This document shows, piece by piece, positions 1 through 64,000 of a stretch of DNA of 64,000 bases. Within the stretch, counting starts at the first letter, position 1. The number at the start of each line of letters is the position of its first letter. Where the stretch lies: contig NZ_CP022121.1 in the NCBI RefSeq assembly GCF_002224645.1, positions 806,001 to 870,000 on the forward strand, written 5' to 3'. The notes under the pieces are model-generated. The model saw only the letters and a list, made by a program, of their open reading frames with translations. It made no database searches and had not been told where the DNA came from. Source of the DNA: Dehalobacterium formicoaceticum. GTDB taxonomy: Bacteria; Bacillota; Dehalobacteriia; Dehalobacteriales; Dehalobacteriaceae. Position numbers and translations under genes: made by a program.

Positions 1-684
1 ACACTTAAAAATGAATTGGAACAAATGGTTTTCCACTTGGGGGGAGACCTTTTTGGAGTGGCATCTCTGGATGATGTTGCCCGTGAGATTGCCGGGGAAT
101 ATGGAGATACGTACCAGGGATTGGAGCGGGCAATTTCTGTGGCGGTGTTTTTCCCCAAGGAGGTTTTAAATGAATTGGCGGAAGGCCCAACCCATACTTA
201 TTTATATTATTATGATGTGATCAATGCCCGATTAAATGATATAGCATTGAGAATCAGTAATTTACTGCAGAAGAAAGGCTTCCGTACCTTCCCCATACCC
301 GCTTCCCAACGGGTGAATGAATCGAAACTCGCAGGAATCTTCAGTCATCGTTTGGCGGCAAGCCGGGCTGGTTTAGGCTGGATCGGGAAAAGCTGTTGCC
401 TGGTCAATCCTCAGGTAGGTCCCCGCCTGCGCCTGGTCACGATTTTAACCAATGCTCCTTTGGAGAGTGATCAGCCCTTGGAGGAAGGGTGCTGCGGTTC
501 CTGTACCGCTTGTCAGGATGCCTGCCCCCCTCAGGCCATTAAAGGGCAAGAATTTCACCTGGGGGATCCTTTATCATTGCGCCTGGATGCCCAGGCTTGC
601 CATGATTATTTAGCCAACGTGCGTCATAGTTTTGGCAAAAGAGTGTGCGGACGCTGTTTAGCCGCATGTCCTTGGGGCAAATAA
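1..684 (+). CDS. QueG-like double [4Fe-4S] cluster protein (5' end outside window)
   Basis: The frame is open from the first base, so the true start is probably a few codons upstream; the first ATG inside the window is at 16. The C-terminal third carries two ferredoxin-type motifs, CGSCTACQDACP near residue 160 and CGRCLAACPWG at the extreme end, as in the iron-sulfur domain of epoxyqueuosine reductases. The protein (about 225 residues) is much shorter than full-length QueG and lacks a HEAT tail, so it resembles the short QueG-like paralogs common in anaerobes. The substrate is not certain. The selD gene starts 60 bp downstream on the same strand, and a shared transcript is possible. Confidence 0.72.
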   Translation, partial: TLKNELEQMVFHLGGDLFGVASLDDVAREIAGEYGDTYQGLERAISVAVFFPKEVLNELAEGPTHTYLYYYDVINARLNDIALRISNLLQKKGFRTFPIPASQRVNESKLAGIFSHRLAASRAGLGWIGKSCCLVNPQVGPRLRLVTILTNAPLESDQPLEEGCCGSCTACQDACPPQAIKGQEFHLGDPLSLRLDAQACHDYLANVRHSFGKRVCGRCLAACPWGK

Positions 685-744
685 AGGAATTTGATGATAG
701 CAAAGGGGCATTTAAAAAATATTCGGCACAAGAGGTGAGCAAAT

Positions 745-1818
745 ATGTCTGATCAAAAAGTGCGTTTGACTCAGATGGTAACAGCTGCCGGGTGAGCGGC
801 AAAAATAGGTCCGGGGACCTTAACGAAAATTTTAGAAAGACTTCCCAAGTTTCACCATGAAAACCTGCTGGTAGGCTCAGACAATTATGATGACGCCGGG
901 GTTTATCAGCTGCGGGATGATTTAGCCTTAATTCAAACGGTGGATTTTTTTACGCCCATGGTTGATGATCCCTATGCTTTTGGTCAGATTGCGGCGGCTA
1001 ACGCCCTGAGCGATATTTATGCTATGGGCGGAGAGCCTTTGACGGCCATGAATATTACTGCTTTTCCCAAATGCGGTGACCTGGAGCTATTAGGGGAAAT
1101 TCTCCTGGGGGGAGCAGATAAGGTCAAGGAAGCAGGCGCTCTCTTGATTGGGGGTCATACCATTGATGACCAGGAACCGAAGTTTGGTTTAGCTGTCACC
1201 GGAACTGCCCGGCCGGAAGATATTCTGCCTAACAGCAATGGGCAAGCAGGTGATGTTCTGGTTTTAACCAAATCCTTGGGCAATGGGATTTTAGCCACCG
1301 CCGTAAAAGCAGATTTGCTGGACCAAAAGACAGTTGGCCGGATGATCGCTGAGATGGCATCCTTGAACAAGGATGCTGCCTATTGTATGAAGGAGGCAGG
1401 GGTTCATTGCGCCACGGATATTACCGGATTTGGTTTTTTAGGCCATCTGGGGGAAGTAACGGCGGCCAGCCGTGTCACAGCGGAAATTTGGGCAGATCAG
1501 ATCCCTGTCTGGCCGGAAACGGTTGAGTTTGCAAAAATGGGACTGATTCCGGCAGGTAGTTATGCCAATCAGGAACATATGAAAGAGCGTGCTCAATTCG
1601 CCTCAGATGTGCCCGTCTTTATGCGGGATATATTATTTGACCCGCAAACCAGCGGTGGACTTTTGATGACGGTACCGGAAAAAAGGCTTGATATCTTAAC
1701 TGATGCCTTGAGAAAGAGGGGGGTCGGTTATGCTGTCGTAGGAAGATTATTGCAGGGTGCTGGGGAGGTCTATACTCCAGGGAAAATTCATATAAAGGGG
1801 AATGGAAAATGGTCGTAA
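745..1818 (+). CDS. selD: Selenophosphate synthetase, selenocysteine-containing (UGA at 793-795)
   Basis: SelD makes selenophosphate, the selenium donor for selenocysteine and selenouridine, from selenide and ATP. The reading frame starts at ATG 745 behind AAGAGGTGAG and passes through an in-frame TGA at codon 17 before continuing unbroken to TAA 1816-1818 (357 residues). The local sequence is AAG-U-AAKIGPGTL, which matches the Cys/Sec17 active-site loop of the family (GAGCGCKI in E. coli). The body has the AIRS-family signatures DDAGVY, DFFTPMVDDPYAFGQIAAAN and DPQTSGGLL. A conventional ORF caller starts at 940 and loses the active site. The yedF-like gene overlaps its end by 10 bp. Confidence 0.93.
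793..820 (+). promoter_or_regulatory. Selenocysteine UGA codon and putative bacterial SECIS hairpin in selD
   Basis: The UGA at 793-795 is followed after 11 nt by a small hairpin: AGGTC (807-811), loop CGGG, GACCT (816-820). The spacing, the short stem and the G-containing loop agree with the apical part of a bacterial SECIS element, which lies inside the coding region just after the UGA and is bound by SelB. The hairpin was folded by eye only. Confidence 0.6.
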
Positions 1819-2245
1819 AAAAAACCGATGAACAAAAATGCGGCGAAATGGGCTCCTTTATTCATGAAAGGCCGATTACGGATTTGTCGGCCCGTTTGGT
1901 GGCGGAGCGGGCAAGCATGGCAATTCTCGTTACAGGAGATACCCTGGGACGGGGTAGTCAGGAATGGGGTGAGTCCCTGATAAAGAATTTCTTTCAAACC
2001 CTTGCCCAAAAGGAACCCTTACCCCAATATATTATTTTTTGAATCAAGGCGTCTTTCTTTCCTGTGAGGGATCGACCGTACTGGGTTACCTGATAGAAAT
2101 GGAACAACGAGGGGTTCAAATATTGATCTCCGATTCCTGCCCGGCATATTATAAAGTGAAGCATAAGCTTTGCGCCGGAGAAATCTCCACCATGTATAAC
2201 ATTTTGGACAAACTGTTCTTAGTGGAGAAAATTTTAACGATCTAA
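1809..2245 (+). CDS. YedF-like (DsrE-domain) selenium metabolism protein with in-frame UGA
   Basis: The gene starts at ATG 1809, overlapping selD, with AAAGGGG upstream. The first 77 codons end in IIF, then TGA at 2040-2042, and the same frame resumes at once with NQGVFLSCEGSTVL and runs to 2245. Both halves align to one DsrE-like domain as found in the C-terminal part of YedF proteins, where the family reads IIF-x-N-x-GV. The usual N-terminal TusA-like domain is absent. YedF is associated genomically with selenium use, so the UGA may encode selenocysteine. A nonsense mutation is the alternative. A weak hairpin (TTCC 2059-2062, GGGA 2068-2071) lies 16 nt after the UGA. Confidence 0.65.
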
Positions 2246-2269
2246 TACCGAATCAGGGAGGGGACATTT

Positions 2270-3094
2270 TTGCAATTGCCGGGTTTTAAAGGGATTTTTT
2301 CTTTCTTTTTCAAAGGGGCAAGACGCCGATCTAAGAACAGTGAGGACAGGTCAGAAAATCTGGTTCAGCTGATCAAAAATGAGCCCGGACTGATCCCGGA
2401 AAATATTTTAAACCAGGTGAGGGCCGATGGCAAGGCTTCAATCTCCCTGCTCTCTGCCCTTTGGCCAGAACTTTCTTTAGAAAAAAGGGGTCAGTTATGG
2501 GAGGTCTGGCAAGACGAAGGCTTGATTGATGATCTTGTTAAGGATTTAGGCTCTAAGTATGAGGAAAAACATCTTACCGCTGCCCAGATTTTAAAGGAGA
2601 TGAAACATGAGAAGCTGCTCATCCCTTTAATCAATGCTTTAGAATCTTCTGATCAATTTGTACCTGCTCGAGTGGCAGAGGTGCTACTCTCTTATGGAAA
2701 GTCAGGGATGAATTTAATCCTGGAAAGATTACCGGATCTTTCTGAGGATGGTAAATGCCTGGCCATCTCAATATTGGAGGAATTTGGTGATCCAGGGGCG
2801 GTTCCTGCCCTCCTGGAAGAATTTTCCCATACATCCCTCAAGGTGCGTATGAAGGCGGTAGAGGCTTTGGGGGAAATCGGTAATCAAGAGATTACGGATG
2901 CCATGATCATCATGCTACAGGATCAGGAATGGGAGGTTCGTTCCAGGGCAGCGAAAGCCTTAGGCAAGATTAAAGACCCCCGGTCCATTCCTGCCCTCGA
3001 AAAATCTTTGGCGGATGAAACCTGGTGGGTGAGGGAAAATGTTAAGGACGCCTTGAAAAGGATCGATGCGGCAGGGGAGGATGGGCAAGATTGA
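2270..3094 (+). CDS. HEAT-repeat protein
   Basis: The TTG start at 2270 is preceded by GGGAGGGG. The protein has 274 residues. A basic N-terminal stretch is followed by repeated helical units; the clearest are ALLEEFSHTSLKVRMKAVEA, AMIIMLQDQEWEVRSRAAKA and ALEKSLADETWWVRENVKDA, which are HEAT/PBS-lyase-type repeats. Such proteins act as binding scaffolds; nothing here indicates an enzyme. Its stop overlaps the start of the mechanosensitive channel gene (TTGA), so the two are translationally coupled and may work together. Confidence 0.75.
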   Translation: MQLPGFKGIFSFFFKGARRRSKNSEDRSENLVQLIKNEPGLIPENILNQVRADGKASISLLSALWPELSLEKRGQLWEVWQDEGLIDDLVKDLGSKYEEKHLTAAQILKEMKHEKLLIPLINALESSDQFVPARVAEVLLSYGKSGMNLILERLPDLSEDGKCLAISILEEFGDPGAVPALLEEFSHTSLKVRMKAVEALGEIGNQEITDAMIIMLQDQEWEVRSRAAKALGKIKDPRSIPALEKSLADETWWVRENVKDALKRIDAAGEDGQD

Positions 3095-3924
3095 CACAAT
3101 TTTTTGAGCCGTATATGAAACCGGAATTTATAAGTTGGTTATTTCTTAATCTAGGGAAAATAATTGGGATCCTGATCGGGGCCCGTATTCTGATTCAGCT
3201 AGGCAGAGGCATGATTGAACGGCTATTTGCTCAATCTATGCGCTCGCGCCTTTTTGGTGAAGCAAAAAGATTGGAAACATTAAAGGTTCTATCCTTGAGC
3301 ATCGTTACCTACGGTATTTACTTTATGGTTATTCTGATGGTTTTGGGTGTATTGGGTGTGAACACTGCTTCGATCATTGCCAGTGCCGGTATCGTTGGCT
3401 TGGCGGTAGGCTTTGGTGCCCAGAGTCTGGTAAAGGATGTTATTACAGGTTTTTTTATGATTTTTGAAAATTATTTTACTGTGGGAGATTACATTCAGGC
3501 TGCCGGCGTAGGTGGAATCGTGGAGGAAATGGGTCTCAGGACGACCACCATCAGGGATTGGGCCGGTGAATTGCACATTATCCCCAACAGTCAAATTACC
3601 ATCGTAACTAATTTTAGTCGGGGAAAATCACGGGCGTTGGTGGATGTCAGGATATCTTATAAAGAAGATATTGACAGAGCCATAGAGGTGCTTCAAAAAG
3701 AAGCGGACCAGGTGGCAAAAGAATTTAAGGAGACCATTGTAGAAGCGCCCAGGGTATTGGGGGTACAGGATTTGGGCTCCTCCGAGGTGCTGATTCGCGT
3801 GATTGCTTTCACCCAGGCATTAGAGCAGTGGCCTTTGGAGAGGGAATTGCGCAAACGATTAAAAGGCGCCTTAGATCAGGCAGGGATTGAAATACCGTCT
3901 CCCGCCGCAAAGGTAGTCTATTAA
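3091..3924 (+). CDS. Small-conductance mechanosensitive channel, MscS family
   Basis: This is a membrane channel that releases solutes on hypo-osmotic shock. The TTG start overlaps the preceding stop and has GGGGAGGA about 9 nt upstream. Two N-terminal membrane segments (about 13-33 and 65-90) precede the pore helix with small-residue packing IIASAGIVGLAVGFGAQSLV, and then the cytoplasmic beta domain with FENYFTVGDYI and the IPNSQI motif typical of MscS. Length 277 is normal for the family. Confidence 0.93.
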   Translation: MTQFFEPYMKPEFISWLFLNLGKIIGILIGARILIQLGRGMIERLFAQSMRSRLFGEAKRLETLKVLSLSIVTYGIYFMVILMVLGVLGVNTASIIASAGIVGLAVGFGAQSLVKDVITGFFMIFENYFTVGDYIQAAGVGGIVEEMGLRTTTIRDWAGELHIIPNSQITIVTNFSRGKSRALVDVRISYKEDIDRAIEVLQKEADQVAKEFKETIVEAPRVLGVQDLGSSEVLIRVIAFTQALEQWPLERELRKRLKGALDQAGIEIPSPAAKVVY

Positions 3925-3954
3925 AATACTTTGGAAGATAAGGAGGTATCAAAG

Positions 3955-4155
3955 ATGGCTCAGTTTTATCTGGGGGATATAGTGCGCCTAAAAAAACCTC
4001 ACCCCTGCGGAAGTTATGAATGGGAAGTGATGCGCACAGGGATGGATTTTCGCATTAAATGTCTGACCTGCAGTCATCAGGTAATGCTGTCCCGGGTTGA
4101 TTTTGAAAAACGAGTAAAAAAAATTATCAAAAGCAATGCGCCTCCGGAAAAATAA
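3955..4155 (+). CDS. DUF951 family small protein
   Basis: The start is set at ATG 3955, 7-8 nt after AAGGAGG, giving 66 residues. The sequence MAQFYLGDIVRLKKPHPCGS followed by WEV, a CLTC pair and the basic tail matches DUF951, a short conserved Firmicutes family often located in the rpsF/ssb/rpsR region. The two conserved cysteines after the DFRIK segment plus the upstream Cys could bind a metal; the function is unknown. The 3' end of this gene is one copy of the direct repeat that brackets the next gene. Confidence 0.85.
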   Translation: MAQFYLGDIVRLKKPHPCGSYEWEVMRTGMDFRIKCLTCSHQVMLSRVDFEKRVKKIIKSNAPPEK

Positions 4156-4158
4156 TTT
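4144..4158. repeat. 15-bp direct repeat, left copy (flanks fic)
   Basis: CCGGAAAAATAATTT here, covering the end of the DUF951 gene, is repeated exactly at 4990-5004 beyond the Fic gene. Both copies are followed within about 30 bp by GCTATAAT. Confidence 0.8.
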
Positions 4159-4241
4159 ATGGAGGTGCTATAATCAGGTAAAATTAAGCAAGATACGGTA
4201 TAATATAATTCGTGACACTATAAAGAAAGAGGGTGATACTC

Positions 4242-4979
4242 ATGAAACAGGGATTGCTGGAGCGATTGCGTGAAGAAAAAGAGATGAAACTAAAGGGAGG
4301 TCTGTACCATCAGACTCAGATCAAGCTCGCTTACAATTCAAACCGGATCGAAGGCAGTCTTCTGTCTGAGGATCAGACTCGGTACATTTATGAGACAAAT
4401 ACCCTTAATATGGAACCGAATGAAACAGCAAATGTTGACGATATTATTGAAACAATTAATCATTTTTCCTGCTTTGATTATATGCTTACCTATGCGGATG
4501 AGGAACTGACGGAGGATATGATTAAGGAATTCCACCGATTGCTTAAAAGAAATACTTCCGACGAACGCAAAGAATGGTTTCGGGTCGGGGACTACAAAAC
4601 CAGACCAAACGTAGCAGGTGATACGAAAACAACTGCTCCATCAAAGGTCGGTTTAGAAATTCAAAAATTACTTGCCAATTACCATCAAAAAAAAGACATA
4701 AAAGTTGAGGATATTGTGGACTTTCATTACAGGTTCGAAAGCATCCATCCTTTTCAAGACGGCAATGGCCGAGTAGGGCGAATTATTATGTTTAAGGAAT
4801 GCCTAAAAAATGATATCCTCCCTTTCATCATAGACCATGAACATAAGCTTTTTTACTACCGCGGACTGAAGGAATATAAATCAGAGAAGGGATTTCTTAT
4901 GGGTACCTGCCTATCATCACAGGATCAATATGATGCAATGGTCTCGTACTTTTATCCAGACCTAACGCAATCTGATTAA
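4242..4979 (+). CDS. Fic-domain protein (AMPylase-type) with N-terminal inhibitory motif
   Basis: Fic proteins transfer AMP or other nucleotide moieties to hydroxyl side chains. The start is ATG 4242, 9 nt behind AAAGAGGG; a GTG at 4233 is less likely. The catalytic motif HPFQDGNGRVGR near residue 170 is intact, with the catalytic His and phosphate-binding loop. An N-terminal SNRIEG near residue 33 fits the (S/T)xxxE(G/N) inhibitory helix, so activity is probably self-restrained. The gene stands alone between DUF951 and rpsF, interrupts an otherwise conserved neighbourhood and is bracketed by a direct repeat, which suggests acquisition. There is no recognisable antitoxin gene beside it. Confidence 0.9.
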   Translation: MKQGLLERLREEKEMKLKGGLYHQTQIKLAYNSNRIEGSLLSEDQTRYIYETNTLNMEPNETANVDDIIETINHFSCFDYMLTYADEELTEDMIKEFHRLLKRNTSDERKEWFRVGDYKTRPNVAGDTKTTAPSKVGLEIQKLLANYHQKKDIKVEDIVDFHYRFESIHPFQDGNGRVGRIIMFKECLKNDILPFIIDHEHKLFYYRGLKEYKSEKGFLMGTCLSSQDQYDAMVSYFYPDLTQSD

Positions 4980-4989
4980 AATACACACC

Positions 4990-5004
4990 CCGGAAAAATA
5001 ATTT
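4990..5004. repeat. 15-bp direct repeat, right copy (flanks fic)
   Basis: CCGGAAAAATAATTT, identical to 4144-4158. The last two bases run into the -35 element of the rpsF promoter. Confidence 0.8.
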
Positions 5005-5031
5005 GTCACCCTTACTAATTTATGCTATAAT
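5003..5031 (+). promoter_or_regulatory. Sigma-A promoter of rpsF-ssb-rpsR
   Basis: TTGTCA (5003-5008), a 17-bp spacer and TATAAT (5026-5031). A partly palindromic TAGTGTCACTA follows immediately (about 5036-5046); its reverse complement is also partly present in the Fic leader at 4212-4220, so a shared operator is possible. Confidence 0.75.
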
Positions 5032-5116
5032 ACCCTAGTGTCACTATATCGGTAGTGTCCCTGCCCCTGAGCGCACTGCGCCGGGGCCGTTAGTCCAGAG
5101 GGAGGAGGTGAAGATC

Positions 5117-5404
5117 ATGCGTGCATACGAAGCTATGTATATTATCAGACCTGATTTTGACGAAGAAAAGGTTAAGGCAACTATGGAAAAGTATTCAACG
5201 CTGATCCAGAATAACGGTGGTGAGCTGGGTAAAGTGGACCTTTGGGGAAAACGCAGACTGGCTTACGAAGTCAAAAAGTTACACGAAGGCTTTTATGTCC
5301 TGATGAAGTTCAATGGACAAGCAGAAGTCCCGGCTGAATTAGAACGTAACTTTAAGATTTCCGATGATGTCATCCGTTATTTGGTCGTCAAAGAGGAAGA
5401 GTAA
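5117..5404 (+). CDS. rpsF: 30S ribosomal protein S6
   Basis: Component of the 30S platform that binds S18. The start is ATG 5117 (MRAYEAMYIIRPD), preceded by GGGAGGAGGTG; the GTG at 5108 lies within the ribosome binding site. Length 95 residues is normal. First gene of the rpsF-ssb-rpsR operon, 21 bp before ssb. Confidence 0.97.
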   Translation: MRAYEAMYIIRPDFDEEKVKATMEKYSTLIQNNGGELGKVDLWGKRRLAYEVKKLHEGFYVLMKFNGQAEVPAELERNFKISDDVIRYLVVKEEE

Positions 5405-5425
5405 AAATACAGGTGGTGATTTTCC

Positions 5426-5818
5426 GTGCTTAACCGGATCGTTTTGATAGGGAGATTAACGAAAGACCCAGAATTACGTTATACACCCAATGGTGTCGCT
5501 GTAGCCACTTTTACCTTGGCTGTGGACCGCATGAGAAAAAATGCCCAAGGGGAAAGAGAAACAGATTTTATTAACATCGTTGTCTGGCAGAAGCAGGCAG
5601 AAAATGTGGCCAATTATCTTTCTAAGGGTAAATTGGCGGCAGTAGACGGACGCTTGCAGATCAGAAGTTATGACGATAAGGACGGCCAAAGACGGTGGAT
5701 GACAGAAGTAGTTGCGGAGACTGTTCGTTTTCTTAGCCCCAAGGATTCCGGGGGATCAGGACCAACGGACTTTATTGGTGCGGAAATGGAACATTCTGAT
5801 GATGATTTGCCATTTTAA
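5426..5818 (+). CDS. ssb: Single-stranded DNA-binding protein
   Basis: The GTG start at 5426 is preceded by AGGTGGTGAT. The N-terminal OB fold ([41 protein letters not shown]) is followed by a short acidic linker and the C-terminal interaction tip DDDLPF, through which SSB recruits replication and repair enzymes. Its 130 residues make a short but complete SSB. It lies between rpsF and rpsR as in most Firmicutes. Confidence 0.97.
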
Positions 5819-5853
5819 GTTAGGATTTAGGTAAGGATAAGGAGTGAAAAAAC

Positions 5854-6135
5854 ATGGCTTATGATAGCGAACGGGGCGAGCGGGGCGAACGCGGCGGCCG
5901 AGGCGGAAGAGGCAACCGGGGACGCCGGGGCCGAAAAAGGGTCTGCAGTTTCTGTGTCGACAAAGTTCAGTCTATTGATTATAAAGATGTGGGCAAGTTA
6001 AAGAAATATGTTACCGAACGGGGTAAAATTCTCCCCAGGCGTATTTCAGGAAATTGTGCCAAACACCAGAGAGGCTTGACTCTGGCCATTAAAAGAGCAA
6101 GAAATATTGCCTTATTGCCATATGCGACTGAATAA
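5854..6135 (+). CDS. rpsR: 30S ribosomal protein S18, with Arg/Gly-rich N-terminal tail
   Basis: Binds 16S rRNA beside S6. The start is ATG 5854, behind AAGGAGTG. The first 30 residues are an unusual run of GER, GGR and RGR units; the S18 core follows with [24 protein letters not shown] and [10 protein letters not shown]. The CSFC pair plus a further Cys and His suggest the zinc-binding form of S18. The tail is extra relative to a typical 75-80 residue S18 and probably contacts RNA. Confidence 0.96.
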
Positions 6136-6143
6136 GAAAGAAA

Positions 6144-6172
6144 AAAGAGGAGCTTGAGCTCCTCTTTATTTA
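6144..6172 (+). terminator. Terminator of rpsF-ssb-rpsR
   Basis: AAAGAGGAGC, loop TTGA, GCTCCTCTTT, then ATTTATAT: a perfect 10-bp stem just after the rpsR stop. Confidence 0.85.
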
Positions 6173-6268
6173 TATGCATATGTCCCTGGTGCAGGAAAAA
6201 ACCAGAGTTGTGCAGAAATCACTTTAAGAGGAAACCAATCTACACCGGTATTGGGAGGAAAATAAAGG

Positions 6269-7261
6269 GTGAGTAATCAAGACAGGAAAAATATAACGTC
6301 TGTCCAAGCATTAACGGAAGGAGCATTAATGGCTGCTTTGGCATCATTGCTAGGTATCATCGGAATTTATATTCCGGTTTTAGGAATGATTACCGGTTTA
6401 GTATGGACAATTCCGATTATACTTTTAATTATGCGCCACAACATGAAAGTGGGCATCATGGGCTTGGTGGTCACCGGTTTGTTGATTGCCATGCTGGCCG
6501 GTCCGGTGCAAAGCATTCTTTTTCTGGTGAATATGGGCGGGATGGCCTTGATTTACGGTTATTGTTTTAAAAATAAACTTTCTCCTTTGAAGGCACTGCT
6601 CTTTGGTACTTTGACAGCTGCTGTCTCCACGGCAGCAACCATAGCCCTTTCTGCTTTTGTGGCTAATTTGCCCCTAACCCAAATGATCACGGATATGAAA
6701 ATGGCAATAAATGAAGGCTTTAAGGTTTATGAATCTATGGGTATAATGGAAAATATCCTGCCCAAGGGCGTTACTGCGGAACAGTACAAGGAACAATTTT
6801 TTCATCTGATGGAGACCTTATTACCGGGGATTTTTATTGCGGCTTCGATGGGTACGGCCTTTATTAATTATCTGGTGGCGAGAGAATTCCTCAAAAGATT
6901 AAGATACACCGTGCCCGAGATGCCTATGTTTCGTGATTGGCATCTGCCCTGGCAGATCGTTTGGGGTGTTATTTTAGGCCTTACCCTGTTTCTTTCCGGA
7001 CGTTTCCTGGAGCAAGACATTTTTATCTTGATTGGACAAAATATTCTCTATATCTATTATCCCATCTTACTGGTATCAGGAGTTTCCTTATTAGTATTTT
7101 TATGGAAGAATAATATTTTGACCGGTTTTATGCGGGTTTTAGTTGTGATGTCCGCCTTTCTCTTCAGTGCCATATTTTTCATGGCCTTGATTATGGTAGG
7201 GCTTTTTGATCCGTTATTCGACTATCGGCGTTTTTTTCGGGAGAAAAAAACCGGCGAATAA
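6269..7261 (+). CDS. DUF2232 membrane protein, YybS family
   Basis: The start is GTG 6269 downstream of GGGAGG. The 330-residue protein has about eight hydrophobic segments, beginning ALMAALASLLGIIGIYIPVL, and matches the DUF2232/YybS family that precedes gdpP and rplI in many Firmicutes. It has ECF-transporter S-component-like topology but no known substrate. It ends 26 bp before the c-di-AMP phosphodiesterase gene. Confidence 0.85.
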   Translation: MSNQDRKNITSVQALTEGALMAALASLLGIIGIYIPVLGMITGLVWTIPIILLIMRHNMKVGIMGLVVTGLLIAMLAGPVQSILFLVNMGGMALIYGYCFKNKLSPLKALLFGTLTAAVSTAATIALSAFVANLPLTQMITDMKMAINEGFKVYESMGIMENILPKGVTAEQYKEQFFHLMETLLPGIFIAASMGTAFINYLVAREFLKRLRYTVPEMPMFRDWHLPWQIVWGVILGLTLFLSGRFLEQDIFILIGQNILYIYYPILLVSGVSLLVFLWKNNILTGFMRVLVVMSAFLFSAIFFMALIMVGLFDPLFDYRRFFREKKTGE

Positions 7262-7287
7262 TTTTCAGGTGAAAGGAGCTAATCTGA

Positions 7288-9219
7288 TTGGACAGTCCAT
7301 ATTTTTGGCTGGGCTTAGTGCTTGGTTTAGCGCTGGGCTTAGGCGTATTAGTAATCTGGTGGCATCTGCAAAAAATGAAGGGTGGCGCCCCCAAAAATTC
7401 GGCAGCATCGATGGCAATAGATGATGGGTATCCTGATTATCTGTGCCGGATCTTTGCCGACATTGTGGAGGATGTGTCCTTAGGCGTAGCTATTGTAGAT
7501 CCTAAAGGAGAAATACTTTGGTCTAACAAGGGCTTGCACCAGTTATTGAAACGAGATGAAGTCAAAGGAAATCTAGCGGAGCTCTTACCGGGTCTCCCGA
7601 TAAATATCCATAACTTATTAAACAGTAAGAAGTCAATGCAGCTGTCTTTTAAAGGGACAGTTTTAAAGGTAGACAGCAAACAAATAGATCAGCCCCAGGG
7701 TTTCGTGCTCAAATTTGAGGATATTACTGAAAAACTAAGTCTTTGTCAGCATCGGCAGGAAGATAAACCTGTGCTTGTTCTAATGCAAGTTGATAATTTA
7801 GCGGAAACCCTTCAGGAAATAGAAGAAGAAGAAAGACTGGTTTTGCAAAGTACCGTCGATAAAATCTTGACGGAATGGGCTTTGAAATTGGAAGGATTTT
7901 TGAAAAAGTACGGGGAAGGACGTTACTTGGTCGTTATGAGCCAGGAATCATTAAGGGAATGCCAAAAAAACCGTTTTGATATTATGGATCGCATCCGGGA
8001 GATTAAATTGGGTAATACCATCCCTGTGACTCTGAGTATGGGGGTGGGGGTAGGTGAAGAACCGATCATTGATATATCCCGCTTGGCGAATCAGGGCTTG
8101 GAGTTGGCTTTGGGACGGGGCGGAGATCAAGCCGTGGTTAAATGGACAGATAAGGTTTTGTTTTACGGTGGGAAAAGCAACGTTACGGAAAAAAAGACGA
8201 AGGTTCGAGCCCGGGTGGTAGCAAACACCTTGCGCTTTTATATTCAACAAGCATCCAATGTCATCGTTATGGGTCATGAAAGTACGGATTTAGATAGTGC
8301 CGGAGCGTCTTTGGGTATCGCTAAGGTGGCTATGGATTTTGGTAAACCTGTGCAGCTTGTTCTGGATAACTCCACAGGTACATTAGACAAGTTATGGGTG
8401 ATGATAAAGGAAGATCCATTATATGGGGAGCGCTTGGTTACCGGTGAGGAAGCTTTGGCCCGGGCAAATTCAGAAACTCTTTTGGTGATTTGTGATACCA
8501 ATAAGCCTTCTCTCCTGGTAGAAGAGGGGCTTATTTCCCAAGTAGGAAGAATTGCTATAATCGATCACCATCGGCGGGGAGAAGAGTTTATCAGCGAAGC
8601 TCAATTAATCTATGTAGAGCCATATGCATCATCCACCAGTGAACTGGTCACGGAAATCATCCAATACTTAGGGGAAGAAGTCACTTTAGATCCCTTGGCA
8701 GCATCGGCAATGTTGGGAGGGATTATGGTAGACTCCAAATATTTCATTTTCCAAACAGGTGTCAGGACTTTTGAAGCAGCCGGCTTTTTACGCCGTATGG
8801 GTGCAGGGTCTAAAGTGGTACGAAAGCTCTTGCAAGATGATTTTGACGTGGTGGTAGAACGATCCCGGGTGGTGCAGAACGCGAAGATCGTGTTTGAAAA
8901 TATTGTGCTTGGTTTCCTGGAGCAGGAGGTGCCTCATAGTACGATTATCGCTGCGGAAGCGGCCGATTCACTATTAAGTATTGAAGATATGAAAGCATCT
9001 TTTGTGCTTTATAAGGTCCCGGAAGGAGTCAATATCAGCGCACGTTCCAATGGAGAAATCAATGTTCAGGTATTATTGGAAGGGTTAGGAGGCGGGGGTC
9101 ATTTGACCGGAGCAGGAGCCCAGTTAAAAGATACCGGCCTCCCGGAAGCAGAAGAAAAGCTGATGGTTTTATTAGAAGCCTATATGGAGGAAAATCAAGT
9201 TGAATCATCAGGACAATAA
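7288..9219 (+). CDS. gdpP: Cyclic-di-AMP phosphodiesterase (GdpP/YybT type)
   Basis: Degrades c-di-AMP to pApA at the membrane. TTG start at 7288 behind AAAGGAG. Order of parts: one clear N-terminal membrane segment (5-24), where GdpP often has two; a PAS-like domain (about 50-125); a degenerate GGDEF domain (about 155-285, GRGGDQAVV in place of GGDEF); a DHH domain (about 325-480) with VMGHESTDLDSAG and IIDHHRRG; and a DHHA1 domain near the end with GGGGHLTGAGAQ. The catalytic Asp/His set is intact. Neighbours yybS and rplI are the standard context. Confidence 0.94.
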   Translation: MDSPYFWLGLVLGLALGLGVLVIWWHLQKMKGGAPKNSAASMAIDDGYPDYLCRIFADIVEDVSLGVAIVDPKGEILWSNKGLHQLLKRDEVKGNLAELLPGLPINIHNLLNSKKSMQLSFKGTVLKVDSKQIDQPQGFVLKFEDITEKLSLCQHRQEDKPVLVLMQVDNLAETLQEIEEEERLVLQSTVDKILTEWALKLEGFLKKYGEGRYLVVMSQESLRECQKNRFDIMDRIREIKLGNTIPVTLSMGVGVGEEPIIDISRLANQGLELALGRGGDQAVVKWTDKVLFYGGKSNVTEKKTKVRARVVANTLRFYIQQASNVIVMGHESTDLDSAGASLGIAKVAMDFGKPVQLVLDNSTGTLDKLWVMIKEDPLYGERLVTGEEALARANSETLLVICDTNKPSLLVEEGLISQVGRIAIIDHHRRGEEFISEAQLIYVEPYASSTSELVTEIIQYLGEEVTLDPLAASAMLGGIMVDSKYFIFQTGVRTFEAAGFLRRMGAGSKVVRKLLQDDFDVVVERSRVVQNAKIVFENIVLGFLEQEVPHSTIIAAEAADSLLSIEDMKASFVLYKVPEGVNISARSNGEINVQVLLEGLGGGGHLTGAGAQLKDTGLPEAEEKLMVLLEAYMEENQVESSGQ

Positions 9220-9220
9220 A

Positions 9221-9239
9221 AACCTGCTTTAAGCAGGTT
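9221..9239 (+). terminator. Palindromic hairpin between gdpP and rplI
   Basis: AACCTGCTTTAAGCAGGTT is a perfect palindrome 2 bp after the gdpP stop. No T-run follows, so it may stabilise or attenuate the message rather than terminate it fully. Confidence 0.45.
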
Positions 9240-9263
9240 AATTGATAGAGGAGTGTGATCATT

Positions 9264-9710
9264 GTGAAAATCATTTTAACTCAAGATGTGAAATCTTTAG
9301 GTAAAAAAGGAGATATCGTACAGGTGGCGGAAGGCTACGGCCGAAATTTTCTTTTGCCCAAAGGATTAGGTCTGGAAGCGTCCAACACCAACCTTGCTAA
9401 TCTGGCTCATGAAAATGCTCGTACCGTGGCAAAAAAGCAAAAGGAACTGGAGGAAGCACAAAATATTGCCAAAAAATTACAGGGTGCTGTAGTTAATATT
9501 ACTGCCAAAGCAGGTGAAGGCGGTAGATTATTCGGTGCTGTAACCAATAAGGAAATTTCCGAACAGGTACAGGCACAACATAAAGTGGCCATTGATCGGC
9601 GCAAGATGGAAATCAAAGAGCCCATTAAAAGTGCCGGTTCCTACGAGGCTGTGATTAAGCTCCATCCTGAGGTGCAGGTTGTGATCAAAATCAATGTCAT
9701 GGCCCAATAA
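9264..9710 (+). CDS. rplI: 50S ribosomal protein L9
   Basis: The start is set at GTG 9264 (MKIILTQDVKSLGKKGDIVQ), 10 nt after AGAGGAG; a GTG at 9255 would add three residues not seen in L9. 148 residues with the N-terminal rRNA-binding domain, the long connecting helix (about 45-75) and the C-terminal domain. Confidence 0.96.
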   Translation: MKIILTQDVKSLGKKGDIVQVAEGYGRNFLLPKGLGLEASNTNLANLAHENARTVAKKQKELEEAQNIAKKLQGAVVNITAKAGEGGRLFGAVTNKEISEQVQAQHKVAIDRRKMEIKEPIKSAGSYEAVIKLHPEVQVVIKINVMAQ

Positions 9711-9760
9711 TCCCAAATTTTTTGTTGACATACTTGGAGAAAGACGGGAAGGGGTATTAA

Positions 9761-11677
9761 ATGGGATTCTTAGATAAGTTCATCAGTCAGAAGCAACAAA
9801 TAGATGGAGAGTTACAAAGAGAAGACCTGGAACATCAGGTGGCTGCTTTATACGCGCTGGTCAGTGATCTTTTTGGATCGGATCGCATGGTGATTCAGGC
9901 CACCAAATTAGAGGCGATCCCTTTAATGAACTCCAAGGATTTAGAAGAAAGAGTGCTGGGACTGCAAAAAATAGTTTTTAAGGATCCGACTCTGGATGTT
10001 GTCCCTCAGAGAGAGGAAATCCCTGACCTGATTGAAGAAATCGAATCAGAATTGGCCGACTATGTTGCGCGCCGTTCCGTAGAGGAAAGATTGGAAAAAA
10101 TGATTTCTGATCGTATGCAGGAACGCCATGAGGAATATTTAAAAGAAATTAAAATGCAGATTGTAAAAGAGAATAGCAATGTAGAAAATGCCCAGTCATT
10201 AAAAAAGTTAGCGATTTTGGAAAAAATGGAGCATGTTAAGCTAGCCCGCTCAGCCATGGAGGTTTTACGGCCCAAGGAGCTGGGGGAGATTGTGGGACAG
10301 GAAAAAGCCCTGAAGGCTTTGATGGCCAAAGTTGCCTGCCCTTTTCCTCAGCATGTGATTTTATATGGGCCCCCAGGGGTTGGTAAAACAACTGCGGCCC
10401 GCCTGGCTTTGGAAGCGGCGCAAAAGCTGAAAACTACTTCCTTTGCTCCTGAGGCCAAGTTTGTAGAAGTGGATGGAAATACCCTGCGCTGGGATCCCCG
10501 GGACGTTACCAATCCCCTGTTGGGTTCGGTACATGACCCTATTTATCAGGGGGCAAAAAGAGACCTGGCCGAAACAGGCATACCTGAACCGAAGCTTGGT
10601 TTAGTTTCTGAAGCCCACGGCGGCGTACTTTTTATTGACGAAATTGGGGAAATGGATCCCATGTTGTTGAATAAGCTGCTTAAGGTGTTGGAGGATAAAA
10701 GGGTGCATTTTGAGTCCTCTTATTATGATCCCCATGATGAAAGTGTGCCCCAATATATAAAACAGCTTTTTGATCAGGGGGCACCGGCAGATTTCGTCCT
10801 GATCGGTGCCACCACGAGAAGTCCGGGGGATTTGAATCCCGCCCTGCGTTCCCGGTGCGGTGAAGTGTTCTTTATGCCTCTGACACCTCAGGATATCAGA
10901 GAAATTGTGGTGAATGCGGCTCATAAACTGGAAATTGAATATGATCCCCTGGTAGCGGATATTATCGCCGAATATACCATTGAAGGCCGAAAGGCCAATA
11001 ATATCTTAGCCGATGCATATGGGCTCGCCCTTTATCGTCAGGAATTATCCGGACAAGGAGAAGCAACTGTCTATATTACCAAAGAAGATGTCTATGAGGT
11101 CGTGCAGACCAGCCGATTGGTCCCATATGTGACGGAGAAAGCAACTCCTCAAGGAGAGGTGGGCAGGGTATTTGGTTTGGGCGTTGCCGGATTCGTCGGT
11201 TCTGTCCTTGAAATAGAAGCAGTCGCATATCCGGCGTCTCAAAAAGGAAAAGGACAGATCCGCTTTAATGAAACAGCAGGCAGCATGGCCAAAGATTCTG
11301 TTTTTAATGCCTCCTCTGTTTTTCGTAAGATCACTGGTCAGAATCTTAATGATTTTGATATCCACGTCAACGTGATCGGGGGAGGTAATATTGATGGCCC
11401 TTCTGCTGGGGTAGCTATTTTTACATCTATTTACAGCGGGGTGCATCAAAAAGCTGTGCGTCAGGATGTAGCCGTCACCGGGGAATTATCCATTCAGGGT
11501 AAGGTGAAGCCGGTAGGAGGTATTATTGAAAAAATTTATGGCGCCAAGCAGGCCGGTATGGCCTTGGTTGTGATTCCTAAAGATAATGAAAAAGACATTC
11601 CCAGCGGGTTAAAAGGGATTGAGGTTGTTACAGCTGCAACTGTGGAGGAAGCCTTGAAATATTTGTGGAGGGATTAA
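9761..11677 (+). CDS. Lon-family ATP-dependent protease, sporulation LonB/LonC type
   Basis: An AAA+ protease for damaged or regulatory proteins. 638 residues: an N-terminal region of about 180 rich in Glu/Lys (coiled coil likely) instead of the LonA substrate domain, Walker A GPPGVGKTTAAR near 203, Walker B VLFIDEIGEM near 288, and a C-terminal S16 protease domain with the serine in NIDGPSAGVAIF near 548 and the lysine in GGIIEKIYGAKQAG near 591. Length, N-terminal region and position between rplI and dnaB point to the LonB/LonC forms restricted to endospore formers. The dnaB start is 4 bp downstream. Confidence 0.88.
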   Translation: MGFLDKFISQKQQIDGELQREDLEHQVAALYALVSDLFGSDRMVIQATKLEAIPLMNSKDLEERVLGLQKIVFKDPTLDVVPQREEIPDLIEEIESELADYVARRSVEERLEKMISDRMQERHEEYLKEIKMQIVKENSNVENAQSLKKLAILEKMEHVKLARSAMEVLRPKELGEIVGQEKALKALMAKVACPFPQHVILYGPPGVGKTTAARLALEAAQKLKTTSFAPEAKFVEVDGNTLRWDPRDVTNPLLGSVHDPIYQGAKRDLAETGIPEPKLGLVSEAHGGVLFIDEIGEMDPMLLNKLLKVLEDKRVHFESSYYDPHDESVPQYIKQLFDQGAPADFVLIGATTRSPGDLNPALRSRCGEVFFMPLTPQDIREIVVNAAHKLEIEYDPLVADIIAEYTIEGRKANNILADAYGLALYRQELSGQGEATVYITKEDVYEVVQTSRLVPYVTEKATPQGEVGRVFGLGVAGFVGSVLEIEAVAYPASQKGKGQIRFNETAGSMAKDSVFNASSVFRKITGQNLNDFDIHVNVIGGGNIDGPSAGVAIFTSIYSGVHQKAVRQDVAVTGELSIQGKVKPVGGIIEKIYGAKQAGMALVVIPKDNEKDIPSGLKGIEVVTAATVEEALKYLWRD

Positions 11678-11680
11678 ATC

Positions 11681-13009
11681 GTGAGTATGCCTTTAGAGCG
11701 GATTCCCCCGCAAAATGTAGATGCGGAACAAGCTTTGCTGGGCGCCTTAATGTTGGATGGAGATGCCATCTTTCATGTGGTAGAGCATGTCCGTACCAGT
11801 GACTTTTATAAGGATGCCCATCGCATTATTTTTGATTGCTTTTTAACTTTAAATGAACGCAATGAACCGGTAGATCTGGTCACTTTAGTGGAAGAATTGC
11901 GCAGGCGGGGTGACTTGGAAAAGGTCGGGGGGCTGTCTTATGTAGCCGCTCTGGCCAATGCTGTGCCGACGGCGGCCAATGCAACCTACTATGCAAAAAT
12001 TGTTGCGGAAAAGGCTTTGCTTCGTTCCCTGATCAGCGTTTCTACGAAAATTGCCCAGCATGGATACGAGCAAGATTTGGAAGCGGCGGAACTTATTGAT
12101 GAAGCCGAAAAAATGATTTTTTCCGTGACTCAGAGAAAAACCAGGGACGGCTTTGTGGCGATGCGGGATGTGGTGGTAGAGGCATTTGAACAGATTGGCC
12201 GTACCAAAGCCCAAGACGGGGTGACGGGGCTGCCCACTTTCCGCAATTTAGACTATTATCTTTCCGGATTGCAGAAGAGCGATTTAGTGATCGTGGCAGC
12301 ACGGCCGGCGATGGGGAAAACTTCTTTCTGCTTGAATATTGCTCAGAATCTGGGGGTTAAACACGATAAGACCGTAGCCATCTTTAGCCTAGAAATGTCC
12401 AAAGGGCAATTAGCCCAAAGAATGCTTTGCGGCGAGGCTCGGGTAGATCAATCCAAGGTCAGAACGGGTTATGTGAATGAAGAAGAATGGGGGCGCCTTT
12501 CTGTGGCTTTGGCACCTTTGGCAGAGGCAAAAATTTATTTGGATGATACCCCCGGGATAACCGTCATGGAAATGCGGGCCAAAGCCAGAAGGCTAAAGGC
12601 GGAAAAGGGATTGGATCTCATCGTCATTGACTATATCCAGTTGATGCAAGGTAATCGTCGTTCAGAAAATCGCCAACAGGAAATTTCGGAAATATCCCGT
12701 TCTTTAAAAGCTCTGGCCAGGGAACTGGATGTGCCGGTGATGGCTCTGTCACAATTGTCTCGTGCCGTTGAGCAGAGCGCAGATAAAAGACCGAACTTAA
12801 GTCACCTGAGGGAATCCGGAGCCTTGGAGCAGGATGCTGATATCGTGATTTTTATCCATCGTCCCGAATATTATGATCCGGATACGGAGCAGAGGGGGAT
12901 TGCGGAAATTATTGTGGCCAAGCATAGAAACGGGCCTGTGGGTACGGCAGAGCTGGCCTTTATCAAGGAATATACAAAATTTATGGATTTGGCAAAAGAA
13001 CCGGTTTGA
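11681..13009 (+). CDS. dnaB: Replicative DNA helicase (DnaB family)
   Basis: Hexameric 5'-3' helicase of the replication fork. GTG start at 11681 behind GGAGGG. The N-terminal domain begins RIPPQNVDAEQALLGALMLD; the RecA-like domain has Walker A ARPAMGKTSF near 207, Walker B DLIVIDYIQLM and the motif SHLRESGALEQDAD. 442 residues is normal. Called DnaC in Bacillus. Last gene of the plus-strand block; uppP follows convergently after 5 bp. Confidence 0.97.
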   Translation: MSMPLERIPPQNVDAEQALLGALMLDGDAIFHVVEHVRTSDFYKDAHRIIFDCFLTLNERNEPVDLVTLVEELRRRGDLEKVGGLSYVAALANAVPTAANATYYAKIVAEKALLRSLISVSTKIAQHGYEQDLEAAELIDEAEKMIFSVTQRKTRDGFVAMRDVVVEAFEQIGRTKAQDGVTGLPTFRNLDYYLSGLQKSDLVIVAARPAMGKTSFCLNIAQNLGVKHDKTVAIFSLEMSKGQLAQRMLCGEARVDQSKVRTGYVNEEEWGRLSVALAPLAEAKIYLDDTPGITVMEMRAKARRLKAEKGLDLIVIDYIQLMQGNRRSENRQQEISEISRSLKALARELDVPVMALSQLSRAVEQSADKRPNLSHLRESGALEQDADIVIFIHRPEYYDPDTEQRGIAEIIVAKHRNGPVGTAELAFIKEYTKFMDLAKEPV

Positions 13010-13014
13010 GGAAA

Positions 13015-13839
13015 CTATCCGCGCAATATGAAGTAGCCAATCACCACCAGCCCCAATATGATTCGATACCAACCGAAGGCTTTAAAGTCGTTGTTTTTAA
13101 TATAGCCCAGCAAGAAGCGAATCGCCAGGATAGAAACGAAAAAGGCCACGATCATACCAGTGATCAGAATGGCGATTTCCATTCCCGTAAAGCTAAAACC
13201 GAACTTTACCAGCTTTAAGGCACTGGCGCCGAACATAACGGGAATTGACAGGAAGAAAGAATATTCGGCAGCAATAAACCGGGAGGAACCCAATATGATC
13301 CCGCCTAAAATGGTGGCGCCTGAGCGGGAGGTGCCAGGAATCAGGGATAATACCTGGAACATCCCGATTAAGAAGGCGGTTTTATAGGATAAATCTGTGA
13401 AACTATTGACCTTGGGCAGGCGGCCCTGATTGCGATTTTCAATTACAATAAACAGGATCCCATAAAGAATCAACATCATGGCTACAGTTTGGTAGTTATA
13501 CAAATGATCGTTTAACCAATCATCAGCTAAAAAGCCGATAACGGCGGCGGGAATTACGCCAACAATCACCTTATACCAAATGGCCATGGTGTCCTTTTTT
13601 TCCTGTCGGGATTTCCGGGGTGAAAAAGGATTCAGTTTATGAAAAAAGAGAAGGACTACCGCCATAATCGCGCCTAGCTGAATGACCACAAAGAACATTT
13701 CTTTAAATGCCGCTGAGGCGTTTAATTGAATAAATTCCTCGACCAAAATCATATGTCCTGTGCTGCTGATGGGAAGCCATTCTGTTATGCCTTCCACCAC
13801 TCCTAAAAATACGGCTTTCAGTAATTCCAAAAAAAGCAT
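13015..13839 (-). CDS. uppP: Undecaprenyl-diphosphatase (bacitracin resistance protein)
   Basis: Recycles undecaprenyl pyrophosphate to the monophosphate carrier for cell-wall synthesis. 274 residues, about eight membrane segments. The two family motifs are present: [18 protein letters not shown] near residue 17 and [13 protein letters not shown] near 165. Converges on dnaB with no obvious terminator between them. Confidence 0.96.
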
Positions 13840-13947
13840 GATCTTGTATCAACTCCCCCATCAATATATTTAAAAATATGATCTTTAGAACTACTAATGC
13901 TTAAATACTTAATCAACCTGACTGTGGTAAAAAAAGGCGGAGAAAAT

Positions 13948-14040
13948 ATGAAGCAGGTAAAATTCAACTTATTGTATCACTACCAATGGGGGGACGCAAT
14001 GGTTTTGACAAATAAGGAGTTTTCACCAAAGAGGATATGA
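13948..14040 (+). CDS. Possible 30-residue small protein
   Basis: A short frame from ATG 13948, behind AAGGCGGAG, to TGA 14038-14040, followed 40 bp later by a strong terminator. It would encode MKQVKFNLLYHYQWGD and a short tail; no family is recognised. It is the only candidate product in the 350-bp gap between uppP and the next gene, and explains why a plus-strand terminator is there. A small RNA is the alternative. Confidence 0.3.
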   Translation: MKQVKFNLLYHYQWGDAMVLTNKEFSPKRI

Positions 14041-14080
14041 AAGCGGTTTTGACATAAAGCTGAATATTTGTTGAAATCAA

Positions 14081-14120
14081 TGCAAAAGAGTTACCTTGGT
14101 AACTCTTTTGCATTTCTTTT
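14081..14120 (+). terminator. Strong intrinsic terminator
   Basis: TGCAAAAGAGTTACC, loop TT, GGTAACTCTTTTGCA, then TTTCTTTTT: a 15-bp perfect stem. No annotated plus-strand gene ends here except the small candidate at 13948. Confidence 0.8.
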
Positions 14121-14216
14121 TAAAGTATAATGTAAAAGCTGATAAAATTTAGTATGATATAGAGAAGACAAAGGCAAGAAGCAAAATCAATGATAATTGC
14201 TTCCAGGGAGGGAAAT

Positions 14217-15443
14217 ATGGGGAATATTTTAAAGTTTATCCGATCTAAGGGACCAATGGTGCTGATTCCGGTCCTAATTATTCTGCTGTTGGTGGGGATT
14301 TTTGTTTATAACGCCGGTCAAAGAAGCGGTTCATCCCTGATCACAACAGGGGAAGGAACCTTTATTGAAGCTTCCGGCGTTGCAGAAAACACCGGGGTGG
14401 CGCTTAGCTCTGAAGTGGCAGGTACCTTAATAAAAAGTGAGGTCAAAGAAGGGGATCCGGTAAAGGCCGGACAAATTATTGCCGTCATCAGTAATACTAC
14501 CCTGGAGAACCGTTATGAACAGGCTAAGCTCAGCTTGGAAGCAGCCGGGGAAAATGTCAATTTACTGGAGAACAGCATCGAGAATTCCTCTGTCCAAAAT
14601 GGGGATATGATTCAACAATCTAAAAATGCTTATTTGGCTGCAGAAGCAGAATACCAAAAAGTTATGGATGGTGCCGGCTCCGAAGAAATCAAACAGGCGC
14701 AGGAGGCGGTAAACCAGACAGTTATCAGTTTGGAAACCAGCAAAAAAAATCTTAACAGATTTCAGGAATTATTAGCCGAAGAAGCAATTTCCCAAAACCA
14801 GTTTGATGAGGCGGAAAGCAATTATAATATTGCTCAGACCCAGCATAATGCAGCCCAAGCTAAATTAGACTTATTAAAGTCCTATCCAACTGCGGCCAGT
14901 GCCCAAGCGGCAGAGAACAGAATGCTCCAGGCTAAAGCAGGTTATCAACTGGCTAGGTCCAACAGCAATACCCAGATTCAACAATTGAAAGATCAATTAG
15001 AAGTTGGAAAAGTACAGCTGGAACAAGCCCAAACAGCAATGGACCAGGCGGAAAAAGAAATGGATAAAACGATACTCAAATCGCCCATAGATGGGATTGT
15101 CAGCCGCTTCCCCTTTAGCCAGGGTGAATTGATTGCTGTGGGCAAACCCATTGCTGAGCTTAATGATCCCCGGCGCGGGGAAATAAAAGTATATGTTTCG
15201 GAAGCAAATATTGGTCATGTTGCCGTTGGTCAGGAGGTCAAACTCTTTGTCGATTCCCATGAAAATCAAGGGATAGAAGGAAGAGTGTTAAGTATCAATC
15301 ATGAAGCGGAATTTACGCCGAAAAATATTCAAACCAAGGAAGAAAGAGTGAATACGGTTTTTGCCGTCAAAATTGAGATTTTGGATGCCACCGGCATTAT
15401 TAAGCCGGGCATGCCGGTAGATGTAAAAATTAAGATTGATTAG
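14217..15443 (+). CDS. HlyD-family membrane fusion/adaptor protein (YbhG-like)
   Basis: The start is ATG 14217 behind GGGAGGGAAAT. One N-terminal membrane anchor (about 12-29), a split biotinyl-lipoyl domain (SGVAENTGVALSSEVAGTLI ... KSPIDGIVSRFPFSQGELIA), and between them a long coiled coil rich in Ala, Gln and Glu (about 90-290). It is followed within 21 bp by two ABC ATPases and a permease, the arrangement of YbhGFSR-type exporters. In a Gram-positive cell it would link the permease to the outer face of the membrane or cell wall. Confidence 0.88.
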   Translation: MGNILKFIRSKGPMVLIPVLIILLLVGIFVYNAGQRSGSSLITTGEGTFIEASGVAENTGVALSSEVAGTLIKSEVKEGDPVKAGQIIAVISNTTLENRYEQAKLSLEAAGENVNLLENSIENSSVQNGDMIQQSKNAYLAAEAEYQKVMDGAGSEEIKQAQEAVNQTVISLETSKKNLNRFQELLAEEAISQNQFDEAESNYNIAQTQHNAAQAKLDLLKSYPTAASAQAAENRMLQAKAGYQLARSNSNTQIQQLKDQLEVGKVQLEQAQTAMDQAEKEMDKTILKSPIDGIVSRFPFSQGELIAVGKPIAELNDPRRGEIKVYVSEANIGHVAVGQEVKLFVDSHENQGIEGRVLSINHEAEFTPKNIQTKEERVNTVFAVKIEILDATGIIKPGMPVDVKIKID

Positions 15444-15464
15444 AGGACAAAAGGAGAACCTGAA

Positions 15465-16406
15465 ATGGAATTTGACATCCAAACCTTTTCTCTGGGCAAA
15501 AGCTTTGGCGAAATCGTGGCGGTGCATGATTTAAACCTTGCCGTAGAGCGGGGAACTATTTTTGGTTTAGTAGGGCCGGATGGAGCCGGGAAGACCACCA
15601 CCATGCGCATGCTTTGCTCTCTGATCAGCCCGGACAGGGGAAAGGGATCGATCAGAAATTTAGATATTGTCAAAGACAGCGAAGAAATCAAGAAATACAT
15701 CGGCTATATGCCCCAGAAGTTCAGTCTCTATGGGGATCTTACGGTGATGGAAAACCTGGTCTTCTATGCCGAAATATATGAGGTGCCCCGCAAGGTCATG
15801 AAAGAAAAAATTGATTATTTGCTGGTTTTCAGTAACCTTAAGGAACACACCAAAAAACTGGCGGATCAACTTTCGGGAGGCATGAAGCAGAAACTGGCAT
15901 TGTCCTGCAATCTGATTCATACACCGGAATACTTATTCCTTGACGAGCCGACCATTGGGGTTGACCCGGTGGCAAGGAGAGAATTATGGAAGATTCTTTT
16001 TGATCTGCGGGCACAGGGTGTGACGATCTTTGTCAGTACCCCTTATATGGATGAAGCAGAAAGATGTGATGTCATCGGCCTGATGAATCAGGGTAAGATT
16101 ATTAATCAGAATCCACCGGCCAATATGATCAACGGTTTTCAAAAAACCATCCTCAGTGTGTTTGCGGATGACCCTCATCAGGGAAAAGCTTTTGCTCCCA
16201 CATTACCTTATGTGGAAGATGCTTATTTGATGGGAGAGGAAATCCATGTGGTGCTGGAGGATGATCGCAACGATCAGAATAAAATCTTTGATGATTTTGT
16301 CAAGCAGGGTATCAAGGTAAAAGAGATAAAAAAAATTAAGCCCGCGTTGGAAGATATTTTTGTTAATTTGGTACGCCATGAACAAGAGAATCAAGATCAA
16401 AAATGA
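15465..16406 (+). CDS. ABC transporter ATP-binding protein (YbhF N-half-like)
   Basis: ATG 15465 behind AAGGAGAA. Walker A is GPDGAGKTT, with Asp where most ABC proteins have Asn; this variant is typical of the N-terminal ATPase of YbhF. The Q-loop YMPQKFSLYGDLTV, signature LSGGMKQKLAL and Walker B YLFLDEPTIGVD are intact. 313 residues. Probably pairs with the second ATPase 10 bp downstream. Confidence 0.92.
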   Translation: MEFDIQTFSLGKSFGEIVAVHDLNLAVERGTIFGLVGPDGAGKTTTMRMLCSLISPDRGKGSIRNLDIVKDSEEIKKYIGYMPQKFSLYGDLTVMENLVFYAEIYEVPRKVMKEKIDYLLVFSNLKEHTKKLADQLSGGMKQKLALSCNLIHTPEYLFLDEPTIGVDPVARRELWKILFDLRAQGVTIFVSTPYMDEAERCDVIGLMNQGKIINQNPPANMINGFQKTILSVFADDPHQGKAFAPTLPYVEDAYLMGEEIHVVLEDDRNDQNKIFDDFVKQGIKVKEIKKIKPALEDIFVNLVRHEQENQDQK

Positions 16407-16415
16407 GGATAAAAA

Positions 16416-17360
16416 ATGGGAAATGCGGAAAATGCAATTGAAATCAGGAATTTGACGAAAAAATTCGGTGAACATCTGGTCGTCGATAATATTAGCTTTG
16501 ATGTTAAAAAAGGCGAGGTCTTTGGTTTTTTAGGCCCTAACGGGTCCGGAAAAACAACGGTGATCCGGATGCTCATGGGTTTAATCAGTCCTACCTTGGG
16601 CACTGGAAGGGTATTGGGCTGGGATATTGCTCTTGATCAGGAAAAACTAAGAAGTGCCATCGGCTACATGTCGCAAAAATTCAGCCTTTATGAAGACTTA
16701 ACCGTGGAAGAAAATCTTAATTTTTATGGCGGCGCTTATGGTATTTACGGTAAGAAATTAGCCGAGGAGAAAAAAAGAATCCTGACCATGGCAGATTTAG
16801 TGGGCAGGGAAAAAATGATCACCGGAAATTTATCCGGCGGCTGGAAGCAAAGACTGGCTTTGGGCTGTGCCATCATTCACCGGCCCAGGCTCCTCCTCTT
16901 GGATGAACCTACGGGAGGTGTGGATCCCATCGCCCGCAGACAATTCTGGGATGTCATTTACAACCTATCCCGGGAGGGTGTGACTATTTTAGTAACTACC
17001 CACTATATGGATGAGGCGGAACATTGCAATACCATCGGCATCTTGTATTACGGCAATATGTTATCCCTGGATACACCTAATAAGATGAAGGAGGAAATTA
17101 TTCAGGGAGATATCATTGAAATTTTGACCGATGACACGCTGAAGTCTATTGACGCTTTAAAATTACACGAACAGGTTAAAGATGCAGCGGTCTATGGAGC
17201 GGGGATCCATGCTTTGCTCGAACCAGGTTTCTCTTTAGATCAACTACATGATTATTTGAAGGAGCATGATATTGAAGTTTACAACATGGAAAAGGTGCTG
17301 CCTTCCTTGGAAGATGTTTTTGTTTTCCTTGTTGAAAATGAAAAAAGAGCGAATCGGTAA
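16416..17360 (+). CDS. ABC transporter ATP-binding protein (YbhF C-half-like)
   Basis: Walker A GPNGSGKTT, signature LSGGWKQRLALGC, Walker B LLLLDEPTGGVDP and a His switch TTHYMDEAEHC. 314 residues with a C-terminal extension like that of its partner. In enterobacteria these two ATPases are fused in YbhF; here they are separate genes. A run of 9-bp repeats fills the 75-bp gap before the permease. Confidence 0.92.
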   Translation: MGNAENAIEIRNLTKKFGEHLVVDNISFDVKKGEVFGFLGPNGSGKTTVIRMLMGLISPTLGTGRVLGWDIALDQEKLRSAIGYMSQKFSLYEDLTVEENLNFYGGAYGIYGKKLAEEKKRILTMADLVGREKMITGNLSGGWKQRLALGCAIIHRPRLLLLDEPTGGVDPIARRQFWDVIYNLSREGVTILVTTHYMDEAEHCNTIGILYYGNMLSLDTPNKMKEEIIQGDIIEILTDDTLKSIDALKLHEQVKDAAVYGAGIHALLEPGFSLDQLHDYLKEHDIEVYNMEKVLPSLEDVFVFLVENEKRANR

Positions 17361-17372
17361 GGTAAAAGTGAA

Positions 17373-17416
17373 AAAATGTGGAAAATGTGGGAAATGTGGA
17401 AAATGTGAAAAAAATG
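17373..17416. repeat. Short tandem repeats upstream of permease gene
   Basis: Four near copies of a 9-10 nt unit of the form GGAAAATGT (variants AATGTGGAAA and ATGTGGGAA) lie between the second ATPase and the permease. The repeat is in the likely leader of the permease gene and could vary in copy number. Confidence 0.7.
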
Positions 17417-17435
17417 TCTGTCTGGAGCGGATAAG

Positions 17436-18560
17436 ATGAAATTTAATCTGAGAAGAACCTTGGCGATCATCAAAAAGGAATTCGCACAAATCAAAAGAGA
17501 TAAAAAGACCATTGCCATTATTATCATGATGCCCATCATGCAGCTATTACTTTTTGGCTATGCCGTATCCACCAGTGTAGATCATATCCCCACGGTGGTT
17601 TTAAACAACGATATCGGGCAGGAAAGCCGCGAGCTGCTGGATCGATTCACAAACTCTCAATATTTTGATCTGGATGCGTATGTGACAAGTATTAATGATG
17701 TGGAAAAATATATTGATTACGGGGACGCGAAAGCGGGTATTGTGATTCCCCCCGGATATTCAGACGATATCAGAAGAGGCGAAACAGCCCAAATTCAATT
17801 GATTGTTGACGGTAGTGATCCAACAACAGCCCAAACCATCTTATCCAGTGCCGGCGGCGTCGTACAGTCCCTTTCGGTGGATATTATGGAAAAAACCTTA
17901 GGGGCACCTTTACCCCAACCTGTGGAATTAAGAAGCAGAGTTTGGTATAATCCTGATATGAGCAGTACTAATTTTAATATTCCCGGTCTCATCGGTATTA
18001 TTTTGCAAACGGTAACTTTGATGCTGACCTCCTTTTCCGTTGTCCGGGAAAGGGAAAGAGGGACGATGGAGCAGCTGATTGTTACACCCATCACCAAAAT
18101 GGAGTTAATGGTGGGCAAATTAGTTCCTTATGTTATTATCGGTTTTATTGATATTGTTGTCGCCTTGGCACTTAGTCTCTTTTGGTTTGGTGTTACAGTC
18201 TCCGGCAGTGTGCTGCTGCTGCTGTTCTTTTCCATTATCTTTTTAATCAGTGCCCTGGGGGTCGGTTTATTGATTTCCACTGTTTCCAAGAGTCAGCTTC
18301 AGGCGATGCAATTATCTATGTTTATGATTATGCCGAATATCTTACTTTCCGGGTATATGTTTCCCAGGGAAGCCATGCCGGAGGTTATTTATGCGGTGAG
18401 TACGGTGATCCCTTTAACTTATTTTTTAAACGTACTGCGGGGTATTATGTTAAAAGGCAATACCTTTATGATCCTTTATCAGGAATTTATTATTTTAAGT
18501 GCTTTTGGAGTTGTCTTTTTAGTTTTGGCAGTAATTAAGTTTAAAAAGAGAATTGATTAA
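17436..18560 (+). CDS. ABC-2 type permease (YbhS/YbhR-like)
   Basis: ATG 17436 behind GGAGCGGATAAG. 374 residues: an N-terminal membrane segment (about 28-45), a large external loop (about 46-180), then five segments. The central SFSVVRERERGTMEQLIVTP is the ABC-2 family signature. Only one permease gene is present, so the transporter may be a homodimer, whereas YbhSR is a heterodimer. The substrate is probably a drug or lipophilic compound (inference from family). Confidence 0.9.
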   Translation: MKFNLRRTLAIIKKEFAQIKRDKKTIAIIIMMPIMQLLLFGYAVSTSVDHIPTVVLNNDIGQESRELLDRFTNSQYFDLDAYVTSINDVEKYIDYGDAKAGIVIPPGYSDDIRRGETAQIQLIVDGSDPTTAQTILSSAGGVVQSLSVDIMEKTLGAPLPQPVELRSRVWYNPDMSSTNFNIPGLIGIILQTVTLMLTSFSVVRERERGTMEQLIVTPITKMELMVGKLVPYVIIGFIDIVVALALSLFWFGVTVSGSVLLLLFFSIIFLISALGVGLLISTVSKSQLQAMQLSMFMIMPNILLSGYMFPREAMPEVIYAVSTVIPLTYFLNVLRGIMLKGNTFMILYQEFIILSAFGVVFLVLAVIKFKKRID

Positions 18561-18686
18561 TAGCGTGGCAACGGGCCATTAGGGGAGACGATGGAACTGT
18601 CCCCGTGGCTAAGCGGTGTAGCAATAGGAAATTATTTCGCTGTAGTGCTGAAATAAAGCAAATAAAAAGATCAGAGGAGGAAATCA

Positions 18687-19094
18687 ATGATGAGCAATGA
18701 AAAAATGAAAATGGCTGTAAAAAACCTTATTGAATCAGACACGGTGGACATCATCGGGGAACTTTGTGCCCCTGATTTTGTGGGGCATATGCCGGGTATG
18801 CCGGAACCGGTAGATCGCAGTGGTTTCATGAATTTTGCAGCCATGCTTTACAGTGCTTTCCCTGATTTGCACCATGATGTGGAAGTGCAATTAGCGGAAA
18901 ACGACCTGATGGCCCTTTGTGTAAAAGTGAGCGGTACCCACCAGGGTGAGTTTCAGGGTATTCCTGCTACCGGGAAAAAGGTGGTCTTTATCGACTTGAT
19001 CATTACCCGTTTAGAGAATGGCAAGGCAAAAGAATTATGGGCGCAATTTGATATTTCCGGTTTGCTGCAGCAGCTTGGTGTGCAACAGGTCTAA
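18687..19094 (+). CDS. SnoaL-like / ester cyclase family protein
   Basis: 135 residues from ATG 18687 (ATG 18690 is equally near the AGAGGAGG site). Segments FVGHMPGMPEPVDRSGF, AAMLYSAFPDLHHDVE and GTHQGEFQGIPATGKKV follow the SnoaL-like polyketide-cyclase fold seen in many uncharacterised ester cyclase proteins. The substrate cannot be inferred. Monocistronic, with its own terminator. Confidence 0.78.
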   Translation: MMSNEKMKMAVKNLIESDTVDIIGELCAPDFVGHMPGMPEPVDRSGFMNFAAMLYSAFPDLHHDVEVQLAENDLMALCVKVSGTHQGEFQGIPATGKKVVFIDLIITRLENGKAKELWAQFDISGLLQQLGVQQV

Positions 19095-19139
19095 TTTAAG
19101 AGGATGATTCCTTTGTGCCTGCACAGCCGGAGTCAGGGG

Positions 19140-19172
19140 AAAAAAGTCAGGGAAATGTTCCCTGGCTTTTTT
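19140..19172 (+). terminator. Terminator after SnoaL-like gene
   Basis: GTCAGGGAA, loop ATG, TTCCCTGGC, with A6 before and T6 after the stem. Confidence 0.85.
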
Positions 19173-19236
19173 GATGTGCCACAGGCTTGACGTCAACCAG
19201 ACTCTTTGTTTATAGTGAAGAAAAGGAGTGATAGAC

Positions 19237-19626
19237 ATGGATGAAAATAACATAAAAAATATCAAAAATGATAAATTTGCCGCATTGGTGGGGATTAAAC
19301 TTTTGCAGGTGGGGGATGGTTATGCTCTGACTCAAATGGAGGTATCTGAGAAACATCTTAATGGCATCAATTTTGTCCAGGGAGGAGCGATCTTTACCCT
19401 GGCTGATTATGCCTTTGCAGCGGCCGCCAATGCTAAGGGACTCATGACCGTAGGCATTACCAATAATATCTCTTTTATCAAACCGCCCAAGGGGAAAATT
19501 ATCACAGCTGAGGCTCGTGAAGCTTCCTGCTCCAGAAAATTATGCGTTTATAACGTGGACGTTTTTGATGATGATAAAGAGTTAATTGCCCAGATGAGTG
19601 CCATGGGCTATATCAAAAATAAGTAA
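19237..19626 (+). CDS. Hotdog-fold thioesterase (PaaI-like)
   Basis: The start is ATG 19237 behind AAAAGGAGTG; the GTG at 19228 lies in the ribosome binding site. 129 residues. HLNGINFVQGGAIFTLADYA is the PaaI-type active-site region (His-Asn-Gly ... acidic residue on the long helix). Hydrolyses an acyl-CoA; the acyl group is unknown. Confidence 0.85.
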   Translation: MDENNIKNIKNDKFAALVGIKLLQVGDGYALTQMEVSEKHLNGINFVQGGAIFTLADYAFAAAANAKGLMTVGITNNISFIKPPKGKIITAEAREASCSRKLCVYNVDVFDDDKELIAQMSAMGYIKNK

Positions 19627-19770
19627 GGGGGAACCCCGGTTCATAGAAGTCTACAGTAGGAGTTTATAATTTGTTTAGATTTTGTTCACGAAAAAGCAAG
19701 ACTCCTTCGTTATAATGAAGGTAAGAAGCAGCTTCTCAATATACATAAAATAAAAGAAGGAGTGATCAGC

Positions 19771-21039
19771 ATGAATAAGAAAAAAAGAACCGCCATGATT
19801 GTCACCTTTACCTTAGGCGCCTTTTTATTTGCCGGTACCGCTTTGGCGGATATTTTGGACAAAAGCGGCTATGATCAACTGAAGGATGCCATCAAGATGA
19901 CAGCCCAAAACTGCACGGAGAACTACCAAAGCTTTACCCTGAACATGTCCATGGACATGAAGGATAACGGTAAGGTGGTTATGTCGGAAAGCATGATAAC
20001 AAAATATGATGTCAAGAAAGGAGCCCGGGAGGAAACCAGCCAGTCTCAAAATAGCAGTAATAGAACAAATTCTTCCTACAGCACTTACAATTATTATGAT
20101 GAAGAGCAGAGTATCGGAAAATCTTCCTTTGATGATAATTATATTGTCACCACCTTTAAGGACCGCAAGAATCAAATGACCTTAGATAAAGAAGATAATC
20201 CCTTTAATCAGGAAGAGGCTAAGGATATGGAGCGAATTTTGGATGCTCTGGTAGGCAGTTTGAGAGATCATGTGATCGTGACGGAAAATGCTGATGGGAG
20301 TAAAAGCATGACAGGGAACCTGTCTGAAGCGCAGATTCCTGCTTTAATCAATGCCTTAGCATCCTTCCAAATGAAGCAGCAATTTAACGGCAATCAGGAG
20401 GGAATCACGGATTTAAGCTCTGATGTTTATGTCAAAGAGGTGCGGGGAACGGCAGAAGTGAATCAAGAGGGTGCTCTGGAAAGTATTTTAGGCTCTGCTA
20501 TCGTTTCCGGAGTGGATGTTCAGGGTGAAACCCATGAAATCAGCCTGGAAATCCTCTTTGAGCTGAGGGATATTAATAATACCAAGGTTGTGAAACCGGA
20601 TCTTAAGGGGAAAAAGGTGATCACCCAGGAGGTGAATGAAAACCAAGACTCCCATTTACCTACGCCGGAAAAATTTGTCGGTACTTTTAAAAATGATATC
20701 ATTATGGAACAAGACGGTAAATTCGTGAAAATCGGCGAGAGAGTCGTGGAAATTACCTCCCTGGATAAAAAAGCTGCCCAAGGCAACTACCGGGAAGAAC
20801 TGAAAGAAGGCTTTGAAGAATACGCCAGCTCTGCTGATATCTTCACCTTTGAAGCGAGCTTTGATAATGAAGATTCGAACAATGCCACCCTAGAGGCCAG
20901 CACGGAAGACGGCAGCAAAATGTCAGGAAATATGTATTTTGACGGACATTCCGGTCGTATCTCCTTATACTTAAATCATGGGACATCTGTGAATAATAAG
21001 GTGCGCGATGATTATGACTTCCGCCCGGATTTTGATTGA
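19771..21039 (+). CDS. Secreted protein of unknown function
   Basis: The start is ATG 19771 behind AGAAGGAGTG. A clear signal peptide (MNKKKRTAMIVTFTLGAFLF, cleavage near residue 26 after LA) precedes about 395 hydrophilic residues rich in Asn, Ser, Asp and Glu, with a low-complexity Ser/Asn/Tyr stretch near 90-115. There is no lipobox. I recognise no family. It has its own terminator and lies just upstream of an ABC transporter and two-component system, so it might be an envelope-stress or sensing partner; that is inference from position only. Confidence 0.7.
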   Translation: MNKKKRTAMIVTFTLGAFLFAGTALADILDKSGYDQLKDAIKMTAQNCTENYQSFTLNMSMDMKDNGKVVMSESMITKYDVKKGAREETSQSQNSSNRTNSSYSTYNYYDEEQSIGKSSFDDNYIVTTFKDRKNQMTLDKEDNPFNQEEAKDMERILDALVGSLRDHVIVTENADGSKSMTGNLSEAQIPALINALASFQMKQQFNGNQEGITDLSSDVYVKEVRGTAEVNQEGALESILGSAIVSGVDVQGETHEISLEILFELRDINNTKVVKPDLKGKKVITQEVNENQDSHLPTPEKFVGTFKNDIIMEQDGKFVKIGERVVEITSLDKKAAQGNYREELKEGFEEYASSADIFTFEASFDNEDSNNATLEASTEDGSKMSGNMYFDGHSGRISLYLNHGTSVNNKVRDDYDFRPDFD

Positions 21040-21081
21040 TTGGTTGACGAAAGTTTACGTGGAATGTTAAAGAATCAGACC

Positions 21082-21122
21082 AATTCAGGCAGAGTGCAAG
21101 CTTTGCCTGAATTAGGTTTTTG
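21082..21122 (+). terminator. Terminator after the secreted protein gene
   Basis: AATTCAGGCA, 12-nt loop, TGCCTGAATT, then AGGTTTTT. Confidence 0.8.
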
Positions 21123-21141
21123 GTAATGGGGAGGCATGATC

Positions 21142-21867
21142 ATGGAGAAAATAATTGAAATAAAAGAGCTGACCAAGATCTATTCCAATGGCCGGGGTAT
21201 TGAGGATGTGAATTTAAAGATCCATCAAGGTGATATTTTCGGTTTTTTAGGTCCTAATGGAGCGGGCAAAACCACAGCGATGAAAATTATGACGGGACTG
21301 ATCAGGCCTGATCAGGGTTCGGTCAAGCTCTTTGGTTATGATATTGTTGAAGCATATGAAAAGGCCATGGCTGAGGTAGGCTGTTTAATCGAGGTGGTGG
21401 AGTCTTACCCTTATCTCAGTGCCTATGATAATTTAAAACAGCTGGCCCGCTTTTATCCTTCGGTGGATAAGACACGCATCGAAGAGGTTTTGGAGATTAC
21501 CGGGATTTACCGTTATAAGGATGAAAAACCGAAAAAGTTTTCCCTGGGGATGAAGCAACGCTTAGGACTGGCCATGGCGATCTTATCCCACCCGAAGCTT
21601 TTGATTTTAGATGAGCCTTTAAACGGGTTGGATGTGGAAGGCATGATTGATATTCGCAATCTGATCAAAGATTTGGCAAAAAATGAGGGCACTACCTTTT
21701 TTATTTCCAGCCATTTGATTCATGATGTGGAGCTGACCTGTACCCGGATCGGGGTAATATATAATGGCAAGATTCTCAATGTGGATGATACGGAGAACAT
21801 TCTAAAGAATTATGCCAGCCTGGAAAATTACTTTGTCAGTGAGGTGGAAAGTAATGGCCGTGTTTAA
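21142..21867 (+). CDS. ABC transporter ATP-binding protein (BcrA-like)
   Basis: The start is ATG 21142, 7 nt after GGGGAGG; ATG 21136 is too close to that site. Walker A GPNGAGKTTAMK, signature FSLGMKQRLGLA, Walker B LLILDEPLNGLDVEG. About 241 residues. It overlaps the permease gene by 14 bp and heads an operon with a permease, histidine kinase and response regulator, a layout common in peptide-antibiotic resistance. Confidence 0.9.
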   Translation: MEKIIEIKELTKIYSNGRGIEDVNLKIHQGDIFGFLGPNGAGKTTAMKIMTGLIRPDQGSVKLFGYDIVEAYEKAMAEVGCLIEVVESYPYLSAYDNLKQLARFYPSVDKTRIEEVLEITGIYRYKDEKPKKFSLGMKQRLGLAMAILSHPKLLILDEPLNGLDVEGMIDIRNLIKDLAKNEGTTFFISSHLIHDVELTCTRIGVIYNGKILNVDDTENILKNYASLENYFVSEVESNGRV

Positions 21868-22605
21868 AGTGGCTTTCATCAATGAACTGGAAAAACTATA
21901 TAAAAAAAAGAAGGCCGTGGCTGCGGTCATCCTCTCTTTTCTGGTGATTATCCTGGGTCAATTGCTGATTTTAGGCGTGCGCTCCGGCTTTGGCATCAGA
22001 GGGGCCGGTGGGGGGATTTTCCCCTCTTAGTCTTATCTGTGGTGATTTATTCTCTGTTGCCCTTATTTGTCGCGCTCGTTACCATTGATAGCTTTTCCGG
22101 GGAATTTGCTAATCAAATCATCCGCATTACCTTGACTCGACCGGTGAGCCGCTTCAAAATTTTTGCAGCCAAGGTATGCGCCATTGCTGTTTTTATCCTT
22201 TTTACCTTATTGATTGTTTTCGTTTTTTCCACGATTATCGGCGTTCTCTTTAATGGGAATGGGATGGACTGGTCCGGGCTGGGCAGATCTCTCCTTGCTT
22301 ACTTAGCCAGTCTCTTGCCTCTGTTGATTTTGACTCTGGGCATTATCTTGCTGACTCATATTATGAAAAGCGGTATCTCTGTTTTCTTTATGGTCATCTT
22401 ATTGTTTGGTGCCAGCCAGGTTCTTGCATTGGTTTTTCCCCAATATTCCAGCATTTTTATCACGACCCATCTGGGTTGGTATAAAATATGGCTGGCCCAG
22501 CCTTTTCCTGTAAGTGTTATTCTTAGGGATTTGTTTCTGATGACAGGATTTGGGATGATGCTCTTTGTGGCCGGTTTATATCTCTTTGAGAGGAAGGAAT
22601 TCTAA
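21854..22605 (+). CDS. ABC-2 type permease, interrupted by a -1 frameshift in a G6 run
   Basis: The gene starts at ATG 21854 and runs in one frame to TAG 22028-22030, but the rest of the protein (VIYSLLPLFVALVTIDSFSG onward, to 22605) is in the -1 frame. The frames join cleanly at the G6 run 22010-22015; one extra G would give GGGDFPLLVLSVVIYSLL without a break, about 250 residues and six membrane segments. Options are a sequencing error, a recent deletion, phase variation in the G run, or a programmed frameshift. The partner ATPase and the regulators are intact. Confidence 0.85.
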
Positions 22606-22626
22606 GGGTAATGAAAGGGAGATCGG

Positions 22627-24060
22627 ATGAATCTTAAGAAACGATTGCTTCTGGCAAATTTCATGACGGCAGCCTTTCCCTTGGTGATCACCGTTTTATT
22701 GACCTTGATCTTTCTATTTTTTTATGGAAAATTGTTCGATCCTAATCTCTCAATTGACCGCTATCAACAATTATCCAATATTGAGCAGCAATTTTTCCAT
22801 CATCAGCAAAATCTCCTGGAGGGACGGCCGGAAACCATTGAAGAAGAGGGCAATCAGCAGCAATTATTAGATCAACTGGAGAGAATCGACGGAGAACTGG
22901 TGATCCTGAAAAACGATCAATTATTGTTTTCCTCTGGTGATTTTACCCAGATTGATGTGGCCAAATTGAGCCAGGCAGAAAACCCTTTGGGCAGCAATGA
23001 CCAAGTGATGATTAATAATATCTCCTATATGGTCCGATCGGTGCAATTGAACTATCCGGACGGAGCCCTGGCTCAAGTGATCCTGATGGCTCCGGTGCCG
23101 GATACTGCTCTTAGTTTGAATGTTGTTTTGTCGTTTATGGTGCTGGTTTTCCTTATCTCTTTGATCATCACCAATTTTTTTATCAGTCAACAGCTTTCCC
23201 AGACCATTTTGCAGCCTATTCAACATCTGCAGCAGGCAGCCGGGGAGATCAGCAAGGGGAATTTGGAGCAAGAAATCCTGGCCGAAGGGGATCAGGAGCT
23301 TCAAGAGCTTTGCCGGGATCTGGAAATGATGCGCATCAAGCTTAAAGAATTGATCCATAACCAATTAAGGTACGAAGACAATCGAAAAATGTTAATAACC
23401 AGCATGTCCCATGATTTAAAAACCCCCATTACCTCCATTAAAGGTTACGTGGAAGGAATTTTAGATGGGGTGGCTAACAATCCGGAGAAAATTAAAAAAT
23501 ATTTAAACACGATAGTGTTGAAAGCAGACCAGGTAGACCAATTAATCGATGATCTGCTGCTTTTTTCTAAATTGGATTTGAATCAAATTCCTTTCCAATT
23601 AGAGCGGGTCACTATTTCTGATTATTTGAAATCTGTTTTGGCGGAGCATGAGCTGGAGCTGGAAAGAAAGAAAATAAAATTATTTTATCACAACGATCTG
23701 GATCAGGAACAATTTATATTTCTTGATCGGGAGAAGATGAAACGGGTGGTTATGAATATCCTGGACAATGCTGCTAAGTATGTCCCGGAAGGTTATGGGG
23801 AGATCCATGTTCGTCTGAGGGAGACCAATACCGGTGTGATTATAGAATTTCGTGATAACGGTGCGGGGATTCGGGAAAAAGATTTGCCTTTTATCTTTGA
23901 CCGCTTTTATCGTGGAGATCAGGCTCGCACAGACCGGAAAGGCAGCGGTCTGGGCCTTGCCATCGGGAAACAAATTGTGGAAGGCCATCAGGGGCGTATC
24001 TGGGCGGTACCGGCGACTGAGGGGGGTACCAGCATCATGATTTCTCTTTGCAAAGGTTGA
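22627..24060 (+). CDS. Sensor histidine kinase (HAMP-HisKA-HATPase)
   Basis: ATG 22627 behind AAAGGGAG. Two membrane segments (about 12-36 and 164-188) enclose an extracellular sensing domain of about 125 residues rich in Gln. A HAMP domain follows (about 190-240), then the H-box SMSHDLKTPITSIKGYVEGI with the phospho-accepting His near 262, the N-box NILDNAAKYVP and G-boxes DNGAGIREKDLPFIFDRF and GSGLGLAI. 477 residues. It probably controls the ABC genes upstream. Confidence 0.93.
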   Translation: MNLKKRLLLANFMTAAFPLVITVLLTLIFLFFYGKLFDPNLSIDRYQQLSNIEQQFFHHQQNLLEGRPETIEEEGNQQQLLDQLERIDGELVILKNDQLLFSSGDFTQIDVAKLSQAENPLGSNDQVMINNISYMVRSVQLNYPDGALAQVILMAPVPDTALSLNVVLSFMVLVFLISLIITNFFISQQLSQTILQPIQHLQQAAGEISKGNLEQEILAEGDQELQELCRDLEMMRIKLKELIHNQLRYEDNRKMLITSMSHDLKTPITSIKGYVEGILDGVANNPEKIKKYLNTIVLKADQVDQLIDDLLLFSKLDLNQIPFQLERVTISDYLKSVLAEHELELERKKIKLFYHNDLDQEQFIFLDREKMKRVVMNILDNAAKYVPEGYGEIHVRLRETNTGVIIEFRDNGAGIREKDLPFIFDRFYRGDQARTDRKGSGLGLAIGKQIVEGHQGRIWAVPATEGGTSIMISLCKG

Positions 24061-24073
24061 TTGGGGGATGGTT

Positions 24074-24805
24074 ATGAAGGGCATGAAAGGTATGATAGGT
24101 ATGAAAAGGATCTTAATTGTGGAGGATGACTCCAGTATTGCGGAATTGGAAAAGGATTATCTGGAGGTAGCCGGTTTTCAGGTTGAGGTTTGTCCCGATG
24201 GATTAGAAGCCTTTAGCCTGATCAAAGAAAAGGACTATGACCTTTTAATCATTGATATTATGCTTCCCGGGATGGACGGGCTGGAGATCCTGCGCCATAT
24301 CCAGGAGGAGAAGGATATCCCGGTTCTGCTCGTTTCAGCCAAGAAAGAAGAAATCGATAAGATTAAAGGCTTAAGTCTGGGGGCGGACGATTACATTACT
24401 AAGCCTTTCAGCCCGGGGGAGCTAGTGGCTCGGGTTCAGTCTCACTTGAAAAATTACGAGAGACTAAAGAAAATCTTACAGGGAAATGTAAAAAAACAAG
24501 AATCCTCTCTCCTCTCCATCCGGGGTTTGCGCATCGAAACAGAAGCACGCCGGGTTTTTATGAATGAACAGGAAGTGAATCTTGCTCATAAAGAATTTGA
24601 TCTCCTGCTATTTTTGGCCAAGCATCCCAATCGGGTCTTCGGCCGGGAGGAGTTATTTGAAAAGGTCTGGGGCATGGACGCTTTGGGGGATGCGGCCACG
24701 GTCACTGTTCATATCGCCCGTATCCGGGAAAAAATCGAAATCAATCCCGCCCAGCCTCAATATGTGGAAACCGTATGGGGTGCCGGGTATCGTTTTCGGG
24801 TGTAG
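24074..24805 (+). CDS. OmpR/PhoB-family response regulator
   Basis: A receiver domain (Asp in LLIIDIMLPGMDGLE; Lys in DYITKPFSPGEL) and a C-terminal winged-helix DNA-binding domain ending TVWGAGYRFRV. Four ATG codons occur in a 9-nt repeat (ATGAARGGY type) at 24074-24103; ATG 24074 best fits the GGGGG site at 24063-24067, and the classic start MKRILIVEDD would be at 24101. The TAG stop lies in the first partial copy of the repeat that follows. It is the likely effector of the kinase 14 bp upstream. Confidence 0.92.
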   Translation: MKGMKGMIGMKRILIVEDDSSIAELEKDYLEVAGFQVEVCPDGLEAFSLIKEKDYDLLIIDIMLPGMDGLEILRHIQEEKDIPVLLVSAKKEEIDKIKGLSLGADDYITKPFSPGELVARVQSHLKNYERLKKILQGNVKKQESSLLSIRGLRIETEARRVFMNEQEVNLAHKEFDLLLFLAKHPNRVFGREELFEKVWGMDALGDAATVTVHIARIREKIEINPAQPQYVETVWGAGYRFRV

Positions 24806-25016
24806 AACAGGGTGTGTAGAACAGGGGACGGTTCTTTGTAGAACAGGGGACGGTTCTTTGTTTGACAAAAACATCATCAGGATAGCCGACTACTGGTGAC
24901 GATATTCTTAAAAGATTTTAAAGATCTTGAGGGGAATTCATCAAGACAGATATCCAAACTTGCAGAGTTTACTGTTAATAAGATTTTAGGTTTCAAACAA
25001 AGAACCGTCCCCTGTT
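24801..25016. repeat. MITE/REP-like element with 24-bp inverted repeats
   Basis: A 22-nt unit (TAGAACAGGGGACGGTTCTT plus TG) occurs twice in tandem at 24817-24860, with a partial copy at 24803. A perfect 24-bp inverted copy of part of the second unit (24842-24865) lies at 24993-25016. The 127 bp between hold no gene. The GGGGACGGTTCT core resembles dispersed repeats seen in Peptococcaceae-like genomes (from memory). It fills most of the 342-bp gap before ilvC. Confidence 0.7.
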
Positions 25017-25038
25017 TACCCCCTTTTGTTAAAAAAAC

Positions 25039-25067
25039 TTGCACTATACGGAGTACTGATGTACAAT
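25039..25067 (+). promoter_or_regulatory. Likely ilvC promoter
   Basis: TTGCAC (25039-25044), 17-bp spacer, TACAAT (25062-25067). The 80-nt leader shows no T-box or leader-peptide signature. Confidence 0.5.
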
Positions 25068-25147
25068 GATATAATAATTAAGATATACCATGACATAATA
25101 ATGAAAAGGTATAGTGAGATATTTTCACTAAAGGGAGGAAATGTTGT

Positions 25148-26140
25148 ATGGCAAAGATGTATTATGATAATGATGCGGATCTATCCTTACTTAAAGGAAA
25201 AAAAATAGCGGTGCTTGGTTACGGCAGCCAGGGACATGCTCAAGCGCAAAGTCTGCAAGACAGTGGCTTAGATGTGATTGTTGCCGAAATAAAAGGTAGT
25301 AAGAGCTGGGACCGGGCTGTGGCCGACGGGATGAAGGTAACTACCACTGCTGAAGCGGCAGAACAGGCCGACATGATACATATCTTATTGCCCGATGAAG
25401 TTCAGGCGGAGGTTTATCGGGAATCTATTGCCCCCCACTTAAAAGCGGGAAATATTATCGGCTTTTCCCATGGTTTCAATATTCATTTTGCTCAAATTGT
25501 TCCGCCGGAAGATGTGGATGTGATTATGATTGCCCCTAAAGGACCGGGACATTTGGTACGGCGGCAGTTTAAGGAAGGTGCCGGTGTTCCCTGTCTCATC
25601 GCTGTGCAGCAAGACTATTCCGGGAAGGCAAGAGATATTGCTTTAGCTTTTGCCAAAGGAATCGGCGGTACCCGAGCCGGTGTGCTTGAGACTACCTTTA
25701 AGGAAGAAACAGAAACCGACCTGTTTGGGGAGCAGGCTGTTCTATGCGGCGGTTTAACCCATCTGATCCGATCAGGTTTTGAAACTTTGGTTGAAGCCGG
25801 CTATCAACCGGAAGTTGCTTACTTCGAATGTCTCCATGAAATGAAATTGATTGTGGATCTGATTTATGAAGGCGGCATTGCTAATATGAGATACTCCATC
25901 AGTGATACAGCTGAGTGGGGGGATATTGCGACCGGACCGCGCATTATCACAGATGAGACCAAAAAGGAAATGAAAAAAGTTCTTGAAGAGATCCAGGACG
26001 GTAAATTTGCCCAAGGATGGATTTTGGAAAATAAAGCGGGCCGTCCCATGTACAATGCTATTGTGAAACGGGATAAAGCCCATCAAATTGAAACTGTAGG
26101 CAAAGAACTGCGCGGGATGATGTCCTGGCTGAAAAAATAA
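25148..26140 (+). CDS. ilvC: Ketol-acid reductoisomerase (NADP+)
   Basis: Second step of valine, leucine and isoleucine synthesis. ATG 25148 behind AAGGGAGGAAA. The Rossmann motif is [17 protein letters not shown]; the metal-binding acidic residues fall in [12 protein letters not shown] and the C-terminal knotted domain has [18 protein letters not shown]. 330 residues, class I length. It stands alone here, with no ilvB/ilvN, leuA or ilvD beside it, which is unusual because ilvC is normally in an ilv-leu operon. Confidence 0.97.
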
Positions 26141-26149
26141 TGAATGCAA

Positions 26150-26188
26150 AAAACCCTTCTCCTTGATCAGGCAGAAGGGTTTTTTTCC
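26150..26188 (+). terminator. Terminator of ilvC
   Basis: AAACCCTTCT, a loop of about 16 nt, AGAAGGGTTTTTTT; its other strand may also serve the converging tautomerase gene. Confidence 0.8.
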
Positions 26189-26194
26189 GATTAA

Positions 26195-26380
26195 TTACTT
26201 ATCGGCATTAAGAACGCCGGCTGTAGCATACTCGTCTTTTTCCATTTCCCGGATAATAATCGTAACTGCTTCCGGGGGACAGGTAAGGGTTCGGGTAATG
26301 GCTTCAGTAACTTCCTTTACCATAGCGCGTTTTTGCTCCAAAGTGCGTCCTTTTAATATTTCCATTTGAACGACAGGCAT
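26195..26380 (-). CDS. 4-oxalocrotonate tautomerase-family enzyme
   Basis: The start is set at the ATG ending at 26380, with GGAGGTGATCC just before it, which gives the family N-terminus MPVVQMEILKGRTLEQK with the catalytic Pro as second residue. 61 residues is the standard 4-OT length. The conserved Arg near residue 11-12 of 4-OT is present (GRTLEQK). The substrate is unknown. Confidence 0.88.
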   Translation of the reverse strand: MPVVQMEILKGRTLEQKRAMVKEVTEAITRTLTCPPEAVTIIIREMEKDEYATAGVLNADK

Positions 26381-26569
26381 GGGATCACCTCCATAATTTA
26401 AATATTTATGATTTTGAATAGCTATCATTTCGACAAGTATGCCCAAATTCCTTTTGTGGAATGCTTTTCGGGTTCTTTTTTTTCAAAAAGAGGGATTTAA
26501 GGAAAGTATGTCAAAGTGAACACCAGCACCTATAAGTGTGAGCGAATTAGCATAGAAGTAGGAGACTTC

Positions 26570-26598
26570 TTGGCAATTTAGATTAAAGTTGTTAAAAT
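26570..26598 (+). promoter_or_regulatory. Promoter of pfk
   Basis: TTGGCA (26570-26575), 17-bp spacer, TAAAAT (26593-26598), 55 bp before the start codon. Confidence 0.6.
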
Positions 26599-26652
26599 AG
26601 AAAATAATAGCAAGGCAGATGCTTTAGGAGATTTTTTAAGGAGGTCATAAAT

Positions 26653-27735
26653 ATGAGGATTGGCGTATTGACAGGAGGAGGGGATTGTCCCGGCCTCAAC
26701 GCAGTGATTCGGGCGGTGGTAAAAACAGCGATCCGTGATTATGGAATGGAAGTCTGGGGCATAAAAAACGGTTACAGTGGTTTGGTGGAAGATGAAATCA
26801 TCCCTTTAGGTATGGAATCGGTAGTGGGGATCCTGCCCAGGGGTGGGACGATTTTGGGCACAACGAATCGGGACAGTCCTTTTCGCTACCAGGTTGTCAC
26901 CAATGGCCAGGTTGCTTATGTGGATAAATCAAAACAGGCGATGGAAGTGATCCGCAAAAGAGGATTAGATGCCCTGATCATCATTGGAGGTGACGGTTCT
27001 TTAAATATTGCCCAAAAGTTTTATGATCTGGGCATCAATGTGATTGGCGTACCCAAAACCATTGATAATGATATTTCGGGAACAGATATGACCTTTGGTT
27101 TTGATACCGCCATGGCCACTGCCACGGAAGCGATAGATAAGCTTCATACCACTGCAGAAAGCCATCATCGCATTATGATTTTGGAGGTAATGGGCCGGGA
27201 TGCCGGCTGGATCGCGATCCATTCCGGAATTGCCGGCGGGGCAGATGTAATCTTAATTCCGGAAATTCCCTTTACCTTTGAAAAAATATCTGCCAAAATT
27301 CAGGAGCGTGTGGCCCGGGGACGAAATTTTAGTATTGTTGTGGTTGCGGAAGGTGCCGCTCCAATGGGGGGCGGACAGGTGACGGCTGGCGTTAATGAGG
27401 GAAATATTTTTAATCCTGTGAAATTAGGCGGCATTGGGCAATATGTCCAAGAGAAAATCACAACTTGTACCGGTCAGGAAACAAGAGTTACTGTTTTGGG
27501 ACATTTACAAAGAGGCGGGAGCCCTACCCCTTTTGATCGCCTTCTGGCTACACGGTACGGTTCCGCAGCTGTTCATGCCCTGGCCCGGGGGGAGCAGGAT
27601 GTGATGACCTCCCTCCACGGTCAGGACGTGATCACCATTCCACTTATGGAAGGAATCAAACAACAAAAACAAGTGCCGCCCCAGGGAGAATTAGTGCGCA
27701 CGGCGAAAGCCTTAGGCATTAGTTTTGGAGATTAA
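26653..27735 (+). CDS. pfkA: 6-phosphofructokinase, group III (Gly104/Lys124 type)
   Basis: Phosphorylates fructose 6-phosphate. ATG 26653 behind AAGGAGGT. GGDGS carries the Gly associated with ATP use, whereas PPi enzymes have GGDDT; PKTIDND carries the Lys that PPi enzymes have and classical bacterial ATP enzymes lack (PGTIDND). This mixed pair marks the group III or mixed-substrate clade, as in actinobacterial PFKs. 360 residues, longer than the 320 of E. coli PfkA. ATP is the more likely donor, but the sequence does not settle it. No pyruvate kinase gene follows. Confidence 0.92.
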   Translation: MRIGVLTGGGDCPGLNAVIRAVVKTAIRDYGMEVWGIKNGYSGLVEDEIIPLGMESVVGILPRGGTILGTTNRDSPFRYQVVTNGQVAYVDKSKQAMEVIRKRGLDALIIIGGDGSLNIAQKFYDLGINVIGVPKTIDNDISGTDMTFGFDTAMATATEAIDKLHTTAESHHRIMILEVMGRDAGWIAIHSGIAGGADVILIPEIPFTFEKISAKIQERVARGRNFSIVVVAEGAAPMGGGQVTAGVNEGNIFNPVKLGGIGQYVQEKITTCTGQETRVTVLGHLQRGGSPTPFDRLLATRYGSAAVHALARGEQDVMTSLHGQDVITIPLMEGIKQQKQVPPQGELVRTAKALGISFGD

Positions 27736-27796
27736 AGTTGCACTGTAGTTTAGAGTCTTGTCGTTTTGGTAAAATTAGCATGAAGGACTGATTGTA

Positions 27797-27991
27797 TTGA
27801 GTTGGCTGGGGATTCTTTTAATCCTAATTGGTACTTGGTTCTTTTTTCACCCGGAACAGGGTGTAGAAAGGATTTTTCAGGGAATATACAAAAGGCAAAC
27901 TGTCCCCGTCAGGCGGTCCCATATTTTGGGGGCCCGGGTTCTTGCCTTATTGTGGTTATTTGTGGGGGTATTGATTCTTTTTAAAAAGTAA
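27797..27991 (+). CDS. Small membrane protein, 64 residues
   Basis: TTG start at 27797, 10 nt after AAGGA. Two hydrophobic segments (3-18 and 45-62) enclose a short basic loop with GVERIFQGIYKRQTVPVRR. No family recognised. It ends 2 bp before the open frame leading to the VanW gene. Confidence 0.5.
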   Translation: MSWLGILLILIGTWFFFHPEQGVERIFQGIYKRQTVPVRRSHILGARVLALLWLFVGVLILFKK

Positions 27992-28065
27992 AATTGCAAA
28001 TTCGTCTATTTTTTTACCTGTCCTTGGCATATAATGGGATGGTGGAAAAAGGAGGAAGGTTGATT

Positions 28066-29043
28066 TTGAAAAAAAACGATAGAACAAGATGTTTTTTAAT
28101 GGTTGTTGTTTTAATGGTGGTTATCCAAACGGGGGCTTGGGCCCAAGAGGAACTTACCATGGAAATTTATCAAGGGGGTCTTAACCGGCAGATCACTGTG
28201 ACCGCTATTACGGGAGATACGACTTATTTGCCGGTACGTCAGATGTCGGAGCTTATCGGTCTTCCATTACAATGGGAGCCAAATTTATCAGCGGTGGTTT
28301 GTTATTCTTATGAGCAGGTGACGGTAATTCCGCCTGGTATCAATCAGATTTATATCATTAAAGACAAGATCGCAACCTATCAAGTGACGGGGAAGCCATT
28401 TATGGAAAAAGGCCGGGTATATATGCCTTTAAGAAGTTTGGAAACCTTAGGTGTGGGGGTAATTTATGACCCTGTGACCACCAAGCGCAGTATCTATGTC
28501 CCGGAAAATATTCAACGCTCCCCGGGAACCATTTCACTGGAACAAGTCATTCAAGTGCGGGATATGATTGCCAAAGAGCGGGCGAAAATGCCACAGAAGA
28601 TCGGCAGTTTCAGCACTAATTTTAATGCATCGGACAAAGAGCGCACCCAAAATTTGAAACTGGCAGCTCAAGCGATTCATAATATTGAACTAAGTCCCGG
28701 AAAACGCTTTTCCTTTAATGAAACGGTGGGACCGCGAACACCCCAGAGAGGCTATGAAAAAGCGGGCGTCTTTGTCAATAAAGAGCTGGTGGATGGTTAT
28801 GGGGGAGGTATCTGCCAGGTTTCCAGCACATTGTATAATGCAGTGCAAAATGCCGGACTCTCTATTGTAGAGAGGCATTCCCATAGTTTGCCGGTGTCCT
28901 ATGTTCCGAAAGGTAAGGATGCTACTGTCAGTTACGGGGCTTTAGATTTTAAGTTTAAAAATAACCTGGAGACTCCTGTTTCTTTAAAAACAAGAGTAGA
29001 AGGAAATAAATTAACCATTGAGGTATATTTAATGCCCTATTAA
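28066..29043 (+). CDS. VanW-family protein with copper-amine-oxidase-like N-terminal domain
   Basis: The start is TTG 28066, 8 nt after AAGGAGGAAGG. A signal peptide (MKKNDRTRCFLMVVVLMVVI, cleavage near 29) is followed by a copper amine oxidase N-terminal-like (stalk) domain with TTYLPVRQMSELIGLPLQWE and RVYMPLRSLETLGVG, then a VanW domain (about 190-325) with FSFNETVGPRTPQRGYE and GGGICQVSSTLYNAV. These occur in Gram-positive cell-surface proteins; the role is not defined. Confidence 0.88.
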   Translation: MKKNDRTRCFLMVVVLMVVIQTGAWAQEELTMEIYQGGLNRQITVTAITGDTTYLPVRQMSELIGLPLQWEPNLSAVVCYSYEQVTVIPPGINQIYIIKDKIATYQVTGKPFMEKGRVYMPLRSLETLGVGVIYDPVTTKRSIYVPENIQRSPGTISLEQVIQVRDMIAKERAKMPQKIGSFSTNFNASDKERTQNLKLAAQAIHNIELSPGKRFSFNETVGPRTPQRGYEKAGVFVNKELVDGYGGGICQVSSTLYNAVQNAGLSIVERHSHSLPVSYVPKGKDATVSYGALDFKFKNNLETPVSLKTRVEGNKLTIEVYLMPY

Positions 29044-29089
29044 TTCGGATTTTAATTCAGATTTTTTGCTGCAAAGGAGGTAGAAGTTT

Positions 29090-30496
29090 TTGGAAGTTTC
29101 CGATCAATTATCTAAGTTTTTGAGTCTGAAAGAAGCTCTATCAATATCCCGGGAGGAAAACAGAGAAAACCATCGTAACTTTATCAACCCGGAATTAGTA
29201 ACCATGATGGGTTTGATTAATTTTGATAAATTATTTGTGCGGGCCCGGGATTGTTCCGTATGGGATGAGATGGGCCAAGAATATCTGGACTTTTTAGGGG
29301 GATATGGCGCACTTAATTTAGGACATAATCATCCCGAAATCAGTAGTGCCCTGACGCTGGTGGAAGAGTCTCCTAATATTTTGCAAGCCGCCTTAAATCC
29401 GTTAGCCGGTGCCTTGGCCAGGGATCTGGCGATTGTCACACCTGGAGATCTCAAATACAGTTTCTTCGGCAACAGCGGTGCGGAGGCGGTGGAAGGAGCC
29501 TTGAAGCTTGCCCGGGCTGCTACAGGAAGGACTAAGATTGTTTCCTGCCAAGGGTCTTTTCATGGGAAGTCTTTTGGGGCGCTGTCAGTCACGGGACGGG
29601 ACAAATACCGCAAGCCCTTTCATCCATTATTGCCGGGGATAAGCTTTATTCCCTATGGGGATGCAGACGCTTTGGCCGGGGAATTATCAGTCGGTGACAA
29701 GGCCGCCTTTATTGTGGAGCCAATTCAGGGGGAGGGGGGGATTATTGTCCCTCCCGTAGGTTATTTACGGCAGGTCAGGGAACTTTGTGACAAGTATGAT
29801 ACTTTGCTGATCCTAGATGAAATTCAGACGGGTTTTGGCCGGACAGGCCGCATGTTTGCCTGTGAGCATGAAGAGGTAGTGCCGGATGTGATGTGTCTGG
29901 CCAAGTCCTTCGGTGGCGGGGTCATGCCCTTAGGGGCGTACATTGCCACAGAAGAGGTGTGGAAAAAAGCCTATGGCGCCTTGGAAAAAGCGACCTTGCA
30001 CACCTCCACTTTTGGGGGTAACTGCCGGGCTGCTGCTGCCGGTATCACAGCTTTGGAAATTATGATGCGGGAAAATATCGCCGCTGCTGCCGAGGAAAAG
30101 GGTGCTTATCTTAAAGGAAAATTGGACGAGTTGAAAAGTCAGTACCCCTTTATCAAAGAGGTGCGAGGCAGAGGGTTGATGCTGGGTTTGGAATTTGCCC
30201 AGGAGGAACACAAAATCTTAAACACCCTGTCGGGAGGGGCATTGGAGAAGGCATCCCAGGAATATTTAGGCTCATTAATCGCCGGAGAATTGATGAATAA
30301 ACATCATATTATTACTGCCTATACCTTGAATAATCCCAATGTGATTCGACTGGAACCTCCCTTAACGATCACTTATCCTCAAATGGACCGCATGATTGAG
30401 GCATTGACCCAGGTTTTGCGAAAAAATAAAGGGTTTGGGGACATGGTCATGTCCAGTGCTAAAACCATCATTGGCAGTTTACTGAAGAAAAAATAA
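29090..30496 (+). CDS. Class III aminotransferase (putrescine/ornithine-type)
   Basis: PLP enzyme of the acetylornithine/putrescine aminotransferase subgroup. TTG start at 29090 behind AAAGGAGG. Landmarks: [20 protein letters not shown] (phosphate binding), [37 protein letters not shown] and the PLP lysine in [14 protein letters not shown]. 468 residues; the N-terminal extension before the core resembles putrescine aminotransferase more than ArgD. No argJ, argB or similar neighbour. Confidence 0.88.
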
Positions 30497-30538
30497 CCGA
30501 ATATTAACACAAATAAGCGGTGGAATATTCGGATTTTG
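30497..30538 (+). terminator. Terminator after aminotransferase gene
   Basis: CCGAATATT, an 18-nt loop, AATATTCGG, then ATTTTGTTT. Confidence 0.65.
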
Positions 30539-30619
30539 TTTGACATTTTTTAAACCCTCTGCTAGTATAATTGTGAGGAATAGTGTATTTTATGAAAGAA
30601 TCATAATGATAAAGCATGG

Positions 30620-30664
30620 ACCTGAATAGGAAATATTAAAACTACCTGTTCAGGTGGTTTTTGT
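30620..30664 (+). terminator. Attenuator-like hairpin in leader of FAD oxidoreductase gene
   Basis: ACCTGAATAGG (30620-30630) pairs with CCTGTTCAGGT (30645-30655) over 11 bp with one wobble, followed by GGTTTTTGTG. It lies between a TTGACA at 30539 and the coding start, so it may control readthrough. Confidence 0.55.
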
Positions 30665-30709
30665 GTCTAAAGTGCAAATGTGAAGCAAGACAGAACGGGG
30701 GCAATGCAA

Positions 30710-32119
30710 ATGGAAAATAAGTACGATGTGGTCATCATTGGAGCAGGTCCGGCGGGGATTTTTACTGCAATTGAATTGACCAGAAAAAAACCCCAGGTTC
30801 ATGTTCTTATTATTGATAAAGGGCATACTATTGACAAACGGGCCTGTCCCGCCAGGGATCAAGGGAAGTGCATAAATTGTGATCCTTGCGCCATCACCAG
30901 CGGATGGTCCGGAGCCGGAGCTTTTAGTGACGGGAAGCTTTCTCTTTCCCCTGATGTGGGTGGGCGGATCATGGATTATATGTCTCGGGAAGAAGCCCAG
31001 GCAGGAATTAATTATGCAGATAAAATATATTTAGAATTCGGTGCTCAGGAAATGGTATATGGGCTGGATGAAAAAAAAGTAGATGACATTGCCTATGAGG
31101 CTTCCAAGTACAGTATCCAGCTGATTCCTTGTCCGGTAAGACATTTGGGCACAGAACGGGCCTTTAATGTACTCCGGGGCATGTATCGTTATCTGATTAA
31201 CGAAACTAATACCAGTTTTATGGAGGCGACCAGGGTTGAAGAAATTTTGACCCTTGAAGATCGGGTACAAGGAGTTTTGGTTAAACCCAAGGGGCAAGAG
31301 CCTTTTGAAATGTTAGCCGATTTCGTAGTTGCAGCGCCAGGCCGGGGGGGAGCGGAATGGCTTGCCCGGCAAACCCAGACTCTAAACATCAAAACGGATA
31401 ATAATGAAGTGGATATTGGCGTGCGGGTAGAAGTGCCGAATTCTGTCATGGATCATCTTACCCGCGATCTCTACGAAGCAAAACTGGTTTATTACTCTGA
31501 TACTTTTGATAACAGGGTGCGCTCATTTTGTGTTAATCCCGGCGGCGTGGTTTCCGAAGAGCATTATGAGCGCAAGCTCGCTGTAGTAAATGGGCATAGC
31601 TATGCCGATGAAAATCTGAAGACAAAAAACACCAATTTTGCTCTTTTGGTATCAACCAGGTTCACGGAACCATTTAATGAGCCCATTGCCTACGGGGAAT
31701 ATATTGCTCGCCTGGCTAATATGCTCACAGGAGGCGGTGTAATGGTCCAACGTCTGGGGGATGTCTTAAAAGGACGGCGCACGGATTATGACCGTTTAAA
31801 AAAATCAACGACGATTCCTACCTTGAAAACCGCGGTGCCCGGGGATTTAAGTTATGTACTGCCGGCCCGTTATTTAACCTCGATTATTGAGACCTTGAAA
31901 GCTTTTGATCATATTGCGCCGGGCTTATATGCCAGGAATACCTTGCTTTATGGAGCTGAAGTTAAATTTTACTCATCCAAGGTGCGTGTTTCCGAAAACT
32001 TTGAAACGAATGTAGCCAATCTTTACACCATTGGTGACGGAGCCGGCATTACGAGAGGCTTAATGCAGGCATCGGTAACAGGTATTGTAGTAGCACGAGA
32101 TATTTCGTCCAGGATATAA
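30710..32119 (+). CDS. FAD-dependent dehydrogenase (NAD(P)/FAD oxidoreductase family)
   Basis: The start is ATG 30710, 9 nt after GGGGG; upstream in-frame GTG 30680 and ATG 30704 are alternatives. The N-terminal dinucleotide motif is VVIIGAGPAGIFTAIEL. A cysteine-rich ACPARDQGKCINCDPC follows, then GWSGAGAFSDGKLSLSPDVG, as in the large uncharacterised FAD-dependent dehydrogenase family of anaerobes. The C-terminal TIGDGAGITRGLMQASVTGI closes the FAD site. The four close cysteines may bind a metal or cluster. Substrate unknown. Confidence 0.85.
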   Translation: MENKYDVVIIGAGPAGIFTAIELTRKKPQVHVLIIDKGHTIDKRACPARDQGKCINCDPCAITSGWSGAGAFSDGKLSLSPDVGGRIMDYMSREEAQAGINYADKIYLEFGAQEMVYGLDEKKVDDIAYEASKYSIQLIPCPVRHLGTERAFNVLRGMYRYLINETNTSFMEATRVEEILTLEDRVQGVLVKPKGQEPFEMLADFVVAAPGRGGAEWLARQTQTLNIKTDNNEVDIGVRVEVPNSVMDHLTRDLYEAKLVYYSDTFDNRVRSFCVNPGGVVSEEHYERKLAVVNGHSYADENLKTKNTNFALLVSTRFTEPFNEPIAYGEYIARLANMLTGGGVMVQRLGDVLKGRRTDYDRLKKSTTIPTLKTAVPGDLSYVLPARYLTSIIETLKAFDHIAPGLYARNTLLYGAEVKFYSSKVRVSENFETNVANLYTIGDGAGITRGLMQASVTGIVVARDISSRI

Positions 32120-32158
32120 TGAGCGGGAGATCTGAAGTATCATGCGTGTTAAATATAG

Positions 32159-33460
<1,302 letters not shown>

Positions 33461-33485
33461 TGGATTAAGCAAAATTGCAGGATTG

Positions 33486-33513
33486 AAGGGGTGTATCATA
33501 ACACCCCTTTTTT
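33486..33513 (+). terminator. Terminator of purA
   Basis: AAGGGGTGT, loop ATCAT, AACACCCCTTTTTT. Confidence 0.85.
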
Positions 33514-33649
33514 GATGAGCATAATTTTTAAATAAAAGAAGCAAATTACCTTGACAAAAGGGGAATTTTAGTGCAAAATATACAAGCGTGAGCAAAACAG
33601 AAATTCATTGTACTTCAACAGAAAAAAATAAACATTTTAAATTATTTTG

Positions 33650-33678
33650 TTGACAGAGAAAGCTTGTTGCAGTATAAT
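33650..33678 (+). promoter_or_regulatory. Strong promoter of the tRNA cluster
   Basis: Consensus TTGACA (33650-33655), 17-bp spacer, TATAAT (33673-33678), 20 bp before the first tRNA. Confidence 0.9.
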
Positions 33679-33697
33679 AAGTTCCTGTGAGACATAT

Positions 33698-33773
33698 GAG
33701 CCATTAGCTCAGTCGGTAGAGCACCTGACTTTTAATCAGGGTGTCCCGCGTTCGAGTCGCGGATGGCTCACCA
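33698..33773 (+). tRNA. tRNA-Lys (UUU)
   Basis: Acceptor GAGCCAT pairs with ATGGCTC; anticodon stem CCTGA/TCAGG with loop CTTTTAA; T loop GTTCGAG; encoded ACCA end. Confidence 0.95.
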
Positions 33774-33783
33774 TTTTTATCTT

Positions 33784-33862
33784 GGCCCGTTGGAGAAGCG
33801 GCTTAACTCACCAGCCTTTCACGCTGGCAGTTTCAGGGGTTCGAATCCCCTACGGGTCACCA
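33784..33862 (+). tRNA. tRNA-Glu (UUC)
   Basis: Acceptor GGCCCGT pairs with ACGGGTC (one G-U); anticodon stem CCAGC/GCTGG with loop CTTTCAC; T arm GGGGTTCGAATCCCC; encoded ACCA end. Confidence 0.93.
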
Positions 33863-33867
33863 ATTTT

Positions 33868-33943
<76 letters not shown>

Positions 33944-33950
33944 TTTACGC

Positions 33951-34027
33951 GGAACTGTGGTGTAGTGGTCTAACATGCCGGCCTGTCACGCCGGAGATCG
34001 CGGGTTCAACTCCCGTCAGTTCCGCCA
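33951..34027 (+). tRNA. tRNA-Asp (GUC)
   Basis: Acceptor GGAACTG pairs with CAGTTCC, discriminator G, encoded CCA; anticodon stem GCCGG/CCGGA-type with loop CTGTCAC; T arm CGGGTTCAACTCCCG. Confidence 0.94.
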
Positions 34028-34098
34028 TTTTTATTCAGCAGTTATTTAACTGCTCTTTCTTGTCTTTAAAGGGTTTTCTCATTATATAATCATATCTT

Positions 34099-34172
34099 GC
34101 GGGTGTAGCTCAGTGGTAGAGCGCTGGCTTCCCAAGCCAGTTATGTGGGTTCGATTCCCATCACCCGCTCCA
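34099..34172 (+). tRNA. tRNA-Gly (CCC)
   Basis: Acceptor GCGGGTG pairs with CACCCGC; anticodon stem CTGGC/GCCAG with loop TTCCCAA; encoded TCCA end. The 71-bp gap before it holds no gene. Confidence 0.94.
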
Positions 34173-34173
34173 A

Positions 34174-34223
34174 AAAACGAAACAAAACAGATGTTATCAT
34201 GCATCTGTTTTGTTTCGTTTTTT
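34174..34223 (+). terminator. Terminator of the tRNA cluster
   Basis: A 20-bp stem (AAAACGAAACAAAACAGATG with its complement starting at 34202) and a T7 tail; one of the strongest hairpins in the window. Confidence 0.9.
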
Positions 34224-34296
34224 TATACTTTCGGAACATATAAGTTCCAAGTTTCCCTTTCGCAATGGGTTTGATACAATATCATTTCGTGACATA

Positions 34297-34319
34297 ATAT
34301 GCTATAATTTACAGCATAT
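34297..34319 (+). promoter_or_regulatory. Inverted repeat over a -10 element upstream of the sigma factor gene
   Basis: ATATGCT (34297-34303) and AGCATAT (34313-34319) are perfect inverted 7-mers that enclose TATAAT (34303-34308). This may be the promoter and operator of the sigma factor operon. Confidence 0.4.
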
Positions 34320-34424
34320 ATTTTTAAGCAAATGAATGACTGGAACTTTAAATATTTCAACTTTCGGTTGTATTTTTATCTTCCTACAAAAATAGGCTGG
34401 ATTGAAAGGTTAAGAGGAGAGAAC

Positions 34425-34982
34425 ATGTTATCATTTTATATTGATATGTTGGATGATCATGAGAAAAAAGATAAGTTGATAAGCATATATGAAAAATACT
34501 ACGGCACGATGCTGGGCGTTGCCAAAAGCATCATACCTGACCATGCTCTTGCTGAAGATGCGGTATCAGAATCAATCATAACCATAATAAAAAATTTGCA
34601 TAAAATTTACGACGTTTCAAGTCACAAAACGAGGGTCTATATTGTTATTATAGTAAGGAGCCGTTCCATTAATATATTGAATAAGCAAAATAAACATAAG
34701 AGTGAACATATCGAAGGTGAGGAGATATCTGATGGCAGCATTCCTGTCTTAGATGACTTAACCGCTAGAGAGGCTTGCGACAATATTATTAGCCATATTC
34801 AAGCATTACCCAAGTCATTATCGGAGGCATTGTTTTTATCGGTAGTGATGGGACATTCAAACAAAGAAATATCAGATTTACTAAGAATATCTAATGATGC
34901 TGTTAGACAAAGATTAAGTCGGGCGAAAGCTCAAGTGAAAACGAAACTTATGCTGGAGGGAATTGAATATGGAGAAAAATAA
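34425..34982 (+). CDS. ECF-like sigma-70 family RNA polymerase sigma factor
   Basis: The start is ATG 34425 behind AAGAGGAGAG (185 residues). Region 2 is DKLISIYEKYYGTMLGVAKS and the acidic AEDAVSESIITIIK; region 4 has LPKSLSEALFLSVVMGHSNK with the helix-turn-helix ISDLLRISNDAVRQRLSRAK. It overlaps the next gene by 14 bp, the usual layout of a sigma factor and its anti-sigma. AT-rich codon use compared with purA. Confidence 0.87.
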   Translation: MLSFYIDMLDDHEKKDKLISIYEKYYGTMLGVAKSIIPDHALAEDAVSESIITIIKNLHKIYDVSSHKTRVYIVIIVRSRSINILNKQNKHKSEHIEGEEISDGSIPVLDDLTAREACDNIISHIQALPKSLSEALFLSVVMGHSNKEISDLLRISNDAVRQRLSRAKAQVKTKLMLEGIEYGEK

Positions 34983-35679
34983 TTTAGATGATAAATTATT
35001 TGACGCTATGCTAAAAATTGCCGTGGAAAAGGCCTTCGAGCAGGAAATGGATGAGTTGCCGTCTTGTGAGGAAATGAATGCACAATATAAGCCATCACCT
35101 AATTTAGATAAAAGAATAAGGAAGCTAATATCCAGGCACAGGTTCAATAAAAAGGTTTCCTCATGGAAAAAAACCGCCATGCGAGTTGCCGCTAGTGCCG
35201 CAATAGTAATTGTTGTTTCCGGCACAATATTACTTAGCGCTGAAGCAACGCGAAACTATATTTTTAACGCTGCTATAAGGTGGCAGGAAGATCATTTTTC
35301 AATTCAACATGGAGATAACGACAACAATAATGGCGTGATAGATGAAAAAATTTATAGACCTGCTTACTTGCCGGCTGGTTTTATGGAGACTTCTTTCAAT
35401 GCTATAGGTGATATTATCAAGATTACTTACGAAAATGATAGTGGTATGACAATAATATTAAAGCAATCCCCGGCGCAATCTTCACATATACTTGTTGACC
35501 ACGAAGATAAAAAATATTCAGTAATAAAGATCAATGGTAAGGAGGCATATTTATTTGAAACAACAAAGGATGATAAAAATAATTTGATATTATGGGAATC
35601 CCAAGGCATAATCTTCATGATCTCTTCCGAGATAGAAAGTGCAGAATTAATTTCCATGGCGGAGAGTATACAAAAATAA
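34969..35679 (+). CDS. Probable anti-sigma factor, DUF4367-like
   Basis: 236 residues from ATG 34969. An N-terminal cytoplasmic region of about 70 residues, one membrane segment (about 70-90, VAASAAIVIVVSGTILLSAE) and an external domain that contains YRPAYLPAGFMETSFNAIGD and ends KINGKEAYLFETTKDDKNN with LILWESQGIIFMISSE, which fits the DUF4367 domain found in Firmicutes anti-sigma proteins. It probably holds the sigma factor at the membrane. Confidence 0.75.
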   Translation: MEKNNLDDKLFDAMLKIAVEKAFEQEMDELPSCEEMNAQYKPSPNLDKRIRKLISRHRFNKKVSSWKKTAMRVAASAAIVIVVSGTILLSAEATRNYIFNAAIRWQEDHFSIQHGDNDNNNGVIDEKIYRPAYLPAGFMETSFNAIGDIIKITYENDSGMTIILKQSPAQSSHILVDHEDKKYSVIKINGKEAYLFETTKDDKNNLILWESQGIIFMISSEIESAELISMAESIQK

Positions 35680-35777
35680 TTTATTTTTTTTAAGAAATCA
35701 TGTCACAAATCACCATTCTAATTTGTTATATAAGTAAAGGGATAAAAAGCCCAATAATAAAAAAGGATGGTGGTTTT

Positions 35778-36212
35778 ATGATTGTAAGCAAAAAAGGACT
35801 GATGCCGATACTATTCGCATTCATCATAATTTTGACATCAAATATAGCGAATGCTTCTTCGGAAATAACGGAAGCTGAGGCAGAGATGCAGCCATTTTGG
35901 CAAAATATCTCTGATGTGACCGTAAACTTATCGATTACAAACGGCAAAGCAGAGCTCGCTGCAGCTGTTGACGGTTATCAGGGAGTAAATAAGATTACGG
36001 CAGTAGCGGTACTTGAACGATTGAACTCAAACGGCACGTATACTGAAATCGCACGATGGGATAACATCCGCTCGGATACCAGATATTTGAACTGGACTTC
36101 TACCCGTTATGTCGCTAAAGGCTATACATACCGTTTCAAGTTTATAGCCACGGCTTATAAAGATGGTGTAGGTGAAACAGTCAGTGCCAGCAAAAGTGCT
36201 AAAGCTTATTAA
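35778..36212 (+). CDS. Small secreted protein, DUF6147-like
   Basis: The start is ATG 35778, a few bases after GGATGGTGG; 144 residues. Signal peptide (MIVSKKGLMPILFAFIIILT, cleavage near 27). The mature part has a beta-rich look with INGKAELAAAVDGYQGV and RYVAKGYTYRFKFIATAYKD, similar to small fibronectin-like secreted proteins of Clostridia. Probably controlled by the sigma factor just upstream (inference). Confidence 0.55.
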   Translation: MIVSKKGLMPILFAFIIILTSNIANASSEITEAEAEMQPFWQNISDVTVNLSITNGKAELAAAVDGYQGVNKITAVAVLERLNSNGTYTEIARWDNIRSDTRYLNWTSTRYVAKGYTYRFKFIATAYKDGVGETVSASKSAKAY

Positions 36213-36242
36213 TAGTAGATTGAGAATGACCGAAGAAAAATT

Positions 36243-36321
36243 AAACTCAAAAAATTGAGGGAACAAATTTTTTAGCTGCTTATAAAGGCTTTAATTATGA
36301 TGTAGCCAATCAGTTTACATT
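36243..36321 (+). pseudogene. Possible C-terminal remnant of a secreted protein
   Basis: In the gap before the next gene a frame bounded by stops reads GTNFLAAYKGFNYDVANQFT followed by LYKTY and TAA. It has no start codon or ribosome site and resembles the tail of the preceding family loosely. Low support. Confidence 0.25.
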
Positions 36322-36353
36322 GTACAAGACTTACTAAATTGGAGGAACAATTT

Positions 36354-37520
36354 ATGAAAAATTTTAGATTCAATATTGTAAAAATACTTGCAAGTGTTTT
36401 CATGTTTAGCAATTTGATTACTCCTGTTGCTATGGCAGATGTGCAGTCTAAAGGTGAATTTATCGAATTAGAATCTTTAGAACAGTTTAATCCGGCAATT
36501 CATGCTGATATTAATCTACCTAAAGAAGTTAATCAAGCACCAGACTTGATCCTTAAAACAAATCAAGGACAAGTACCTGTGTATCTATCTGATGAATTAA
36601 AAACTACCCAGGATATTGAGTCATATGATTTTCGGGTATTTTTGCAAGAAGCTCTCAAAAACCAACCTGCTGACAGTAAAGAAAAGTTTAATAGCTTAAA
36701 CAATGCATCAGAAGAATATGAGTTTGTATGTGTTGAAGATGAACAAACTCTTGCTTTTTATAACAATTCTGCAGGACAAGTGATGATGGAGGTTACATCA
36801 ACTGATCGATCTATTGATGTACATGCAGAACAACCTGCAATTATACCTTTAGCTACTAATGTTAATTTACCGGATGGTTATGGTGCCAGGGCTAGAACAT
36901 ATAGCAGTTCAGCAGATTATATTACAGCTGCATTAAGATCTGGTGCACCAAATTACAATGGTTCAGTTCCTGATAATGGTGAAGAAGATCCTGAAAGTAT
37001 TAATTTCTATAATTACCTTGGGTTCACAGTAGGTACCTTAGAAACAGATTTAGGTTTATTGTGGTCAAACACTTATCAAGGTTGGAAAATGTATGGCAAA
37101 GTAGTAGATGGATCTACTAAGTATTGGCATTATTTTCCTACTGCTACTACCACAAATCCTAACTTGGTTTATAAATCAACAGATGGTTATCCAACAACAC
37201 TAAGAGTAGATAAATACTATAACTATAATGGTAATAATAGATTAAAGATGGAATTGAGCGGTACTCAAACAAATATGAATTCTGGTACTAGTATTCTAAT
37301 TATGCCCAGAGGAACTACATCTAATGTTAAATATAAGTTGTTAACGACTATTGCTTCTAAAAGTGAATCAAATATTAAAACTGGCGCATCGATTTCTTCT
37401 AACTATAGAAATATTAAACTAGGTACATCAAACATAGGTTCTTTTGAAGCTTTAGAAACAGACAATGCTACATTAACTTATAATGGTTCTATATTATCTG
37501 CAAATGTAAAAAAAGAATAG
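36354..37520 (+). CDS. Secreted protein of unknown function
   Basis: The start is ATG 36354 behind TTGGAGGAAC; 388 residues. Signal peptide (hydrophobic stretch about 9-27, cleavage near 29 after MA). The N-terminal 150 residues look like a propeptide (EFIELESLEQFNPAIHADIN); the C-terminal part is beta-rich, with many Tyr, Asn, Thr and Ser and almost no Cys. It resembles in layout, not obviously in sequence, the secreted protein at 52239, which is also followed by a copper-amine-oxidase-like gene. No family recognised. Confidence 0.6.
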   Translation: MKNFRFNIVKILASVFMFSNLITPVAMADVQSKGEFIELESLEQFNPAIHADINLPKEVNQAPDLILKTNQGQVPVYLSDELKTTQDIESYDFRVFLQEALKNQPADSKEKFNSLNNASEEYEFVCVEDEQTLAFYNNSAGQVMMEVTSTDRSIDVHAEQPAIIPLATNVNLPDGYGARARTYSSSADYITAALRSGAPNYNGSVPDNGEEDPESINFYNYLGFTVGTLETDLGLLWSNTYQGWKMYGKVVDGSTKYWHYFPTATTTNPNLVYKSTDGYPTTLRVDKYYNYNGNNRLKMELSGTQTNMNSGTSILIMPRGTTSNVKYKLLTTIASKSESNIKTGASISSNYRNIKLGTSNIGSFEALETDNATLTYNGSILSANVKKE

Positions 37521-37527
37521 AAATGAG

Positions 37528-37840
37528 TATTCCGGAGCATTTTGCGCCAACTGTCCGGTTAGCGGGAGCCATCATTCCGGTCTGATAGGGTCCAGTATTC
37601 CGGAATAAGAGAACCAGTTTCAGCATTTATTCCACGGTTCTCTTGACAACGAGCCCCCACCGGCATGTTTTCAGGCATTAGGGGCATCTCCCATGCGAGC
37701 ATGGTTGATGCCTGGCGCATCAGCCTAACATACTGGAACTCGTTGTCAAGAGGCTTTCGCGTCATAAACGCTGGTTGGCTTTTCATACCGGACAGCTGGC
37801 TCCCGCAACACCGGAATCGTGGCTCCGTCGCATCGGTATA
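37528..37840. mobile_element. 313-bp non-autonomous element with IS21-like ends
   Basis: The ends are imperfect inverted repeats: TATTCCGGAGCATTTTGCGC on the left and, reading inward on the other strand, TATACCGATGCGACGGAGCC on the right. The left end has four spaced ATTCCGG or TGTCCGG boxes; the right end has two in opposite orientation. Such multiple internal end repeats are typical of the IS21 family. Inside, CTCTTGACAACGAG (37640-37653) is perfectly inverted at 37739-37752. There is no transposase gene. It separates the secreted protein gene from its downstream partner. Confidence 0.6.
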
Positions 37841-37872
37841 TTCATAGAAATATTGTAAAGGGGATGTGTTAC

Positions 37873-38946
37873 ATGTTAAATAAGTTAACCCGTCGATATT
37901 TAACAATAGTATTATTAATTGCTCTTTTTTGGGGAGGAAGGTTTTCTACTGATATAATAAATGCCATGGCTCAAACAACTGATATTCTTGTTGATGTTAA
38001 TGGAAGCACCGTATCTCTTGAGGCTGAACCATTTATTATTAATGACTATGCCATGTTACCTTTAAGAGACACTTTTAAGATTTTTGGTTGCGATCGTTTT
38101 GCTTGGGACGAAAATAATAAAACAGTTACCGCTATTAGTGGTGAATTAATTATTAAAATTAAAGTAGGCGATAAAACTGCTCAAATAGGCGGATTTAATG
38201 AGGAATTAGATCAATCGGCTATGTTAAAAAATGGTCGCGTTTATTTGCCAATTCGCTTTATGTCAAATACTTTTGACTCCTATATTAAATATGCTAATAG
38301 AAAGATAAATATTGTTCTACCATTCCTGTATAAAGATAGTCAGTGGTATGCAGCTAGTACATCCCTATCTAATAATCGCCTTGGAGATAGAGATCCGAAT
38401 AAAAAGGAATTAGTAAAGGATAACAACAAAGGAGTCAAAAAAATTGGTGATACCTTATATTACCAACTATATTTGCCAGGCTCACCTATTGGCAGCTATC
38501 ATTTGTATCAATTAAATAATAATGGGAAGTTTAAATATGTTTTAGATATGGAAGAGACGGTGCATGATTATAAAATTGATAAAAATATTTTATATTACCA
38601 ATATATTGGTTCACAACTAAATCCTAGCTTATCTATTATTACAAAAGCTAATTTAGCTGAAGAGCCAATAGAAAAACAAGATATAGGGCAAAAAAATTTC
38701 TCGTATGGTTCAAAGATAACTCTACAGAAAGATGCTCATGTGAACGATGTTACTTATATATCGGAGGGTAATAATTGGGAAATAAAACCCGAAGGATTGT
38801 ATGCAATAGGGTACAATAAAAATGCTATTGTAGAGCATTTAGTAAAAGACTTAACATTATTAGAAGAAACGTATGGCTATTATCTAATTGATATAGAAAC
38901 TAACGAGCATAAGATGGTTAGAAAACTTGACTTGGAGTATAATTAA
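37873..38946 (+). CDS. Secreted protein with copper-amine-oxidase-like N-terminal domain
   Basis: The start is ATG 37873 behind AAAGGGGATG; 357 residues. Signal peptide to about residue 34 (INAMAQ), then the stalk domain (about 37-150) with YAMLPLRDTFKIFGCDRFAW and RVYLPIRFMSNTFDS. The C-terminal 200 residues have Tyr- and Asn-rich strands (LYYQLYLPGSPIGSYHLYQL) and may be beta-propeller-like. The 313-bp element ends 32 bp before the start, so the native promoter may be displaced. Confidence 0.75.
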   Translation: MLNKLTRRYLTIVLLIALFWGGRFSTDIINAMAQTTDILVDVNGSTVSLEAEPFIINDYAMLPLRDTFKIFGCDRFAWDENNKTVTAISGELIIKIKVGDKTAQIGGFNEELDQSAMLKNGRVYLPIRFMSNTFDSYIKYANRKINIVLPFLYKDSQWYAASTSLSNNRLGDRDPNKKELVKDNNKGVKKIGDTLYYQLYLPGSPIGSYHLYQLNNNGKFKYVLDMEETVHDYKIDKNILYYQYIGSQLNPSLSIITKANLAEEPIEKQDIGQKNFSYGSKITLQKDAHVNDVTYISEGNNWEIKPEGLYAIGYNKNAIVEHLVKDLTLLEETYGYYLIDIETNEHKMVRKLDLEYN

Positions 38947-39212
38947 GAAATCCTACTGTTTTCTGCGGGATCTGCTGAAAAGAGAGTATTTATTTAGCTA
39001 TCTCGCATAATAGTCCAGTGTCAACTTTATTTTTTATATCAGCAGAGGCAGTAGCAGAGTTTATTATCGGTATATCAATTTTTTTGGGTTCGCAGGGCTT
39101 GGTTAATTTATTAAATAAGCTAAGGAGCACCGGTTTAGAAGCGGATGAAAGTATAAAGTGAGGGAGGGTTTTCTTCGAGAAATTGGTGGATGTAAAAATA
39201 ATTTCAATATGG

Positions 39213-39218
39213 TATAAT
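39213..39218 (+). promoter_or_regulatory. Extended -10 element of scfA
   Basis: TGGTATAAT with no good -35, 47 bp before the scfA start. Confidence 0.45.
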
Positions 39219-39264
39219 ATGTGCCGTGAAGAAAAGTTTGGCCTTACATAAAGGGGGAAAAATA

Positions 39265-39405
39265 ATGGCAAAACATATTAAGACGGTGCTGGCTGGGAAT
39301 TTAAAAAACACCGTGAAAGATGGAGGCTGCGGAGCCTGTCAGTCTTCTTGTCAATCGGCTTGTAAAACATCTTGCACAGTAGGAAATCAAGTTTGCGCAA
39401 AATAA
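39265..39405 (+). CDS. scfA: SCIFF precursor peptide (six cysteines in forty-five)
   Basis: 46 residues from ATG 39265 behind AAGGGGGAAA. It begins MAKHIKTVLAGNLKNTVKDG and contains six Cys in the last 25 residues (CGACQSSC, SACKTSC, VC), the SCIFF signature found in almost all Clostridia. The maturase gene downstream installs a Cys-to-Thr thioether link; the Thr between the fourth and fifth Cys (ACKTSCT) is a plausible acceptor. The peptide's cellular role is unknown. Confidence 0.95.
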   Translation: MAKHIKTVLAGNLKNTVKDGGCGACQSSCQSACKTSCTVGNQVCAK

Positions 39406-39412
39406 GTCAAAA

Positions 39413-39448
39413 GGGCCTTCACCCCATGGGGTAAGGCCTGATTTTTTG
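39413..39448 (+). terminator. Terminator between scfA and scfB
   Basis: GGCCTT-C-ACCCC, loop AT, GGGGT-AAGGCC, then a T6 run. It should leave far more peptide mRNA than maturase mRNA. Confidence 0.8.
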
Positions 39449-39567
39449 TGCTTTCAGAAAGTATTAGTTTTATAGGTAAAAGGGATGAGTGCGATTAAGG
39501 CTTCCGCCGGTTCCATAGGCGCGGCAGAAAGCTGGCTTTCTAAATAAGAAGGAATGGGGCTTAAAAG

Positions 39568-40941
39568 ATGGGACTGAAATTAAATATTATGGATACCCAT
39601 AAGTTTGAAATAGATGGGACAAAAATTCTGTTGGATGTAAACTCCGGATCGATTCATATTATCGATGACCCGGTCTGGGCTTTTCACGAGTTATTAATAA
39701 AAAGGCAAGGGGATCTTGAGCAGGCCGTGGAGGATTTCAAGGTAGAAGCAGGGGAGGTATTGGCTCAAGACATTAAAGAAGAATTTCAGGAGCTGATTGC
39801 CCAGGGACAATTATTTTCCCAGGATGAATATCGGGATAAATATTCAACGAATGATAGTTCGATCTTAAAATCATTATGTCTGAATGTCTCCCATGATTGC
39901 AACCTGAGGTGTGCTTACTGCTTTGCCGGGAGTGGCAATTTCGGTGGTCAACGGCTACTGATGTCTGTGGAGACCGGGAAAAAGGCTCTTGATTATCTCT
40001 TGAAACATTCTGGTAATCGTAAGCACTGCGAAGTAGACTTTTTTGGCGGAGAGCCTTTACTGAACATTGACGTGGTGAAGGAACTGATAGCCTATGGCAG
40101 AGAACAAGGAGAGAGATTGGGTAAGGAAATTAAATTTACTTTAACCACTAATGGTGTGGCATTGGATGAAAAGACCCAGGAGTATTTGAACCGGGAAGGG
40201 ATCAGTGTGGTATTAAGCCTGGATGGCCGCCGGGAAGTCAATGATCGGGTGCGTAAATTCCCCTCAGGAAAAGGCAGCTATGAGATCATCCATGATCATT
40301 TCAAAAAGTTCGTGGAGAGCCGTAACCATGAAAATTATTATCTTAGGGGTACTTTTACCGGCTGGAATAAGGACTTTTTCCAGGATGCCCGCCATCTGGT
40401 GGAAGAAGGATATCGGATTATTTCCCTGGAGCCGGTGGTGACGGCGCCGGAGGATGAATATGCATTAAAAGAGACAGATCTACCGGTCTTAAAAGAAGAA
40501 TATTTTAAGCTGGCTCGTTATTACCGCCAAAGAAAAGCAGCGGGCAAGCCTTTTCAGTTTTTTCACTTTAACCTTGATTTAACCCATGGTCCGTGCTTGC
40601 CAAAACGACTTTCCGGGTGCGGCGCCGGTTATGAATACCTGGTGGTGACTCCCGAGGGAGATTTTTATCCTTGTCATCAATTTGTGGGACGGGAAGAGTA
40701 TAAAATGGGCTCTTTGGAAGTAGAAGAAGTAGATCAGGAAATAGGACGGAGGTTCCGGGAAGCCCATATTTATCATAAACCGGCTTGCCGGGAATGCTGG
40801 GCCAGATTTTATTGCAGCGGCGGCTGTCATGCCAATGCGGACGCCGCCAATCATAATATCCTGGAACCATATCAATTAGGCTGTGAATTGGAGAAAATAC
40901 GTCTGGAATGTGCCATTTGGCTCCAGGTCATAGATTCATGA
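39568..40941 (+). CDS. scfB: Thioether cross-link-forming SCIFF peptide maturase (radical SAM/SPASM)
   Basis: 457 residues. An N-terminal peptide-recognition (RRE-like) region of about 85 residues, the radical SAM cluster CNLRCAYC near residue 111, GGEPLLN and the LTTNG segment, then a SPASM domain with C-terminal cysteines (SGCGAGYEYLVVTPEGDFYP and the final Cys-rich ECWARFYCSGGCHANAD). It acts on the ScfA peptide encoded immediately upstream. Confidence 0.95.
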   Translation: MGLKLNIMDTHKFEIDGTKILLDVNSGSIHIIDDPVWAFHELLIKRQGDLEQAVEDFKVEAGEVLAQDIKEEFQELIAQGQLFSQDEYRDKYSTNDSSILKSLCLNVSHDCNLRCAYCFAGSGNFGGQRLLMSVETGKKALDYLLKHSGNRKHCEVDFFGGEPLLNIDVVKELIAYGREQGERLGKEIKFTLTTNGVALDEKTQEYLNREGISVVLSLDGRREVNDRVRKFPSGKGSYEIIHDHFKKFVESRNHENYYLRGTFTGWNKDFFQDARHLVEEGYRIISLEPVVTAPEDEYALKETDLPVLKEEYFKLARYYRQRKAAGKPFQFFHFNLDLTHGPCLPKRLSGCGAGYEYLVVTPEGDFYPCHQFVGREEYKMGSLEVEEVDQEIGRRFREAHIYHKPACRECWARFYCSGGCHANADAANHNILEPYQLGCELEKIRLECAIWLQVIDS

Positions 40942-41074
40942 TAGATATGTAACCAATTTCTGCATTTACCTCATGTGAAAATTATGGTATACTGGTTGAG
41001 GTGTTTTTAAAAAAGGGAATACAGGAGGATTTTAGCTCAGGATTCTCAAAATAAGGCTGCGAATGGAGGAAGGA

Positions 41075-42487
41075 ATGTATACTTTTTCAAAAGAAGATTT
41101 GCAGCAAAACCAACCTCAAAAGCGTAGATTAGCCTGGAATGTTTTTTTTGGTGGAAAGAAAAAATCCGTTCTTAGTATTGGGTTAATAGCACTGGTTTTG
41201 TTGGCAGGAACAGGAATAGGGTTAATGCAAGGCAGTAAGACCTATGCCTTGGTGGTAAACGGCAAAGAGACCTTGGTATTTGACAGTAAGGTTCAAGCCG
41301 AGCAGGCAGTTCAGACATTTTTGAATCAGAAATCCCAGGAGATGGGGAAAGCTGTAACGACAGAGGACGTCATCGAAATTTTGGAAACAGAGGATAAAGC
41401 AAAATCCCCTTCGACAGAGGAAGATGTCAAACAGTCCTTGGTTCGGGCATTGAACATTCTGGTGCCTGGGGCCGCAGTCGTAATTAACGGTGAGGAAAAA
41501 ATCTTTCTGGAAGACCAGGAACTTGGGGAGAAGCTGATTTCGACGGTGAAGGAGCAATACACACCTAGGAAAGAGGATTTAAAGGTTGTAAAAGTTGATC
41601 TTAAAGAAAAGGTTGAAATTGTAGAAAAAGAAGTACCTGTGAAAGAAATTGCCACCAAAGATCAAGCCTATCATATTTTGACCACCGGTGCGGAGAAAAT
41701 GATCACACATACGGTGGAATCCGGTGAGTCCCTGTGGTCCATAGCCATGGATAATGGAATGGAACCTGAGGAACTGGAAAAGGCGAATCCCCAAATGACG
41801 GGAAATAAACTTCAGATTGGGACAGAGGTTAATCTCGTTAAAATGGAACCTATGGTTCATGTGACAGCAGTAGCTGAGTTTTCAGAAATAAAGCCTGTTC
41901 CCTTTGAAGTGAAAGTGGAAAAGGACGATAGTATGCCGCGAGGCAAACAAAAGGTGACGCAAGAAGGTAAAGAAGGTCAAAAAGAATTTACCTATTTGCT
42001 GGTTCAAGAAAACGGTGAGCAGGTTGGCAAGCAATTTGTAAATGGCGTTGTACTTGCCAAACCGGTGAATAAGATTGTGGTACAAGGCACGAAAATGGTT
42101 CTTGCTTCCCGGGGAAGCGGAGGTTCCTTAAAATGGCCCTTGAACGGTCCCATTACCTCCCGCTTTGGCAATCGAAGGCTGGGTTATCATACCGGTTTAG
42201 ATATTAACGGCGATACAGGTGATCCGGTTCGGGCTGCGGAGGCAGGTAAGGTTACATATGCAGGTTGGGATGGTAGTTACGGAAAAATTGTTCGGATTAG
42301 TCACGGCAATGGTGCTGAGACCTGGTATGCTCATCTCTCCGCTTTTGAAGTCGGTGTAGGAGATGAAGTGGATCAGGGGGATTTAATCGCCAAAGTGGGC
42401 AATACCGGAAGAAGCACAGGATCTCATCTTCATTTTGAGGTCAGATCCAACGGTAATGCGTTAAATCCGCTGAATTATTTGAATTAA
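41075..42487 (+). CDS. M23 peptidase with LysM and G5 domains
   Basis: A cell-wall hydrolase, probably membrane-anchored. The start is taken as ATG 41075, 5 nt after GGAGG; ATG 41063 is possible. Membrane segment about 35-53; LysM domain near 215-260 (HTVESGESLWSIAMDNGMEP); G5-type domain near 270-345; C-terminal M23 domain with HTGLDINGDTGDPVRAAEAG, HGNGAETWYAHLS and HLHFEV, where the zinc-binding His and Asp are intact. Confidence 0.92.
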   Translation: MYTFSKEDLQQNQPQKRRLAWNVFFGGKKKSVLSIGLIALVLLAGTGIGLMQGSKTYALVVNGKETLVFDSKVQAEQAVQTFLNQKSQEMGKAVTTEDVIEILETEDKAKSPSTEEDVKQSLVRALNILVPGAAVVINGEEKIFLEDQELGEKLISTVKEQYTPRKEDLKVVKVDLKEKVEIVEKEVPVKEIATKDQAYHILTTGAEKMITHTVESGESLWSIAMDNGMEPEELEKANPQMTGNKLQIGTEVNLVKMEPMVHVTAVAEFSEIKPVPFEVKVEKDDSMPRGKQKVTQEGKEGQKEFTYLLVQENGEQVGKQFVNGVVLAKPVNKIVVQGTKMVLASRGSGGSLKWPLNGPITSRFGNRRLGYHTGLDINGDTGDPVRAAEAGKVTYAGWDGSYGKIVRISHGNGAETWYAHLSAFEVGVGDEVDQGDLIAKVGNTGRSTGSHLHFEVRSNGNALNPLNYLN

Positions 42488-42503
42488 AAAGAAAATTTTT
42501 GAC

Positions 42504-42531
42504 GAGCCGGATTAAATCATTCGGCTCTTTA
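42504..42531 (+). terminator. Terminator of M23 peptidase gene
   Basis: GAGCCGGA, loop, TTCGGCTC, then TTTATTTATTTTTT. Confidence 0.8.
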
Positions 42532-42656
42532 TTTATTTTTTACATAAAATTATCAAGATTCAGGAAAAATATCAGGCGGAGGCTTGAAAAACAGGAGAGA
42601 ATATTACATAATAAAAGTAACAAATACTCCTGTAGGGTATATAAGGAGGAACGGAA

Positions 42657-43049
42657 ATGGATTTAAAGAATGCAAAAACCATTGCGGTGGTAGGGCTTTC
42701 GCCAGACCCGACTAAAGCCAGCCATCGGGTAGCAAAATACATGCAAGGAAAAGGATACGATATCATTCCTATTAACCCAACGGTGCAAGAGGTGTTGGGC
42801 GCCACAAGCTATCCGGATCTAATGTCCCTGCCCGCCGGTATTTCCATAGATATTGTGAATATTTTCCGAAAATCTTCCGCTGTAGTCCCTATTGTGGAGC
42901 AAGCCATAAAAAGACGGGCCAAGATGATTTGGATGCAGGAAGATGTCGTCAATGAAGATGCAAAGAAGATGGCAGAAGAAGCCGGATTGGATGTCGAAAT
43001 GGACTCTTGTATTATGAAGGTCCATCTTTGTCAGAAAGGGAGGGACTGA
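42657..43049 (+). CDS. CoA-binding domain protein (YccU-like)
   Basis: 130 residues, ATG 42657 behind AAGGAGGAAC. A single Rossmann CoA-binding domain with TIAVVGLSPDPTKASHRVAK and IIPINPTVQEVLG, matching the short YccU/CoA-binding_2 family. Its TGA is 1 bp before the next gene, so it is cotranslated with a flavoprotein. Function unknown. Confidence 0.87.
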   Translation: MDLKNAKTIAVVGLSPDPTKASHRVAKYMQGKGYDIIPINPTVQEVLGATSYPDLMSLPAGISIDIVNIFRKSSAVVPIVEQAIKRRAKMIWMQEDVVNEDAKKMAEEAGLDVEMDSCIMKVHLCQKGRD

Positions 43050-43050
43050 A

Positions 43051-43971
43051 TTGAGATATGATTTAATCGTGATCGGGGGAGGCCCGGCAGGTTTGACGGC
43101 CGGTCTCTACGGTGCCCGGGGAGGCTTGAAAACTTTGATTCTGGAAAAGGCGATGCCGGGCGGGCAGGCAGCCATGACGGAGTTCATTGAGAATTACCCC
43201 GGTTATCCCGAAGGGGTGCAAGGCCCTGAATTGATGATGAGTTTTATGGAACAAGCCTTGCGGTTCGGCGTAGACTTTAAAACGGAGGAAGTAACCAAGG
43301 TGAATTTCTCCGCAAAAGAAAAGTTGATTGAAACTGAACAAGGAAAATATGAATCTCCTGCTGTGATCATTGCTACCGGATCCCGGCCCCGCTTTCTGGA
43401 GGTGCAGGGTGAAAAAGATTTTACCGGGCGGGGTGTTTCTTATTGTGCTACCTGTGATGGAGCATTTTTTCGGGATAAAAAGGTGCTGGTTGCAGGGGGA
43501 GGGGACGCGGCCTTGGAAGAGGCTATGTTCTTAACCAAATATGCCCGGGAAGTGATTCTTGTGCATCGGAGAGATCAGTTGCGTGCAGCCAAAATCCTTC
43601 AGGAGCGGGCCCGAAAATATGACAAGCTCCATTTTCTTTTGGATTCGGTAATTGAAGAAATTCGTGGTGGCACCCAGGGTGTGGAAGAGGTTGTCATCCG
43701 CAACGTTAAGAATGATAACGTTCAGACGGAGGCTGCGGACGGCGTTTTTGTTTTTATCGGAAATTTGCCCAATACGGCTTTTCTCAAGGATATCCTTGAT
43801 TTAACAGGTGAGGGCTATATTAAGACGAAGGAGTTGCTGATGACCTCTATACCGGGCGTATTTGCTGCTGGGGATGTGCGGGATAAATTCTTGCGTCAGG
43901 TTAGTACGGCAGTGGGGGATGGAGCGGAAGCAGCCATGGCAGCAGAACGCTACATTAGCGAATTGGATTAA
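43051..43971 (+). CDS. trxB: Thioredoxin reductase family flavoprotein
   Basis: TTG start at 43051 behind GGGAGGGA. FAD motif GGGPAGLTAGLYGARGG, redox-active CATCDG near residue 133, NADPH motif GGGDAALEEAMFL and the C-terminal FAAGDVRDKFLRQVSTAVGDG. 306 residues. The active site is that of thioredoxin reductase, but no thioredoxin gene is adjacent and the pair with a CoA-binding protein is unusual, so another disulfide substrate cannot be excluded. Confidence 0.9.
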   Translation: MRYDLIVIGGGPAGLTAGLYGARGGLKTLILEKAMPGGQAAMTEFIENYPGYPEGVQGPELMMSFMEQALRFGVDFKTEEVTKVNFSAKEKLIETEQGKYESPAVIIATGSRPRFLEVQGEKDFTGRGVSYCATCDGAFFRDKKVLVAGGGDAALEEAMFLTKYAREVILVHRRDQLRAAKILQERARKYDKLHFLLDSVIEEIRGGTQGVEEVVIRNVKNDNVQTEAADGVFVFIGNLPNTAFLKDILDLTGEGYIKTKELLMTSIPGVFAAGDVRDKFLRQVSTAVGDGAEAAMAAERYISELD

Positions 43972-44070
43972 ACATAAACAGAGTCCTTGTCATCAGGTGG
44001 AGTTTTTATTCCATATGATTTTTGGAAATAGATATCCTGATAAATTAAATCGGTAAAGGAGGTGAAAAAA

Positions 44071-44307
44071 ATGTGTGAAGGATGCGGATGCCACAGCGGC
44101 ATTGATACTGTAGTACTAAAGGTGGAAGGTATGAGCTGCGGCCATTGCAAGAGTGCAGTAGAAAAGGAAGTAAAAGCACTTCCCGGTGTTAGTTCTGCGG
44201 AGGTAACCTTAGAGGACAGTACTGTAACCATTAATTTTGATACCCATGTCGTCGATCTGGATAAGATTAAAAATGCGATTATTGAAGCCGGCTATCAAGT
44301 AGGTTAG
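44071..44307 (+). CDS. CopZ-like heavy-metal-associated domain protein
   Basis: The start is ATG 44071 behind AAAGGAGGTG; 78 residues. A HMA fold with GMSCGHCKSAVEKEVKALPG, the metal site being CGHC. The N-terminus has an added Cys-rich MCEGCGCHSG that could be a second metal site. No copper ATPase gene is next to it. Confidence 0.88.
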   Translation: MCEGCGCHSGIDTVVLKVEGMSCGHCKSAVEKEVKALPGVSSAEVTLEDSTVTINFDTHVVDLDKIKNAIIEAGYQVG

Positions 44308-44391
44308 TCAATTGGATTTCCTATAAGGTGAAATTGCATAAAATCTGTCAAGTTCGTTTATGCTAAAAGGGATCTTGAAGGAGGCGATATT

Positions 44392-44565
44392 TTGGCTTAT
44401 CGAATTAGTGAAGAGTGTATTGCTTGCGGAGCATGTGCCCCGGAGTGCCCCGTTGAGGTAATCAGCGAAGGGGAAGACATTTATGTGATTGACGAAGAAG
44501 GATGTATTGACTGCGGCAATTGTGCTGAGGTATGCCCTGTAGGGGCGCCGCATGAAGTGAGTTGA
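44392..44565 (+). CDS. 2[4Fe-4S] ferredoxin
   Basis: 57 residues, TTG start at 44392 behind GAAGGAGGCG. Two CxxCxxCxxxCP clusters: CIACGACAPECP and CIDCGNCAEVCP, as in clostridial ferredoxins. A low-potential electron carrier for anaerobic metabolism. Followed directly by a terminator. Confidence 0.95.
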   Translation: MAYRISEECIACGACAPECPVEVISEGEDIYVIDEEGCIDCGNCAEVCPVGAPHEVS

Positions 44566-44592
44566 AAGAACCTGAAAAGGTTCTTTTTTTTT
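44566..44592 (+). terminator. Terminator of ferredoxin gene
   Basis: AAGAACC, loop TGAAAA, GGTTCTT, T9. Confidence 0.85.
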
Positions 44593-44708
44593 GAAAAATT
44601 TTAAATTAACAAGATATTTACCTATCATTAATTCCATTTTAATGTCGTAAGCTTATAATATAACAATTAGGAAGAAGCAAAAATTCACTTTTAGGAGCGA
44701 TAAAAAAA

Positions 44709-46091
44709 ATGAAAAAAAAGAAAACCTTCGTGCTGGATACCAATATTTTGCTTCATTCACCCTATGCCATCTATGCTTTTGAGGACAACCATATTGTCAT
44801 TCCGGAGGTGGTCCTGGAAGAATTGGACAAATTCAAAAAGGATAACACGGAATTAGGTGCTAACGCCAGGCTGGTGGCTCGTATCATTGACGGCTTGAGG
44901 GAAAAAGGAAACTTAAATAAAGGCATTAAATTGGATACGGGTGGTAAACTACGTATAGAAATGAATTACCATGATGTCAAGCTGCCGGATAGTTGGGTGG
45001 GAACCGTAAATGACAATAGGATTCTCAAGGTGTGTAAAGGCTTGCACGAAAAAGGTGAAAAAGTTTACCTGATCAGTAAAGATATGTTCATCAGGATTAA
45101 AGCCGATGTTTTAGGTGTTATTGCCCAGGATTTATTAAAAGAACAGGCTCCTGTTTACGATGAACAATATCAAGGACGTATGGATGTGTATGCCGAGGAA
45201 GATAAAATTCAGGAATTTTACAGCCAAGGGCGGCTGCTGCCGGAGGATGTTTATCAATTTTCTCTTACTACGAGAAAGCATGTTCAGGAGGAATTGGTGG
45301 TCAACCAATTTTTAATTCTTCATTCTAACAATAATGAAAAACAAACTGCTTTAGCTCGCTTTAACGGCAAGGAAATTGTTCCTTTAAATTATATACAAGA
45401 ACATCCCTTTGGCATTATGCCCCGCAATGCTGGCCAAAAATTTATGCAGGAAGCATTAATGCTGGACGCTGATATTGCTCCTTTGGTGATTATCAAAGGT
45501 CCGGCAGGTACTGCGAAGACCTTTTTTTCTTTGGCTGTCGGTCTGTATAAAATGCTGACGGAAACCGGTCGTCTTTATCGCAAAATTTTAGTTTGCCGGC
45601 CCAATGTAAAATTCGATGAGGACATCGGTTTTTTGCCTGGTACGGAGCAGGAAAAAATTGCTCCTTTTCTCAGACCGGTCATAGATAATTTAGAGATTTT
45701 AAGCGATAACAACGAAAATGAACGATATAAGAATGAAAAATGCTTAAAAGACAAAATTGATGAGCTTTTTGACCGGGATATTATTCATACGGAAGCCATC
45801 GCCTTTATCCGAGGCCGTTCCATTGTAAAACAATATGTACTCATTGATGAAGCCCAAAATCTTACCCCGAAGCAGGTCAAAGGGATTATTACCCGAGCGG
45901 GAATGGGTACGAAAATCATTTTAACCGGCGATCCTGAGCAAATCGATCATCCTTTTTTGGACAGCAGAACCAACGGCTTAAGCTATGCTGCGGAGAAAAT
46001 GAAGGGCAGCCCCCTTTGTTTCCAAATCACTCTGTCCGATGAAGAATGCGAGCGTTCTAATCTGGCTTATGAGGGTGCAAAAAGATTATAA
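44709..46091 (+). CDS. PhoH-family ATPase with N-terminal PIN domain
   Basis: 460 residues. An N-terminal PIN nuclease domain (FVLDTNILLH; acidic residues in VLEELDKFKKDN and GTVNDNRIL) and a C-terminal PhoH ATPase domain with Walker A IKGPAGTAKTFFSLAVG near 265 and Walker B YVLIDEAQNLTPKQ. Probably an RNA helicase/ribonuclease of the YlaK type. Its last 33 bp, including the stop, are one copy of the repeat that brackets the island. Confidence 0.92.
   Translation: MKKKKTFVLDTNILLHSPYAIYAFEDNHIVIPEVVLEELDKFKKDNTELGANARLVARIIDGLREKGNLNKGIKLDTGGKLRIEMNYHDVKLPDSWVGTVNDNRILKVCKGLHEKGEKVYLISKDMFIRIKADVLGVIAQDLLKEQAPVYDEQYQGRMDVYAEEDKIQEFYSQGRLLPEDVYQFSLTTRKHVQEELVVNQFLILHSNNNEKQTALARFNGKEIVPLNYIQEHPFGIMPRNAGQKFMQEALMLDADIAPLVIIKGPAGTAKTFFSLAVGLYKMLTETGRLYRKILVCRPNVKFDEDIGFLPGTEQEKIAPFLRPVIDNLEILSDNNENERYKNEKCLKDKIDELFDRDIIHTEAIAFIRGRSIVKQYVLIDEAQNLTPKQVKGIITRAGMGTKIILTGDPEQIDHPFLDSRTNGLSYAAEKMKGSPLCFQITLSDEECERSNLAYEGAKRL
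46059..46091. repeat. 33-bp direct repeat, left copy (end of phoH)
   Basis: From AATCTGGC to GATTATAA, ending with the phoH stop codon. Repeated at 54215-54247 with a single mismatch (third base of an Ala codon). Confidence 0.9.
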
Positions 46092-46276
46092 TGAAAAAAA
46101 ATCAAGAGAATGTTTTTTCAGTTAAGGATGCTATCAGAGGGTGCTACCCCATATAAAGAAACTTTCGCGGCTTATTCCGAATTTAGGATAAACATCGTTA
46201 TCCCGAAAGTTTTCTTAACCTTGAATATTAGTGGCATTTGTGATAAATAGACCTTCAAAAAAATTGGGGATAACAA

Positions 46277-46438
46277 ATGTTGACTTTAACCGGAGAAGTC
46301 TTCTGCGTTCAAGAAGAACAATATACCGCCAAAGAATTTTTATCCTTTCTTGAAAAGGTGCTAATAAAGTATCCTGGGCAGCGAATTGTGATGATTCTAG
46401 ATAATGCTAAAATTCACCGTGCTAAGCTCATTCAGCCA
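46277..46438 (+). pseudogene. IS630-family transposase fragment
   Basis: The first 54 codons read like the DDE part of an IS630 transposase (QRIVMILDNAKIHRAKLIQP, with the second catalytic Asp). It lacks both the N-terminal region and the third acidic residue, being cut at about 46438 by the end of the next element. Codons beyond that point are antisense to the neighbour. Confidence 0.7.
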
Positions 46439-47982
46439 TCCTCAGCGATCTTGGAAACATGTTTTGTGGGGGTTGTTGCTGTCACTTTTGTAGGGCGTGG
46501 ACCCCGTCCTTTATATTCAGGCACTTTAAAGGTTGGTTGAGTGCGCCAAACCTGTGTGTTGTTATGAATATCTGCAAAATACCAATATTTATCTGAGATA
46601 GCGTCAAGAAACTCTTTACTGTTTCCGTAAAGACAATCCACGCCTATCCATTTTGCTTTAAATAGCCCAGATTCTTCGATTTTATGAATCAAATCCAGCC
46701 CAATCTGCGGCTTTGTCCGGAAGGTTAGTTCATCAGGCACGGCGCAGTCTTGCCTACGCTGTGCATAATCTTCACCAAACCACTTTTCCGGCATGAAAAG
46801 CTGGGCCGAAATTAAACCATAACCTTTAGGGCCTGAATAGCCTACAAAAACACCCACCTGACTGTTTTCAACTTTTCCGACGCTGCTGCAATATTGACGT
46901 GCCACGCCGACAGAATTCTTGCCTTTTTTAACAAAACCACTTTCATCAACAGTAAGCATTCCTTCATCGTCGGAAAGGCGTTCGGAAAGACCTTCTTGAT
47001 AAATTTTTATGGCTTTTTCTTCATCCCATTGGGCATTCTTCATGAAATTCTGTAAATTACGTGGACCCCTGGGATTATCGATGAATTCCAAAGCTATAGG
47101 TTCAACTGACTTTCTTTCTAAATTGCTTAACAATCCTCTCGTATACGCATATAAGTTAGCAATTGGCTCTGCTCGTTTAAAACAGTCTGCAAAACGACTT
47201 ATATAATTATTGAACATCTCTGGTAGCTTATCTATAATATCAGGCACTTTTGCTTCTTCCAGGATCCCTTCATGCCAAGTATTTTTTTGTAGTTGCATCG
47301 AAACCATCTCCAGATATTTATTACTTTTATTGTGGACCCGGGGCGGCTTATGCCTACCTGTACAACCCATTAGTTGTTTGAAATTTTTCTTAAGAGGATA
47401 TAAATAGACTCCTTTCTTGTTTCCGTGATATTGATACGTGATTCCGACTTTGCCAAACCCGCTGGTTTCCCCAACATAGTGCCAGTTTGCAGCCCTGTAA
47501 CATGTTCCTTTATATTTATCTTGATCAACAAAGGTTTCTAATAAATAGGGCTCAACCCCATAAAGAAGCGGCCAATCGTGTTTGAGATGTTTGATAGATA
47601 AGGCTATTAAATGAGAAGCAAGATTTTTAACGTGCACCCATGGTAAAATTAAAAAACGATTATTGTTCAAAACATGATGTAAATACTTTTTGCGCTCTTC
47701 ATCATTCCAGTCAATAAAGGTATCCCGCACGCCCAGTCTATAAGAGGCTTGGTTATAACTGATAGCCGCAATGGGACGTTCATTAAACCACACAAGATAT
47801 TTAACGCGTGGACCAATTGTTTTATTATGACCCAAATAATGGTACGATTTTACAAGCTGATTCCAGAGAGCTTCCATTTCTGTGCGATTAACAAGCTCAA
47901 TTCTTAGCGCAGATTTTATCTTAAATATTCCTTCTGCCAAGGGGGTATCGTCAATAGAAGGAATAATATTTCTTGGTTCCAT
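46432..47982 (-). pseudogene. IS701-family transposase with DruA-like (DUF4338) N-terminal domain, 3'-truncated
   Basis: About 516 residues from the ATG ending at 47982 (AAAGGA 9 nt upstream). Residues about 20-215 match the DUF4338 domain of Druantia protein DruA: SYHYLGHNKTIGPRVKYLVW, NNRFLILPWVHVKNLASHLI, LLETFVDQDKYKGTCYRAAN. Residues about 275-516 are an IS701 DDE transposase: LTVDESGFVKKGKNSVGVAR and WIGVDCLYG supply two catalytic Asp. The C-terminal third with the catalytic Glu is missing; the frame ends KIAEDG at the junction with the IS630 fragment. Probably inactive as a transposase. Confidence 0.8.
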
Positions 47983-48105
47983 AATAACGAATCCTTTCAA
48001 TTTGTTTATGTTAATCTAAAAGTACCCCACTGTTTCAGTTGAAAAATCCCCCACCCAAGGAATATAATACCTCATGAGTTATTGCATCATGAGGGGGCTG
48101 ATGGG

Positions 48106-49636
48106 GTGATAAAACTGAAAACAAAGCAAGAGATAATACTCATGCATATTCGTGATGGTATATCACAAAGGGAGATTTCCAGAATAACAGGGAGTGATCG
48201 AAAAACCATAAGGAAATATCTACGTGAGTATGAGGAAAAAAGAAGGGAACTAATTGAAAATGAAGGGATGGATACAGAAGAAATAATTAGCACAATAGTT
48301 GAAAAGCCGAAATATGATACATCAAACAGGCAAAAGAAAAAGCTCACAGACAAAATAATTGAACGCATAAAATTCTACCTTGATGAAAATGAAAAACGCA
48401 AGGCTATGGGCCTTCATAAGCAGATAAGAAAAAAGAACCATATACATGAGGATCTAAAAAAGGAAGGCATGGATATTGGGTATACAACAGTATGCCTGGC
48501 CATATCAAGGATACTAAATGAGAGCAAAGAAGCATTCATAAGAGGTGTATATGAGCCCGGTGATATATGTGAATTTGACTGGGGTGAAGTAAAACTATGG
48601 ATAGGCGGGGTTCTTATGACCTTGCATATGGCAGCCTTTTGTACAGCACGTGGTAATTACCGATTTGGCCGTCTCTACACCAATGAGAAAACGGAAAGCT
48701 TTCTGGAATCCCATGCGGAATTTTTCTCACATATTCAGGGTAATCATAAAACCGTGGTATATGACAATATGAGGACAGCAGTAAAAAAATTCGTTGGCAG
48801 ATATGAAAAGGAACCAACAGAGGCCCTCCTGAAATTATCCACCTATTACTGCTACCGATATAGATTTTGCAATGCCTATTCAGGCAACGAAAAAGGACAC
48901 GTTGAAAAAACTGTAGATTATCTTAGGGGAAAAGCATTCACAGGCAGATTAGAATTTGACAGCATTGAAGAGGCGAACGAATATTTATTGCAGGTCTGTA
49001 ACGAGGTTAACAAAGAAAAAAAGGCGGCCATGGACGGAAAAACAGCGGCCCAAATGCTGGAAGAAGAAAGGGATTATTTGATGCCTCCATTACCCCCGTT
49101 TGATTGTGCAGTTGTTAAAAATTATCGAGTTAATAAGTATTCTACCATAAACGTTGACGGTTGTTTCTATTCGGTTCCGGATAACTATGTGGATAAACTG
49201 GTACTCGCCAAGGTGTACAAAGGAAAAATCGTGATTTTTTATGAAGGTGAAAAGTTGGCGGAACATACTAAGTTATTGGGCTTTGGCAAATGGTCCCTTG
49301 ACATTAACCAATAGCTTGGCTTTGCAACAGGCAAATTCAAAAATCATTAACTTTTGCGAAAAATATTTTACCACAAATAAACGAGATTTTGTAGAATTAC
49401 TTTCGTTCATGAAAGAATTCGAGGTTCAAATCGAAAAAATAGAATCCGCCATACCCAAGATGCTTCTAATCAATCCTACTGATATTAGAACAGATAAGAT
49501 TAAGCTCTTGTGCATGAATAATGACAGCGATTCTAATATTAACATTAATGGGGAAGATGAAATATATCAGAATTCTAAAAACATGCTTCATCTTTATGAG
49601 CAGCTTTTAAATACCGGTAAGGAGGTAGCTATGTAA
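48106..49636 (+). pseudogene. istA: IS21-family transposase istA, with internal deletion
   Basis: GTG start 48106. An N-terminal helix-turn-helix (GISQREISRITGSDRKTIRK) and an rve integrase core (PGDICEFDWGEVKLWIGGVL; NAYSGNEKGHVEKTVDYLRG). The frame stops at 49314 after GKWSLDIN, and the C-terminal part resumes in another frame with TNSLALQQANSKI to 49636. IstA proteins have about 12-15 residues between these points (a PGAL-type segment), so a short deletion near 49305 has shifted the frame. The expected element end with spaced repeats lies just upstream (about 48020-48070). Confidence 0.85.
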
Positions 49637-50406
49637 TGGGCAGCAATGAAATATCAAATTCAATAGAGGAACTGACAAAAAACCTCAAATTACCGGCTAC
49701 AAGGCAGAATTTTAGGGAACTTGCCAAGGATGCAGCTTCTAAAAATATGGATTACATGGAATATCTATATAGACTTTTACAAATGGAATATGATGCAAGG
49801 AGCGACAATGCGATCAAAAACAGGATAAGAAGGGCTCAGTTCCCCTTTAAAAAATATTTAGAGGATCTGGAAGTAGATTGCTTGCCGGGGGACGCCCAAA
49901 AATAGTTACGGATGCTAAAAACCCTAGATTTTATTGAAACAGGACAAAATATAATATTTGCGGGTAATGCCGGTACGGGTAAGTCGCATCTGGCAATTGG
50001 TTTGGGTATAAAAGCGTGTACCCAGGCCTATAAGGTCTGGTATACTTCTGTACCGTCCCTTATCAATTTATTAAAGGAAACCCGGGCCCAGCAGTCATTA
50101 AGGGCTTTTGAAAACAGGTTCTTGAAATATGATCTGATTATTGCTGATGAATTAGGATATATATCCTTTGATAAAGAAGGCTCGGAATTATTGTTTACCC
50201 ACCTATCCCTTAGGGCCGGACAAAAATCAACAATAGTAACGACAAACCTGTCATTTGACAGATGGGATGAAATCTTTAGGGATCCTATTTTAACAGCTAC
50301 AATGGTGGACAGGCTCACACACAAATCATATTTCATTAATATGAATGGTAATTCCTATAGAATCAAGGAGACGGAGGAATGGCTTGAAAATGAAAATTTG
50401 GCATGA
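49636..50406 (+). pseudogene. istB: IS21-family helper ATPase istB, with in-frame amber stop
   Basis: The frame begins at ATG 49636 overlapping the istA end, and reads through TAG 49903-49905 without changing phase. Before the stop is FPFKKYLEDLEVDCLPGDAQ, after it LRMLKTLDFIETGQNIIFAG and Walker A GNAGTGKSHL. Family members have Lys at the TAG position, so this is a simple AAG-to-TAG change. Walker B is LIIADELGY. Confidence 0.88.
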
Positions 50407-50553
50407 TGCTAGGGCACTGGCTACAGGTCCCATGATTTAACCCTGGCAAGAACTCGTCGGGATTCTTTGAAGATAGTCACTTAGGCCAGTTTCCGTACTA
50501 TAGCACGGCAATTGTATATGGTAATCTAATATTAGGTCAACCAGCTCATTGAA

Positions 50554-50946
50554 ATGAATTCGGATGCTGATCCCCTCCTGGTCATGACCCTTAAGGAAAG
50601 TAACAGTGCGAAGACCATCCGTTATTTTGAAAACCGTTTCGGAAAGTACGATGTCGTTATCGCAGATGAATTAGGGTATACTTCCTTTCGTGATTTGAAA
50701 CATACTCTGGATATTCGCCCCGTATATCATCGTTTGTCAGATCGGATAAAATCACATGTCCTTCTTTGCTGGCTTGGATTATTGCTGATTCGCATGGCTG
50801 AGCAAGAATTGGATCAAACCTGGTACAACATAAAGCGAACACTCCATACGGTACAAATCGGACACCATAAGTGTCAGGGCGGTGAAGTATGGATGAGTAA
50901 CCTCTCACTACAGAACAAGGCAAATTGTTTAAAAAGATGGATCTAA
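50554..50946 (+). pseudogene. Chimeric fragment: istB piece joined to IS4/IS1634-like transposase tail
   Basis: Residues about 10-47 (TLKESNSAKTIRYFENRFGK, VVIADELGYTSF) are from a second, different IstB. From residue 48 on the frame reads RDLKHTLDIRPVYHRLSDRI and HVLLCWLGLLLIRMAE, the C-terminal region of IS1634-type transposases. Two unrelated IS remnants have fused in frame. The 150 bp upstream holds no recognisable gene. Confidence 0.65.
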
Positions 50947-51092
50947 ATGTGCCACCACGTTATTACAATATTAATATTGCAGGTAATGATACTCTGTAGA
51001 CACACGACCATTTTCGCTTTAGCCGATGAAAACCCTTTAACCATGCCATTTTCATCGGTTTTGTTCATCTACATACTGTTCAACGCTAGTTA

Positions 51093-51825
51093 AAGCGTAA
51101 GTCTGTCTGACATTAAACCCTTCAAAATCAAGTATTATTGCGAGAAACGTGATCCTGATTTTGAATCAAAAATGCACAATGTCCTTATGGTCTACAAACA
51201 AGTAGAGATGCAGTTTGACGATGAAGGAAATATCATTGTTCCGGAAGATGGTGTCTTTACTGTGACACTATCCTATGACGAAAAACCCGGTATACAGGCA
51301 ATCGCCAATACAACAGACGATTTAAGACCGACGCCGAAAAACGGTACAGTACTCAGAGATTATGAATACAAACGGCTTGGAACAGTCTCTCTTCTTGCAG
51401 CTATTGATTTACTGACAGGAGAAGCCATACCCTTGGTGAGTGATACTCATAAAAGTTCTGATTTTGTAGCATTTTTAAAGATACTTGATGATAGGTACCC
51501 TGCTAAAGACAAAATCAGAATAATCCTGGATAATCACTCTGCCCACAAATCAAAGGAAACACAGAACTTCCTTGCCACAATGCCAGAGGGGCGATTTGAA
51601 TTCGTCTTTACTCCAAAACATGGGTCGTGGCTGAATATGATTGAAAGTTTCTTCAGCAAAATGACCAAACAGATGCTTCGTGGAATCCGTGTAAAAACAA
51701 AACAGGAACTCGTTGATCGTATTTATTTGTATTTCCAAGAAGTGAACCGTGAACCGGTTGTTTATCATTGGAAGTACAAAATGGATGAGATATCACAGGA
51801 TGAGGTTGTCGCTGTTAATAGCTAA
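51093..51825 (+). pseudogene. IS630-family transposase, N-terminally truncated
   Basis: The frame opens after TAA 51090 and reads SLSDIKPFKIKYYCEKRDPD before the first ATG (51172), so the homology extends upstream of the apparent start. The DDE triad is present: SYDEKPGIQA, RIILDNHSAHKSKE and HGSWLNMIESFFSK. The N-terminal DNA-binding half is missing, as are a start codon and ribosome site. It is not the missing half of the fragment at 46277, because the DDE regions overlap and differ. Confidence 0.75.
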
Positions 51826-52238
51826 CTATATATTTTTCGATATAATAGTTCTACTGAGTTACGGTGGATGTCAAGTTTTTCGGCTATCTTGATGTTACTC
51901 ATTCCAGCCGAATTAAGAAGCAGAATCTAGCCCTTTGGGCTATGACTATATCATACCAGGAGGTGATAACATGCGTACTTTCTCCCAGTTAAGAGCATAG
52001 TAAACGGGCTACTAATAAGTAAAAGTTACTAAGAGATTAATGTTTAATTATTAAAATCAAAACTGGAAATTTAATGGGATTTGGATTACAAAATTAATTA
52101 TATGATTCCATTGCAGAAACCGCTATTTTTAAATTTTAGGCTACATATAGAGTGATGAATTAAACAGACCCATATATGGCGTGCAAAATCGTAAAATGAC
52201 CCTTTTTCAGTGGAATCATTATATGAGAAGGCTAAAAA
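51826..52238. other. Non-coding stretch inside the island
   Basis: 413 bp without a supported gene. A ribosome-site-like AGGAGGTGATAACATG near 51960 leads only to a 9-codon frame. AT-rich; it probably carries the promoter of the secreted protein gene that follows, but I see no clear -35/-10 pair. Confidence 0.5.
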
Positions 52239-53444
52239 ATGAAGAAGTATTTGATAGCTTTTTTTGTCTTAACTGTATTTCTTATTTATTCCGCGAGTTC
52301 TTATGCAAAAACGAATATCCCAGTGGATGCATTAAAGGTTGATTATAAACTTGAGATTGAAAAATTAATTAGTGAAGAATTTGACTATCAGTTGAAACAA
52401 TATGATGAACTTAATGAAGAAGAGAAAGAGGAGTTCTCAAAGAACGTTGGTATAGTGACTGATGACTATGAGCTATTTAAAAAGGAATTAGAAGAATCCC
52501 TATAAAACGCATTTGTCTTCTATATGGACGAAAGTGGAAATCTTTTTGATAAAGACGGATATATTGAGACAGTAGAAATTAGTGGGATGGACTTAATTGA
52601 GGATACTGATGCAACTGACCTTCGATTAGGGAAGGAGGTTGAAAAGGCTACCGCTCAAGATCCTGCAAAAATTAATGGTGCATATACAGGAGCTTTTGTT
52701 CGTCAAACATCGGTACAAGGGTATATGGGTATTTATTCTACAATGACACTGCCTACTAAAGCTAATGGGGCAATGGACATTAGGGAATATTTACCTATAC
52801 CTAATCCTGATAATCAAAAGCCAAAAACAACAGGATATCTCTATAACACTTTAGATTGTGGAACACCCTGGGAATTTGGTAGCTCTTATCCTGTTGAAGG
52901 AGGTTTGCAATATAGTTATCAAAATGACAACTATTCAGGATACGTTAGAGTCAATGGTGGGCCATTAAACTTTAATGACATTAATGGCAATACTGTACCG
53001 CGTTTCAAAAGTAATACGGCATTTACTCAGAATTTAAGATATGAGCCAGCCAATGGCAAAATTAAGTACTATGCAAATGGTGTCAGTATAAGCGGGACTT
53101 CCCAGTCATTGGTGTTTGGTATTACTAAAACCTTTACCAGTTCCGAAAAGTCTACACTTAGAGCGGGAAGGGTTACAGGCTTAGCATGGGATAACACAAA
53201 TTGGGGAAACTGGAATACAACAACTCCCCTAGGGAAAATTAACACAACCTACAATAATGCAAAATTGCTTAAGGTTGACGGTACTACGCAGGTAACTCTA
53301 ACTACTTCTTTACTTGATACAAGGATTAATCCTAACACCGGAAAAATTTACGGAACAGTCGATTGGCCTTCTGAAAAAGTTAACAAAACCCCTTCAACGG
53401 GATCCATTGGGACACAACAACATATATTAGATGTAACAAATTAA
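52239..53444 (+). pseudogene. Secreted protein, interrupted by an in-frame TAA
   Basis: The gene starts at ATG 52239 with a signal peptide (MKKYLIAFFVLTVFLIYSAS, cleavage near 23). TAA at 52503-52505 breaks the frame between FKKELEESL and NAFVFYMDESGNLFDKDGYI; the phase is unchanged and the ATG at 52524 has no ribosome site, so one AAA-to-TAA change in a 401-residue gene is the simplest reading. The C-terminal 250 residues are beta-rich, with GAYTGAFVRQTSVQGYMGIY and FGSSYPVEGGLQYSYQNDN, resembling secreted YrpD-like proteins. Confidence 0.7.
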
Positions 53445-53459
53445 CGAGGTGTTTTACAT

Positions 53460-53981
53460 ATGAGAAACTTTCTGTTGATATTTTTTTCAGTGCTGGTATT
53501 TTCTGCAGCACTGGTAATTCCCAATGTACAAACTTGTTTAGCTCAAGTTGAAGTTACAATTGCAGAAAATCAAAACGCACCTTTTATAAAAAAAGAAATT
53601 TTCAAAGAAGATGATTGGGTGCCTGTAAGATGGCTTTTCCAACAATATGTTGATTCGGTAGACTGGGAGAATGATCGTAAGGTAGCAGTTGTTAAAAATG
53701 ATGGCAAAGAGTTGATCTTTAATTTTTCCAGACAGGAAATAGCTGTAAAAGAAAATCAATTTTTGGTTCCTATCGGCTATTCAAAATTTATAAATGGAAG
53801 AGTATTCATTGATGGTGCTTGGATCGGAAGCATTTTTGACATGTATGCTACAACTGGCCAAGACAAAGATAAGGATGATATAAGAAATAAACTTGATTTC
53901 TTACCGATAACGGGTATTGATAACTTATATTCGCCTAAAGATGGTATTTTGCATCTAACTATTTTCCTGGATAAGAAATAA
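53460..53981 (+). CDS. Secreted protein with copper-amine-oxidase-like domain
   Basis: 173 residues from ATG 53460, behind CGAGGTG. Signal peptide (cleavage near 27, after LA) and one stalk-type domain with DDWVPVRWLFQQYVDSVDWE and FLVPIGYSKFINGRVFIDGA. Located 15 bp after the broken secreted-protein gene, an order that matches the 36354/37873 pair. Confidence 0.7.
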   Translation: MRNFLLIFFSVLVFSAALVIPNVQTCLAQVEVTIAENQNAPFIKKEIFKEDDWVPVRWLFQQYVDSVDWENDRKVAVVKNDGKELIFNFSRQEIAVKENQFLVPIGYSKFINGRVFIDGAWIGSIFDMYATTGQDKDKDDIRNKLDFLPITGIDNLYSPKDGILHLTIFLDKK

Positions 53982-54214
53982 GTGGGACTTTCAACGCAGG
54001 TGACCCGAACCGTACCTTTTTTCAAGAAAAAAAGCAACCCTTCAAGACTGCCTTTTCCATAGCTTGAGTATTCTACAGTCAGACACTCAGATTGATTGCC
54101 TTTCGGCAGAACATTGTCTTTCTGGCTGTGCAAAATTTTACACATTATTGCAAGGTATTAAACCTTGTTGGGAATAACCTAATACACGAAAAATGAAACA
54201 TTCTCGTTCCAACA
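53982..54214. other. Right end of the island, no gene seen
   Basis: About 230 bp. A minus-strand frame (to 54145) has no start signal or family match and runs antisense into the previous gene. Nothing else can be supported. Confidence 0.4.
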
Positions 54215-54247
54215 AATCTGGCCTATGAGGGTGCAAAAAGATTATAA
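54215..54247. repeat. 33-bp direct repeat, right copy (duplicate phoH end)
   Basis: AATCTGGCCTATGAGGG and onward to GATTATAA, differing from 46059-46091 at one synonymous position. Immediately before it, CGTTCCAAC resembles the preceding phoH codons (CGTTCTAAT) with synonymous changes. Confidence 0.9.
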
Positions 54248-54251
54248 CAGC

Positions 54252-54294
54252 AAAAAGTTCAACCAGCCGTTTGACATTGGTGGTTGAACTTTTT
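54252..54294. terminator. Bidirectional terminator, probably native to phoH
   Basis: AAAAAGTTCAACCA, a 16-nt loop, TGGTTGAACTTTTT. It sits 5 bp after the duplicated phoH stop on one side and 8 bp from the end of the minus-strand gene on the other. Confidence 0.8.
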
Positions 54295-54301
54295 ACATTT
54301 T

Positions 54302-54868
54302 TTATTCCTCAGCAATCCGCACCGGATTACATAACACTTTTTTACTATGAGCTGTCCTTCCGCATTTTCGGCAGAGGTAGCGTGGCTCAAGCACTAAAGC
54401 GATATATTCCTCCTGATGCTTCCTATGGAAATCCCGCTTCACCAATTTGCACAGATTAATTTTTTTACCCAGGATTTTTTTGGCTTTGCTCTTTTTCTTT
54501 TTCTTCTTTTTTTCATCTTTTTTGATCACAACAGAATATTCTAAGGATTCTTTTGTGTCTTTTTGTTCATCAATCTCGTTTAGATCATCATCGTCATCCT
54601 TATAATCGCCATCTTCAATATCATCTTCTTTTGTTTCCTCATTTTTATCATTATCATCTTTTACAGCTTCATCATCTGCTTCAGAAGCATGTTCCTGATT
54701 ATCTTTCCCGGGTTCTTGCTGTGTCTCTTCATTCATGGTCGTTTCAGTATCAGCTGCAACTTCATCAGGCAGGACTGAGGAAGACTGCTCATCTTGTTCT
54801 GCTTTTGTTGCTATGGCTGTTATTTCCGCTTCTTTTGAATCATTATCATTATTTCTCCAGGTTATCAT
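54302..54868 (-). CDS. Acidic low-complexity protein with C-terminal zinc-ribbon-like motif
   Basis: 188 residues from the ATG ending at 54868 (AGAGAGGG 9 nt upstream). The first 110 residues are extremely acidic (Asp/Glu runs, DYKDDDDDLNEIDEQKDTKE); then a Lys run (KKDEKKKKKKKSKAKK) and a C-terminal part with YLCRKCGRTAHSKKVLCNP, a possible Cys4/Cys3 zinc site. Last gene of the polyphosphate cluster. The opposite charges of its two halves suggest binding to polyanions by the Lys part. No family recognised. Confidence 0.6.
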   Translation of the reverse strand: MITWRNNDNDSKEAEITAIATKAEQDEQSSSVLPDEVAADTETTMNEETQQEPGKDNQEHASEADDEAVKDDNDKNEETKEDDIEDGDYKDDDDDLNEIDEQKDTKESLEYSVVIKKDEKKKKKKKSKAKKILGKKINLCKLVKRDFHRKHQEEYIALVLEPRYLCRKCGRTAHSKKVLCNPVRIAEE

Positions 54869-54912
54869 GCCCTCCACCCTCTCTTTAATTTTTTGTCTTT
54901 GCTCTTTATTGG

Positions 54913-57041
54913 TTAAACAACCTGATCTTTTATCGAAGTCACCGGGTGAAAACTTTCTTGTGAGACCCTTGAAGTTTTTTTAGGCACTTCCTCCTGTGCT
55001 TCCTGATAAAAAATCTTTTGGCTGTCAAAGACCTTTTTTCCCCGCGCTGATGGTCTTAAATAAATGCCTTGCTCCGTTAGCTTTCGCGCCTTAACGTTAT
55101 CCGTTAATGTCACGTGTAAGATATGTTTGACCTCTTGCTTGATTTCTTCATCATCAATGGGAAATAAAGTTTCGACGCGGCGATTTAAATTTCTTTCCAT
55201 TAAATCGGCACTGGACAAATAGATTTTTTCCTCTCCATCGGCCCAAAAATAATATATGCGGCTATGCTCCAGGAAACGACCGACAATGCTGGTGACAGAA
55301 ATATGATCACTTAACCCGGGCACCCCGGCTCGTAAACAGCAGATACCCCGGATAATCAGTTCAATTTTTACGCCCGCCTGGGAAGCATTATATAGAGCTT
55401 CGATGATATTTTGATCCGTCAATGAATTAATTTTTATGATAATATGCGCCTTTTTTCCTTGTTGGGCGTTTTCGGTTTCCCGATCAATAAATTTCATGAT
55501 TTTGTTTCGTAAATGGGAGGGGGCTACCACTAAACGATGCATCTCCAAAGGCTGGGAAAGGCCGGAGAGCATGTTAAACAAGTTGGAAGCATCCGCTCCA
55601 AAATAAGGATTGGCAGTCAAGAGCCCAATATCACTGTACAGACGGGCAGTAACGTCGTTATAGTTTCCTGTCCCTAAATGAACATACCGCTTAATACCCT
55701 CTTCTTCTGAACGCACGATCAGCAACACCTTACAATGGGTTTTTAATCCAGCCAACCCGTAAATTACATGACAACCGGCTTTTTCTAATTTTTTAGCCCA
55801 ATGGATATTGTTTTGTTCGTCAAAACGGGCTTTAATTTCCATGAGGACGGTCACTTGTTTGCCGTTCTCTGCAGCCTGAACCAATGCATCCACAATGGGA
55901 GAATTCCCGCTTACCCGGTAAAGGGTCTGCTTAATAGCCAAGACCTGGGGATCTTCAGCTGCTTCTTGAATCAGCTGCAACACCGGTTCAAAGGAATGGT
56001 AAGGATGGTGCAGCAAAACATCCTTTTGGCTGATTACGGAGAAAATATCCTCCACATCATAAAAGTCTTTATGCATCACCGGTTCAAAGGGTGGATTCAG
56101 GAGATGGTCATAACCTTTTAGGGCGGCAATACGATGGAGAAAATGAAGGTCAATGGGACCAGAAATCAAATAGACCTCATCCAGGGTAATTTCCAGTTCC
56201 TCCGTCAATATTTCTAAAAGACGGGTGTCTGCATTTTTATCAACTTCCAGGCGAATTACCGACCCCCATTTTCTTTGACGCAAAGAGGCTTCGATTGCGG
56301 CAAGAAGATCCTCCGCTCCCTCTTCATCCAGGCTGTAATCCCCATTGCGGGTAATGCGGTAATTGGCAGTGGCTAAAATTTGGTAGCCGAAAAATATTTG
56401 ATCCAATTTATTCTTGATCAATTCCTCCAGAAGAATAAAGTTTCTTGTCTCACCCGGTGAGGGAATTTCTATGAGGCGATCCAACACCCCCGGTACCTGG
56501 ACGGTGGCAAAATGAAAATTCTTTCTGTTCTTGGGGTCTGCTACCAGAATGCCAATATTTAAGCTTTTATTCATTACTAAAGGAAAAGGGCGGCTGTTAT
56601 CAACGACCATTGGAGTTAAAACAGGGAAAACCTGTTTGGAAAAAAATCATCTAGATATTTATTTTGTTCTTCTGATAACTCCTTAGCATGCAACAATTTT
56701 ATTTTTACCTTTTTTAAACCTCTTTTAATAGAATGATGATAGCATTGATAGAGCTCCTGCACCATACGATGGGCTCTTTTAGATATTGCTGCCATTTCTT
56801 CTTCCGGTGCTAACCCGGAAGGATCCTTTTTATTGAAACCGGCCTCTATTTGATCCCGGAGGGAGGCAACTCGTACCATAAAAAACTCATCCAAATTGGA
56901 GCAGACGATGGCGGCAAACTTTAAGCGTTCAAAAAGAGGATTATGAGGGTCATAGGCTTCTTCAAGTACACGATGATTAAATTCCAGCCAGCTCAGCTCC
57001 CGATTGATAAAATTATGTTCTTTAGACACCCTTGCATCCAC
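54913..57041 (-). CDS. ppk1: Polyphosphate kinase 1, interrupted by a frameshift in a T7 run
   Basis: Makes polyphosphate from ATP. The N-terminal domain (NFINRELSWLEFNHRVLEEA, SNLDEFFMVRVASLRDQIEA) starts at the ATG ending at 57041. The frame then drifts to a stop at 56616, while the rest (PMVVDNSRPFPLVMNKSLNI onward) continues in another frame to 54913. Adding one T to the T7 run (plus-strand A7 at 56640-56646) restores FFSKQVFPVLTPMVVDNSRP. The catalytic region YVHLGTGNYNDVTARLYSD is intact. Restored length is about 709 residues, normal for PPK1. Confidence 0.9.
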
Positions 57042-57070
57042 TTCCTTCTGTCATTGATCGTAAACTTCAG

Positions 57071-58609
57071 CTATTTCTTAATCCTGGTTTGCGGTCTTAC
57101 ACCGAGTACTTCTTCGAAAAAAGAAGCTTTTTGGGAAAATGTCCATTCTTCCAGTAAAATATTGTGCTTGGTTTTCAGATAAAAGTTAAGGATGTTTTCC
57201 GAAAACACAATTTTTACCCCTTGGATTTTCTGGCCCTGAGATACATCGAGACTATTTGAAAGCTTCAAAATGGCCGCCAGTTTAGAAACTGTGATCTTGT
57301 CCCTGAAAGATAAAATTTGGTACGCCTGGTGATGAAGTCCGGGTTCCTCATGATCATGATAGCGCACAATTTGAGCAATTAGATCAAGCTCCTCATTGGC
57401 GAGGCCCATGATGTTTTGTCTTAGAATCAGAGCATAGGAAAGGTTATCATGATCGCTGAAATTAACGAAGTAGCCAATGTTATGCAAAATCGCAGCAATT
57501 TCTAAATAGAGACGTTCCCGTTCCCCCAGCTTATGCAGCTTTTTGGTCTGATCGAAGACGGTAAGAGATAACTTAGCCACCTGAGCGGAATGCAGTTTGT
57601 CCGCCCGGTATTTATTTGCGATATACCAAACGGAACTGATTATGTCCTTTTGGTATTCTTCCTGACGGAAATGATCAAAAAGCTGATCCGCCAAATCATA
57701 TAAAATTCCGTGACGCAGTACCACTTTGGGGGCATAAATACCTTTTGACAGGGTCATTTTGAAAAAAGAATGAAGAATAATAACTGCGGGCAAAAACGTT
57801 TCCGCTTCCCGCGGGGAAAGAGCATATCTTTCCATCAGCTGATCATCCATCATGACACGCACCCGCTCATATAGATCCGTTAGCGTTTCTTGCCGGATGT
57901 AATGGTCATCCCCCGGTTCTAAAAGACGGAATACCGTATTGCATTCACTGCCCAAACCTACAAAATACTTAATAGGTGTTTTGCTCATTATTGGTTTCAG
58001 CATCGATAATTTACTGTCGATATAATCCTCCATCACCTGGGCATAATCTATGGTTTTATGTTGTAATTCTGCCAGGGTCTCGTGCAGACGCAGGACACCA
58101 ATCTTAATATATTCAGTAAATTCCAAATTTCCCTTGTGATAGATGGAAACTTCGGTTCCTCCAGAGGCAATATTGATGATTAAGCCCGATTCCCGATAAT
58201 TGGTAAGATTCAAGTCCTGAGCTTGATATCTCAAGGCTTTGTACATAAGGAATCTTTCCTGGGCATTGTTGATGATTTCTACAGTGATCCCTGTTTTCAT
58301 GCGAATGTGTTCCAAGACATATTCCCGGTTCTCAGCTTCTCGTAAGGCGCTTTTGGCAATCGCCCGCACTTTTTTTACCTTGTATTCCCTGAGTACAAAA
58401 GCAAATCCTTTTAAGGCTTTAAGGGTATCTATGATCGTTTCGTTCTGGATCCGGCCGGTGGTAAAGGCATCACTGCCGATATTAGTAGGTTTGGTCAAAT
58501 CCTCTAAAATTACAATTTTACCGTTCTTATGAACTTGGGCAATAGTCAGATGCAGGTTGTGCGTCCCCACATCAATGGCACCAACGATTTCAAAATCTTT
58601 TTTTCCCAT
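57071..58609 (-). CDS. Divergent Ppx/GppA-family protein with HD-like domain, likely altered catalysis
   Basis: 512 residues: an actin-like Ppx/GppA domain (about 8-310) and a helical HD-type domain (about 320-480, AAILHNIGYFVNFSDHDNLS). The phosphate-1 loop is AIDVGTHNLHL instead of DxGSNSxRL. The region equivalent to SGxEEA reads NNAQER (114-119). The phosphate-2 loop is INIASGGTEV, with Asn146 where catalytic members have Asp. It may bind polyphosphate or (p)ppGpp without hydrolysing it efficiently. It lies 30 bp from ppk1 and 22 bp from the canonical paralog. Confidence 0.85.
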   Translation of the reverse strand: MGKKDFEIVGAIDVGTHNLHLTIAQVHKNGKIVILEDLTKPTNIGSDAFTTGRIQNETIIDTLKALKGFAFVLREYKVKKVRAIAKSALREAENREYVLEHIRMKTGITVEIINNAQERFLMYKALRYQAQDLNLTNYRESGLIINIASGGTEVSIYHKGNLEFTEYIKIGVLRLHETLAELQHKTIDYAQVMEDYIDSKLSMLKPIMSKTPIKYFVGLGSECNTVFRLLEPGDDHYIRQETLTDLYERVRVMMDDQLMERYALSPREAETFLPAVIILHSFFKMTLSKGIYAPKVVLRHGILYDLADQLFDHFRQEEYQKDIISSVWYIANKYRADKLHSAQVAKLSLTVFDQTKKLHKLGERERLYLEIAAILHNIGYFVNFSDHDNLSYALILRQNIMGLANEELDLIAQIVRYHDHEEPGLHHQAYQILSFRDKITVSKLAAILKLSNSLDVSQGQKIQGVKIVFSENILNFYLKTKHNILLEEWTFSQKASFFEEVLGVRPQTRIKK

Positions 58610-58630
58610 GAATTGTTTCTCCTAAAAATA

Positions 58631-60142
58631 TTAGGCTTCTTCGATCTGGAGCCAATTCTTGAATACTTTTTTAAAGCTGGGCGCCACAGATAAGGCATCA
58701 TTAATCTCTAAACCGGGATTTACTTTAGAAGATACTTTAAGAAGGGTAACACTGCCTTTAAAAGTGCACTCAATTTTGTCAACGTTACCATTTTGACGAC
58801 GATCCAGGCTTTCGGAAATGCGCAGCAGCATGCCCAGCTGCTGCACGCTCTGGATTTCTTCCTTGCTAAGAAAAGTCCGGAATGGGGCGGTAATTCTTAC
58901 TTCATCCTTACGGTGCAGTGTTGCCGCCCAAGCCGCCATCATCAGTTCTTTTTGGGTCAGGCCATTGATGCGGCTGTTTAAAATCAGGTAAAAGGAATGT
59001 TTATGATGGTCATAATAACTAACGCTAATCCCGCTGTCATGAAGAAGTGCCGCTGTTTGCAGTACCTTCTCCTGATCTTGAGCCATGTCGAATTGTTTTT
59101 GGAATTGATGATACAATTGACGGGCTAAATCCCATACATGGTTGGCATGATTTTCATTGATTTCGTAATTGTGCATCACATTTTGTAAAGAGAGATCTAA
59201 AAGATTTTGCGGCAGTGGAACAGTTTGCCGTACGTGCTTATAAAAAATGCCTTCCCTCAAACCGGCACCGCTGATAATGACATTGGCAGTCCCGGTAAAT
59301 TCCAGTAATTGTGTAATGGCGGCCAATGCGCCGGGAAAAATGTCCGCCCGATCTTTAGAAAGACCCTTGATGTTCTTTCGCTCATTCTGTGACAGCCCTC
59401 CTATCATTTCGTAAATATTCTGAATGGCTGTACTGCTTATCGGATAGTTATGGGCAACATCCAAAGGATAATTAATCATTTTGCGGTGTATTTTGCCAAT
59501 ATTACGAAAGGAACCGCCAATACCGATCAGAGGTAAATCTCCTTGTGCATCTCTTTTCAACCAATCAATGTCTTTGAAATGCTCTTTCAGAAAACGCTGA
59601 AGATTCCGTCGATCCAAGGGTTTGATAGCTCCTTCCAGGTGAAACATTTGGGCAAGAGTTAGGGCACCAAAGGGTAAGCTGGTTAGGTTTTCTACTTGCC
59701 GGTTCTTCACCAGGACTAATTCCGTGCTGCTGCCTCCAATATCCATAATCAAGCCTTGAGACAAGTCCAGGGTATTGACGGTACCTAAATAATCATAATA
59801 GGCTTCTTCTGCTCCGGACAAGATTTGTACCTGGATCCCCGTTTCCTTTAAAACTTGTTCTGCAAATTCCGATTTATTTTTTGCCCGGCGCACCGCTTCC
59901 GTGGCTACGCAGATAATTTCGCTTACTGCCAGGGCATCACAAAGATTGCGAAAAAACTTTAAAGCTTCGATGGCAGTCTGGATTTTTGCGGATTTCAGTA
60001 GAGAGGTGCCGTTCATTTCTTCTCCCAAGCGTGCGCTTTCCCGCAATTCATCAATGATTTTAAATGATCCGTCCGGTCTGATTTGTACAATCACCAGACG
60101 CATGGAATTAGAACCGATGTCGATAATGCCGATTTTTCTCAT
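58631..60142 (-). CDS. ppx: Exopolyphosphatase, Ppx/GppA family
   Basis: Degrades polyphosphate (or pppGpp) from the ends. The start is the ATG ending at 60142 with AGGAG 7 nt upstream; 503 residues. Canonical motifs: IIDIGSNSMRLVIV (Asp8), ILSGAEEAYYDYLG (Glu112/113), MDIGGSSTEL (Asp134). The C-terminal HD-like domain has AALLHDSGISVSYYDHHKHS. First of two adjacent paralogs in the ppk cluster. Confidence 0.93.
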   Translation of the reverse strand: MRKIGIIDIGSNSMRLVIVQIRPDGSFKIIDELRESARLGEEMNGTSLLKSAKIQTAIEALKFFRNLCDALAVSEIICVATEAVRRAKNKSEFAEQVLKETGIQVQILSGAEEAYYDYLGTVNTLDLSQGLIMDIGGSSTELVLVKNRQVENLTSLPFGALTLAQMFHLEGAIKPLDRRNLQRFLKEHFKDIDWLKRDAQGDLPLIGIGGSFRNIGKIHRKMINYPLDVAHNYPISSTAIQNIYEMIGGLSQNERKNIKGLSKDRADIFPGALAAITQLLEFTGTANVIISGAGLREGIFYKHVRQTVPLPQNLLDLSLQNVMHNYEINENHANHVWDLARQLYHQFQKQFDMAQDQEKVLQTAALLHDSGISVSYYDHHKHSFYLILNSRINGLTQKELMMAAWAATLHRKDEVRITAPFRTFLSKEEIQSVQQLGMLLRISESLDRRQNGNVDKIECTFKGSVTLLKVSSKVNPGLEINDALSVAPSFKKVFKNWLQIEEA

Positions 60143-60289
60143 GCTCGTGCTCCTGTCATATTTCATCTTTCACAAAGTCCGTCAAAAACTCATAAATTCA
60201 AATTATTTGACAAATTATATCTAAATAATATTAAATTTGCATTAAATTTTTATTAAGTTTTTCATGAAAAGATGTTTGTTTGATTCTGT

Positions 60290-61771
60290 TTATCTCAAGG
60301 AAAACCCTTTCGCTTTTTTTACCTGTTCTTCCAACTCAGTTTGCTGCCATCCGGAAAGTACCCCGCTGTCAAAGGACAGGGCTGCACTGGGGTATTTTTC
60401 ATTCAAATCCCGCAAAAGTTCCTGATTTCTATGGGTGTCGCAAATTTGGCCTAAAGCATCCTGCAAGGCCTTTAATTCGCTAAAAAGCACCTTATCTTTT
60501 TTCCTTAAAACCGGGCCAAATGTGTTTGCCGCATAGCGCAGTTTTTTGCCTCGAATACGTAAGGCGTGTACCTCCGCCAGAACTTGATAGTTCGTTTTTT
60601 TGCTGATCTTACTCATTTTAAGAAGAAGGGTTTGAAAACGTTGTTTCAGATCTTCCACGCTAATTTCATCAAAGGATAAGTTGATCAATTCCGCCCAAAT
60701 TTCCAGCAATATCGGTGTTGTAATCCCGGAGGAAATTTCCTGGGTAACAGTAAGCTGGGTTAATTTTCGTTCTTCCTTTAATACCTTTTGGAGGGCGGAA
60801 TTGTCTAGGGATAAAGTTGGACGGGATTGTCCTAATTCCTCCCACCCTTCCAACATTACATCTATTTCACGCAGATAACCAAATTTTTGTGCAATTTTTC
60901 TGAGCAGATCCTGAAGCTTTTTCTCTTCTTTCTGACTGAAAAAGGGTTTAAGAAAAGAAAGAAGAGCACGCAGGCGGCGGATTTCTACCCGCAGCTGATG
61001 GGCAGTTTCGGGATCTTCCGGTGCTTTCAGAAAAATTTCTTGTTTATTGATGATTTCCTTCAGACTAAAGAGCATGACTTCCCGTAATGTTTGTTGCAAG
61101 TCCTTTTTTTTGTCCCAGGTATAAGCAGGGGTTAACTCTTCTTTTACGGGGAGGCCGGAAAGTATCAGACCCCGCAAATATTTACTTTTCTCCTCCAGTA
61201 TCATCGGGGTTTTTTCTGCCAGTAGGGCGCCTAATTCCAGTAAGCTTACCACCTGGCCATTTTTCAATTCCAACTCAACTTCTGCCAGAGGTGCTTTTTT
61301 TTCACCGCTGATAATGTTGCCCTGATCCACAGCCAGTTCAATTAAACTACCGTCTTCCGTGACCACTTCCAGAACCTGGCGTTGGAAGTTGGTTTGAAAA
61401 ATCGGGATGAGTTCTTCTTCGCCGGCGAGGGCGGAAAGTTTAGGTCCGATAGGCAAATTCGAAAAAGGAACAAGATCCGGCAGGTTCTGATCCAGCTTAA
61501 CGTTCCATTCATTTCGAACATGAAGCCCCCCTTGGCTGGATCCGGAATCTTTAACTGTCGCGATCGAGTATTCACCGGATTTACGTATACGATAAGTGCA
61601 TTGAGCCTGCATTAAGCGGTAATCCGGGGTATCATAATAGGTGGTTTCAAAATCATGAATCATCGGCGTTCCCATAAATTTAACTGAAGAAAAAAGATCG
61701 TCTTCTAAAATAAGAGCGGCGTCAACTTCATTGATCAGTCGTAATTTTAATTCGATTTCCTGATTTTTCAT
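60290..61771 (-). CDS. CYTH-CHAD domain protein
   Basis: The start is the ATG ending at 61771, 6 nt after GAGGTG; 493 residues. The N-terminal CYTH (triphosphate tunnel metalloenzyme) domain begins with the EIELKLRL signature, with further acidic and basic strands (TYRIRKSGEYSIATVKDSGS; LAEVELELKNG; ILEEKSKYLRGL). The C-terminal CHAD domain (about 215-490) is helical and rich in basic residues, with AHQLRVEIRRLRALLSFLKP and RGKKLRYAANTFG. CHAD binds polyphosphate, which fits the ppk/ppx neighbours. Confidence 0.92.
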   Translation of the reverse strand: MKNQEIELKLRLINEVDAALILEDDLFSSVKFMGTPMIHDFETTYYDTPDYRLMQAQCTYRIRKSGEYSIATVKDSGSSQGGLHVRNEWNVKLDQNLPDLVPFSNLPIGPKLSALAGEEELIPIFQTNFQRQVLEVVTEDGSLIELAVDQGNIISGEKKAPLAEVELELKNGQVVSLLELGALLAEKTPMILEEKSKYLRGLILSGLPVKEELTPAYTWDKKKDLQQTLREVMLFSLKEIINKQEIFLKAPEDPETAHQLRVEIRRLRALLSFLKPFFSQKEEKKLQDLLRKIAQKFGYLREIDVMLEGWEELGQSRPTLSLDNSALQKVLKEERKLTQLTVTQEISSGITTPILLEIWAELINLSFDEISVEDLKQRFQTLLLKMSKISKKTNYQVLAEVHALRIRGKKLRYAANTFGPVLRKKDKVLFSELKALQDALGQICDTHRNQELLRDLNEKYPSAALSFDSGVLSGWQQTELEEQVKKAKGFSLR

Positions 61772-61788
61772 ACTCATCACCTCGCTTT

Positions 61789-62274
61789 TTATTTCATTCT
61801 TAGGAACATCTTAGGTTGCACAAACCATAACAATTCTCCCGTCGGTGGGATCAGGGTATTTAATTTATACCCGGCCGCAGCTCCTTTTTTAAAAGGTAGT
61901 TGATATCCGCTAATTTTTTCACTCCAATCGCCTAAATAAGGAGCATGTCCGACCAGGATCAGGGAGGCAGGTTTTTTTACATTAACTAATTCCTGAGAAA
62001 AACCCAGATAATCTCCTTCACTGATAAAGTCAAAAACTTTAATTTTTTTAACATCCAGCTTCTCCGAAATGATTTCAGCTGTTTGAGCAGCACGGAGGTA
62101 AGGGCTGGTCCAGAGCAGAATGTCTCTCTCCTTCTTAAAAAACATTTTCAGAGAGGGGATAATTTTTCTTAGTTCCTTAACACCTTCCGCTGTCAGCTCC
62201 CTTTTAGAATCATCAAAGCCGTCCCATCTGTCGCTTGCTTTGCCGTGCCTGATAAATACCAGCTCTTGGATCAT
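61789..62274 (-). CDS. SixA-like phosphohistidine phosphatase
   Basis: The start is the ATG ending at 62274 with AAAGGTGAT upstream; 161 residues. Histidine phosphatase motif FIRHGKASDRWDGF near the N-terminus, SPYLRAAQTAEI, and the second His in LILVGHAPYLGDW. SixA enzymes remove phosphate from phosphohistidine proteins. It shares the minus-strand run with the polyphosphate genes, 17 bp from the CYTH-CHAD gene. Confidence 0.85.
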   Translation of the reverse strand: MIQELVFIRHGKASDRWDGFDDSKRELTAEGVKELRKIIPSLKMFFKKERDILLWTSPYLRAAQTAEIISEKLDVKKIKVFDFISEGDYLGFSQELVNVKKPASLILVGHAPYLGDWSEKISGYQLPFKKGAAAGYKLNTLIPPTGELLWFVQPKMFLRMK

Positions 62275-62400
62275 CTTAATCACCTTTCTGATTTTTATCT
62301 TACCTTTGAAGCGCATTATTTTTATTCAGGAAGATTGTGAACAAAAACATATTCTTTGTATTTTGGGCGAATTCTATTCTTTCCTCGCGCCTAATATTCT

Positions 62401-63360
62401 CTAACGGAGCAAAACCCACATCACCAGGGGAAGGGTGAAAATGGACAGGAAAGTGCTGATAAAGATCAGCTTAGAGGACATGCGATAATCGTTGTCATAT
62501 TTGGCGGCAAAAATTGAGGTCATCGCCGCCACAGGCATGGAAGCATAAAGTACAGGAATACCCAGTTGATAACCGTCAAAATTCAGGATGCGCAAAACAC
62601 CGTATACCATCAAAGGCAAGAAAATCAATCGGAGCAGACTCCACAAGATTGCCTTGCCGTCTTGAAACAATGTTCTTAATTCCATCTCCCCCAAAACAGA
62701 TCCGATAAATATCATTGCCAGGGGTGTGGTAATGCCGCCGATCATTTCTAAGGTCTGTTCGAAGATTACCGGAAGAGTCAAAGGGGAAGCCAAGATAATA
62801 AATCCGATCACTACCGCCGCAATTGGAGGGCTGATTATTTTTTTTATGCTTCTCGGTTGAGGGGTAAAATCAAAATCCCCCGATGTATTATCCTGTGCTT
62901 TTAATAAGGGGCGGCTCATGATGACCACCCCATAGGTCCAGGCAAAAACAGAAAACATGATATCATAGACGGCCATATAAAAGAGTCCTTGCTGCCCCAA
63001 AGCAGCTAAAGCTACGGGATAGCCCATGAAGGTAGTATTCCCGAAAATTAGTGAGAATTGAAAAACATCCCGGGTCTTTCCTTCTACCTTAATCATCTTG
63101 ACCAAAGGATAGGATATCAAAATAATAAATAAATACTGGCAAAAGGACATAAACAGTAACTGCAGACTTTTTACCATCAGATCCTGGGAGAAAGTCATAC
63201 TGTTCAAAGAAACAATGATCAGTGCAGGAACCGCCACATTAACTAAAAGATTGCTGATATCATGATTCATATCATTGGATATCAGTTTTATTTTTTTACA
63301 AAAATAGCCGATGATGATTAAGATAAATAAGATGACAATCTGGTTTAAAACGACAAGCAT
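62401..63360 (-). CDS. AEC-family (auxin efflux carrier-like) permease
   Basis: The start is the ATG ending at 63360 (MLVVLNQIVILFILIIIGYF); 319 residues with about ten membrane segments in two halves. NHDISNLLVNVAVPALIIVS and SLIFGNTTFMGYPVALAALG are typical of the family, which exports organic or amino acids. The substrate is unknown. Confidence 0.9.
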   Translation of the reverse strand: MLVVLNQIVILFILIIIGYFCKKIKLISNDMNHDISNLLVNVAVPALIIVSLNSMTFSQDLMVKSLQLLFMSFCQYLFIILISYPLVKMIKVEGKTRDVFQFSLIFGNTTFMGYPVALAALGQQGLFYMAVYDIMFSVFAWTYGVVIMSRPLLKAQDNTSGDFDFTPQPRSIKKIISPPIAAVVIGFIILASPLTLPVIFEQTLEMIGGITTPLAMIFIGSVLGEMELRTLFQDGKAILWSLLRLIFLPLMVYGVLRILNFDGYQLGIPVLYASMPVAAMTSIFAAKYDNDYRMSSKLIFISTFLSIFTLPLVMWVLLR

Positions 63361-63657
63361 GATTCCCGCTCTTTCCCGAAACAAGTAATTTTGCATTTAT
63401 GTATTCATTTGTTTCGCTGCTCTATATAGTTAAACTTCATCATAATATTATCATGTAGTTGGTGCTATTGCCATATGTATTTATCCTTTAAAATGGAGTT
63501 GCTGCCATTAATATTTTCCCGTACTTTGCGATTTATTGTTAGAATTTCCAATGATGGATCGGCATATCTATAGTATAATAAAGGTTAGCAAAAAGAGAAA
63601 GACATTAATAAGCAGACAACGGAATTATTCCGTGTCACCCAAGGGGGAGGGGTTGAC

Positions 63658-64000
63658 ATGATCAGGGATCTCTTTTTCTATACCGGCGGTGGAGTTAAGT
63701 TTTTAATTAAGGGAATTATTGCAGCGATCATTGTGGTAATTTTTCTGACTGTCAAATATCCATATTTGCCGAAAGTGATGACATATAAGGTGTTTCGGGA
63801 ATATGCCCGCATTTCTATGAATTGGGAGACTCGTCATTGGCAGGAATTAGCTGGGGGAAATTTTGTTTTGCGTTTTCAACCAGGAGACGAGAATGTCGCC
63901 AAGCTGGTTTTAGCAACTGCGGAGGCGGCCTATGCACCGGTTAATGAGCGTATGAGTTTTAGTCCGGGAATCAAAATTCCCATCATTTTATATCCTGATA
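63658..64000 (+). CDS. Membrane-anchored peptidase MA-like protein (3' end outside window)
   Basis: ATG 63658 behind GGGGGAGGGG; the frame is open to the window end (114 codons seen). One membrane segment (about 18-33), then NFVLRFQPGDENVAKLVLAT and AAYAPVNERMSFSPG with IPIILYPD. This is how the peptidase-MA-like gluzincin domain begins; the HExxH motif would lie beyond the window. A -10-like TATAAT occurs about 80 bp upstream. Confidence 0.6.
   Translation, partial: MIRDLFFYTGGGVKFLIKGIIAAIIVVIFLTVKYPYLPKVMTYKVFREYARISMNWETRHWQELAGGNFVLRFQPGDENVAKLVLATAEAAYAPVNERMSFSPGIKIPIILYPD

Follow-up and report, generated by a model that had tools for sequence, protein, structure and literature searches.

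The phoH locus and its 33-bp repeat

Dehalobacterium formicoaceticum is a dichloromethane-eating bacterium, and the window analysed here is a stretch of 64,000 nucleotides of its genome. It contains an intact phoH gene, behind which lies an 8.1-kb block composed of broken transposons and two leftover genes, placed between phoH and the gene's own terminator (Table 1). The last 33 bp of phoH are found again at the far end of this block. The sequence-only reading had described a 33-bp duplication of the phoH 3′ end with one synonymous difference, and sequence comparison bore this out: 32 of the 33 bases are identical and the sole difference (GCT/GCC) is synonymous. In 300 mononucleotide shuffles over the downstream 18 kb the best chance match to the phoH end did not exceed 24/33, and the whole genome (3,766,545 bp in one contig, as published for strain DMC; PMC5597755) contains these two copies only. 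The 33-bp repeat is real, and its left copy is the true end, with the stop codon, of the intact gene.

Table 1. Features of the phoH locus and the island, with positions in the window
Feature	Coordinates	Strand	Basis or remark
phoH, 460 aa, intact	44709..46091	+	last 33 bp form the left repeat
Left repeat copy	46059..46091	+	within phoH, stop codon included; sequence AATCTGGCTTATGAGGGTGCAAAAAGATTATAA
GAGAATGTTT	46106..46115	+	mirror image of this 10-mer found in the IS256-family terminus on the right
IS630 (ISBs2-like) transposase fragment, interrupted by the IS701-type element	46277..46436	+	PF13358 1e-10; IS630 profile
IS701-type element (DruA + DDE_5)	46437..48003	-	another copy in the genome is 94% identical
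IS21 element, istA and istB each split into separate frames	48082..50406	+	NF033546, PF01695
Transposon-debris ORF, start repeats part of istB	50554..50946	+	50625-50688 77% identical to 50106-50169
Second, different IS630 transposase, 3′ part	51172..51825	+	PF13358 7e-27; NF033545
Secreted-protein gene, broken by an in-frame TAA at 52503-52505	52239..53444	+	40% identical homologue in class-mate G019
Secreted protein with Cu_amine_oxidN1 domain, paired with the gene before it	53460..53981	+	PF07833
IS256-family element, 3′ end, transposase gone	54029..54205	+	82-83% identical to the ends of two complete genomic copies
Right repeat copy	54215..54247	+	presumed native phoH end
Terminator common to phoH and the convergent gene 54302-54877	54252..54295	+	fold; perfect inverted repeat in the sequence
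ppk, split over two frames; native flank on the right	54913..57041	-	matches one continuous gene in class-mate G005

The claim that the right copy stands directly before the probable native phoH terminator also held. A few bases past the right-copy stop begins a long stem-loop that has a T tract, followed by the convergent gene, ppk and two ppx-type genes; the stretch 54238-54300 folds with -20.7 kcal/mol (z -4.6), in contrast to z +0.8 for the equivalent stretch after the left copy. Native downstream sequence is thus displaced behind the far repeat, with the terminator after the right copy only and ppk beyond it. No RNA families were found in the 44-56 kb interval. Class-mate genome G005 has ppx, ppk and phoH next to one another, in an orientation different from the one seen here, whereas in D. 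formicoaceticum phoH and ppk/ppx stand on opposite sides of the island, so that the 8.1 kb appears to have entered between phoH and the sequence that natively followed it. Since the terminator is present only behind the right copy and the three genes are neighbours in G005, the simplest assumption is that phoH was once followed by the terminator, the convergent gene and ppk, and that the 8.1 kb was inserted into this order.

The ppk gene itself is split into 54913-56610 and 56616-57041, either by a frameshift or a stop codon or through a PacBio sequencing error in the assembly. As to phoH, its product shares 79% amino acid identity with the closest relative, from Ruminiclostridium, 60% with Dehalobacteriia class-mates and 53% with the family member G003. 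Being closer to Ruminiclostridium than to its class-mates, phoH may, judging from these identities, have been acquired horizontally.

Content of the island

The first IS630 fragment shares 71-86% DNA identity with ISBs2 copies on Geobacillus plasmids, and when the island content was compared with phages, plasmids and viral contigs, matches to ISBs2-type transposons were the only ones obtained. The debris ORF at 50554-50946 has no profile match. The two cargo genes form a cassette (52239-53981), and a similar gene pair is present three times in tandem in the class-mate genome G019 (L154).

A second, diverged pair of a secreted protein and a Cu_amine_oxidN1-like protein, with a layout like that of the island cassette, is located at 36339-38946, in a low-GC stretch beside a tRNA cluster. 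The genome as a whole has 29 Cu_amine_oxidN1 matches. The secreted partners are just 17-39% identical to the secreted protein of the island, and the homology of the more distant ones is, at such identity, unproven.

Edges of the island

The stretch in front of the right repeat copy consists of an IS256-family terminus (AAACATTCTC, the mirrored GAGAATGTTT), which closes a 177-bp remnant, and of 9 bp, GTTCCAACA. The family name was taken from a reading of the transposase and is not a profile result. In this stretch diverged upstream phoH codons had been proposed to survive. Their local alignment with phoH turned out to be no better than that of shuffled sequence, for its score was reached by 161 of 500 shuffles, and by 93 of 1000 when just the nearest bases were taken, and upstream phoH codons at the right copy were rejected. 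With them goes the evidence for recombination with a related strain.

The identity of the repeat breaks off sharply at 54215, and the 9 bp between the IS256-family end and the repeat are unlike phoH, which argues that the repeat edge was not made by this transposon. The two complete IS256-family copies of the genome (G000:C1:2641983 and 2391468) are bordered by perfect 8-bp target duplications, AACGGAAA and ATAAATTG, read from their flanks. The 3′ end of this element is also the right inner edge of the island, yet its own 8-bp target duplications leave a 33-bp repeat unexplained. On the left side, the GAGAATGTTT motif is a match of 10 bp only, for which shuffling gave a chance of about 6e-4, calculated after the motif had been noticed; it may be a remnant of an IS end, or chance. 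The 8-mers outside the two motifs, AAAATCAA and GTTCCAAC, differ. The termini of the block therefore do not have the matching 8-bp duplications of an IS256-type transposition, and the block is not a simple transposon of this type.

Recombinase search and other phoH loci

That no recombinase is visible inside the island had been noted from the sequence alone, and the searches agree: no island recombinase, integrase, resolvase or remnant of these was recognised by profile scans of the ORFs, by phmmer with the 12 integrase matches of this genome, or by looking through the remaining stretches translated in six frames.

Other genomes were also searched for the same 33-bp end, as had been suggested, and a pattern scan of 398 genomes with up to three mismatches gave no further copy beyond the two described here, nor did this genome or the 398 yield a second copy of the element; in viral contigs there was no second element or repeat copy with the phoH-type end. 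None of about 60 related phoH loci, taken with flanks of up to 10 kb, has a comparable duplication of the phoH 3′ end. Near these loci no relatives of this genome's own integrases, which were used as queries, were detected, a design by which serine recombinases would be missed. Two of the three family members do not have this type of phoH, and in the third its neighbourhood is unrelated. Within this limited sample (about 60 phoH loci, 398 genomes and the viral contigs) no other element was found at the same target. Because phoH ends differ between species, the absence of elements with the same end is weak evidence. In the literature searched, phoH was not named as an integration site.

Origin of the island

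Gene-end integrative elements are prophages, islands and ICEs that reside at the 3′ ends of tRNA or protein genes and are moved by tyrosine or serine integrases. The island resembles them in the direct repeat of a gene end, in the gene being restored on one side with the old end and terminator on the other, and in the foreign content between. It differs from them in having neither an integrase gene nor a fragment of one, in an interior that is mostly transposon debris, and in a target not reported in the literature searched. The edges of the repeat lie at the gene end on one side and away from any transposon terminus on the other, and the displaced terminator stands past the right copy; these facts are best accounted for by site-specific integration and a later loss of the recombinase. 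We give an even chance to the reading that the region is what is left of an integrative element which recombined site-specifically at the phoH 3′ end and has since lost its recombinase.

A circular element with about 33 bp of phoH-like sequence (attP) would have been joined by a recombinase to the chromosomal gene end (attB), so that attL would complete phoH, including its stop, and attR would carry the old gene end and terminator. The element would later have been invaded by IS630, IS701, IS21 and IS256-family transposons, and with the loss of the recombinase gene it would have become a fixed, decaying island. What we infer is that the repeat is the work of a site-specific recombinase and that the events took this order. 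The gene-end integrative pattern proposed in the sequence-only reading stands as far as the layout is concerned, in that the edges are exact, phoH regains its stop at the left copy, the terminator stands past the right one and the content is foreign and decayed. The proposal is weakened by the missing integrase remnant, by the lack of a like duplication at the phoH loci compared or of a second element with this end, and by a target that is new to the literature searched. Of the explanations offered there, loss of the recombinase is favoured; positive evidence was found neither for a recombinase acting in trans nor for an exchange with a related strain.

A rather unlikely alternative, though the most serious one, is that plasmid or related-strain DNA with a phoH end recombined at this site by short-homology or homologous recombination, or that a tandem phoH duplication was cut down by transposon activity until only its last 33 bp were left. 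Transposons, which can drive deletions, abound in the island, and the perhaps horizontal acquisition of phoH would agree with such a history. Yet the repeat has abrupt edges, one of which coincides with the stop codon while the other lies 9 bp away from any transposon end, and no longer phoH homology is present beside the right copy. As far as the sequence can tell, short-homology recombination or the collapse of a tandem duplication would fit the same facts with more coincidence than site-specific integration.

It is improbable that the repeat is a long target-site duplication from transposition of the whole block. The mirrored GAGAATGTTT just inside both ends, with the low chance given above, speaks for such an event. 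The distance of the 10-mer from the repeat is, however, 14 bp at one end and 9 bp at the other, and the 8-mers next to it differ, although the intact IS256-family copies in this genome have matching ones. To our knowledge, no transposase known for 33-bp duplications is present in the island. Target-specific insertion sequences of the IS1202 family do exist (PMC10132070), and these and other long-duplication transposons share with the island target specificity and a duplicated target; they differ in that no such transposase is found in it and that the duplication would have to be 33 bp.

We regard as very doubtful that the island is without a recombinase by design and that a host or foreign enzyme acted in trans, e.g., XerCD or another tyrosine recombinase of the genome, where 12 tyrosine-recombinase domain matches were counted, none of them in the island. 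Xer-dependent integrase-less elements (IMEX) likewise have short, att-sized repeats and no recombinase of their own, but the site of the island is phoH and not dif. The repeat gave 12/28 and 14/28 matches, within the range of shuffles, with a Bacillus dif sequence, the dif site of this genome itself not having been identified. No second element uses the site, and heavy transposon decay is a simpler account of the missing recombinase gene. That a mobile island which never had its own recombinase entered the phoH 3′ end through a resident one is hardly probable. Finally, a local 33-bp duplication that came first and later received ordinary transposon insertions between its copies would need only transposition into a small pre-existing duplication, but it leaves the coincidence with gene end and stop codon to chance and is very improbable.

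Significance

The region is a real but ordinary genomic scar, probably that of a decayed gene-end integrative element. The event is of an ordinary kind; phoH as its target was not found in the literature searched. For Dehalobacteriia it has been proposed that the dichloromethane genes are located on mobile accessory elements (PMC10327494). If the reading of the island as a decayed integrative element is true, phoH would be added to the protein genes that receive integrating elements at their 3′ end, and an integrative element would be reducible to bare attachment repeats around transposon debris.
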